DNA of 38,219 nt from positions 1-38,219 of the forward strand of contig JARKNX010000218.1 of the NCBI GenBank assembly GCA_029976025.1, written 5' to 3'. Source of the DNA: Aggregatilineales bacterium. GTDB taxonomy: Bacteria; Chloroflexota; Anaerolineae; Aggregatilineales; Ch27. The notes beneath the pieces are model-generated. The model ran no database searches. It saw nothing but the letters and a program-made list of their open reading frames with translations, and was not told the origin of the DNA. This document shows positions 1-38,219 of the stretch, piece after piece (within the stretch, counting starts at the first letter, position 1; every line of letters starts with the position of its first letter). The position numbers were made by a program, and so were the translations under genes.

Positions 1-118
1 CATTATTCAGATCGACCCCCATGAGCAGGAGGCGATCACCCTGAAAAGGCTGGAAGCCTACGACGAGCGCCGCTATGGCAATACGCTCCTCTGGTTTTTT
101 GAGAAGCCGGGGGAGTAG
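1..118 (+). CDS. rsmD: C-terminal fragment, probable 16S rRNA (guanine966-N2)-methyltransferase RsmD
   Basis: Only the last 38 codons are in the window; the frame starts at base 2 and stops with TAG at 116-118. The fragment ends in DERRYGNTLLWFFEKPGE. RsmD proteins characteristically end in a segment like K/R-x-YGNT-x-L-x-F/Y, which is the basis for the call; the catalytic NPPY motif would lie upstream of the window. If correct, the enzyme methylates G966 of 16S rRNA during 30S assembly. It is convergent with the tRNA nucleotidyltransferase gene and shares a bidirectional terminator with it. The assignment rests on a short tail, so another methyltransferase is possible. Confidence 0.5.
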   Translation, partial: IIQIDPHEQEAITLKRLEAYDERRYGNTLLWFFEKPGE

Positions 119-136
119 CAGGAACCGCGATTATGT

Positions 137-164
137 AAAACGACCCGCGCAGAGGGTCGTTTTT
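137..164. terminator. Bidirectional Rho-independent terminator
   Basis: AAAACGACCC and GGGTCGTTTT form a 10-bp stem around a 7-nt loop, with a T run on each strand. It sits between two convergent genes and overlaps the TAA stop of the minus-strand gene. Confidence 0.85.
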
Positions 165-1641
165 ATGATAATAGCTCGCGCGCCAGCGCTATGGCCTCTT
201 CCGTCGTGCGAATCTCCCCAGCGGCCTGCGCCTCGCGGATTTCTTCCAGCAAACGGCCAATCTGTGGGCCGGACCTCAGATGCAGGGTATGCATCAGGTC
301 CTTGCCAGTGACCAGCAGCGGGAGATTCGTCACGTTCCGTTCCCCGGACTCGAAGGCTCCGGCCAGCAGAATATCGATCGCCTGAAGGATGCGGCTCCAC
401 TGCTGTGCGTCCAGCGCCGGGCCAGCGTCTGCCAGCGCAGCCGCCATGCCCAGCAGGCAGATATCTCCCCCCGCCGGACCGCAATCGCGCCAGAAGCGGT
501 ATACATCCCGGCGAGACGGCGTTGCTCCCTCCAGCAGCGGCTGTAAGCGCCCGAAGTGTCGAATCACGGCGATAAGACGATCAATTTCTGGCCGGCTCAG
601 GCGGAGGGCTGTGGCGCGCTTTTCGATAAGATGGAGGGAGTCGGGCTGGCCGGGCAGCGGCGGTGCCTGTTCAGCGGCCGCCTCGACGCATTCGCGCAGG
701 AGCGCGGCCAGCGTCAGCAGCGCGGCATGGCTGCGGCCGTTAGGCCACCCCACCGCCAGATGCTCCTGAAGATGCGACCTGTGCCGGTCCAGATAATAGA
801 CAATCATGCCCAGCCCAACCTGGGCCGCGGTCCTGTCGGTCCGATCGGGGCCGATAGTCTGCAGTATGGCATCCTGCCGATCAATCGTCCGCAGCACGCG
901 TTCCCAACGCTCATTCCCGCCCGGTGCACGCGGCAAGAGATCGACTTCGGGAATAATCAACCGGAGCAGCCCCAGGATGTCCAGAATACGGATAGCGGTT
1001 GCCTGCTGCCTGCCGCCGAGCAAGGCCATGAATTCATCCCGCACGCGCTCCGGCGAGATACGCACCAGCCCCGGGCCATACTGGCGGATGTCAGCCCGGG
1101 TGTCCGGCTCAATGCGCAGGCCGAAGCGCAGGCTCATCCGCACGGCGCGCAGCGCCCGCACCGGATCGCTGGCGATAGAGTCCGGGCTGCAGCGGCGCAG
1201 GATGCGGGCCTGCGCGTCTATGAGGCCGTTGAGCGGATCGAAGACCTGCGAGAGATCGCTGACCAGAGGGACGGCGACTGCATTGAGAGTGAAATCGCGC
1301 CCTTGCAGATCTGCCAGCAGATGTTCACCGCGAAAACGCGCTACATCAACCGTGATCGGCTGGCCCTGGTAGTTCACCAATGCACGCCCGGTCTCGCGCT
1401 CGCGATCGAGCTTGTAGAATGCCCCGTCGAAGTGATTGGCTATTTTGCGGGCGACTGCAAAAGCGTGGTCCGGGACGGCCAGATCGAAATCGTGCGCCGG
1501 ATACCCCCAGAAAGCATCCCGCACAACCCCGCCCACCAGAAAAACAGCCTCAAACTCAGCCAGGAGTTCCTGCAACACAGGGGCGAACGGACTCCAGCGG
1601 AGCGGGCGGATCGGAAGCCGCAGTTCCCGGGCGGTGACCAT
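163..1641 (-). CDS. CCA tRNA nucleotidyltransferase / poly(A) polymerase family protein
   Basis: A 492-residue class II nucleotidyltransferase, expected to add or repair the 3' CCA end of tRNA, or to add poly(A). The N-terminal head domain shows LVGGVVRD followed by the metal-binding DFD (in HDFDLAV), at about residues 36-55. RDFTLNAVAV and FDPLNGLIDAQARILR follow near 115-150. The RNA-binding motif DPVRALRAVRMSLRFGL is at about 160-177. The C-terminal 250 residues are helical and diverged, with no clear HD motif. The ATG overlaps the TGA of hpt as TGATG, so the two are translationally coupled. Whether it adds CCA or only A cannot be decided from the sequence. Confidence 0.85.
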   Translation of the reverse strand: MVTARELRLPIRPLRWSPFAPVLQELLAEFEAVFLVGGVVRDAFWGYPAHDFDLAVPDHAFAVARKIANHFDGAFYKLDRERETGRALVNYQGQPITVDVARFRGEHLLADLQGRDFTLNAVAVPLVSDLSQVFDPLNGLIDAQARILRRCSPDSIASDPVRALRAVRMSLRFGLRIEPDTRADIRQYGPGLVRISPERVRDEFMALLGGRQQATAIRILDILGLLRLIIPEVDLLPRAPGGNERWERVLRTIDRQDAILQTIGPDRTDRTAAQVGLGMIVYYLDRHRSHLQEHLAVGWPNGRSHAALLTLAALLRECVEAAAEQAPPLPGQPDSLHLIEKRATALRLSRPEIDRLIAVIRHFGRLQPLLEGATPSRRDVYRFWRDCGPAGGDICLLGMAAALADAGPALDAQQWSRILQAIDILLAGAFESGERNVTNLPLLVTGKDLMHTLHLRSGPQIGRLLEEIREAQAAGEIRTTEEAIALARELLS

Positions 1642-2210
1642 CAGTCGTTGGTGGCCTCCGCAAATGCCCCCTGACGCACGATGCCGACGAAGGGTAGATT
1701 GCGGTAGTATTCGTCAAGATCCAGGCCATAGCCAAAGACGAATTTGTTCGGAATCTCGAAGCCGATATAGTCTACGTGAATATCGACTTCCCGCCGTTCT
1801 GACTTGCTGAGCAGTGTGCAAATTTTGATGCTGGCGGGCTGACGCACTTCCAGGGCGCGCCGGATATAGGTGAGGGTGTTCCCGCTGTCAATGATATCTT
1901 CCACAATCAGCAAATCGCGGCCAGCGATATCGGTGCTTAGATCCATTTCAATACGCACGGCGCCGCTGGACTCGCGGGCCTTCGCCCCATAACTGGATAC
2001 GGCCATGAAGTCAATCTGATGCGGGATGGTGAGGTGGCGCATCAGATCGGCCAGAAAGAGGATGCCGCCCTTGAGGACGCAGATCAGGAGCAGGCCCTCA
2101 GTATGAGCGTAGTCGCGAGATATCTGCTGACCAAGTTCGGCGATTCGCATCTGGAGCACGGGCTGGTCGATCAGGATATCTTCCAGATAGTATTCATATG
2201 GCCTGGGCAT
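1641..2210 (-). CDS. hpt: Hypoxanthine phosphoribosyltransferase
   Basis: Purine salvage enzyme that converts hypoxanthine (and often guanine) plus PRPP to the nucleotide. The PRPP-binding loop is clear: LLIVEDIIDSGNTLTYI contains the acidic pair and the SGNT turn. The LLICVLKGGILFLADL segment matches the family's substrate-binding strand-loop. FVFGYGLDLDEYYRNLPFVG is the usual C-terminal signature. The frame is open to a possible ATG at 2249, but the start at 2210 is preferred: GAGGG lies 7 nt upstream, the protein is then 189 residues (usual family size about 180), and a TATAAT at 2253-2258 would place the transcript start too near 2249. Confidence 0.93.
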   Translation of the reverse strand: MPRPYEYYLEDILIDQPVLQMRIAELGQQISRDYAHTEGLLLICVLKGGILFLADLMRHLTIPHQIDFMAVSSYGAKARESSGAVRIEMDLSTDIAGRDLLIVEDIIDSGNTLTYIRRALEVRQPASIKICTLLSKSERREVDIHVDYIGFEIPNKFVFGYGLDLDEYYRNLPFVGIVRQGAFAEATND

Positions 2211-2252
2211 ATGGTGTCCCTCAATCCATATTGATGGTACAATAGACACCTA

Positions 2253-2258
2253 ATTATA
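2253..2258 (-). promoter_or_regulatory. Candidate -10 box of the hpt promoter
   Basis: The minus strand reads TATAAT here, about 40 nt upstream of the preferred hpt start. No convincing -35 hexamer is visible at the expected distance. Confidence 0.4.
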
Positions 2259-2364
2259 ATGCATGTGCGGGAGAAACCCGGCTGTCGTATGTCACTTGCT
2301 CTCTATGTAGAATTATTATTGTAGTCCGGTCCGGTTATCACCCACCCCCGAGGAACAGGACAAT

Positions 2365-2832
2365 ATGGCAGAACAAGTCTACCTGACCCGCAAGGGTGCA
2401 GATGAATTACGTCTGGAATTGGATGAGCTGATCAATGTCAGGCGCCCGGCGCTCGCGGCGAAACTCAAAGATGCCAAAGAAATGGGCGATCTCTCGGAGA
2501 ACGCCGATTATATTGATGCCAAGGAACAGCAGGGCTTTCTGGAAGGGCGGATTCGATATATCGAAAACATACTCCGGCTGGCTATCATTGTGGAGGATAA
2601 CGACGGACCGTCCGGCGTAATTGGGGTTGGCTCCACAGTCACGATCCAGCTTAAGGGAGAGCCGCCGGAGACGTATACGATTGTTGGCGCTGCTGAGGCC
2701 AACCCGCGCGATGGCAAAATCTCTAACGAAAGCCCGCTGGGAGCCGCACTCATCGGCGCCAAAGCCGGCCAGAAAGTGTCTTATGAGGCGCCGGAAGGTA
2801 TATTGAAATTCACTGTGCTGGAAATTCACTGA
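2365..2832 (+). CDS. greA: Transcription elongation factor GreA
   Basis: GreA enters the RNA polymerase secondary channel and stimulates cleavage of backtracked transcripts. The 155-residue length is normal for the family. The N-terminal coiled coil (about residues 1-75) carries the tip motif GDLSENADYIDAKEQQ with the acidic residues that coordinate the catalytic magnesium. The C-terminal FKBP-like domain spans about 80-155 and includes SPLGAALIGAKAGQKV. The ATG is preceded by GAGGAACAGGA. The gene is divergent from hpt, and a terminator follows at once, so it appears monocistronic. Confidence 0.96.
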   Translation: MAEQVYLTRKGADELRLELDELINVRRPALAAKLKDAKEMGDLSENADYIDAKEQQGFLEGRIRYIENILRLAIIVEDNDGPSGVIGVGSTVTIQLKGEPPETYTIVGAAEANPRDGKISNESPLGAALIGAKAGQKVSYEAPEGILKFTVLEIH

Positions 2833-2851
2833 TGCGCTTTGTCGCCAGTAC

Positions 2852-2879
2852 AAAAGCCCCGCCGGATGACGGGGCTTTT
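2852..2879. terminator. Bidirectional Rho-independent terminator after greA
   Basis: AAAAGCCCCG pairs with CGGGGCTTTT around an 8-nt loop, with A/T runs on both sides. It separates greA from the convergent membrane-protein gene. Confidence 0.9.
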
Positions 2880-2898
2880 GTATTGGGAAGGCGACGGA

Positions 2899-4146
2899 TC
2901 AGCGTACCGGCGGCATGGGCACCGTGCCGGTGCTGTACATGTTCCCGATAGCCGTGCCGGGCGCCGATGAAGCGCCCTCTTTGGGGTAGGCGGCAATATC
3001 GAGCGTCAGGTTGTCGAAGTAGCTGTTCGGCGGGAGCGGGCCTTCGCCGTATTTGAGGTTGCGAATGGTCGCGACAATGCGCAGGGTCTGCGTCTCCAGC
3101 TCCACCGGAAGTCCGGGGCGGGCCAGCACTGCCTGACCCTTGGGGGCCAGATTGGCCCGAATGGCCTCGTCATTGTAGGCGTGTTCGCTCATAATGACTT
3201 TGGTGATGGTGCGGATATCATTCTTGTCGAACAGCCACACCTCAATCGCGGCGACCTTCTTGGGCGCCCCGACCCCAATAGTTTCCGAAATGCCGGCGCC
3301 GGTTTCCCCCAGGAAGCCGCCCGATTCGTCTTCGATGCTGAATGAATCGTCGTAGTAATCATCCCCGGTGAGGTAGGCCGACACAAATTCGCACACCGGA
3401 CGGACCGCTGGCGGAGCCGCCTCAGCCACGCCTGCACCGCCGGGGACGCCCGGAAGGGGTGGGGGAGCGGCCATAGCGGCCGCACGCTGCTGGGCCGCTT
3501 CCTGAGTCAGGCGGCGGCGCTCCGCCTCTCGCTGGCGGGATTCGATCATTGCCGGATCGTCGGAAGCTTTATGGCGTGAAGGGATCAGCCCCCTGACGAT
3601 GAGCTTGGCGGTCAGGCCGTACATACCCCACAGCACAATCACCACCGCCCCGATTACCAGGATCAGCAGTACCAGCAGCACCGGGGCGATCGCCTGAATG
3701 CCATCATACTGAATTCGCGTCAGCTCGGGATTCTCCGGGCCGGGCGCCAGCGGACGGATAGCTTCCAGCCGGCCAACAAGGGCCGGGTCCGTGCCACTGT
3801 TGGCGGCAACCAGACGGTTGATCACCGCCTGAGCATCGCCTACAAGAGTCAGTATCTGGCGGGTGTGGGATTCGGCCTGCGGGCCGAACAGCGCGTACTG
3901 ATCAGCCGCCATCTTTGTCCATTCATCCTGGCTGCTGGTGTTCAGATGGACGGGATCGGCGTTGGTCCAGAGGACGGGGGCAATCGCGTAGGCCCAGACA
4001 AGGCCGACGACCAGGCCCACTACAAACACAACCAGGCCGACCAGGCGGGGCCGAACGCGCTGGATAGTGACCCGCCACTGTTCGAAAGTCTGGCTCGACT
4101 TTCTCTCCTCCGCAGGTGGTTTGATGCCTTTTTCAGCAGGAGACAT
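2899..4146 (-). CDS. Hypothetical two-span membrane protein
   Basis: I do not recognise this 415-residue protein. A charged N-terminus is followed by a first hydrophobic helix at about 36-58 (VGLVVFVVGLVVGLVWAYAI), an approximately 85-residue stretch predicted outside, and a second helix at about 150-173. A cytoplasmic linker follows, with a charged helix (about 190-225, rich in R, E, Q and A) and a Pro/Ala-rich spacer. The final 150 residues look globular and beta-rich, with acidic patches (GDDYYDDSFSIEDE). AAGG-type SD sequence precedes the ATG. It stands alone between two terminators. The charged linker plus globular domain suggests an intracellular scaffold or regulator, but that is a guess. 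Confidence 0.6.
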   Translation of the reverse strand: MSPAEKGIKPPAEERKSSQTFEQWRVTIQRVRPRLVGLVVFVVGLVVGLVWAYAIAPVLWTNADPVHLNTSSQDEWTKMAADQYALFGPQAESHTRQILTLVGDAQAVINRLVAANSGTDPALVGRLEAIRPLAPGPENPELTRIQYDGIQAIAPVLLVLLILVIGAVVIVLWGMYGLTAKLIVRGLIPSRHKASDDPAMIESRQREAERRRLTQEAAQQRAAAMAAPPPLPGVPGGAGVAEAAPPAVRPVCEFVSAYLTGDDYYDDSFSIEDESGGFLGETGAGISETIGVGAPKKVAAIEVWLFDKNDIRTITKVIMSEHAYNDEAIRANLAPKGQAVLARPGLPVELETQTLRIVATIRNLKYGEGPLPPNSYFDNLTLDIAAYPKEGASSAPGTAIGNMYSTGTVPMPPVR

Positions 4147-4312
4147 AGACTTGACCTTTCTCGGAAAGTGAGCGCCGTGTCGTTCAACCTGGCACGTGAG
4201 CCAGTCTCGGTGACAAGTGGATGATATCTATTCTACAGAACCGGCAGCGAGTGCACAAATCATCGCTTAACGCTTCTTGAAGATATTATACAAAATGGAG
4301 ATCAATGCAAGC

Positions 4313-4346
4313 GAAAAAAAGGACTCTGCCAGAGCAGGCAGAGTCC
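4313..4346 (-). terminator. Rho-independent terminator of topA
   Basis: Minus strand: GGACTCTGCC pairs with GGCAGAGTCC around a 6-nt loop and is followed by a run of seven T. It lies 22 nt after the topA stop codon. Confidence 0.92.
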
Positions 4347-4368
4347 AGGACAGGAGATCGTCGCTGAC

Positions 4369-6771
4369 TCAATCGAAATCCGCTGTCTGCTGGGCCGCCT
4401 CTGCAACCTGCTCGCGCGGAAAGGTTGAGTCGCATTTTATACAGCGGGCATGGTTGCGATTCTGCTCCACCAGCAGCCCGCCGCAATTCGGGCAGGGTCC
4501 CGGGAGCGGCTTCTTCCAGGAAGTGAATTCGCAGGCCGGGTAGTTGGAGCAGCCGTAAAAAGTCTTGCCGCGGCGCGTCTTTTTCTCGGTCAGGTCGCCG
4601 CCGCACTGAGGGCAGGAGACGCCGATCTTATCCAGCCAGGGTTCGGTGTAGCGGCAGTCGGGGTAGCGCGAACAGCCGATAAACTTACCGAACCGCCCGT
4701 AGCGCATAACCAGCGGGCTGCCGCAGGTCGGGCAGGGGCGGCCGATCGCCTCTTCGTGCTGCTGAGAGGGCAGGTGCTCGCGTGCGTAGCGCAGGCGCTC
4801 AGTGAATGGATCGTAAAACTTGCGCAGGAAAGGTATCCACTCCTGTTTCCCCGCGGCGATTGCGTCCAGCCTGTCTTCCAGATCAGCCGTGAAGTTGATG
4901 CTCAGCACTTCGGGGAAGTAAGTGACGAGCACATCATTCACCAGCTCGCCTGTTTCCGTTGGTATCAGGAAGCGCCCGTCCCGCGCCACATAATCGCGAT
5001 TCTGGATCACGGCCAGAGTGGGGGCGTAGGTGCTGGGCCGCCCAATTCCGTTTTCCTCCAGCTCCCGCACCAGCGTCGCTTCAGTGTAGCGGGGCGGCGG
5101 CTGTGTGAAGCGCTGGCGCGGCAGCAGCCGGATTAACTTCAACAAATCGCTCCTGTGCAGCTCCGGCAGGATGCGCCCGGCGTCTTCATCAACTTCGGCG
5201 TCGAGGTCTGGAGCCTCCTCGTAGACTCTCAGGAAGCCCTGGAACTTAAGCAGGCTGCCCGATACGCGGAACAGATAGGGCGCGGGCGCCTGCCCGGGCA
5301 GGCCAGCGACAATGCCTACGCGCTGGGTTGTGTATACGGCGTTGGCCATCTGGCTGGCCACGAACCGCTGCCAGATCAGGCTGTACAACTGATGCTGGTC
5401 ACGGGACAGGAATTTCTTGACGCTTTCCGGTGTGCGCTCCACACTGGTCGGCCGGATTGCCTCGTGAGCTTCCTGGGCGCTCCGCGATCGGGTCCTGTAC
5501 TCCGGCGGATGAGCAGGCGCATAAGTCTTGCCATAGTTCTGGTGGATGAACGCCTGAGCCTTGATCTGAGCCTCTTTGGCGATCGTCATGCTGTCCGTAC
5601 GCATATAGGTGATCAGGCCGACCTGGCCGGTCCCGATGTCGATGCCTTCGTACAACTGCTGGGCAACGCTCATTGTCCGGCGGGCATTGAAGTTCAGCCG
5701 TCGCGAGGCTTCCTGCTGCAGGGTGCTGGTGGTGAAGGGGGGAGAAGGCCGGCGTTGACGGGTGCCCTTGTGGACATCAAGGACCGTGTACTGGCTGTTC
5801 TCCAACGCCTCGATGTGCGGGCGGACATCGCCTTCCGTCTTGAAGGAAACATCCTGATCGGCAATCCGGATCAGCCTGGCAGTGAACTGAATGACCGGCT
5901 CTGCCTCCTGCACTATCTGTTTGCTCAACTCCGCGCTCAGAGTCCAGTATTCTTCAGGTACAAACGCGCGAATTTCGCGCTCGCGATCCACGACCAGACG
6001 CGAAGCGACACTTTGCACGCGCCCGGCAGACAGGCGGTTGCGCACTTTATCCCAGAGCAGCTCAGTGATGTTATAGCCAACCAGACGATCGAGGATGCGG
6101 CGGGCCTGCTGAGCATTCACCAGGTTGAGATTAAGCCGGTGCGGATGCTCGAATGCCTCGCGAATAGCGTCTTCGGTAATCTCGTGAAAGACCACCCGGC
6201 TGGTGCGCGCTGCGTCGATATCGGCCGCGGCAATCAGATGCCAGGCGATGGCTTCTCCCTCGCGATCCGGGTCGGTAGCCAGGTAGATTTCGCGCGCCCT
6301 GGCGGCGGCTTCTTTGAGTTCCTTGACGATCTGGCGCTTTTCGTTCGGGACGCGGTATTTAGGCGTGAAGTCGTTTTCAACATCCACCGAAAGCTGAGAG
6401 CGCAACAGATCGCGCACATGGCCGACCGACGCTTTGACTGTATATTTATTGCCCAGGAAGCGCTGCACCGTGCGCGCCTTGGCTGGCGACTCGACAATGA
6501 CCAGCCGTCCGCGCTGATGAGGGGCGGGGCTGGGAGATGTCTTTTTGCCGGGGGTGGCCCGCTTGGGCTTGCGCGAAGGTTTTTCCACCGCCGCTGGTCT
6601 GGGCAGGCTGGCATGGGCTTCTGTCGCCCCCATGCGGAACAGCGATGTGCCGCACACGGCGCAGGTGCCCTTTGTTCCGGGCGCGCCGGTTTTAGTGTAA
6701 ACAGCCTGTGGCTGACTTAGCTCGCGCTTGGTCTTACATTTGACACAGTAGGCTTGCAGTCCTTCGGTCAT
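4369..6771 (-). CDS. topA: DNA topoisomerase I with N-terminal zinc-ribbon-like extension
   Basis: Type IA topoisomerase that relaxes negative supercoils. Residues 8-47 form a small Cys4 module (CVKC and CAVC) resembling the DUF5679 family, followed by a basic Pro/Lys linker (about 55-86). The Toprim domain starts with RLVIVESPAKA at 89-99 and has DPDREGE at 167-173. The catalytic tyrosine is Tyr389 in LITYMRTDS. SAGRVQSVASRLVVDRE is also intact. Three C-terminal Cys4 zinc ribbons are present (CPTCGSPL, CPQCGGDL and CPNCGGLL segments), the last with CIKC. The total of 800 residues is normal once the extension is removed. The gene is 36 nt downstream of manC and ends at a strong terminator. 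Confidence 0.96.
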   Translation of the reverse strand: MTEGLQAYCVKCKTKRELSQPQAVYTKTGAPGTKGTCAVCGTSLFRMGATEAHASLPRPAAVEKPSRKPKRATPGKKTSPSPAPHQRGRLVIVESPAKARTVQRFLGNKYTVKASVGHVRDLLRSQLSVDVENDFTPKYRVPNEKRQIVKELKEAAARAREIYLATDPDREGEAIAWHLIAAADIDAARTSRVVFHEITEDAIREAFEHPHRLNLNLVNAQQARRILDRLVGYNITELLWDKVRNRLSAGRVQSVASRLVVDREREIRAFVPEEYWTLSAELSKQIVQEAEPVIQFTARLIRIADQDVSFKTEGDVRPHIEALENSQYTVLDVHKGTRQRRPSPPFTTSTLQQEASRRLNFNARRTMSVAQQLYEGIDIGTGQVGLITYMRTDSMTIAKEAQIKAQAFIHQNYGKTYAPAHPPEYRTRSRSAQEAHEAIRPTSVERTPESVKKFLSRDQHQLYSLIWQRFVASQMANAVYTTQRVGIVAGLPGQAPAPYLFRVSGSLLKFQGFLRVYEEAPDLDAEVDEDAGRILPELHRSDLLKLIRLLPRQRFTQPPPRYTEATLVRELEENGIGRPSTYAPTLAVIQNRDYVARDGRFLIPTETGELVNDVLVTYFPEVLSINFTADLEDRLDAIAAGKQEWIPFLRKFYDPFTERLRYAREHLPSQQHEEAIGRPCPTCGSPLVMRYGRFGKFIGCSRYPDCRYTEPWLDKIGVSCPQCGGDLTEKKTRRGKTFYGCSNYPACEFTSWKKPLPGPCPNCGGLLVEQNRNHARCIKCDSTFPREQVAEAAQQTADFD

Positions 6772-6807
6772 GGAATCTTTGCACTTCTCTCAATAATCCG
6801 ATTCAGG

Positions 6808-7905
6808 TTACAGGTAGGTATCGGCCCCTTTGTCGCGGAGCTGGCGCACGACCTGGCGGATATCCTGGGCGCGGCTGCGATGGCAGATCAGGATTGCGTC
6901 ATCAGTAGCCACGACCACCAGGTCCTCGACGCCGATGGTGACGACCATCTGATCGCTGACAATCAGGGTGTTGCTGGTATCGATCTGGATATGATTCTTG
7001 CCCTTGCCCCGGGCGATATTGCCGTCCTCATTGGATTCCAGTACGTCGTACAGCAGGTCCCAGCTTCCTACGTCGGTCCAGCCAATATCTACCGGAAAGA
7101 CGGCGACACGCGGCGCGTTTTCCATGATAGCGTAGTCCAACTGGATGGAGGGCATCTGTTCCCACAGGCTGCTGATACGAGTATCAAGATCAGGCTGCCC
7201 CAGATGGGGCCTGATCTGCGTGAGCAGGCTGAATATATCGGGCCGCTGGCGCTCGAACTCAGCCAGAATATGCCGGGCTGGCCAGATAAACATCCCGCTG
7301 TTCCAGCTATAGAGGCCCGAGCTCAGGAATCTGATTGCTTTTTCAACCGTGGGCTTTTCAGTGAAGCTGTCAGCGCGGTAGCAGTCGAAGCCACCGTATC
7401 GCCCCAGAAGCTGGCCGCGCCTGATATAGCCGAACTCAATTGCCGGACGGGAGGGGGATACGCCCAGCGTCACGATCATGTCCTGCCGGGCGACCTCAAC
7501 GGCAGCGGCCAGCACCTTGCGGTAGCGCTCAGTGTTGGCGATGTAATGGTCGGCGGAAAGGGTCGCAATGATGGCATCAGGATCGCGCTCAGCGATGAAC
7601 AGGCTGCCCAGCCCGGCCGCCGGACCGCTATCGCGCCCGAACGGCTCCAGGATATAGTTTTCTGCCGGGATTTCAGGGACTTCTTCCTGGAACTGCTCGG
7701 CCATATCGCGGCGGGCAACCACGTACACGTGGTCAGGCTGCAGCAATGGCTGAAGGCGGCGGACAGTCATCTCGAACATGCTCTGCTGATCGTCAATGAG
7801 ATTGAGCAGTTGTTTGGGGCGTGACTGCCGGCTCAACGGCCAGAGGCGGGTGCCTCCTCCGCCTGCCATGACCAGGGCGTAATAGTGATCGTTCTGGTTT
7901 TCCAT
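6808..7905 (-). CDS. manC: Mannose-1-phosphate guanylyltransferase
   Basis: Makes GDP-mannose from mannose-1-phosphate and GTP, a precursor of glycolipids, capsule and glycoproteins. The nucleotidyltransferase signature GGGGTRLWPLSRQSRPKQ is at residues 15-32. ILEPFGRDSGPAAGL, FTEKP, NSGMFIW and DVGSWD follow in family order. At 365 residues it is the single-domain type and lacks the phosphomannose isomerase domain of the long bifunctional form. It lies between dprA and topA with short spacers (62 and 36 nt), so co-transcription is likely. Its products could feed the surface-polysaccharide genes further along the window. Confidence 0.93.
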   Translation of the reverse strand: MENQNDHYYALVMAGGGGTRLWPLSRQSRPKQLLNLIDDQQSMFEMTVRRLQPLLQPDHVYVVARRDMAEQFQEEVPEIPAENYILEPFGRDSGPAAGLGSLFIAERDPDAIIATLSADHYIANTERYRKVLAAAVEVARQDMIVTLGVSPSRPAIEFGYIRRGQLLGRYGGFDCYRADSFTEKPTVEKAIRFLSSGLYSWNSGMFIWPARHILAEFERQRPDIFSLLTQIRPHLGQPDLDTRISSLWEQMPSIQLDYAIMENAPRVAVFPVDIGWTDVGSWDLLYDVLESNEDGNIARGKGKNHIQIDTSNTLIVSDQMVVTIGVEDLVVVATDDAILICHRSRAQDIRQVVRQLRDKGADTYL

Positions 7906-7967
7906 AAGTTCAGGTCACTTATACTTTCGCTGTGCGGTTCATGCAGAAGCTCGACCGCGAGCCTGCT

Positions 7968-9083
7968 TCAATCCACTTTGTGCGGCGTGCGGGGTCCGCT
8001 GGCCAGCGCATACTGCATGCTGCCGATCTGCCGGACCATACCCTTGAGTTCCATCAAGGCCAGGGTGCTGCTGACCACGGCCACAGGGAGGGTCAGCAGA
8101 CGGCACAGATCGTCAATGTGCAACGGCCCATCCCCCAGACTATTGATAATCAGCCGCTCCTGCTCGTTGGCCGGGGCGATCTTGCTGACCTCAGCCCGCG
8201 TCTGCGGCGTACCCCGCGTCATGTTCAGCTCATTGAGCACGTCGTCGGCGCTCATCACCAGTTTAGCCCCGTCCTGAATCAGCCGGTTGCTGCCCTTACT
8301 GCCGGCGCTGGTCGTCTGCCCCGGCACGGCGAAGACTTCGCGGCCCTGCTCAGCGGCGCTGTCCGCAGTCAGGAGCGCCCCGCTCTTGAGGGGGGCTTCC
8401 ACAACAATCACACCCAGCGACAGCCCGCTGATCAGGTGATTGCGCGGCGGGAAGTTCTTGCTCTCGGCCAGCGTGCCGGGAGGGAATTCCGTAATCAGGG
8501 CGCCCTGCCGGGCGATACGCTGGGCGAGCTGGCGGTGTTCTGGCGGGTATACTGCGTCAATCCCACACGGAAGCACGGCGAGTGTGCGGCCTCCCGCGTC
8601 CAGTACACCCTGGTGCGCCGCCGCATCAACCCCCAGCGCCAGCCCGCTGACGATAGTCAGCCCGGCCTGCGCCAGCTCGCCGGCAAGCTGGTAGGCGGTA
8701 TCGCGACCGTAAGCTGTAGCTTTACGAGTGCCCACGATGGCCACAGCCCAATTGTCTTCGGCGGTCAGAGTGCCGCGTATGTAAAGCACTGGCGGCGCTT
8801 CTGGCAGCTCTTTCAGCAGGGCCGGGTAATCCAGATCTTCCAGCGTGAGGGCGGTGACACCCAGGTCGTCAAGCATCTTCTGGATACTGTCCAGATTCAG
8901 CGTGCGGCGCGCCTCCAGCAGATTACCGATAGTGCGCCGGTCGAGGCCAGCTTCCTGAAGCGCGTGCGCATCGGCGTGCCAGGCATCCTTCAGACTGGGG
9001 AAGGCTTCACGCAGCCGCCTGAACCGGAGGGGTCCGACCCCGGCAACGTGGTTGAAGCCAATCCAGTACTGGCGCGCGCTCAA
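7968..9083 (-). CDS. dprA: DNA-processing protein DprA
   Basis: DprA binds incoming single-stranded DNA during natural transformation and loads RecA. An N-terminal helix-hairpin-helix/SAM-like region (GVGPLRFRRL) is followed by a Rossmann-like core: LDYPALLKEL, VAIVGTRKATAYG, GLTIVSGLALGVDAAAH, TLAVLPCGID, YPPEH and RNHLISGLS. The C-terminal 65 residues are a winged-helix domain (LGDGPLHIDDLCRLLTLP). The start is TTG; AGGAG lies about 9 nt upstream and no in-frame ATG fits the family's N-terminus. It is the first gene behind the 9160-9188 promoter. Confidence 0.94.
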   Translation of the reverse strand: MSARQYWIGFNHVAGVGPLRFRRLREAFPSLKDAWHADAHALQEAGLDRRTIGNLLEARRTLNLDSIQKMLDDLGVTALTLEDLDYPALLKELPEAPPVLYIRGTLTAEDNWAVAIVGTRKATAYGRDTAYQLAGELAQAGLTIVSGLALGVDAAAHQGVLDAGGRTLAVLPCGIDAVYPPEHRQLAQRIARQGALITEFPPGTLAESKNFPPRNHLISGLSLGVIVVEAPLKSGALLTADSAAEQGREVFAVPGQTTSAGSKGSNRLIQDGAKLVMSADDVLNELNMTRGTPQTRAEVSKIAPANEQERLIINSLGDGPLHIDDLCRLLTLPVAVVSSTLALMELKGMVRQIGSMQYALASGPRTPHKVD

Positions 9084-9105
9084 ACCCCCGATCTCCTGTC
9101 CGGAT

Positions 9106-9141
9106 CAGGAGCAATCTGTATTCGCACATAAGCTGCTCCTG
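9106..9141 (-). other. Inverted repeat in the dprA 5' leader
   Basis: CAGGAGCA at 9106-9113 and TGCTCCTG at 9134-9141 form an 8-bp stem with a 20-nt loop inside the predicted dprA leader. No T run follows, so it is not a plain terminator. Confidence 0.4.
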
Positions 9142-9159
9142 CCCCTATGACGGAGAATC

Positions 9160-9188
9160 AGCATAGCAGGCGCGATATAGACTGTCAA
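9160..9188 (-). promoter_or_regulatory. Sigma-70-type promoter for dprA-manC-topA
   Basis: Minus strand: TTGACA (9183-9188), 17-nt spacer, TATGCT (9160-9165). The leader to the dprA TTG would be about 70 nt. Confidence 0.8.
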
Positions 9189-9207
9189 GACATGTTTGAG
9201 ACGGGTG

Positions 9208-9783
9208 TCAGTCGGGCAGCAGGCCGGGCAAGGGGGTGATCGTAATCCGTTTCTGCTCCAGATCGATATCCTGCACGACCTCGGGAATGTCCGGGATCAG
9301 AACCTCACCTCGCGTCCCACCGGTGACGACGAAGACATCATTGGCGCCGGTCTCCAGCACATCGCTGACCCGGCCCAGGGTCTCTCCCTGGTCGGTTACA
9401 ACGACGGCACCGATGATCTCAAAGAGGTAGTACTCACCCTCTTCCAGCGGCACGGCGTTATCCAGAGCCACCATGAGAAACTGGTCACGGTAACGCTCGG
9501 CGTCTTCCCGGGTGGTGATTCCTTCCAGCCTGATCAGAACTGCGCCGCGGTGACGCCGCACCCCGCTTAACGTGAAGGCGGTAGCGCCAGACGCATCATA
9601 CGGATCGCGACCAATATAGACCTGCTCAAGATCCGAGATGCGCTCGGGGTACGCGGTCACGATCTGGACGTTTATTTCGCCGCGGACGCCATGAGGGCGC
9701 GCGATACGGCCCAGGATCAAAAAGGAAGGCACGGAGGCGGGCGTCTGGCCCGCCTCATGAGATGGCTGAGCGGAGGCAGGCAT
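9208..9783 (-). CDS. rimM: Ribosome maturation factor RimM
   Basis: RimM binds S19 and helps assemble the 30S head. The N-terminal barrel is marked by LGRIARPHGVRGEINV, followed by the second, PRC-type barrel (GEYYLFEIIGAVVVTDQGETLGRVSDV and ending in VLIPDIPEVVQDID). The frame runs upstream into khpA, but the ATG at 9783 lies just 4 nt after the khpA stop codon, giving a 191-residue protein of usual length. Translation is probably coupled to khpA. The family's usual downstream neighbours trmD and rplS are absent. Confidence 0.93.
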   Translation of the reverse strand: MPASAQPSHEAGQTPASVPSFLILGRIARPHGVRGEINVQIVTAYPERISDLEQVYIGRDPYDASGATAFTLSGVRRHRGAVLIRLEGITTREDAERYRDQFLMVALDNAVPLEEGEYYLFEIIGAVVVTDQGETLGRVSDVLETGANDVFVVTGGTRGEVLIPDIPEVVQDIDLEQKRITITPLPGLLPD

Positions 9784-9787
9784 GGGC

Positions 9788-10015
9788 TTAGATGATTTCC
9801 AGGGTGACGCGCTTGCCCTGCTTCGTAGACAGGACGCGCAGCAATGTGCGCAGCGCATTCGCCACACGCCCATTGCGGCCGATGACGCGGCCCATATCTT
9901 CAGGGGCTACATGCAGCTCCAGCATAACAGCGTTGCCGGTCACGATTTCTGATACGGAAACCTGTGAAGGGTCTTCGACCAGCGACTTGGCTACGTATTC
10001 CACCAGTTCTTTCAC
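9788..10015 (-). CDS. khpA: KH-domain RNA-binding protein KhpA
   Basis: A 75-residue single KH-domain protein (YlqC/KhpA family) that binds RNA and in Gram-positives partners with KhpB. The KH signature VIGRNGRVANALRTLL is at about 44-59 and carries the GxxG loop as GRNG. It lies between rpsP and rimM, its conserved place in many bacteria. The 107-nt gap to rpsP contains no clear promoter or terminator. Confidence 0.92.
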   Translation of the reverse strand: MKELVEYVAKSLVEDPSQVSVSEIVTGNAVMLELHVAPEDMGRVIGRNGRVANALRTLLRVLSTKQGKRVTLEII

Positions 10016-10122
10016 GGTGTCGCTCCTGTGCCTGCACGCCGGCAGTTCCGCAAGGGAGCAGCGCCGGCTGCAAAACCAAACAGACCTGGCGCGGCCAGGT
10101 CGAATATCTTCAGGAAAGCAGA

Positions 10123-10509
10123 TTACTCAGCGTCGGCAACCGGTGCCTGGGCCTTTTTGGGCTTCGGCGCATACCGGGTCTTCGGGCTGATCTGGCGGGC
10201 AGAGGCGGCGGCTTCTGCTTCGGCGACCAGCGTTTCGACGCTTTCACCCTGGCGCAGCCGGCCAAAACGATCGAGCGTGCCGGACTGGGTCAGGAGGTAG
10301 TTGACGGTTTCGCTGGGCTGAGCGCCCACGCCCAGCCAGTACAGCACGCGGGCCTCTTCAAGTTCAATGGTGGCTGGCTCGGTGCGCGGGTTATAGAACC
10401 CGACCGCCTCCAGGAAGCCACCGTCGCGCGGGCTGCGCGAATCGGCGACGACAATACGATAGGCAGGCTGCCTCTTTGAACCAACACGACGTAGACGAAT
10501 GCGAACCAT
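10123..10509 (-). CDS. rpsP: 30S ribosomal protein S16
   Basis: S16 is a 30S assembly protein. The start MVRIRLRRVGSKRQPAYRIVVADSRSPRDG is canonical; the open frame extends upstream into ffh, but only the ATG at 10509 gives the family N-terminus. The protein has 128 residues: about 85 of conserved core and then a 40-residue tail rich in Ala, Lys and Pro, longer than many S16 proteins. It lies 34 nt after ffh and belongs to the same operon. Confidence 0.95.
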   Translation of the reverse strand: MVRIRLRRVGSKRQPAYRIVVADSRSPRDGGFLEAVGFYNPRTEPATIELEEARVLYWLGVGAQPSETVNYLLTQSGTLDRFGRLRQGESVETLVAEAEAAASARQISPKTRYAPKPKKAQAPVADAE

Positions 10510-10543
10510 CTTTGTGTGACCTTGCTCCTTATATTCGGCTGCG

Positions 10544-11866
10544 CTACCCGAACATGCCGGGGATTTTGGGCAGCCGCCCTTTGCCAATTTGCTGCATCAT
10601 GTTCTGCATCTGCCGGAACTGCTTCAACAGCATGTTCACATCTTGAACGGTGGTGCCGCTGCCCTGAGCGACCCGGCGCTTACGGCTGGCGTTCAGGAGG
10701 CGCGGATCGCGGCGTTCCCGGGCGGTCATCGAATTGATGATGGCCTCGATCTTCTTGAACTGCAATTCCGCTTCTGACATATCCACATCTTTGGTCAGCC
10801 GCCCTACGCCCGGGATCATGTCCAGGAGTTGGCCGATCGGGCCGAGGCGCTTTACCTGCTGCATTTGCTGCCGGAAGTCCTCCAGGGTGAACTCGTTGCG
10901 CAACATCTTGCGCTGGAGCTTCTCAGCTTCGCGGGCATCGAACGTCTGCTCAGCCTTTTCGATCAGGCTGAGGATGTCGCCCATACCCAGGATGCGCGAC
11001 GCCAGGCGATCCGGATGGAACACCTCCAGCGCGTCGAGCTTTTCCCCGGTCGCCAGGAACTTGATCGGCACGCCGGTTACCGCGCGCATGGAGATTGCTG
11101 CCCCACCGCGCGCGTCGCCATCGACCTTGGTCAGGACCAGGCCGGTGATGTCAAGCTGCGTGTCGAAGCCCTCGGCGATCCGCACGGCTTCCTGGCCGGT
11201 CATAGCGTCGGCAACCAGCAGAATCTCCGCCGGGTCGGCCAGCGCTTTGATAGCGGCCAGCTCAGCCATCATCGACTCGTCGATCTGCAAACGACCGGCG
11301 GTGTCAACGATGACCACGGAGGCGTCGGCATCTCTGGCGGCCTGCAAACCGTGCCGGACGATCTCCGGCGGCGCGACCGTGATGCCTTCTTCCCAGTAGG
11401 GGACGCTGATCTGTTTGGCCAGGGTGACCAACTGATCCACCGCTGCTGGACGGTAGGTGTCAGCGGCAATCAGATAGGGTCGCTTGTTTTGCCGTCGCAG
11501 GTGCAGGGCCAGTTTGGCGGCGGTTGTGGTCTTGCCGGAACCCTGCAACCCGACCATCATGATCACGCGAGGAGAAGGGCCGCTGAGATTCAGCCGCCCG
11601 GCCTCGCCAAGGGTGGCGATCAACTCCTCATGGACGATTTTGACTACCTGCTGCGCCGGATTGAGGTTCTTGGTGACCTCCGCTCCGACTGCGCGGGCCT
11701 TGACCCGGGCGATGAAGTCCTTTGCCACCTTCAGGTTGACATCGGCTTCCAGCAGGGCCATGCGGACTTCTCGCATCGCCTTATCAACATCGTCCTCGGT
11801 CAGCTTACCGCGACCGGCAAGCTGGTCGAAAACCTCCTGAAGTCTTTCGGTCAGGCTCTCAAACAT
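10544..11866 (-). CDS. ffh: Signal recognition particle protein Ffh
   Basis: GTPase that binds 4.5S RNA and signal sequences and delivers ribosomes to FtsY. The N domain spans about 1-90 and the G domain about 95-295, with P loop GLQGSGKTT at 106-114, DTYRPAA, DTAGRLQ and TKVDGDARGG. The methionine-rich M domain occupies about 300-440 and contains GMGDILSLIEKAE, the RNA-binding segment around GSGTTVQDVNMLLKQF, and the end KIPGMFG. The 440-residue length is typical. It is the first gene of the operon. Confidence 0.97.
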   Translation of the reverse strand: MFESLTERLQEVFDQLAGRGKLTEDDVDKAMREVRMALLEADVNLKVAKDFIARVKARAVGAEVTKNLNPAQQVVKIVHEELIATLGEAGRLNLSGPSPRVIMMVGLQGSGKTTTAAKLALHLRRQNKRPYLIAADTYRPAAVDQLVTLAKQISVPYWEEGITVAPPEIVRHGLQAARDADASVVIVDTAGRLQIDESMMAELAAIKALADPAEILLVADAMTGQEAVRIAEGFDTQLDITGLVLTKVDGDARGGAAISMRAVTGVPIKFLATGEKLDALEVFHPDRLASRILGMGDILSLIEKAEQTFDAREAEKLQRKMLRNEFTLEDFRQQMQQVKRLGPIGQLLDMIPGVGRLTKDVDMSEAELQFKKIEAIINSMTARERRDPRLLNASRKRRVAQGSGTTVQDVNMLLKQFRQMQNMMQQIGKGRLPKIPGMFG

Positions 11867-11895
11867 GCGACGTATTCCCTCTGGGCCAGACGGGG

Positions 11896-11924
11896 ATTGT
11901 AGTGGATAGCCGGTTGTTCGTCAA
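11896..11924 (-). promoter_or_regulatory. Sigma-70-type promoter for ffh-rpsP-khpA-rimM
   Basis: Minus strand: TTGACG (11919-11924), 17-nt spacer, TACAAT (11896-11901). The leader to the ffh ATG is about 23 nt. Confidence 0.82.
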
Positions 11925-11992
11925 GGTTAGTTGTTGCGCCTGGATTGCCGCCCGCGGCGGAGGATGAGCCTGGTGAAATCCCCCTTTTTTGT

Positions 11993-11998
11993 TATGAT
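11993..11998 (+). promoter_or_regulatory. Candidate -10 box of the LCP gene (possibly leaderless)
   Basis: TATGAT ends only 8 nt before the ATG at 12007 and no SD is visible. TGGTGA at 11971-11976 is a weak -35 at 16-nt spacing. If used, the transcript would start at or next to the start codon. Confidence 0.35.
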
Positions 11999-12006
11999 GA
12001 GCCGCT

Positions 12007-12957
12007 ATGACGAACCCATTTGAACTGCCTTATTCCCCTCCTCTACGGCCTGTCCAGCAGCGGCGTCGGCGCTCTGGCTCCTGTCAGAGTGGCTGTTTGT
12101 GGCTCTTGCTGGGCGGCCTGATTGCCCTGAGCATCCCCATTTTTCTGGTTGGCCTGGGGTTGATGCTCTACTTCCTCTTCCCCCCGGGACCGCAAAACGT
12201 TGTCCTGATGGGGTTGGACGCGCGCCCCGGTGAGGGGTTCACTGCCCGCACCGACTCGATCATGATCGCCGGGGTACAGCCAGACAGCCTGGACTTCAGC
12301 CTGCTGTCGATCCCGCGCGATCTGTTCATCAACACGCCCGGCTACGGTATGCAGCGCGTCAATACTGTGAATGTGCTGGGGGAGATGGAAGCCGCCGGGC
12401 GAGGAGGCTCGCTGCTACAGGAAACACTGGCTAACAGCCTGGGTATCAGGATTGATGGCTACGTCCGGATCAACTTCGATGCGTTTGTCAATTTTGTGGA
12501 TGCGCTGGGCGGCATCGATGTCGATGTTCCCGGCACAATTGTTGACTATGAATATCCTACCGAGGACTATGGCACGACGACAATTCGCTTTGAGGCCGGC
12601 TGGCAGCATATGACCGGGGAACAGGCGCTGGCGTATGCCCGCACCCGCCACGCTGACGACGATTACCGGCGGGCGGAGCGCCAGCAGCAGGTAGTAATGG
12701 GCAGCGCCAGAGCTGCGCTGAATCCGCTCAACTGGCTCCGCCTGCCAGGCGCAATCGCCATATTCATGCAATCTGTAGATTCCAACCTGACTCTGGGCGA
12801 CTTCCTGCGGATGACCCCCCCTGTGCTTTTCGATGCTCTGACCGATAGCATCGACCACCGGGTGATCGATCGCGATGTTATCACGCTGTCACCGGAGGGG
12901 TATGCGGTGCCTGATTATGCTGCGCTGGCTCCGTGGATTGACGCCCATTTGAAGTGA
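12007..12957 (+). CDS. LytR-CpsA-Psr (LCP) family cell-wall glycopolymer ligase
   Basis: LCP proteins transfer lipid-linked glycopolymers to peptidoglycan or related acceptors outside the membrane. A short basic N-terminus is followed by one membrane helix (about 37-60), then the LCP domain: VVLMGLDARPGEGFTARTDSIM, SIPRDLFI, GYVRINFDAFVNFVDALGGIDVDVP, and the Arg/Asp-rich signature ALAYARTRHADDDYRRAERQQQV. These contain the arginines and aspartates that bind the pyrophosphate and metal in the family. The length of 316 is usual. It is divergent from ffh and ends 2 nt from the convergent gene. Confidence 0.93.
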   Translation: MTNPFELPYSPPLRPVQQRRRRSGSCQSGCLWLLLGGLIALSIPIFLVGLGLMLYFLFPPGPQNVVLMGLDARPGEGFTARTDSIMIAGVQPDSLDFSLLSIPRDLFINTPGYGMQRVNTVNVLGEMEAAGRGGSLLQETLANSLGIRIDGYVRINFDAFVNFVDALGGIDVDVPGTIVDYEYPTEDYGTTTIRFEAGWQHMTGEQALAYARTRHADDDYRRAERQQQVVMGSARAALNPLNWLRLPGAIAIFMQSVDSNLTLGDFLRMTPPVLFDALTDSIDHRVIDRDVITLSPEGYAVPDYAALAPWIDAHLK

Positions 12958-12959
12958 GA

Positions 12960-13379
12960 TCAGCGCAGTTCGGCGTGCAGCTTTTCGTAAGCGCCGTCCC
13001 ACTGCTTCGACGACCGGGTGACGCGCGTCACCTTAATATCCGAAAAGCGCGGCAGTAACTTCATCATCAGGTCGGGCAGGCCGTCCCAGTGATCGGTACG
13101 GATCAGGTTTTCAATCTGCGCCGCGGCGTTGCCCACCCAACCCCACCGCTGGCGGAGCTGCTCCGCCTTCATCCAGTAGTCGCGCTTTTCCCAGACTGCA
13201 GCTGAATCTTCAATGCCCTGTTCAATTTCGCGGAGGCTGAAGACCAGACAGGCGGCCATGTCTTTGGCTTCTTCATCAATGGCTGTCTTCTGGCTGAGAT
13301 GTCGCAGCACCTCAGCACAGGTGCGCATCAGGCGATTGCGGGTTTTACCGGTACTATCGGGGTTAATTACACGGCCCAT
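12960..13379 (-). CDS. Conserved-looking hypothetical helical protein
   Basis: A 139-residue protein that I do not recognise. It is mainly alpha-helical and charged, Trp-rich in the middle (DYWMKAEQLRQRWGWVG), with no signal peptide or membrane helix, so cytoplasmic. An open frame continues upstream, but the ATG at 13379 is preceded by AAGGA about 9 nt upstream and gives a compact soluble protein. TATACT at 13398-13403 on the minus strand is a possible -10 box. Confidence 0.55.
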   Translation of the reverse strand: MGRVINPDSTGKTRNRLMRTCAEVLRHLSQKTAIDEEAKDMAACLVFSLREIEQGIEDSAAVWEKRDYWMKAEQLRQRWGWVGNAAAQIENLIRTDHWDGLPDLMMKLLPRFSDIKVTRVTRSSKQWDGAYEKLHAELR

Positions 13380-13548
13380 ACGATATACATTCCTTACAGT
13401 ATAAAGGAGTCTAATGTATATGACGTTACCTGTCCGTCTGGCCACTGTCAAGGCTGAGGATCTGGCAAGAATGACAATCGAAGGTGCGCGGTCTGCTGCG
13501 GGGTCGTCTCTCTGTCTACGAGTCCGGCTGCGCCGTGAAATATGAAAC

Positions 13549-13576
13549 AAAAAGCCTGCCAGGGCGGCAGGCTTTT
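13549..13576 (-). terminator. Rho-independent terminator of the pilin gene
   Basis: AAAAAGCCTGCC and GGCAGGCTTTTT flank a 5-nt loop 21 nt after the pilin stop codon. Confidence 0.9.
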
Positions 13577-13597
13577 TGCGGTACTGCAGTGTAAACC

Positions 13598-13744
13598 TTA
13601 CAGCGCGTTGACGATGTTGCTGAAAATGTTGCCGATAGCCGGGCCGAGCAGGGCGAGGATGACAATCACGACGACGGCAACCAGCACCAGAATGAGAGCG
13701 TACTCGACAAGACCCTGACCTTCTTCACGCGGTAGGTACAACAT
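13598..13744 (-). CDS. Flp/Fap-type type IVb pilin
   Basis: A 48-residue protein: MLYLPREEG, then QGLVEYALILVLVAVVVIVI and a short tail ending in IFSNIVNAL. It matches the Flp pilin pattern: a short charged leader ending in Gly, Glu at mature position +5 followed by Tyr +6, then a hydrophobic helix. Prepilin peptidase would cut after Gly9 to leave 39 residues. AGGAGG lies about 9 nt before the ATG. The gene has its own promoter and terminator, implying a monocistronic and probably abundant transcript. No tad assembly genes (cpaF, tadB, tadC, prepilin peptidase) are in the window, so they must lie elsewhere. Confidence 0.88.
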   Translation of the reverse strand: MLYLPREEGQGLVEYALILVLVAVVVIVILALLGPAIGNIFSNIVNAL

Positions 13745-13790
13745 GTTGAAAATTCCTCCTAGATGATTTGGATATAGCGCCCTTGATTAG

Positions 13791-13807
13791 GCTAACCATA
13801 AGTTAGC
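13791..13807. promoter_or_regulatory. Inverted repeat over the pilin -10 region (possible operator)
   Basis: GCTAAC, 5-nt centre CATAA, GTTAGC. It overlaps the -10 box and the probable start point of the pilin promoter, a position typical of repressor sites. No regulator is identified. Confidence 0.4.
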
Positions 13808-13828
13808 ACAGCTTGGAATCTTCGTCAA
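13800..13828 (-). promoter_or_regulatory. Promoter of the Flp pilin gene
   Basis: Minus strand: TTGACG (13823-13828), 17-nt spacer, TAACTT (13800-13805). The leader is about 50 nt. The DNA just upstream (about 13842-13905) is unusually AT-rich and may act as an UP element. Confidence 0.65.
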
Positions 13829-14025
13829 CGGCCAGACGACCTTTTTTATATAAAATTTATGTTTAAGTGTGATCGTGAACTTTCGGCAATTAATTCTTCA
13901 TTCTTTTGCGATTGGCCTCCTCATTCCTTGATGCTGCCTGCTCTATAGCAAGGGGGAGGGCCGCATGTTACAATGCCCGCCGAGGTTATCCCGATAGAGA
14001 GCTTGAAAGCAGAGTCGGAGACGTG

Positions 14026-15117
14026 ATGGCAGGTGCGGATCAGGCAGGGGATTGCCCGGTTATCATGGTCGTGGATGATGACTGGATGAACCGGGAGGTC
14101 CTGCAGGCGTATCTGGAGGCAGACGGGTGTTGTGTCATCCTGGCGCATGACGGCTCTGAGGCGTTGCGCCTGGTGGCGGAGACACCGCCGGACCTGGTCC
14201 TGCTGGACATCAATATGCCCGGCATGAGCGGTTATGAAGTGTGTGCCCGCCTCAAAAATGATGAACGGACGCAGTTCATCCCGGTGGTGATGGTGACAGC
14301 CCTGGAGGCGGAGCAGGACCGCATCAGGGCGATTCAGGCGGGGGCTGATGATTTCCTGACCAAGCCTTTCAATTCCCTGCTGATGCGGACGCGCGTCCGC
14401 AGCCTGCTGTGTATCAAGCAGCTTCATGATGAGCTGGAGAGCCGCAATAATCTCCTGCGGCGGGTGCTGAACCGGTACGTGAATGAGGATATCGTGGAAA
14501 CTATCCTCGTCGATCCGGATCGTTACCTGAAGCTGGGGGGTGAGACCTCGACGGTGACCGTATTTTTTGCCGATATCCGGGGGTTTACGGCGTTTGCCGA
14601 GCGCAAACCCGCCCATGAAGTCCTGCACATTCTCAACCGTATCTTCGGCGCTTTGACAGAAGTAATCTTCGAGCATCACGGGACGCTGGACAAATACATT
14701 GGCGATGAGCTGATGGCCTTCTACGGCGCGCCGGTCCCTACCGGCGATGACCCCTTGAATGCCCTGCACACTGCTCTGCAGATGCAGACCGTATTCCGCC
14801 AGGTTTGCGCTGAGATCGCATACCCCGGCGTGGAAAGGCTTGGGCTGGGCATCGGGCTGCACAGCGGTGAGGCGGCGGTGGGGAATGTCGGCTCAGAGCG
14901 GATGATGAGCTACACCGTAATCGGCGATGTCGTGAACACGGCGCGCCGCATTCAACAGGCTGCCGAAAGCGGCGCTATCCTGCTCAGCGAGGCGACTTTC
15001 CGGTTGGCCGAATCGCAGATTGAAGCCGAACGCCTGTCGGCCCGGATGTTCTCCGGCAAAAGCGAGCCTATCGTAGTCTACCGGCTGACCGGGATCAGGC
15101 CGAAACTGTCGGGGTGA
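14026..15117 (+). CDS. Response regulator fused to class III nucleotide cyclase
   Basis: A 363-residue one-protein signal relay: receiver domain, linker helix, adenylate/guanylate cyclase catalytic domain. In the receiver, the acidic pocket is at DDD 17-19, the phosphoacceptor is Asp61 (LLDINMPGMSG), Thr91 follows, and Lys113 is in TKPF. In the cyclase domain the metal-binding aspartates are Asp183 (FFADIRGF) and Asp227 (YIGDELMAFYG); IGDVVNTARR supplies Asp301, Asn304 and Arg308. Asp301 suggests ATP rather than GTP as substrate. All catalytic positions seem intact. The open frame extends upstream, but ATG 14026 has GGAG 5 nt before it and starts just before the receiver. No partner histidine kinase is nearby. 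Confidence 0.92.
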   Translation: MAGADQAGDCPVIMVVDDDWMNREVLQAYLEADGCCVILAHDGSEALRLVAETPPDLVLLDINMPGMSGYEVCARLKNDERTQFIPVVMVTALEAEQDRIRAIQAGADDFLTKPFNSLLMRTRVRSLLCIKQLHDELESRNNLLRRVLNRYVNEDIVETILVDPDRYLKLGGETSTVTVFFADIRGFTAFAERKPAHEVLHILNRIFGALTEVIFEHHGTLDKYIGDELMAFYGAPVPTGDDPLNALHTALQMQTVFRQVCAEIAYPGVERLGLGIGLHSGEAAVGNVGSERMMSYTVIGDVVNTARRIQQAAESGAILLSEATFRLAESQIEAERLSARMFSGKSEPIVVYRLTGIRPKLSG

Positions 15118-15243
15118 ACAGGACATCAGCAGGTGTGCGTAGGGCAACCGTGGCGCGCGCGTCAAGCGATTGCTAGAAACCTGCCTGTACAATCCAGAGG
15201 CAGGGAGTGTCACAAAATACCGTTATTGTGATTGAGGTCTGCT

Positions 15244-15864
15244 GTGTCATCTCGCCGTTTCGGATGGTCTGGCCCACCGGCGTGGCTGGTGATTTTTGTC
15301 GCGGCTTTGCTGGTGTTCGGCGCCTACTTCGTCTGGAATGGGGTGCGGAGCTATCTGTCCGGCTCCTTCACAGCGATTGGACAGGCTACCAGACAGGTGG
15401 AGGCCACCGCTACGGCGGGCGTCCTGCCGACCTCCGACTCGCGTTTCACGCCCCCTCCTACGCGCACCCCGATCCCGGAATGTCAGGATTTTGTGGTGAT
15501 TGTGCCAGAAGCGATTGTGCGCCAGTGCCCGAGCCGCAACTGCCCGGTTATGGAGACAAGACGCCAGGCCGAATCTATATGTGTGCTCCAGCGCGACCCG
15601 GCCAATGACGAATGGTTTGCGGTAGACCTGGACGATAGCCCATTCTTTGTGACAATAGGCTATATGCACGAGAGTCTGCTCCGGGCGGTGAACCCGACTC
15701 CTACACCGACCCGGACGGGCACGCCCATCCCCACTGTCACCGACTTTCCTTCAAACACTCCGTTGCCCACTCCTCTGCCGTCGCGCCCTTCTGATTCGCC
15801 TGTTCCTCCTACGCTGACGCCTACTCCCACGGCTTCCCCGACTCTTCCCCTGGTCTCCGGCTGA
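15244..15864 (+). CDS. Membrane-anchored SH3-like protein with Pro/Thr-rich tail
   Basis: I read the start as GTG 15244, with GAGG 6 nt upstream. The protein has about 206 residues. One N-terminal membrane helix (about 12-32) is followed by a linker, then a region with VVIVPEAIVRQCPSRNCPVM and EWFAVDLDD that resembles a bacterial SH3 (SH3b) fold, with four cysteines. The last 55 residues are a low-complexity Pro/Thr/Ser tail (PTPTPTRTGTPIPT), common in extracellular proteins of Chloroflexota. The SH3-like part is expected outside the cell, possibly binding wall or glycan. The gene follows the cyclase by 126 nt and precedes the cyclophilin. Confidence 0.65.
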   Translation: MSSRRFGWSGPPAWLVIFVAALLVFGAYFVWNGVRSYLSGSFTAIGQATRQVEATATAGVLPTSDSRFTPPPTRTPIPECQDFVVIVPEAIVRQCPSRNCPVMETRRQAESICVLQRDPANDEWFAVDLDDSPFFVTIGYMHESLLRAVNPTPTPTRTGTPIPTVTDFPSNTPLPTPLPSRPSDSPVPPTLTPTPTASPTLPLVSG

Positions 15865-15944
15865 TGATCGGGGGCTGCTCCCTTGCGCTGCCGCCCCGCA
15901 GCCGTCACAATTCGCAGTAGCGACTTCATGCGAGGAGGCGCGGG

Positions 15945-16601
15945 ATGAGATGGCGAATTCTGGGCCTGGCGATGGGACTGGCACTGTTGACAGCGTGTGC
16001 AGGGCCGTCGCGGGGCACCTACCTGGGCGAACTGGCGGTTATTCGCACAGCCGATGGCGAGTTCGTGTGCGCGCCGACCGGGAATGAGCCAACTCGTTTC
16101 GACCAGCCTGAAGAGGTTATCGACCCCGATAAGAATTACCTGGCGATTATCACTATGGCTGATGGACAGGAGATCGTGATAGCCCTCTTCACACAGGACG
16201 CTCCGATCACAGTTAACAGCTTTGTGTTTCTGGCCTGTCAGGGCTTCTTTGATGACATCACCTTTCACCGGGTGATTCCGGGGTTTGTGGCTCAGAGCGG
16301 CGATCCCAGCGCTTCCGGGCGGGGCGACGCCGGCTATACGCTCGCAGATGAATACCTGAACGGCCATGTTTTCGATCGTCCGGGCATGGTGGCTATGGCT
16401 AACATAGGCAGGCCTCAATCGGCGGGCAGCCAGTTTTTTATCACCTACAACCCGATCCTGGAGCTGAACGGAGCGTACACAATCTTCGGTGAGGTGGTTG
16501 AAGGCATGGCCGTTGTTGATGCGCTGACACCGCGCGACCCTGACACCGCCCTGCAACCCGGCGATGTTATTCGCAGCATCCGCATCATGGAGATTCCGTG
16601 A
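15945..16601 (+). CDS. Cyclophilin-type peptidyl-prolyl isomerase, lipoprotein
   Basis: Catalyses cis-trans isomerisation at proline in exported proteins. The signal peptide ends in the lipobox LLTAC, giving lipidated Cys18, so it is anchored outside the membrane. The cyclophilin core (about 60-215) shows the catalytic FHRVIPGFVAQSGDP, then GMVAMAN, SAGSQFFITY and YTIFGEVVEGM. The catalytic Arg and Gln and the SQFF segment are present. GAGGAGG precedes the ATG. It lies among surface-protein genes and could help fold the Pro-rich or SH3-repeat proteins next to it; that link is inferred. Confidence 0.92.
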   Translation: MRWRILGLAMGLALLTACAGPSRGTYLGELAVIRTADGEFVCAPTGNEPTRFDQPEEVIDPDKNYLAIITMADGQEIVIALFTQDAPITVNSFVFLACQGFFDDITFHRVIPGFVAQSGDPSASGRGDAGYTLADEYLNGHVFDRPGMVAMANIGRPQSAGSQFFITYNPILELNGAYTIFGEVVEGMAVVDALTPRDPDTALQPGDVIRSIRIMEIP

Positions 16602-16724
16602 CGGGGTGGAATCGTCACCCTGAATTCAGAGGAGCGGGGCAGGGGTGGCGGGATAACCAGGGAGTATTTCTGGCTTTTAAGGTCAGAACGCGGTTTGAAT
16701 CGAGGGCCGGAGTGGACTTCGCAT

Positions 16725-16753
16725 TTGCGCATATCCCCCGGTCCGTATAGGAT
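16725..16753 (+). promoter_or_regulatory. Candidate promoter of the SH3-repeat gene
   Basis: TTGCGC (16725-16730), 17-nt spacer, TAGGAT (16748-16753), about 35 nt before the preferred ATG. Both hexamers are imperfect. Confidence 0.4.
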
Positions 16754-16788
16754 GAATGGTGATAACCGGGCTAGGGAGAGAGGAAGCC

Positions 16789-19653
16789 ATGAATCGAACC
16801 GCTCGCTGGTTGCTGCTGGTTCTGCTCATGATCAGCGTGATGCCGCTGATGGATGGAGCTGCGTATGCACAAACGGGCACCACGGTCAGCGTGGTGTGCA
16901 ATCAATATCTGCGCGCAGAGCCGATAGATGCTGCTGCGCGTGTGGGGCTGATGAACCCCGGCGAGACCCATGCGGTCCTGGGGCGGTCGGGCGGCTGGTT
17001 ATACATCGAAATCAGCCCGACACTTCAGGGGTGGGCCTATTATGGCAACTGCCTGTATCTGAATGGCGAGCTTGATTCCCTGCCTGTCCTGGATCCGGCG
17101 CAAATTGCTTTGCAGGCCAGCGCCGCGCCTCCGGCGGCAACGGTGGTATGCAATCAATACCTGCGGCGTTATCCCTCTTCGGATGGAATAGTGATCCGCA
17201 TCCTCGGGGTTGGAGAAGCGCTGAGTGTCGGCGGGCGAACGACAGCCGGCGACTGGATGCTGGTCACCACGCGCGACGGTCAGGTCGGCTGGACTGGCTT
17301 CACTAATTGCATCTCAGTGACCGGCAACTTCCTGGCCGCGCCAATCGCTGATCCGGGCGTTACGTACAGCGGCCCACCGGCGATTGATGTGACCTGTGAG
17401 CAGTATGTCCGCGTCCGGCCCAGCACAGAAGCGGCCAGGATAGCCATTATGTATCCGGCGGATGATCTGTGGTCCGTGAACGGGCGCGACGCCAGAGGAT
17501 CGTGGTTTTTTGTCACCAATGCCGATGGCGGATTCACCGGTTGGACGGCTAACAGTAACTGCACCACGCTGCTTGGCGACTTCCGGGCGATTCCGATTGT
17601 CCCGGAAGATACCTTCACGACAATTACCGGCGAGCCGGTAGCCATGCTGGCCTGTTCGCAGTACCTCCGCGCTTTCCCCGCCAATGAAGGCCGGCGCCTG
17701 GCCGTGATGGACCCGAGCTGGGGTGTGCTGAACCTCCTGGGCCGTACCGCCGATTTCGGCTGGGTGTATGTGAATACGGCGGATGGGCAGGAAGGATGGA
17801 CGGCGACCGGCAACTGCCTGGTGGCGCAGGGAAATCTGGCGAGCCTGCCAGTTCTGGAAAGCGCCGGCCTCCTGACTTCTGCCGGCGATCCGACGGTGCG
17901 CATCGTCTGCTCGCAGTATTTGCGCTCTCGTCCGGAGGCGGAAGCGACGCGACTGGCGATCATGAATCCCGGCGAGCTTTATGAGATTGCCGGGCGCTCT
18001 CGCGATGGCAACTGGCTCTACCTGCGTAATGACAGCTTCGAGGGTTGGGCGGCGTGGGGGAACTGCCTGGAGACCCGGGGCAATGTCCAGGCAGCGCCGG
18101 TCGTGGACCTGACTTATACGGGTGAGCCGATCGCTTCTGTCACGTGCACGCAGTACCTGCGGGCGGCGCCCAGCATGGGCGCTCAGACACTGGACCCGAT
18201 GCCCGCGGGGACCGCCCTGCAGATTCTGGGGCGCAGCCAGGATGGCTCATGGGTGTACGTCCAGAAATCCGATGGATCGCAGGGATGGACCGCGCTGGGC
18301 TCCTGCCTGAATGTCCTGGGCAATGTTTACAGCCGGCCAGTTCTTGTGCCGGGTGGATATGATGGCCCGCCCAGAGCCGTTGTTAACTGCTCGCAGTTCC
18401 TGCGGGCGACGCCAAATGATAACGGCGAGAAGCTGATGGTCATCAACGGCGTGGAAGGCCCGCTGTGGATTACTGGCCGCAATGCGAACTCCACCTGGAT
18501 GCAAATCACGCTGGAAGACGGCCGCGTTGGATGGGCAGCGACAGGTATCTGCCTGGGCGTTGAGGGTAACTTCTACACCGTGCCTGAAGTAGCCGTCGTG
18601 CAGGCTGTCCACAGCGGCCCGCCGCTGGCTACAGTGACCTGCTCGCAAAATCTGCGCAGCCTGCCGGATGAGGCGTCGCCGAAGCTGGCTATCCTGAACG
18701 GCACCGAAGGGCTGCTGACAATCACCGGGCGGTCAGCGGACGGCAACTGGATGCAGATCACGCTGGAGAACGGCACGACGGGCTGGGCGGCAACCGGAGT
18801 ATGTCTGGGCGTCGAAGGCGATCTTAACGCAGCGCCGGTGGTGGAGATTACCTCTCCGCTCTACAGCGGCCCGCCGATCGCATCGCTGGCCTGCACACAG
18901 TATCTCCGCGAACAGCCAACTTCAGAAGGCGCCCGGCTGTCCATTTTGCGCCCCGAAGATGGCCTCCTGACCATCCTCGGTCGCAACGAAAACACCTCCT
19001 GGCTGTACATTCAGGCCGCGGATGGCACAGAGGGATGGACCGCCAACGGAACCTGTCTGGTTGTTCAGGGCCGCCTGAATGTGCTGCCAGTTCGCCAGAT
19101 CACGGGGTACAACGGCCCGGCCGTGGCCGATATCGTCTGCGACACCAACCTGCGCCGCACGCCGACCAGGGATGGCGCTATCCTGACTGTGCTCCCGGCT
19201 GATACCGGGCTGTTCAATGTCCTGGCCCGCAATGAAGGCTCCGAATGGCTGCTGTTGGAAGGCTCCAATGGCCTGGCCGGGTGGGTCAGCCTGGGCAGTT
19301 GTGTTCAGACGCAGGGCAACGTGGCCAGCGTCCCTGTGCCCAATACGCTGGTTTCCGATCCATCGTACTGGACGGTGCTTCAGGCGGTCGGGGCTTGCAA
19401 CGGGTCCGACCAGGCCAGCCAGGTTATCGCTTCCTACAACCGCACCGCGCCAATTGGGCCGGTCAGCCGGCGCTGCACCAGCAGCGAAGACGGCCTGCGC
19501 GCCCTGACTCAGTTCCAGGCGGATATCGCTATCGTGGAGGGGGCGTGCCCCGGCTTCCAGCAGGTGACGCTGAGCGGCGGACAGACGCTTTGCCACCGTT
19601 TCCTGCGCACGACGCAGGTGGATGACTTCATGAATTACGCGCGCGGACGGTAG
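16789..19653 (+). CDS. Secreted protein with ten SH3-like repeats, each with a cysteine pair
   Basis: A 954-residue exported protein. The signal peptide is residues 1-28 (hydrophobic core LLLVLLMISVM, likely cut after AYA or AYAQ). Ten repeats of about 79-86 residues follow, each of the form C-x-Q-Y-L-R ... L/I-G-R ... W-L-Y-V ... G-W-T ... N-C-L. Every repeat has two cysteines 51-55 residues apart: 37/88, 121/174, 203/258, 289/343, 374/426, 453/506, 534/588, 618/672, 702/756 and 784/838. The C-terminal 100 residues are unique, with four cysteines (870, 896, 920, 935). ATG 16789 is chosen because GAGAGGA lies just upstream and the signal peptide begins there. Repeats resemble bacterial SH3 domains; the ligand is unknown. 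Confidence 0.82.
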   Translation: MNRTARWLLLVLLMISVMPLMDGAAYAQTGTTVSVVCNQYLRAEPIDAAARVGLMNPGETHAVLGRSGGWLYIEISPTLQGWAYYGNCLYLNGELDSLPVLDPAQIALQASAAPPAATVVCNQYLRRYPSSDGIVIRILGVGEALSVGGRTTAGDWMLVTTRDGQVGWTGFTNCISVTGNFLAAPIADPGVTYSGPPAIDVTCEQYVRVRPSTEAARIAIMYPADDLWSVNGRDARGSWFFVTNADGGFTGWTANSNCTTLLGDFRAIPIVPEDTFTTITGEPVAMLACSQYLRAFPANEGRRLAVMDPSWGVLNLLGRTADFGWVYVNTADGQEGWTATGNCLVAQGNLASLPVLESAGLLTSAGDPTVRIVCSQYLRSRPEAEATRLAIMNPGELYEIAGRSRDGNWLYLRNDSFEGWAAWGNCLETRGNVQAAPVVDLTYTGEPIASVTCTQYLRAAPSMGAQTLDPMPAGTALQILGRSQDGSWVYVQKSDGSQGWTALGSCLNVLGNVYSRPVLVPGGYDGPPRAVVNCSQFLRATPNDNGEKLMVINGVEGPLWITGRNANSTWMQITLEDGRVGWAATGICLGVEGNFYTVPEVAVVQAVHSGPPLATVTCSQNLRSLPDEASPKLAILNGTEGLLTITGRSADGNWMQITLENGTTGWAATGVCLGVEGDLNAAPVVEITSPLYSGPPIASLACTQYLREQPTSEGARLSILRPEDGLLTILGRNENTSWLYIQAADGTEGWTANGTCLVVQGRLNVLPVRQITGYNGPAVADIVCDTNLRRTPTRDGAILTVLPADTGLFNVLARNEGSEWLLLEGSNGLAGWVSLGSCVQTQGNVASVPVPNTLVSDPSYWTVLQAVGACNGSDQASQVIASYNRTAPIGPVSRRCTSSEDGLRALTQFQADIAIVEGACPGFQQVTLSGGQTLCHRFLRTTQVDDFMNYARGR
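16888..19350 (+). repeat. Ten diverged tandem coding repeats, about 250 bp each
   Basis: The period is 237-258 bp, measured between the first cysteine codons of successive repeats. Repeats 7 and 8 are the most alike (WMQITLE and GLGVEG-type segments shared). The DNA has diverged, so this is old duplication and not a recent slippage array. Confidence 0.85.
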
Positions 19654-19682
19654 CGCCCGCATAGTCAGCATAAGTTACGAAG

Positions 19683-19717
19683 AGGGAGGGGCGCTGTGAA
19701 GCGCCCCTTCTTTCATC
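19683..19717 (+). terminator. Rho-independent terminator of the SH3-repeat gene
   Basis: GGGGCGC and GCGCCCC pair around a 6-nt loop, the stem extending with further A-T and G-T pairs, followed by a T-rich tail. It lies 30 nt after the stop codon. A possible GTG start at 19696 falls in its loop, which argues against that start for the next gene. Confidence 0.8.
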
Positions 19718-19740
19718 CTGATCTTGAAAGGGTGTGCCGG

Positions 19741-20517
19741 ATGCCAGCGCCATTTACTGCGGCGGCGTATGAACGCCTGTGTCGCGCCGTCAGAGATTCC
19801 GGGCTTCGCCCGTTGCGGGTTGTCGATTATCTTGAGGCACGCCCCCGGACCGGCTTTGTGATTTTGCGTTACGATGTGGACGCCCGGCCCGATCACGCGG
19901 TGTGGATGGCACATCTTCTGTATCGTCACGGCTTATGCGGCTCGTTTTACTGGCATGCTGCGCCGCCCCGCCTGCATCGTCTCGATTGCATGAGAGAAGT
20001 GGCGGCGCTTGGACATGAACTCGGCTACCATCATGACGCGCTCGCTCGCTGCAAAGGGGATATCGAGGCCGCCGCGACGCAGTTCGCCCGGGACATAGCG
20101 ACTTTCCGGGCCGAGGGATTCGATATCCGGACGGCGGCGGCTCACGGCTCCCCCGGATTTGACACCCAGCAGTTGCTCCGGGAACGGCCCGATTTGCTGG
20201 CCGCCTGTGCTCTGACCGGCGAAGCCTATGCCAGCATTGACTTCTCCCACGTGCAATATATCAGCGACGCGGGGTGGGCGTGGCGAAAGTTTCCGCTGCG
20301 CGTTGATGCGCAGCAGGTGCGGGCTGAGAGGGGGGCGGGCAGCTTCCCGGTGCTGCGCGATGCAGACGTGCTTTTGCTGCTGGCCGACACGACGGCGCGC
20401 CTGTATCTTAACACCCACCCGGAGCTGTGGTTCGCTTCCGCCTGGGAGGCGCGTTTCCGGCGCTGGCGTCGCCGGGCCGGGCGGGGCGTGCAGCAGATGT
20501 TGCGCGGACGGGGGTAG
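19741..20517 (+). CDS. NodB-like polysaccharide deacetylase-related protein
   Basis: A 258-residue protein of the polysaccharide deacetylase-like superfamily. RYDVDARPDHAVWMAHLLYRHGL contains the D-V-D metal/active-site motif seen in this superfamily, followed by GSFYWH and LGHELGYHHDAL with the His residues that bind the metal. AAHGSPGFD is a further conserved-looking loop. No signal peptide is visible. The start is ATG 19741; an alternative GTG at 19696 lies inside the upstream terminator. The gene ends 11 nt before a flippase, which suggests a role in surface-glycan modification. The exact substrate is unknown. Confidence 0.72.
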   Translation: MPAPFTAAAYERLCRAVRDSGLRPLRVVDYLEARPRTGFVILRYDVDARPDHAVWMAHLLYRHGLCGSFYWHAAPPRLHRLDCMREVAALGHELGYHHDALARCKGDIEAAATQFARDIATFRAEGFDIRTAAAHGSPGFDTQQLLRERPDLLAACALTGEAYASIDFSHVQYISDAGWAWRKFPLRVDAQQVRAERGAGSFPVLRDADVLLLLADTTARLYLNTHPELWFASAWEARFRRWRRRAGRGVQQMLRGRG

Positions 20518-20528
20518 CGCGGCGGACC

Positions 20529-21971
20529 ATGCAAAAGCAGCGACTGCGCCAGTTCGGTATTGAAACCGCGATTTATGCCGCCGTCCTGATCGTCGTGCGG
20601 CTGCTGGCTATGATCGCGATCGCCGTCTACGCCCGATGGCTTCTGCCAGATGAGCTGGGCCTGCTCGATATCAGCCTGGCGGTGCAGGCCCTGCTGCTGG
20701 CGCTGGGGGCGCTGGGGCTGCGGGCGGCTATCAAGCTCTTCTGGTTTGAGGACGCTGATCCGCGGGCGGCGAATACCACGGCGCTGGTTGCGCAAAGCGT
20801 GGCAGCCTCCACCCTGGCAGTCGGGGGTATGATTCTGGCTCCCGCTATGAGTGCGATCCTGCTGGGCGGGGAGGCCCGATTCGTGGTCTTTGTGCTGGCT
20901 TCAGCGACTGTCCCGTTCATCCTGATGCAGGACTACACCGCCGGGATGCTGCGCGTGGTGCAGCGGCCCTGGTCTTTCGCCCTGGTGGTCGTGGGGACGG
21001 CAGCGCTTCAGGCCGGACTGGGAATCTGGCTGGTGGCGGGGCAGGGGCTGGGCGCCGAGGGCATCCTGCTGGGAGGGCTGGCGGCGCAGATTGCAACGGC
21101 GCTGGCGGGCCTGTGGCTGATTCGACGGACACTGTCCCGGCGCTTTTCAGCGGTCTCACTGCGCAGCATGCTGGTGTACGGCGTGCCACTCGTGCCTGTG
21201 GACCTGCTGCGGTGGACGACGGCGAATGTCAGCCGTATTTTCTTCGGGTTCTACGGATTGCTGGCAGCGGCGGGCGTCTTCGGGATTGGCTTCCGGATCG
21301 GCGTGCTGGTGCTGGTGGCAACCCAGGCTTTTGAATTGAGCTGGGTGCCGTTTGCCCTTTCGGTCGGGCAGCAGCAAGATGCACCCGCTCTCTACGCGCG
21401 CGGCGCGCTGATGTATGCCCTCCTGGTGGGCACAATAACGGGGGCAGTGGGGTTGTTTGCCGGAGAGCTTACAACCATCCTGGCTGCACCTGCTTATGCG
21501 GAGGCGGCGGCGCTCGTGCCGCTGATCGGGCTGGCCCATGCCGCCGGAGGGAGCGTGACGGTCCTGGGCATTAGCGCCCTGGTCACCCGCCGGACCGGAC
21601 GCCTGAGCGCCGCGGTCGCCGTCGGGGCGGCGACAACGCTGCTGTTGACGATCCCTGGCATTGGCGCGTTTGGCGCTGCTGGCGCCGCCTGGAGCCTGCT
21701 GGCCGGCCAGGTTGTCGGCGCTGCCCTTCTGGTTGCGCTGACCCGGGGCCTGCTGCCTGTCCCTTATAACTGGCGGATTCTGGGCCTGATAGTGATTCTC
21801 ACGGCCGGCCTGTGCCTGCTGGGCGCCGTCTGGCCGGCCATGCCCATACTCGTATCTGTCGCGCTGAAAGGGGCGATCCTGATTCTGGGACTCCTCGGGC
21901 TGGGGCGGGCGACCGGCATAGTGGGCCGGGAGGACCTGAGGCGATTACTCCGGCGGCTGGTAAGCCAGTAG
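20529..21971 (+). CDS. Polysaccharide/lipid-linked oligosaccharide flippase (Wzx-like, MOP superfamily)
   Basis: A 480-residue integral membrane protein with about 12-14 hydrophobic helices. The N-terminal ETAIYAAVLIVVRLLAMIAI and YARWLLPDELGLLDI match the O-antigen flippase pattern, in which helix 1 is followed by a loop containing a Pro and Gly-rich turn. It would flip lipid-linked glycans across the membrane. The start is ATG 20529; the frame is open further upstream but overlaps the deacetylase gene. It is 11 nt after that gene. Its last 27 nt overlap the convergent thioredoxin-like gene. Confidence 0.85.
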   Translation: MQKQRLRQFGIETAIYAAVLIVVRLLAMIAIAVYARWLLPDELGLLDISLAVQALLLALGALGLRAAIKLFWFEDADPRAANTTALVAQSVAASTLAVGGMILAPAMSAILLGGEARFVVFVLASATVPFILMQDYTAGMLRVVQRPWSFALVVVGTAALQAGLGIWLVAGQGLGAEGILLGGLAAQIATALAGLWLIRRTLSRRFSAVSLRSMLVYGVPLVPVDLLRWTTANVSRIFFGFYGLLAAAGVFGIGFRIGVLVLVATQAFELSWVPFALSVGQQQDAPALYARGALMYALLVGTITGAVGLFAGELTTILAAPAYAEAAALVPLIGLAHAAGGSVTVLGISALVTRRTGRLSAAVAVGAATTLLLTIPGIGAFGAAGAAWSLLAGQVVGAALLVALTRGLLPVPYNWRILGLIVILTAGLCLLGAVWPAMPILVSVALKGAILILGLLGLGRATGIVGREDLRRLLRRLVSQ

Positions 21972-22388
21972 CGCAGCTTCGCGCAGGGCGTTGACCTGCG
22001 GAAGGCCAGCCTGCGTCATGATAATGTTGCGGCTTCGATCCAGCACCAGAAAGGCGGGCACTGACCGCACTCCGTAGGAAGCGGCGATTGCACGCCCCGG
22101 CTCGCTGAGGATATCGATTCGAATCACCTGCGCCCGCCCGATCAGATCAGCTTCCAGCCCGTCCACGACGGGCTTTGAGAGCAGACACGGCGTTCAGAGA
22201 TTGGAGTAAAAAGAGAGGACGGTCGGCTGCCCGTTCGCCAGCAATGATTCGAAATCTCCGAGGGAATCCAGCGGCGTAGGCGTTGTGAACAGGAAAATAC
22301 GCACCAGAATCAGCAATATCAGCAGCACCAGCAGGGTGGTGATATTGGGGTGGCGCCGAAAAAATCCAAACCGTTCAGCTCGAGTCAC
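21945..22388 (-). CDS. Candidate selenoprotein: membrane-anchored thioredoxin-like protein with in-frame UGA (UxxC)
   Basis: Read straight through, this is one 147-residue frame with a single internal TGA at 22194-22196. The start is GTG 22388 with AGGAG 8 nt upstream. A basic N-terminus and one helix (about 16-34) would place the C-terminus outside the membrane. The thioredoxin core follows: QPTVLSFYSNL, then U65-T-P-C68, then LLSKPVVDGLE, VIRIDIL and YGVRSVPAFLVLD with cis-Pro111. The UGA falls precisely at the first cysteine position of the CxxC motif. The frame is open and domain-like on both sides and the rest shows no decay. TGA is used as a normal stop by other genes here (hpt, greA), so it is not a reassigned code. 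Alternatives are a point nonsense mutation or a sequencing error. Confidence 0.72.
22156..22174 (-). promoter_or_regulatory. Candidate bacterial SECIS hairpin
   Basis: Minus-strand RNA: AGCCCGUC pairs perfectly with GACGGGCU around the loop GUG. The loop begins 28 nt after the UGA, so 27 nt lie between. As I recall the published bacterial SECIS consensus, it needs a small apical loop with G near its start, a stem of several base pairs and a UGA-to-loop spacing of about 16-37 nt; this hairpin satisfies each. Confidence 0.6.
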
Positions 22389-22418
22389 GCCTGTCTCCTC
22401 TCAGGTCATCAACAGCCT

Positions 22419-22447
22419 CGCCGGAGTTTCCCGGCGGGCTACCCGCC
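22419..22447 (-). other. Two overlapping, mutually exclusive hairpins after hutI
   Basis: CGCCGG/CCGGCG (22419-22436, 6-nt loop) and GGCGGG/CCCGCC (22433-22447, 3-nt loop) share four bases, so only one can form at a time. They fill the 60-nt gap between hutI and the thioredoxin-like gene. No T run follows. Confidence 0.35.
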
Positions 22448-22448
22448 C

Positions 22449-23741
22449 TCAGTTCTGAAATATAACACCTTCCGGGTGAACTATCTGGCCGCCGATAATC
22501 ACCTGCTCCACCAGATTCACGCCAAAGTGATAGCCCAGCTCGCGATAATCGCCTGGCTCCCAGATGACGAGATCAGCGACATATCCCGGCTGCAGACTGC
22601 CGACATAACGCCCCATGTTCACTGCCCAGGCGGCATTGAGGGTGCAGGCGACCAGGGCCTGGGCCGGAGTCAACCGGTGGTACCGCGTCGCCAGGGCGAG
22701 CACAAACTGCATGTTTTCTGTCCAGGCCGGGCCGGGGTTGCAGTCTGTAGCCAGGGCGAGGATAGCGCCAGCATCCAGCAGTTTGTGGGCCGGGGGGTAG
22801 TGACTGGCTCCCAGCCCGAACGGCGTAGTCGGCAGGGAGACGGCGACTGTGTCGCTGCCGCCGATCAGGGCGATTTCTTCGTCAGAGGTAACATCAAGAT
22901 GATCGAGCGAGACCGCGCCAAGCTCTACCCCCAGCCGCGCGCCCCCCAGATTGTCAAATTCATCCACATGAATCTTGAGCTTCAGGCCCATCTGCTGCGC
23001 CGCTTGCAGGATACGACGAGTCTGCGCGAGGGAGAAGGCGCCCGTCTCACAGAAGACGTCGCAGAACAGGTCGCCGGGCCAGCGCTCTGCCCTCCAGGCG
23101 GCGACGGCGGGCAGCATCTCCTCTACGACCAGCCACACATACCCGTCCGGATCGTCGATATATTCGGCGGGGAAGGCGTGCGCGCCCAGGAAAGTAGGCA
23201 CAATGCGAACCGGGCGCTTTGAGGCCAGGGCGACGATCGCATCCAGCATCTTGATCTCAGCAGCGGTTTCCAGCCCGTAACCGGACTTGATCTCAATTGT
23301 CGTCGTGCCATGCGCCAGCGCGGTATCCAGGCGGGGCAGGGCGGCGCGGATCAGCTCATCCAGAGAGGCGGCGCGGGTGGCGCGTGTGGTATGGGCAATC
23401 CCGCCGCCCTCAGCCATGATCTCCTGATAGGTGGCGCCGGCGATCCGCCGCTCGAATTCGGCTGCCCGGTCGCCAGCCCATACCAGATGGGTGTGCGGGT
23501 CCACCAGGCCCGGCGTGATCAGGCGCCCGGCGGCGTCGATCACCTTTGTGGCAGTGTAGGTGCTCTCTATTGCCGCAGTCGTTCCGGTGGCTGCGATCAG
23601 GCCATCCCGGATAGCCACCGCGCCGTGCTCGATCAAACCCAGATCACCCAGCGCGTGGCCACGCTGGGGACCTCCGTTATGGGTCGGGATGGTACAGATC
23701 TGTCGGGCATTGGTGATGAGCAGGTCCGCCTGCTGCTTCAT
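22449..23741 (-). CDS. hutI: Imidazolonepropionase
   Basis: Third step of histidine degradation: hydrolyses 4-imidazolone-5-propanoate to N-formimino-L-glutamate. It is an amidohydrolase-fold enzyme of 430 residues. Metal ligands and substrate residues are seen in DPHTHLVWAGDR, GGGIAHTTRATRAAS, HGTTTIEIKSGYGL, FLGAHAFP, KIHVDEF, LDHLDV and ATDCNPG. The start is ATG 23741; a TTG six codons upstream is less likely. The usual partners hutH and hutU are not in the window. The downstream thioredoxin-like gene lies 60 nt away on the same strand. Confidence 0.95.
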   Translation of the reverse strand: MKQQADLLITNARQICTIPTHNGGPQRGHALGDLGLIEHGAVAIRDGLIAATGTTAAIESTYTATKVIDAAGRLITPGLVDPHTHLVWAGDRAAEFERRIAGATYQEIMAEGGGIAHTTRATRAASLDELIRAALPRLDTALAHGTTTIEIKSGYGLETAAEIKMLDAIVALASKRPVRIVPTFLGAHAFPAEYIDDPDGYVWLVVEEMLPAVAAWRAERWPGDLFCDVFCETGAFSLAQTRRILQAAQQMGLKLKIHVDEFDNLGGARLGVELGAVSLDHLDVTSDEEIALIGGSDTVAVSLPTTPFGLGASHYPPAHKLLDAGAILALATDCNPGPAWTENMQFVLALATRYHRLTPAQALVACTLNAAWAVNMGRYVGSLQPGYVADLVIWEPGDYRELGYHFGVNLVEQVIIGGQIVHPEGVIFQN

Positions 23742-23927
23742 AGGTAACCCCCGCGCCAATTGTGCATACTTCGTGAGAGTTCAGTGCGGGGAGATTGTAG
23801 CGCATTTATCGGCATTGCGTGGCAGTCCGTAGGGCAGGCGGCAGGCGCCGGACCAGTACAGCCGGCGGAACTGTGGCATACTGGGAAGCACATTGATGCT
23901 TTCGTCCACGTTACAGGAGCGAGTAAA

Positions 23928-24962
23928 ATGCGTCGAATACTGCTTCTGGCGCTCATGGCGGTGATGTTGAATACGGCGCCGGCGCTGGCACAGGGCGGTG
24001 AGACCGGCCTGCCGTCCGCGGCGCGGCTGGAAGGCTTCCGCCATGAATATCAGGGCTGGAATAACTGCGGGCCGGCGACGCTGGCTATAACGCTCAGCTA
24101 CTATAGCTGGCCCGGCGATCAGTTCACGGCGGCGGTCTGGCTCAAGCCCAACCCGGAAGATAAGAATGTCAGCGCCTGGCAGATGGCGGAATATGTGGAT
24201 CGCTTCACAGAAGAGCGGGCGCTCGTGCGTTACGGAGGGGACCTGAATCTGCTGCGCCGGCTGATCGTGAATGGCTTCCCCGTTGTGGTGACCGCGGGTT
24301 ACGAACCGGAAGGGTACGACTGGATGGGCCACTACCTGCTGGCGATGGGTTACGATGACGACGCCGGCACAATCCTGACCCAGGATACGTTTCTGGGGCC
24401 GGATACCCTGTACTCGCAGGAGGAATTTGACCGCTTCTGGAGGCATTTCAACCGGCAGTATCTCGTTGTCTACCCGCCGGAGCGCGAAGCAGAACTCCTG
24501 GCTTTGCTGGGCGATCAGGCTGATCCGCAGCAGAATGCCGCTCACGCTCTGGATGTCGCCCGGCAGGAGGCGGCGGCCAACACCGACGATCCATTCGCCT
24601 GGTTCAACATGGGGACCAGCTTTGAGCTGCTGGGGATGTACGCGCAGGCGGCAGTCGCCTTCGATCAGGCGCGCAACGCCGGGGAGGGCCTGCCCTGGCG
24701 GATGCTGTGGTATCAGTTTGGCCCATTCGAGGCTTACTACCACACGGGCCGTTTCCAGGATGTCCTGGACCTGGCGGCATATAATCTGGCCACGACCCCC
24801 GATGGTGAGCACCCGATCGAGGAAACTTACTATTATGCTGGCCTGGCCCGGGAGGCGCTTGGAGAGCATGATCGGGCGGTGAGCAATCTGCGGCAGGCGG
24901 TATTCCTGAATCCTAACTTTGCCCCTGCTGTTGAAGCTCTGACTGATATTGCCGGCGGATGA
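23928..24962 (+). CDS. Secreted C39-like cysteine peptidase with TPR region
   Basis: A 344-residue exported protein. A signal peptide (about 1-22, ending LAQG) is followed by a peptidase C39-like fold: the nucleophile Cys47 in GWNNCGPATLAITL, His135 in WMGHYLLAMGYDD and Asp153 in LTQDTFLGPDT. The C-terminal half (about 190-344) is helical with TPR-like units (AWFNMGTSFELLGMYAQAAVAF, YYYAGLAREALGEHDRAVSN). AGGAG is 9 nt before ATG 23928. Whether it is a peptidase or a related bacteriocin-leader-type domain is open; the catalytic residues are present. It is divergent from hutI. Confidence 0.8.
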   Translation: MRRILLLALMAVMLNTAPALAQGGETGLPSAARLEGFRHEYQGWNNCGPATLAITLSYYSWPGDQFTAAVWLKPNPEDKNVSAWQMAEYVDRFTEERALVRYGGDLNLLRRLIVNGFPVVVTAGYEPEGYDWMGHYLLAMGYDDDAGTILTQDTFLGPDTLYSQEEFDRFWRHFNRQYLVVYPPEREAELLALLGDQADPQQNAAHALDVARQEAAANTDDPFAWFNMGTSFELLGMYAQAAVAFDQARNAGEGLPWRMLWYQFGPFEAYYHTGRFQDVLDLAAYNLATTPDGEHPIEETYYYAGLAREALGEHDRAVSNLRQAVFLNPNFAPAVEALTDIAGG

Positions 24963-24994
24963 TACGCCGACATTCATAACCTGGATCAGATTCG

Positions 24995-25879
24995 ATGCCA
25001 CCCCGGATGCTCTCTTATCGCCTCTTCACACCCGCCGATCAGGCGGCAGTTCTTGACCTGATCGGACGCGCCAGCTACGTTCACCGCCACCTGGACTGGC
25101 AGCCGGGCGACGCCTGGCTGACGGACCCGGAGATGGTTGCCGGCGTCGGCTGGTGCCACAATCAGGCCGCGGCGTTGATGGCATTTTCGCCGACGACGGT
25201 GGGGGTGAGCTGGCTGCGGGTAGTGGCCCTGGATGGTGATCTGCCCGCCCAGGTTGTGGTCCGTGAATTGTGGGATTTTCTGCGGCCTGCTCTGTGGAAG
25301 CGCGGAGTCCGGCGGATTTGCGTCCTGATGCTGGAGACGTGGCTGTATCCTTCCCTGGCATTGTTGGGCTTCGTGCCGGTTGAGGAGATCGTCACGCTTC
25401 AGCGTATCTGGGACGATCCGGAGGACTTCGCGATTGCCCGGCCTCCCGGTGTGACTTTACGGCCGGCGGAGGCGACCGATCTGGAGGCTGTTTTGCGGAT
25501 AGATCACACGGCCTTTGAGGTTCGCTGGCAGATGCGGCCCCGCGATCTGGCGATTGTCCGCGAGGAGGCGCTGTCTTTCACGCTGGCGGAATGGGAAGGG
25601 CAGGTCGCCGGCTACGAGATCTCGCTGCGCTATGATAGCGGCATACACCTGGCCCGGCTGGCAACTGCCCCGCACCGACAGGGGCAGGGCATCGGGAGTG
25701 CGCTGGTCGCCCACGTCCTGTATTTTGCCAACCGCCTGGGGATATCCGCGCTCACGGTGAATACACAGGCCAGCAACGCCGCCTCTCTGCATCTGTACCA
25801 GCGTTATGGCTTTCGGATGATCGGTGAAGGCTTCACTGTGCTGGAGGCCCGGCTTCCTGATTCTCCGGGCATGGTGTAA
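24995..25879 (+). CDS. GNAT-family N-acetyltransferase, two-domain
   Basis: A 294-residue protein with two GNAT-like halves. The C-terminal half (about 150-290) is canonical: RPAEATDLEAVLRIDHTAFE, then ARLATAPHRQGQGIGSALVAHVL with the acetyl-CoA pyrophosphate loop Q-G-x-G-I-G, and NAASLHLYQRYGF. The N-terminal half resembles a degenerate GNAT fold without a clear Q/R-x-x-G-x-G/A loop. The substrate is unknown. No strong SD is seen. It follows the C39-like gene by 32 nt and its 3' end overlaps the convergent gene by 47 bp. Confidence 0.85.
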   Translation: MPPRMLSYRLFTPADQAAVLDLIGRASYVHRHLDWQPGDAWLTDPEMVAGVGWCHNQAAALMAFSPTTVGVSWLRVVALDGDLPAQVVVRELWDFLRPALWKRGVRRICVLMLETWLYPSLALLGFVPVEEIVTLQRIWDDPEDFAIARPPGVTLRPAEATDLEAVLRIDHTAFEVRWQMRPRDLAIVREEALSFTLAEWEGQVAGYEISLRYDSGIHLARLATAPHRQGQGIGSALVAHVLYFANRLGISALTVNTQASNAASLHLYQRYGFRMIGEGFTVLEARLPDSPGMV

Positions 25880-27296
25880 GCGCGCAGACCTGTTCCCGCG
25901 CCTGCTGAACTTCTGCGTTGTGCTCGCTGTGGTTTTGGACGGCGCTGCGGCACTCTTCTGAATGGACCCCTTTTTCAGCGCAGACGGTGTTCATAGTTTC
26001 GGCGGCTGTCAGAGCGCCCTGACCGTAGGCGATCCACTGCTGCAGCGCCGCCCGCAGATCGTCACTGCTGCCGGCGAAGGTGTCCGTGGCAGAGCGCAGA
26101 CTTTCCAGCACTCCGTAAGCCTGCGCAGGCTCGCTCAGGCGCACCATTTGCCGGTCTATGGCGGCGATCAAAGCCGGCAGGTTGTCCGGATGTGGAAGCG
26201 CCTCCGATCGCTGCCCTCCGTCTCCGGCGGGTGAGGGAGGGGCGCTGTTCCGGGCAGCCAGGACCGCGATCACGACGACAGCCGCAATCAAGCCCAGCAC
26301 CAGCAGAAGCAGCCACGGTTTTCTGCTCCGCCGGGAGTTTCCGTGCACGATGATGGAGGGGGTCGCCTGCGGCGCAAGCGGTGCGGGGGCGGGCCATTCG
26401 TTGCCCGCCCCGGAGGATGGATAGGCCGGAGGGGAGGCCGCCGGCGGCTCATCCCATCCTGCTTCTCGTGAGCTGCTCTCGATCCGGACAAAAAGCGGCA
26501 CGTCACTGGACTGCGGCCCGGACTCCGGGAGGGCATAGGGCCTGGTATCATAAGCAGACATGGCCGAAGCCCGCAGTATGTCCGGCACGACGTGCGGAGT
26601 GGTATCTTCTTCGTCCAGCAGGGCTTCGTCCTGAACATCGGCGTGGAGGAAGTCATCTGACAGGCCCGCATCAAGCGCTTCCAGATCTTCAGATATGGGC
26701 GCCGGCTGAACGTCGCCTCCCGGAATTTCTGGCGCGGACTCGAGGGGCAGCTCCGGCACTGGCATCCGGTCTGTCGGGAATTCCGCATCGGCCAACAGAG
26801 CTTCTTCACGCTCCAGGGCAGCCGCCTGTTCAGAATCGCCCAGCCATTCCCGGAGCACATCTTCTTCGCGCTCGTCCCAGTTATCAGTCAGGATACGCTC
26901 CAGAGACTGCGGCTCCGGCTGGACGGCGAAGGCCTCATCAGGGCTATCTTCTGTCGAAGCAGCTTCAATTGCAGCAGCCTCGTCCGCAGTCTCACCGGGG
27001 ATAGCCTCCAGCCGCTCGCGCATTTCGCTCAGACGGGGGAGGGTAGGCTCGATCTGCTCCAGAGTGGTTACAGCCGTCGCGGCAGATTCCCGTGCTCCCT
27101 GTTCTTCGGAGAAAGCGAAGACGGCGCACCAGTAGTCAACCGGCCGCGTATCTTGCAACCGGGTGAGCACGCCAGAGACATCGCGATAATCGGGGTTATC
27201 GGAGGCCAGCGCCAGCAGATGACGGCCGGCTTCTTCCCAGCGCCCGTCGCGCAAGGCTACTATGGCGGTCCGGTACCGTTTTTCAGCGAGCATCAT
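25833..27296 (-). CDS. Hypothetical acidic membrane protein with one transmembrane helix
   Basis: Not recognised. About 487 residues. The N-terminal 60 residues are helical and look TPR-like (AIVALRDGRWEEAGRHLLAL). A long acidic, low-complexity cytoplasmic region (about 100-320, many Glu, Asp, Pro and Ala) follows. One transmembrane helix lies at about 327-348 (WLLLLVLGLIAAVVVIAVLA), then a 140-residue extracytoplasmic part with four cysteines near the end (TVCAEKG, EECRS, QVCALTPC). The start is ATG 27296 or the adjacent ATG 27293, both just after CAGGA; an upstream open frame lacks an SD. The layout recalls sensor or scaffold proteins, but there is no known domain. Confidence 0.55.
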   Translation of the reverse strand: MMLAEKRYRTAIVALRDGRWEEAGRHLLALASDNPDYRDVSGVLTRLQDTRPVDYWCAVFAFSEEQGARESAATAVTTLEQIEPTLPRLSEMRERLEAIPGETADEAAAIEAASTEDSPDEAFAVQPEPQSLERILTDNWDEREEDVLREWLGDSEQAAALEREEALLADAEFPTDRMPVPELPLESAPEIPGGDVQPAPISEDLEALDAGLSDDFLHADVQDEALLDEEDTTPHVVPDILRASAMSAYDTRPYALPESGPQSSDVPLFVRIESSSREAGWDEPPAASPPAYPSSGAGNEWPAPAPLAPQATPSIIVHGNSRRSRKPWLLLLVLGLIAAVVVIAVLAARNSAPPSPAGDGGQRSEALPHPDNLPALIAAIDRQMVRLSEPAQAYGVLESLRSATDTFAGSSDDLRAALQQWIAYGQGALTAAETMNTVCAEKGVHSEECRSAVQNHSEHNAEVQQAREQVCALTPCPENQEAGPPAQ

Positions 27297-27443
27297 GCTT
27301 CCTGTCCCCTGTGGAAGGCGGTCGATCCTAATTCTATTGTAACCCGATGATCGCGATTGGCTGGCCTGTGGGCCGCAATTCGTAGATAGCTCTAACCATT
27401 CTCGTATTGAAAGCAAATGTTATGACTACTTCGGGCTTATTTT

Positions 27444-27476
27444 CCCTCAGACTTGGCAAATCGGGTATTCTGAGGG
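27444..27476. promoter_or_regulatory. Inverted repeat upstream of pepA
   Basis: CCCTCAGA (27444-27451) and TCTGAGGG (27469-27476) are separated by 17 nt. It lies 65 nt before the pepA ATG. It could be a two-half-site operator or an RNA hairpin; no T run follows. Confidence 0.35.
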
Positions 27477-27540
27477 AGACTCTCAGGCTGTCCCGCGCTC
27501 GTCGCAGCCACAACCCGACCCACCATGAAAGGATTGTCCT

Positions 27541-29061
27541 ATGGATATCAGGATTATCACCGGCTCGATTCAGGAATCGGATGCCGACGCAATTGTTGCG
27601 AGCCTGTTTGAAGGGATGGCTGCGCCGGGAGAGGCTGTGAGCGCCCTGGATCAGGCGCTGAATGGAGCCATTACCGACCTGATCGCTTCCGGCGATTTTG
27701 ACGGGAGCGCCGGGCAGGTTGCCGTCCTGTACCCGCGCGGCGCGATTTCGGCGCGGCGGGTGATCGTGATCGGGCTGGGACCGCAGGAAGCCTGCGACAG
27801 CGAAGTTGTCCGCCGGGCGGCGGCGGAGGCTGCCCTTCGGGCACGCAACCTCAAAGTCCAGCGCATGGCGACTATGTTGCACGGGGTCGGTGGAGGCGCT
27901 TTATCCGCGGAAGCCTCTGCCAGCGCTATTGCAGAGGGGACGCTGCTGGCTCTGTATGTTTATAACGGGCGTAAGCCGGAAGGCGAAACCGGGCCGCAAA
28001 TTCTGGAGCTGTGCGTACCTGATACACGAGAGAGCTTCGCCGTGCAAGAGGCAGTCGATCAGGTTGTCGCCATTGCTACAAGTGTAGCGCTCACCCGCGA
28101 TCTGGTGAATCGGCCGCCCAACCTGTGCACGCCGGCCTATATGGCCGAGGTAGCGACCCGGATCGGCGATGAAGTGGGGCTGCGGGTGCAGGTTCTGGAG
28201 CGCGGGCAGATGCAGGCGCTGGGCATGGGCGCGCTGCTGGCAGTGGCGCAGGGGTCAGAAACGCCGCCGCGCTTCATTATCATGGAGCATAACGCGTCAC
28301 GCGCCGATGAACTGGATTCGATCGTGCTGGTCGGCAAAGGGGTGACGTTTGATACCGGGGGATATTCCCTCAAGACCGCCCAGGGGATGGCAACAATGAA
28401 GTCCGATATGGCGGGCGGCGCGGCAATCATCGGGGCGATGCGCGCCGTGGGGGCATTGAACCTGCCCCTGCACGTGGTGGGCCTGGTCCCCACTGCCGAC
28501 AACATGATCAGCGGACGATCCTATCGCCCGCAGGACGTGGTGACGGCCAGCAACGGCGTCACTATCGAGGTCACCAACACCGACGCCGAAGGCCGGATGC
28601 TCCTGGCCGACGCTCTGGTTTTTGCGGGGCGATTCAAGCCGGCGGCGGTGGTGGATATCGCCACGCTGACCGGCGCCTGCGTTACGGCGCTTGGGGCCGT
28701 GGCGGCGGGCCTTTTCAGCACCAGCGACAACCTGCAGAAGGTTTTGCTGTCCGCGGCGGAGGCGACCGGCGAACGGCTGTGGCCGCTGCCTCTGTACCCC
28801 GAGTACGAGAAACGTCTGGAGTCGGCTGTCGCTGATCTCAAGAACAGCCCGGGCGCGTCGACTCCGTTTTCTGGCGTTGGCGTCTCGGCTTCTTTTCTCA
28901 AGCGCTTCACCGATTACCCGGCCTGGGCGCACATCGACATGGCCGGGATGGCGGCCAGCGAGCACGCGGAAGTTCCCTATACACCCAAAGGGGCGACCGG
29001 CTACGGCACGCGCCTGCTGGTGGCGTTCGTCCGACTGTGGGCGCAGGGGGCGCACGCCTGA
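27541..29061 (+). CDS. pepA: Leucyl aminopeptidase (M17)
   Basis: Cytosolic di-metal aminopeptidase of 506 residues. The metal and catalytic residues are in VGKGVTFDTGGYSLK (Lys and Asp), MKSDMAGGAA (Asp) and the signature TNTDAEGRMLLADAL (Asp, Glu, Arg). The C-terminal segment HIDMAGMA is also typical. The N-terminal macro-like domain spans about 1-170. AAAGGA is about 8 nt before ATG 27541. It may also bind DNA in some bacteria, but nothing here shows that. Confidence 0.96.
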   Translation: MDIRIITGSIQESDADAIVASLFEGMAAPGEAVSALDQALNGAITDLIASGDFDGSAGQVAVLYPRGAISARRVIVIGLGPQEACDSEVVRRAAAEAALRARNLKVQRMATMLHGVGGGALSAEASASAIAEGTLLALYVYNGRKPEGETGPQILELCVPDTRESFAVQEAVDQVVAIATSVALTRDLVNRPPNLCTPAYMAEVATRIGDEVGLRVQVLERGQMQALGMGALLAVAQGSETPPRFIIMEHNASRADELDSIVLVGKGVTFDTGGYSLKTAQGMATMKSDMAGGAAIIGAMRAVGALNLPLHVVGLVPTADNMISGRSYRPQDVVTASNGVTIEVTNTDAEGRMLLADALVFAGRFKPAAVVDIATLTGACVTALGAVAAGLFSTSDNLQKVLLSAAEATGERLWPLPLYPEYEKRLESAVADLKNSPGASTPFSGVGVSASFLKRFTDYPAWAHIDMAGMAASEHAEVPYTPKGATGYGTRLLVAFVRLWAQGAHA

Positions 29062-29108
29062 AGAAAAGGCACGCCAGCTTCTTCCGCCCGGACGGGGCAA
29101 AATGAGGA

Positions 29109-29138
29109 TTGACGCCGCGCTAGCGTGACCGGTATAAT
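29109..29138 (+). promoter_or_regulatory. Strong promoter for rplU-rpmA-rpmE
   Basis: TTGACG (29109-29114), 18-nt spacer, consensus TATAAT (29133-29138). The transcript start would be near 29145, giving a leader of about 118 nt before rplU. Confidence 0.85.
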
Positions 29139-29141
29139 CAT

Positions 29142-29222
29142 CCTGCCCTGGACATCTGGGGTTTTGTTTCGTATTTTCCGTGTCCCAATTTTCCCCGTGC
29201 GTGTGTCTATCTTTTGGGCAGG
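29142..29222 (+). other. Potential structured leader of rplU
   Basis: CCTGCCC (29142-29148) can pair with GGGCAGG (29216-29222), closing a domain. Inside it GGACA (29150-29154) pairs with TGTCC (29181-29185). GGGG (29158-29161) in that hairpin's loop could pair with CCCC (29193-29196) outside it as a pseudoknot. L21 leader RNAs are known in other bacteria; similarity to them has not been tested. Confidence 0.35.
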
Positions 29223-29262
29223 CGACGCTCACGGCGGTAAAGTGAAGATTGGAGTAATCCCT

Positions 29263-29577
29263 ATGTATGCAGTGGTTCGCACAGGCGGGCGTCAGTACCG
29301 TGTTGAACAGGATATGGTTGTAGATGTAGAGAAGCTGCCCTTCGAGGCCGGGCAGACGGTTGAGCTAGACGACGTGCTGCTGGTCGCTGATGGCGATAAG
29401 GTCACGCTCGGCAAGCCGGTCGTGCAGGGGGCCAGTGTCAAAGCGACGGTGGTCGAGCAGTACCGCGCCCGGAAAATCCTGGTCTGGAAGTACACCCCCA
29501 AGAAGCGCTATCGTCGCCTGAAGGGGCACCGCCAGCAGTACACGCGCTTGCATATCGACGAGATTATCGCCGGTTAG
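29263..29577 (+). CDS. rplU: 50S ribosomal protein L21
   Basis: A 104-residue large-subunit protein that binds 23S rRNA near L20. The start [16 protein letters not shown] and the basic C-terminal [21 protein letters not shown] are canonical. The frame is open 46 codons further upstream; ATG 29263 is chosen for family length and for GGAG about 9 nt before. It is first in the ribosomal cluster and ends 18 nt before rpmA. Confidence 0.97.
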
Positions 29578-29595
29578 TGGTTTAGGAGACGGAAC

Positions 29596-29862
29596 ATGGC
29601 GCACAAGAAAGGTGGCGGGTCAACCCGCAATGGGCGTGACAGCGAGTCCAAACGGCTTGGCGTGAAGAAATTCGGCGGTGAGTACGTGATCCCCGGCAAC
29701 ATCATTGTCCGCCAGCGTGGCACGCAGTTCCACCCCGGACTGAACGTCAGGATGGGCAGGGACTACACGATCTTCGCCGTCCAGCCCGGTTTCGTTTATT
29801 TTGAGCCGATTGCGGATGGGCGCAAACGCATCAGCGTCCTCGCTGAAGACCCGAAGGCATAA
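29596..29862 (+). CDS. rpmA: 50S ribosomal protein L27
   Basis: An 88-residue protein at the peptidyl transferase centre. It begins [20 protein letters not shown] without the removable N-terminal extension found in Firmicutes. [23 protein letters not shown] matches the family core. AGGAG lies 7 nt before ATG. It follows rplU as usual; the common third gene obg is not next. Confidence 0.97.
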
Positions 29863-29938
29863 CAACTTTTACGCAGTCAACAGACAGGCGCTACGCCAAC
29901 CCTGATCCGGTCCGTGGCGCGGAAAGACAACGAATACG

Positions 29939-30409
29939 ATGAAAGACAGCATTCACCCCAAGTGGTATAGTCAGGCGACGGTCACGTGCGCCTGCGGCAA
30001 TTCCTGGACGACCGGCGCGACAGTCGCTGATATCCGCGTCGATGTGTGCTCGGCCTGCCATCCTTTCTTCACAGGCGAGCGCCGCATTGTCGACACCGAG
30101 GGGCAGGTGGACCGCTTCTATAAGCGCCTGCAGGTGCGCGATCAGATTCAGTCAGACGCCCGCAGCCGCGAAGAGGCGCGCACCTCTCCTGCGCTGCCGC
30201 TGAGCGAGCTTGGGCTGGGCACCCGCTATGTGAACGTGTTGAGCCAGAACGGCATCACCGTGGTCGGCGATGTGATGGCCAGATTCGAGCAAGGCGGCGA
30301 TGAAGCGCTGCTGGAGATTCCCGGTTTTGGCCGCAAGGCTCTGGCCGACCTGAAAAAGCGCCTGCGCGAACGCGGCTACGAAATACCTGAGGCCGCCGTC
30401 GCCGAATAG
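29939..30409 (+). CDS. rpmE: Ribosomal protein L31 fused to an RNA polymerase alpha-CTD-like domain
   Basis: Residues 1-72 are L31 (C+ type): [10 protein letters not shown] start, zinc ligands Cys17, Cys19, Cys37 and Cys40 (CACG and [10 protein letters not shown]), and the end [15 protein letters not shown]. An acidic/basic linker (73-84) leads to residues 85-150, a helix-hairpin-helix unit closely resembling the RNA polymerase alpha C-terminal domain: [41 protein letters not shown]. By my alignment, E. coli alpha Arg265, Asn268, Gly296 and Lys298 correspond to Arg96, Asn99, Gly131 and Lys133; Ser299 corresponds to Ala134. Usual L31 is 66-90 residues. The canonical start argues against misprediction, although no clear SD is visible. 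Confidence 0.88.
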
Positions 30410-30426
30410 CGTTTTTCTCGGCAACC

Positions 30427-30464
30427 AACAGGGCAGACCTATCCACTGGCTGCCCTGTTTTTGT
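30427..30464 (+). terminator. Rho-independent terminator after rpmE
   Basis: AACAGGGCAG pairs with CTGCCCTGTT around a 13-nt loop, followed by a T-rich tail. It ends about 20 nt before tdk, so tdk must have read-through or a promoter within or close to it. Confidence 0.82.
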
Positions 30465-30485
30465 GTACGGAGGAAACGGGCTATT

Positions 30486-31058
30486 ATGATTCACCATGGT
30501 GGGCGGGTGGAAGTGATCTGCGGTAGCATGTTTAGCGGCAAGACTGAGGAGCTGATCCGACGTCTGCGCCGCGCCCGGATAGCGCGCCAGAAAGTGCAGG
30601 TCTTCAAGCCGGAGATTGATACGCGCCACATTGGGCAGAAAGTTGTCTCTCATGCCGGCCAGGACCTGGACGCGATGCCGGTGGCTTCGGCAGCGGATAT
30701 CCTGGCCAGTGTCGACGGCGACACTACTGTGGTCGGCATCGATGAAGCGCAGTTCTTTGATCCGGCTCTGGTGGCCGTGGTGGATGAGCTGGCTGATCGG
30801 GGTCTGCGGGTAATTCTGGCCGGCCTGGACCTGGACTTCCGCGGCGAGCCATTTGGAATCATGCCGGCGCTTATGGCCCGCGCTGAGGATGTCCTCAAGC
30901 TGCACGCTATCTGTGCAGTCTGTGGGGAAGAAGCCTGCCGGACACAGCGCCTCGTCAATGGCAGCCCGGCGCATTATCATGATCCGATCATCATGGTCGG
31001 AGCGGAAGAGGTGTACGAGGCGCGCTGTCGGCAGCATCACGCTGTGCCGCGCGATTGA
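30486..31058 (+). CDS. tdk: Thymidine kinase
   Basis: Type II thymidine kinase that salvages thymidine to dTMP. P loop [15 protein letters not shown] is at residues 13-27, and the catalytic acid is in GIDEAQFFD. The zinc site is formed by CAVCGEEA (two Cys) and the late CRQHH, with the lasso sequence [28 protein letters not shown]. The length of 190 is usual. GGAGG lies 11 nt before the ATG. Confidence 0.96.
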
Positions 31059-31131
31059 AGCGCGAGTCATGTGAAAGGCTTAAATGCAGACTACACGATC
31101 GAAAGCGAGTTAACCTGCAAGCAGATATCCC

Positions 31132-32337
31132 ATGCTGAACGAAATGTCTTCCCTTTCCTCCGAAAGCGTCGCCGCTGAGGAGCCACCTGTCCCGGCCGCG
31201 CCGTACGACACGCCTGAGTTTGCGGCGATCCGGGAGGCGGTGGCCGAAGTCTTTGACATCCGCGCGGATGAGGCGCCGATTGAGACAGAACGCGGCGTAG
31301 CTTTTGTAGGCACATTTCGGGAGGATTCCGGGCAAGCCTACGACCGGCTGGATGCCCGGCTGGCGGCGCTGGATTACTTCCCGGTGTTTCGCCAGCGCGG
31401 CGACGATCTGCTTGTTGAGGTGATCCGCGGACGATTCGCGACGCCGGCTCCGCGTCCGTGGTGGCCGAATGCCGTCCTCCTGATACTGACTCTCCTCAGC
31501 ATGCTGTATGTAGGCGCCGGGATAGCGCTTGGCGAGGCGCTGATAGAGTCTCCGGAGCGGCAGTTGGCTGAGTTGTGGCGCGGCTGGCCGTATGCGCTGA
31601 GCCTGGCGCTCATCCTGGGGGCGCATGAGCTGGGGCATTACCTGGCGGCGCGCCGGCACGGTGTCGCTGTGACACTGCCGTACTTTCTCCCTTTCCCCTT
31701 CGGCATGTTTGGCACACTGGGCGCTTTTATCCAACTACGCACCCCTATGCGCAGCCGGCGGGCTATGCTCGATATCGGCGCCAGCGGGCCGCTGGCCGGG
31801 CTGATTTTTACTATACCGATACTGGTGCTGGGGCTGCTGACCGCTGATGTGCGGCCGCTGCCCACCGATGTCCCCTATATCCTTGAGGGGAACTCCCTGT
31901 TGTACGCCCTGGCCAAGTTCCTGATTTTTGGGCGGATGCTGCCAGATGGCCGCATGGATGTATTCATGAACCAGCTTGTGCAGGCCGGCTGGACCGGGCT
32001 GTTCGTGACCGGGTTGAATCTGCTGCCGGTGGGGCAGTTGGATGGCGGGCATATCCTCTACACGCTGTTTGGAGATCGCGCGCGGCTGCTATACTTCCCG
32101 GCGGTGCTGCTGATGGGATTTCTGGCGTGGGCGGTGGCGCCGGCATGGTGGCTGTGGGTATTCCTGCTGGTCGTATTTGGCCGGATATACGCCACCCCTC
32201 TGGACAGCGTGACTCCGCTGGGCCGTCGCCGTGTCGTGATTGCGGTTATAATGCTGGTCCTCTTCATCCTGGTCTTTGTGCCGAACCCGTTCCAGATCGT
32301 GCAGCCGGTGCAGCTCCCGCCTGTTCAGATATACTGA
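31132..32337 (+). CDS. Site-2-protease-type M50 intramembrane metalloprotease (EGY1-like)
   Basis: A 401-residue membrane protease. A soluble N-terminal region of about 105 residues is followed by about seven helices. The zinc motif HELGH is His165-Glu166-x-x-His169 (ILGAHELGHYLAARRHGV), and NLLPVGQLDGGH near 302-313 provides the third ligand Asp. The N-terminal part plus this arrangement resembles the EGY/S2P branch of cyanobacteria and plant plastids more than RseP, as no PDZ domain is seen. It probably cleaves membrane-bound regulators. The ATG lacks a strong SD; a second ATG four codons later is possible. Confidence 0.9.
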   Translation: MLNEMSSLSSESVAAEEPPVPAAPYDTPEFAAIREAVAEVFDIRADEAPIETERGVAFVGTFREDSGQAYDRLDARLAALDYFPVFRQRGDDLLVEVIRGRFATPAPRPWWPNAVLLILTLLSMLYVGAGIALGEALIESPERQLAELWRGWPYALSLALILGAHELGHYLAARRHGVAVTLPYFLPFPFGMFGTLGAFIQLRTPMRSRRAMLDIGASGPLAGLIFTIPILVLGLLTADVRPLPTDVPYILEGNSLLYALAKFLIFGRMLPDGRMDVFMNQLVQAGWTGLFVTGLNLLPVGQLDGGHILYTLFGDRARLLYFPAVLLMGFLAWAVAPAWWLWVFLLVVFGRIYATPLDSVTPLGRRRVVIAVIMLVLFILVFVPNPFQIVQPVQLPPVQIY

Positions 32338-32352
32338 AGAAGGATTGCAAGA

Positions 32353-32916
32353 GTGGACGATCAGACTCCCGACGCCCTTGTTTCGGCAGTTATCCTCCCT
32401 ATGCCACCAGAAGTCCGGGCGTTCACCGAGGCCTTTCGCCAGGAGCATCGCTGCTGGAAGTATCAACATGTCCCGCCTCATATCACCCTCATGTGGCCGT
32501 TCGTCTCCCCCGGCAAGCCGGGCGCGCCTGATCGGGCGCTGTTAGCCGCCACGACGAAAAAGCTGCGCGTCGTTTGCCGGGAGGTCGCTCCTTTTTCTGT
32601 CACGCTGGATCACTACGATTCTTTTCCCGACAGCGGCGTCCTGTACCTCGCCCCGCGAGACCCGGAGCCGATCTCCCGTCTGCACCGCCACATCCTGGCC
32701 GCATACCCGGACTATCCGCCCTATGAGGGCATGTACAACGACTATATACCCCACATGACGCTGGGCTTTTTCGAGTCGCCCGAAGCGATTGCCCGGGCCT
32801 GTTGCGAGCCATTTGAACCATTCACGTTTGAAGCGTCGGAACTTCTTTTTATGGTTGGCGATCCGGATTTTACTGTCCCCTGGAGCACTGCCGGCGTCAT
32901 ACCGCTGGGAGGGTAG
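32353..32916 (+). CDS. 2H phosphoesterase (2'-5' RNA ligase-like)
   Basis: A 187-residue protein of the 2H superfamily (RNA ligase/cyclic phosphodiesterase type). The two catalytic H-x-T motifs are VPPHITLMWPF (about 42-52) and IPHMTLGFF (about 133-141). These would act on 2'-5' or cyclic phosphate links in RNA or nucleotides; the substrate is unknown. The start is GTG 32353 with AAGGA about 9 nt before. It follows the M50 protease by 15 nt, so probably one transcript. Confidence 0.88.
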   Translation: MDDQTPDALVSAVILPMPPEVRAFTEAFRQEHRCWKYQHVPPHITLMWPFVSPGKPGAPDRALLAATTKKLRVVCREVAPFSVTLDHYDSFPDSGVLYLAPRDPEPISRLHRHILAAYPDYPPYEGMYNDYIPHMTLGFFESPEAIARACCEPFEPFTFEASELLFMVGDPDFTVPWSTAGVIPLGG

Positions 32917-32925
32917 TCACTGGCC

Positions 32926-33726
32926 ATGAAACCGAACAGGCTGTATTTCGCCGGGCTGCTAACTCTGTTGTTCCTGAGTTCCTGCCGCGGCCTGGGGCAG
33001 ACACCCCCCCCGCCGCCTTACAGCGTCGAGTCGCTCGGCACTTCGCTTGCGCTGACCGAAAACGCTCCGCCGCCCGGCTTCGAGAAGGTGTCTTTCCCGG
33101 GGGTGGAACAGGGGCTGCAGGCGCTGCCGGGATACCATTACCTGCTGGACCTGCGCTTCAACGGCGCTTTTGTGGACGACGGACAGCTGGTCTCCGGCCA
33201 TATTCAGGCGGAAGTGTGGTGGGACAGCGTGGCGCCGGCGCGGCGCGTGGTGCTTCAGGCGGAAGGTGAGGCATTTGCCGCGGCAAACCAGCAGCTTGAA
33301 GGAGTCCGCATTGGTGAAAATTACTATCTGGTGGACAATTCCGAGCGGTGCCTGACCAATGTGGAAGATGCCGCGCGCGGCGTGGCCGATCTGGATGCTG
33401 GCTCGATGATCGGGGGAGTTGTGGAAGGGATTTACAGCGGCACTCAGGCGGTGCTCAACAACATACAGGCCTATCGCTACGACGTGACGGCGCAATCCGC
33501 CCGGCTGCCCATGATCCGGCTGGAGGAAGACAGCGAGATCTCACTCACCGGTGAGCTGTGGGTATCCCCCGAATATAATGTCGTCATCCGCTACTATGCC
33601 AACCTGGATGTTTCGAATATCCGGCTGAGCGACGCCGGGCGTCCTGTCAGCGGGCAACTGTTCATTCGCTTCGATCTGTCCGATGTGGGACAGGTGCCCA
33701 ATATCAGCATTCCCTACGGCTGCTGA
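32926..33726 (+). CDS. Lipoprotein, possible LolA/LppX-like fold
   Basis: A 266-residue protein with a lipoprotein signal peptide (MKPNRLYFAG, then the lipobox LSSC with Cys20). A Pro-rich stretch follows. The mature part is beta-rich with repeated strands (LDLRFNGAF, GHIQAEVWWD, RVVLQAEG, GELWVSPEYNVVIRYYANLD), which recalls the lipid-binding LolA/LppX/LprG fold, though I am not certain. Two cysteines (SERC and the final YGC) may form a disulfide. It is 9 nt after the 2H gene and ends 5 nt from the convergent TIR gene. Confidence 0.72.
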   Translation: MKPNRLYFAGLLTLLFLSSCRGLGQTPPPPPYSVESLGTSLALTENAPPPGFEKVSFPGVEQGLQALPGYHYLLDLRFNGAFVDDGQLVSGHIQAEVWWDSVAPARRVVLQAEGEAFAAANQQLEGVRIGENYYLVDNSERCLTNVEDAARGVADLDAGSMIGGVVEGIYSGTQAVLNNIQAYRYDVTAQSARLPMIRLEEDSEISLTGELWVSPEYNVVIRYYANLDVSNIRLSDAGRPVSGQLFIRFDLSDVGQVPNISIPYGC

Positions 33727-33731
33727 GGCGC

Positions 33732-34301
33732 TCAGCGCCGGCGCAGACGGGAAAACAGCGATTTGCTCGCCGGCGGAGGGGCCTTGGCAACTGCCGGAGG
33801 CGCAGTAGATTGGCGTTCCTGTGCGGCCATTCGCAGCCAGCGAGCCGCTTCATCATCGGCCGCTTCATCCTGATCCTGGGCCGCGCCATCGCCCAGGATA
33901 TTCAGCACCAGCGCGTCCAATCCGGCCTCGTAATCTGTCGTGAAATCAGCGACAGGCAGCCCTTCCAGCCAGCTTCGCCAGGGAGTGCGCTGAGCCACGG
34001 CCAGATAAACGCGCTTGCCGGTCTCGAATGCCTGCCGAATTTCTGTTTGCATATGCTCCCGCTTTATCGCCTCCGCTGAGAGAATCACGATCAGCCCTTC
34101 GGAGGCAGCAATGGCTCCTTGCTGAGCCGCTGCCCAGTCTATGTCTGGCCCCAGCTCTTTGAGGTCCAGCCAGACATCGACCCCCAGGGCGGCCAGATCG
34201 TCGGCGATCTGGATGGCGAACAGGGCATCTTCGCGGGTATAGGCGATATAGAGCACGTCAGGGCTATCCTTCGACTTGTGGCACGGCTTCGAGCGAATCA
34301 A
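33732..34301 (-). CDS. TIR-domain protein
   Basis: A 189-residue soluble protein. Residues about 14-130 form a TIR-like domain: DVLYIAYTREDALFAIQIADDLAALGVDVWLD (strand A, helix A, strand B), then GPDIDWAAAQQGAIAASEGLIVILSAEAI and TEIRQAFETG. Glu87 lies where TIR NADases keep the catalytic glutamate. The last 50 residues are charged, Ala/Pro-rich and end in SLFSRLRRR. The only suitable start is TTG 34301, two nt after the stop of the thioesterase gene, so translation is probably coupled. Function is open: NAD+ cleavage or signalling are both possible. Confidence 0.82.
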   Translation of the reverse strand: MIRSKPCHKSKDSPDVLYIAYTREDALFAIQIADDLAALGVDVWLDLKELGPDIDWAAAQQGAIAASEGLIVILSAEAIKREHMQTEIRQAFETGKRVYLAVAQRTPWRSWLEGLPVADFTTDYEAGLDALVLNILGDGAAQDQDEAADDEAARWLRMAAQERQSTAPPAVAKAPPPASKSLFSRLRRR

Positions 34302-34303
34302 GT

Positions 34304-34693
34304 CTACCGTTTTTGCGCGGCCTTCGCCTCAAATCGCGCCCGGTTGACCAGGAAACGCTCGTGAGTGGCCCGGCCGATCAGCTCCACATTATCCCAGGCT
34401 TCGATTGCAAATGTCAGCTTGCGATCTTCGACAGCGATCAGCGCGGCCTGAGCGCGAACGACGACGCCAACCGGGGTAGCGGCCAGATGTTCAACGTCAA
34501 TGCGCGTGCCGACTGATGTTTGTTCCGGCTCAATGTGGGATTCCAGCGCATTCACGGCGGCATTCTCCATCAGGGCGACCAGCATCGGCGTGGAGAAAAC
34601 CGGGACAAGCCCGCTGCCCAGATGGCTGGCGGTCATCGCCTCGGTCACGGTCCATTCGGCAGCGCCTGTCAGCCCCTGTCTCAGATCGGTCAT
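34304..34693 (-). CDS. FlK-like (fluoroacetyl-CoA thioesterase family) hotdog thioesterase
   Basis: A 129-residue hotdog protein. The catalytic pattern fits FlK: Thr35 in FSTPML, Glu43 in LMENAA and His69 in VEHLAATP. In FlK of Streptomyces cattleya the triad is Thr42, Glu50 and His76, with the same spacings of 8 and 26. The end ATHERFLVNRARFEAKA also resembles the family. Whether the substrate is a fluoroacyl-CoA is unlikely to be read from sequence; related proteins act on other short acyl-CoAs. It lies 44 nt after the MFS gene and is coupled to the TIR gene. Confidence 0.85.
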   Translation of the reverse strand: MTDLRQGLTGAAEWTVTEAMTASHLGSGLVPVFSTPMLVALMENAAVNALESHIEPEQTSVGTRIDVEHLAATPVGVVVRAQAALIAVEDRKLTFAIEAWDNVELIGRATHERFLVNRARFEAKAAQKR

Positions 34694-34737
34694 CAGATCA
34701 GCCTCCGTTTTTATTTTCTGCAGCGCCGGCAGAGGTC

Positions 34738-36435
34738 CTATCTGTTCTTGAAGATAGGCGCGTTCTCCGGGACGGACGGGAGTTCTGGCTGCGGCGGATG
34801 TTCCAGATGGAAGTCCCGGGCGCGTCCGCCGCGCAGCAGCAGCGCCGGGATCAACGCCAGCAGGCAGATGACAGCCCCAAACAGGGCAAGCTCGCGGATA
34901 ACCTGAGCTGTCAGAGTGACGTAGATTGTGACGGCTTCCTGGGTCATAGCCACGGTCTCTCCGATGGCGAGGGTGGCCAGCGCCGAAATACGCCGCAGGG
35001 CGATCGTCGTGAGCGACGCGGCGGCCAGCGTCATCCCCAGCAGGCGCAGCATATCGTCGATGGCGGCGGCGATGCCGCGCTGATCGTCGGGCGCTGCGTT
35101 GAGGACGGCCGCGCTCGTGGGCGACATGGTCAGGCCGAGGCCGATTCCGGCCAGGGCCATATGCAGCGCCATCTGAGCGTAACCTACCGTCTCCACCCAG
35201 GTCAGCCCGGCCAGTGTGAAGCCGACGGCGGCGATGACCAGGCCTACCGCCGTAGGGGTGCGGTGGCCGTAGCGATCGCTCAGCCAGCCGCCGGGTATGG
35301 CCGCCAGAGCCATCGGGATAGTCAGCGCGCTCATGACGATGCCCACTGCCAGGGCGCTCTCCGTCAGCGTGTCCACGCTTTCGGTGCGGATATTGATCAG
35401 CACCGGCACGATCACCAGCCCGATCATGAGTGCGAAGCCGCTGATGACGCTGGTCAGGTTGCCCATGGCGAAATTGCGCTGCCGGAACAAATCCAGGCTG
35501 ATGAGCGGGTCGCGCCGCCTGTGCTCTACCAGCAGGAAACCAGCAAAGGCCACGCCTCCCCCAATCAGCATCGGTCCGGCGTAGGCGGGGAATGCCGAAA
35601 GGTCTTCGAAGGATGTCGCGTTAATGGTGACATCTGCATTCGCGCCCAGCCCGACGCTCAGACAGAGCAGAGTCAGGGCGAAAAGAGCCGCGCCGGGGTA
35701 GTCATACCGGACTTTGCTGCGCTGCTGTGCTGTGCCGCGCAGCACCCAGGCAATCAGTCCGAAAGCCAGCACTCCGAGCGGTATGTTCAGCCAGAACAGC
35801 AGGCGCCAGTCCACGAACTGCACCATGATGCCGCCGTACAGATGCCCGACCACCCACCCGGCGGTATCGATAGCGCCGATCAGCCCCAGTGGCTGGGCGC
35901 GACGGTGCGGCGGGAACAGGTCCCCGACCAGCGCCATGCTGATCGGGACAAGCGCCCCCGCGCCAAACGCCTGAATGACGCGGCCGGCGACCAGTGAGAT
36001 CAGCGCTATCGTGCTTGGATCAGGTCGCTCTCCGAACCGGCGAGCCAGTGTATACAGGAAATCGGCGGGCCATTGGTCGGCGATTGCTACCCAGACTGAG
36101 CCGAGGACAAAGATAGCCAGGCAGATCAGATAGGCGCGCTTCCGGCCGATCAGATCGGAGTAACGGCCCATGACCGCCATTGAGATAGTGTAAGCCAGCA
36201 GGTAACCACTGACCATCCAGGCTGCGTCATCCAGGCCGCTTTCCAGCGGAATCTGCAGGTCGATGATGACCTGGGGCAGGATGGCCGAGATAATCGTCAG
36301 GTCCAGCGCGCCAATGAACACGGGCAGGCTGACCAGCGCCAGGACCAGCCACGGTGACGGTCCGGAATGGCTGGCCCGGGTATCGGGGGCGGCGGGTAAT
36401 GATGACACGGGGTGATTATCCGATCGTGCGGTCAC
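34738..36435 (-). CDS. MFS exporter of the 14-helix DHA2 (EmrB/QacA) type
   Basis: A 565-residue membrane protein. Motif ALDLTIISAILPQVIIDL in helix 1 is typical of the DHA2 family, and MGRYSDLIGRKRAYL is MFS motif A between helices 2 and 3. About 14 hydrophobic helices can be counted. The C-terminal 25 residues are Pro-rich and cytoplasmic. The start ATG overlaps the stop of the LprG-like lipoprotein gene (ATGA). It resembles the Rv1410c (P55)-type exporter partnered with LprG in mycobacteria, which moves triacylglycerides; substrate inference only. Confidence 0.9.
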   Translation of the reverse strand: MTARSDNHPVSSLPAAPDTRASHSGPSPWLVLALVSLPVFIGALDLTIISAILPQVIIDLQIPLESGLDDAAWMVSGYLLAYTISMAVMGRYSDLIGRKRAYLICLAIFVLGSVWVAIADQWPADFLYTLARRFGERPDPSTIALISLVAGRVIQAFGAGALVPISMALVGDLFPPHRRAQPLGLIGAIDTAGWVVGHLYGGIMVQFVDWRLLFWLNIPLGVLAFGLIAWVLRGTAQQRSKVRYDYPGAALFALTLLCLSVGLGANADVTINATSFEDLSAFPAYAGPMLIGGGVAFAGFLLVEHRRRDPLISLDLFRQRNFAMGNLTSVISGFALMIGLVIVPVLINIRTESVDTLTESALAVGIVMSALTIPMALAAIPGGWLSDRYGHRTPTAVGLVIAAVGFTLAGLTWVETVGYAQMALHMALAGIGLGLTMSPTSAAVLNAAPDDQRGIAAAIDDMLRLLGMTLAAASLTTIALRRISALATLAIGETVAMTQEAVTIYVTLTAQVIRELALFGAVICLLALIPALLLRGGRARDFHLEHPPQPELPSVPENAPIFKNR

Positions 36436-37148
36436 CGCGGCACTTCCACCCGATAGTCGCCGTTGTAGTCAAAGACCTCCACCGTCCATGTGCTGGGGAT
36501 GGGTTCCGCCTCACTGACAGTATCCGGCTGTACAATTACCAGGCGCTCAGCGCGGCCATCATCGATGCGAATGAACAGATCGATCAGGACATCGGCCTCA
36601 GCCGGGATCAGGCCGATGGTCAGGGCCGCGACTTCACTGCCGATTGCAGTGCCTTTCAGGTGCCACATCGGGATGCCGTCGAGCGATTCCTGCCCCACCA
36701 GTTCCAGATTCTGAATGGCGCCCATCGCCCTGGAAAGCCCGCTCTCTGACCGCACGAGCGCCTCCGCATTGAAGCCGGGCGAAAATTCGGCGTTGATCCA
36801 CTGTCCGCCAGTCAGCACACTGTGGCGGTAGTACTGCTGATCGCCGATGGCGATCACGTCGATATCGCTGGCCAGCCCGCCGAAGAGGACGCGCACAGTC
36901 GCCTGCACCCGATCGGGCGCGACATAGTATCCGCTGGCACGCAGGAAATTGATCAGCCCGCTCACATCGATATAGACTGGCGCTCCCTTCCGCTCAATCG
37001 TAACCGCGAAGCTCCCGGCCTGCTGTATTGCTTCGGCTGCATCGCGGATCAGGGCGGTGGGGTCCGGCGGCGAGGTGGCCGGGCCGGCGCAGCCGGAGAG
37101 CGCGATCATAACAGCCAGAATACCTGTAACAGAGAACTTCTTCCGCAC
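36432..37148 (-). CDS. LppX/LprAFG-like lipoprotein
   Basis: A 238-residue lipoprotein: signal peptide with lipobox LSGC (Cys20), then a region resembling the LppX_LprAFG fold, with a hydrophobic cavity that carries lipids in mycobacteria. Typical elements are DPTALIRDAAEAIQQAGSFAVTIE, the central ATVRVLFGGLASDIDVIAIGDQQYY, LDGIPMWHLKGTA, and the C-terminal strand pair ending in VEVPR. The start is GTG 37148 with AGAGG 7 nt upstream. Its stop overlaps the MFS start by 4 nt, which implies a shared job in lipid or glycolipid export. Confidence 0.85.
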   Translation of the reverse strand: MRKKFSVTGILAVMIALSGCAGPATSPPDPTALIRDAAEAIQQAGSFAVTIERKGAPVYIDVSGLINFLRASGYYVAPDRVQATVRVLFGGLASDIDVIAIGDQQYYRHSVLTGGQWINAEFSPGFNAEALVRSESGLSRAMGAIQNLELVGQESLDGIPMWHLKGTAIGSEVAALTIGLIPAEADVLIDLFIRIDDGRAERLVIVQPDTVSEAEPIPSTWTVEVFDYNGDYRVEVPR

Positions 37149-37217
37149 TATAAACCTCTCTCGTTGTTGCCGGCAAGCAGACTCTTGCTACGTAATTGGA
37201 TGGCGAAGGTTGCCCGG

Positions 37218-37655
37218 CTACCCGGGCGGCCGGGCTTCAAGCACCCTGGCGATGAGCAGCGGGAGTTCCTCCGGCGCGTCGAGCAGAGTGCCGGTGTAGT
37301 AGGCGGCGCAGCCCAGATCGTTCAGGCAGGTCTCGCGCAGGCTGGCCTCTGATCGGGTGCTCCATACGATTAGCGGGATAGTGGGAAAGGCTTCTCGCAG
37401 GCGCTGGATTTCGGCCAGGCCGGGTGCAGGATTCCCTTCTTCGGCCAGCGGGGCGCAGATCACAAGGTCCGGCGCGGGACGCTCTTTGGCCTGGTATTCC
37501 TCCAGCGTTTTGGCAACCTGTAATTGATGGTGATAGTCATCTTCCAGCGCGTCGTAGAAGGCGTTGTAGACCTGTTTCTGAAAGCCGTGCAGACTGTCGC
37601 TGGTCGGATAGGTCAGCACCCGGAACAAATTCTGGATGAGCGCAATGGTAGCCAT
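37218..37655 (-). CDS. Degenerate receiver-like protein
   Basis: A 145-residue soluble protein. The fold pattern of a response-regulator receiver is visible in the second half (PDLVICAPLAEEG, IPLIVWSTRS, AAYYTGTLLDAPEELPLLIARVLE), but the phosphoacceptor Asp is replaced (ICAPL instead of LLDxxMP) and the conserved Lys is missing (YTGTL instead of TKP). The first half is unclear. ATG 37655 has GGAGGAG 4 nt upstream; a longer upstream frame is not needed. It may be a phosphorylation-independent signalling or binding protein. Confidence 0.6.
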   Translation of the reverse strand: MATIALIQNLFRVLTYPTSDSLHGFQKQVYNAFYDALEDDYHHQLQVAKTLEEYQAKERPAPDLVICAPLAEEGNPAPGLAEIQRLREAFPTIPLIVWSTRSEASLRETCLNDLGCAAYYTGTLLDAPEELPLLIARVLEARPPG

Positions 37656-37692
37656 TATCTCCTCCACCTGCTTTTTAATGATGCCAGGTGGT

Positions 37693-37698
37693 ATTATA
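37693..37698 (-). promoter_or_regulatory. Candidate -10 box of the receiver-like gene
   Basis: Minus strand TATAAT, 37 nt before ATG 37655. No good -35 hexamer is seen. Confidence 0.4.
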
Positions 37699-37744
37699 CA
37701 GCGGCGCCTGTGAATCGGGATTATCAGGGGCCAGGCTCGAACGC

Positions 37745-37773
37745 TTGCCAGAGCGGGGCGACAGGCGCATAAT
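37745..37773 (+). promoter_or_regulatory. Promoter of the last lipoprotein gene
   Basis: TTGCCA (37745-37750), 17-nt spacer, CATAAT (37768-37773). The leader to ATG 37825 is about 45 nt. Confidence 0.6.
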
Positions 37774-37824
37774 GAACAGGGTAGATCACGCCCTGTCGTT
37801 GCGTGTGGTCTGGAGTGGTATCTC

Positions 37825-38219
37825 ATGTTGACGGTCATCCATACTCACAGAATGCCAGCCCTGCTGGTTACAGGAATGCTGCTGGCGGGAATGCTGGCGG
37901 GCTGTTTCCGCCAGGCCGATCCGAATGTTCAACCGACCAATAGCGGGGCGACACTGCCGCCTGTGCCGCTGGAAGCCGGGACGCCCTCCTTTGTGACGCC
38001 CTTTGCACCCGGAGAAGGCCCGGATATCAATACCATGCCGACGCTGTCTGACCCTACTTCCACGCTGGCCCTGGTTGAACCCGGCGTGACCAATGCGGCG
38101 CCCGGCGCTGTCGATAACCCGCCCGCCGGCTCTACGGCGACCATCCCGTTCGCAGCCGGGCCAACCTACACGCCGCGCCCCGGAGCGCCGCCGGTCAACC
38201 TGAACCCCAATCTGCCCGG
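37825..38219 (+). CDS. Lipoprotein, 5' part only (runs off the window)
   Basis: Starting at ATG 37825 (GGAG about 9 nt upstream), the frame stays open to the window edge for 131 codons. The signal peptide has a lipobox LAGC with Cys27. The mature part seen is low in complexity, with many Pro, Thr, Gly and Ala (PPVPLEAGTPSFVTPFAPG and later TYTPRPGAPPVNLNPNLP). This is a typical unstructured linker preceding a surface domain that would lie outside the window. An alternative start at 37852 is possible. No function can be given. Confidence 0.7.
   Translation, partial: MLTVIHTHRMPALLVTGMLLAGMLAGCFRQADPNVQPTNSGATLPPVPLEAGTPSFVTPFAPGEGPDINTMPTLSDPTSTLALVEPGVTNAAPGAVDNPPAGSTATIPFAAGPTYTPRPGAPPVNLNPNLP

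Follow-up and report, generated by a model that had tools for sequence, protein, structure and literature searches.

The window analysed here is a 38,219-nucleotide stretch of an Aggregatilineales bacterium genome (contig JARKNX010000218.1, positions 1–38,219), taken from an assembly that is fragmented into 225 contigs. On its minus strand lies a small gene with a single in-frame TGA, which is strongly supported as encoding a selenoprotein. The gene, its elements and its upstream neighbour are as follows.

21945–22388, minus strand: predicted gene of a membrane-anchored thioredoxin-fold selenoprotein (GTG start at 22388, TAA stop at 21947–21945, 147 residues, Sec65)
22389–22402, minus strand: putative SD-like stretch GAGAGGAGACAGGC directly 5' of the GTG, from direct reading of the sequence
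22290–22349, minus strand: predicted N-terminal membrane anchor, residues 14–33 (model helix 14–33, hydropathy, flank charges)
21960–22262, minus strand: thioredoxin-fold domain, residues 43–143, with the cis-Pro motif RSVPAF (P111) (Pfam, alignment, model, solved folds)
22194–22196, minus strand: in-frame TGA, predicted to be read as selenocysteine 65, the first residue of UxxC (homologue comparison)
22156–22174, minus strand: bSECIS-like hairpin AGCCCGUC-GUG-GACGGGCU (8 bp, 3-nt loop beginning with G, 27 nt from TGA to loop)
22449–23759, minus strand: imidazolonepropionase-like amidohydrolase, the upstream same-strand neighbour, 60 nt away (PF07969 84.5 bits and PF22039 27.1 bits, both over their cut-offs)

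The frame from 22388 to 21945 reads VTRAERFGFFRR...SNL*TPCLLSKPVVDGLE...RSVPAFLV...QPPE, comprising 147 codons followed by TAA, and its sole TGA is codon 65 (22196–22194). A sequence-only reading of the window, which had given no strand for the gene, described one TGA within an otherwise intact thioredoxin-fold frame, and this is borne out by the SNL-U-TPC and RSVPAF segments on the minus strand; the GTG start and the SD-like stretch that it claimed are both visible as well. The 3' end of the gene overlaps by 27 bp (21945–21971), tail to tail, with a convergent plus-strand ORF at 20427–21971, which is polysaccharide flippase-like.

In the protein, a short, positively charged N-terminus leads into a single hydrophobic helix, which is followed by a thioredoxin domain. 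It scores 35.1 bits against PF00085 (gathering cut-off 23.5), and the best solved matches, by sequence profile as well as by fold, are thioredoxins. An AlphaFold2 model built from 30 sequences (mean pLDDT 92.9, pTM 0.81) comprises a helix at residues 14–33 followed by the thioredoxin domain at residues 43–143. In this model U65 and C68 lie at the start of helix 66–81 and P111, the putative cis-Pro by its place, precedes strand 112–116. Both C65 and P111 are invariant in the 30 aligned sequences. At the level of named families, a scan of the window protein against NCBIfam gave no model that reaches its own cut-off. The thioredoxin equivalog TIGR01068 gives 41.5 bits against a cut-off of 96.8, and the selenoprotein-family models of NCBIfam (e.g., NF045500 GOS_C and NF047660 HUIPC) do not take in the protein as a member. 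Among 30 members compared with NCBIfam, 21 families appeared at E <= 0.01, of which the only selenoprotein-named models were TsoB (15/30 members, best 1.2e-7) and TIGR02187 PDO_seleno_TRX (3/30, best 5.9e-4); the window protein itself reaches 12.4 bits with TsoB, against a cut-off of 805.

Codon 65 was compared among relatives in three ways. Of 400 genomes searched within the phylum, 367 gave a match at E <= 0.001, and most of these match weakly and perhaps hold ordinary thioredoxins only; in the best 30 matches, the window's gene included, codon 65 is TGA in 24 and a Cys codon in 6. All four other same-family genomes searched carry the TGA form. When named genomes were scanned for either of two peptide patterns, YSNLCT[QP]C or KP[IV]VDGLE, 57 loci were obtained, with TGA at codon 65 in 56 and Cys in one, and this set is biased, as both patterns favour the amino acids of the hairpin. 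The named loci are mostly labelled Chloroflexi/Chloroflexota or inner groups such as Anaerolineae; outside the phylum there are single loci labelled Myxococcales, Polyangiaceae, Deltaproteobacteria, Actinomycetes and bacterium CPR1, together with two Acidobacteria. Three genomes hold a second, more distant one-TGA match less than 1 kb from the first (G033:C20:74797-75087, G077:C25:16961-17254 and G308:C326:1193-1492), each a possible tandem pair.

The in-frame TGA is aligned with Cys or TGA in the relatives and has conserved flanks, and this alternation of TGA and Cys at one aligned codon excludes a chance TGA. Homologues with Cys at this position were expected by the sequence-only reading, and the homologues read do carry either TGA or Cys. 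Moreover, dN is lower than dS on both sides of the TGA in six close pairs, with a ratio of at most about 0.35. A nonsense mutation or a sequencing or assembly error, by which TGC or TGT became TGA in an ordinary Cys thioredoxin gene, would need just one substitution, and the fragmentation of the assembly speaks in its favour. Against it stand the recurrence of the same TGA in the phylum matches (24/30), the same-family genomes (4/4) and the named loci (56/57), and the purifying selection behind the TGA in the six pairs tested. A second alternative takes the TGA to be read as some other residue, e.g., Trp, or the gene to be split into a short N-terminal peptide and a restart behind the TGA, which would agree with the frame being open beyond that codon. 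However, the 10 distinct non-TGA genes all have Cys (TGC or TGT) and none has Trp, and a restart would lose the first active-site residue as well as the anchor and would leave the covariation of the hairpin, described below, without evident purpose. This second alternative is considered very improbable. The sequence-only reading, for its part, took the code to be standard from neighbouring genes that end in TGA.

Directly downstream of the TGA is a hairpin that the sequence-only reading had not reported. With -14.3 kcal/mol and a z of -3.40 (0/200 shuffles as stable), its values satisfy the published bacterial bSECIS model (PMC13188914). The inner stem is encoded by the Pro73-Val74 and Asp76-Gly77 codons, and the Val75 codon forms the loop. 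For counting across relatives, 101 loci were reduced to 91 distinct 96-base segments by dropping 10 copies, leaving 81 Sec and 10 Cys genes. Of the 81 distinct Sec genes, 68 form all six inner pairs and 13 form five; the loop starts with G in 81/81. Likewise, in the phylum search, for which no motif served as a guide, 17 of the 24 Sec rows have six pairs and 7 have five. Under a synonymous-codon null using the family's own usage (2000 draws), a mean of 3.8 and a maximum of 11 complete stems are obtained, against the 68 observed.

The paired positions also change together. An A at the first base of codon 74 pairs with GAT for Asp and a G with GAC (46/1/3/29, Fisher p 4e-17), and the Gly77 codon is GGG in 72/76 against a usage of 26%. 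Compensatory swaps keep the pairs even where amino acids differ, namely Pro CCT/Arg AGG in four genes and Phe TTC/Glu GAA in one gene. Four loci (L033, L125, L129 and L134) have Asn AAT for the Asp GAT of VDG (codon 76 in the window's gene), with one pair lost and five kept. The total fold energy of the 66-nt stretch, compared with synonymous shuffles, is mostly not significant (<=0.05 in 3/24 Sec genes; 0.053 for the window's gene); the fixed-register pair test is preferred because the energy summed over 66 nt does not separate the hairpin from pairing that has nothing to do with it. Among the distinct Cys genes, a complete six-pair stem occurs in 0/10 and five pairs in 1/10. The one with five, the Cys-form locus L025, has a loop that starts with C, not G, and possibly represents a recent Sec-to-Cys change. 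The hairpin thus follows the TGA and is incomplete in 10/10 distinct Cys genes, which further opposes a mutation or an assembly error. Given the same TGA in independent genomes and a hairpin tied to the Sec form, that explanation was rejected as very unlikely.

The genes that the sequence-only reading proposed to look for, selA, selB, selD and selC (tRNA-Sec), are all four present in the bacterium's own genome. SelA scores 429.8 bits, SelB 360 bits and SelD 361.4 bits; tRNA-Sec scores 69.5 bits, and ARAGORN gives its anticodon as tca. The SelD gene (L050, G000:C81:7089-8024) has one in-frame TGA of its own and, on that account, is likely a selenoprotein itself. Across the phylum, SelB is above cut-off in 36 of 40 TGA-form genomes, of which 6 were classed by the one-TGA mark alone, in 8/10 Cys-form genomes and in 2/3 genomes with weaker matches; it is absent above cut-off from four of the 40 TGA-form genomes (G163, G217, G308 and G385). 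It is also found in 34 of 40 control genomes, which were hand-picked as 20 without a match and 20 with weak best matches whose TGA status is not listed. The presence of SelB is therefore necessary but does not discriminate within this phylum, and its value as supporting evidence is weakened accordingly. The selenoprotein inference made in the sequence-only reading is upheld by three findings together: the TGA/Cys homologues, the covarying hairpin and the machinery in the own genome.

The orientation of the protein in the membrane is suggested by the charges that flank its helix. These are +2 before the helix and -1 after it in the window protein, and +3 to +4 before and 0 after in the same-family loci L053–L055, which favours N-in insertion with the domain outside. 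A simple hydropathy rule assigns N-terminal hydrophobic segments to 44/44 rows, one segment in 24 of them and two in 20. Of the 24 one-segment rows, 11 have the more positive charge on the N-side and the other 13 have indecisive or reversed charges; the middle loop is positive in 10 of the 20 two-segment rows, which would place the domain outside, and not positive in the remaining 10. The sequence-only reading spoke of an extracytoplasmic, membrane-anchored protein. The anchoring fits the sequence and the model, whereas the extracytoplasmic side is inferred from charges and is only weakly indicated across the relatives.

A selenoprotein whose thioredoxin domain lies in the cytoplasm, i.e., a membrane-tethered thioredoxin fed by thioredoxin reductase, has to be weighed at this point. 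It would agree with the indecisive or reversed charges and the non-positive loops just counted, and also with the surroundings of the named loci: thioredoxin-reductase-like ORFs lie within 6 kb in 7/57 (three were scanned, and all contain PF07992), and a thioredoxin lies directly upstream in 3/57 (two were scanned, both with PF00085). The charges of the window protein and of L053–L055, together with the positive inter-helix loop in half of the two-segment rows, point the other way, and a cytoplasmic domain is regarded as unlikely. The product is thus probably a membrane-anchored, extracytoplasmic thiol/selenol oxidoreductase, judging by sequence and with its sidedness drawn from the charges.

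Conserved gene neighbourhoods were sought by single-linkage clustering around the 57 named loci, whose flanks are in many cases short. No neighbour is common to more than 14 of them; the largest cluster (14/57) is translation GTPase-like by eye. At L067 and L068, similar amidohydrolase ORFs lie upstream with another gene in between, again by eye. In the own genome, the CcdA/DsbD match is marginal (25.7 bits, or 28 with neighbours, against a cut-off of 27.1), and the best TrxB match, with 323 bits, is under its cut-off of 343.45. Since the neighbour is a non-redox gene, the CcdA/DsbD match marginal and TrxB under cut-off, an electron path is unsupported in the own genome.

As a whole, we are highly confident that the locus is best explained by a Sec65 decoded through SelB and the hairpin, in an anchored UxxC thioredoxin-fold protein, probably an oxidoreductase with its domain outside. 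The product would be small, held by a single N-terminal membrane helix and carrying Sec65-Thr-Pro-Cys68 as its active site. UGA 65 would be decoded by SelB and Sec-tRNA, positioned by the hairpin with its loop 27 nt downstream. The helix would insert N-in, leaving the domain on the extracytoplasmic side, where Sec65 may serve as the attacking selenolate and Cys68 may resolve the intermediate. The enzyme could then be a disulfide- or peroxide-linked reductase whose targets outside the membrane are disulfides or oxidised partners, with a CcdA/DsbD-type carrier or a thioredoxin-reductase system as the likely class of electron source.

The tree of 44 rows indicates how Sec and Cys have been exchanged. 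It is unrooted and was built with the hairpin's amino-acid columns retained and U coded as C; on it, six changes are required to account for the Cys state, and well-supported branches force at least five of them. Several Cys tips adjoin or fall inside Sec clades. Sec may be the ancestral state, an inference given that the tree is unrooted.

A related group carries two TGAs. Among the 57 named loci, five (L115, L119, L121, L122 and L123) have UxxU, the two TGAs both lying in frame. When one of these served as query for a class-wide search, 15/199 genomes matched; of the 12 loci fetched, 10 (L124–L127, L129, L130 and L132–L135) likewise show UxxU with two in-frame TGAs, one reads UxxC and one match starts behind the motif. 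The sequence of L127 repeats that of L119. These relatives have lipobox-like N-terminal signals ending in Cys, as judged by eye, and are candidate double-Sec thioredoxin lipoproteins. The position of the stem is unchanged in them; all six inner pairs form in the five named loci, and the six others counted keep five or six. This puts the first UGA 27 nt and the second 18 nt from the loop, both distances within the range of 16–37 nt. In the passages available from a 2026 catalogue of prokaryotic selenoproteins, UxxU is listed for Prx-like, metal-binding and FmdB families (PMC13188914), and the lipoprotein-like relatives may thus be a distinct variant. They pose the question of whether one bSECIS serves two UGAs that start nine bases apart.

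UxxC thioredoxin selenoproteins are already a known kind, to which the window's gene adds a member. The same catalogue lists thioredoxin (PF00085, UxxC) as experimentally verified, along with many other UxxC thioredoxin-fold families (PMC13188914). The catalogued Sec-thioredoxin shares with the window protein the PF00085 domain, Sec at the first Cys of CxxC and a hairpin directly downstream of the TGA (PMC13188914). Unlike it, the window protein has an N-terminal membrane helix and stays below the TIGR01068 cut-off, the comparison being made with the catalogue entry. Two further catalogued families, the Prx-like thiol:disulfide oxidoreductase (PF00578, UxxC/UxxU) and the thiol:disulfide interchange protein (PF13098, UxxC), resemble the window protein in combining a redox Sec motif with a thioredoxin-type fold (PMC13188914). 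The window protein falls below both Pfam cut-offs (19.3 bits against 26 for PF00578, 21.4 against 27 for PF13098).

A weak match is also found to the slr1796-like thylakoid protein (NF038096), with 15.1 bits for the window protein against a cut-off of 140 and E <= 0.01 in 7/30 members. This model presumably describes a Cys protein of oxygenic phototrophs. The domain cd02950, in turn, we take to be the membrane-associated TxlA group, so a selenoprotein group related to it may be of the same kind as the window family. Such a group is 'Trx-like 3' of the GOS survey, described there under cd02950 (E-value > 0.001) as UxxC, its sequences numbering 212 with Sec and 183 with Cys (PMC2398784). By this description it is like the window family in being UxxC and thioredoxin-like, with Sec about as common as Cys, and it may be the same or a close group; the survey sampled aquatic, mainly marine sources (PMC2398784). 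Within the phylum, a 2006 survey put the number of Chloroflexi selenoproteins at 3, in 3 families (PMC1794560), and Sec formate dehydrogenases are mentioned for Chloroflexi elsewhere (PMC5736913). The main text of the 2026 catalogue has neither the word Chloroflexi nor Chloroflexota (PMC13188914). A Chloroflexota thioredoxin selenoprotein was not found among the open-access PMC papers listed, which gives no proof of absence. The suggestion that such a protein may be undescribed is the weak point of the sequence-only reading. UxxC thioredoxins are already catalogued and 'Trx-like 3' may be the same, but within the sources covered a Sec-dominant anchored family was not found described.

Drawn together, these observations tentatively suggest an undescribed, Sec-dominant family of anchored extracytoplasmic thioredoxins, widespread in Chloroflexota and also present in a few other phyla. 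Sec would be ancestral in it and would have given way to Cys on several occasions, the hairpin having decayed in almost every case seen; its sister UxxU lipoproteins, with a possible diselenide, would have one hairpin spaced for both UGAs. This joint reading is possible and falls somewhat short of probable. Its consequences reach beyond the window. Gene callers that take TGA as a stop truncate or split such proteins, and many genomes therefore probably carry a wrong annotation of a redox protein that is frequent in Chloroflexota. Moreover, the family makes an RNA constraint legible in codons, as amino-acid and synonymous choices co-vary to keep the stem. Since this constraint is kept in Sec genes and relaxed in Cys genes, the exchange between Sec and Cys becomes testable within one family.
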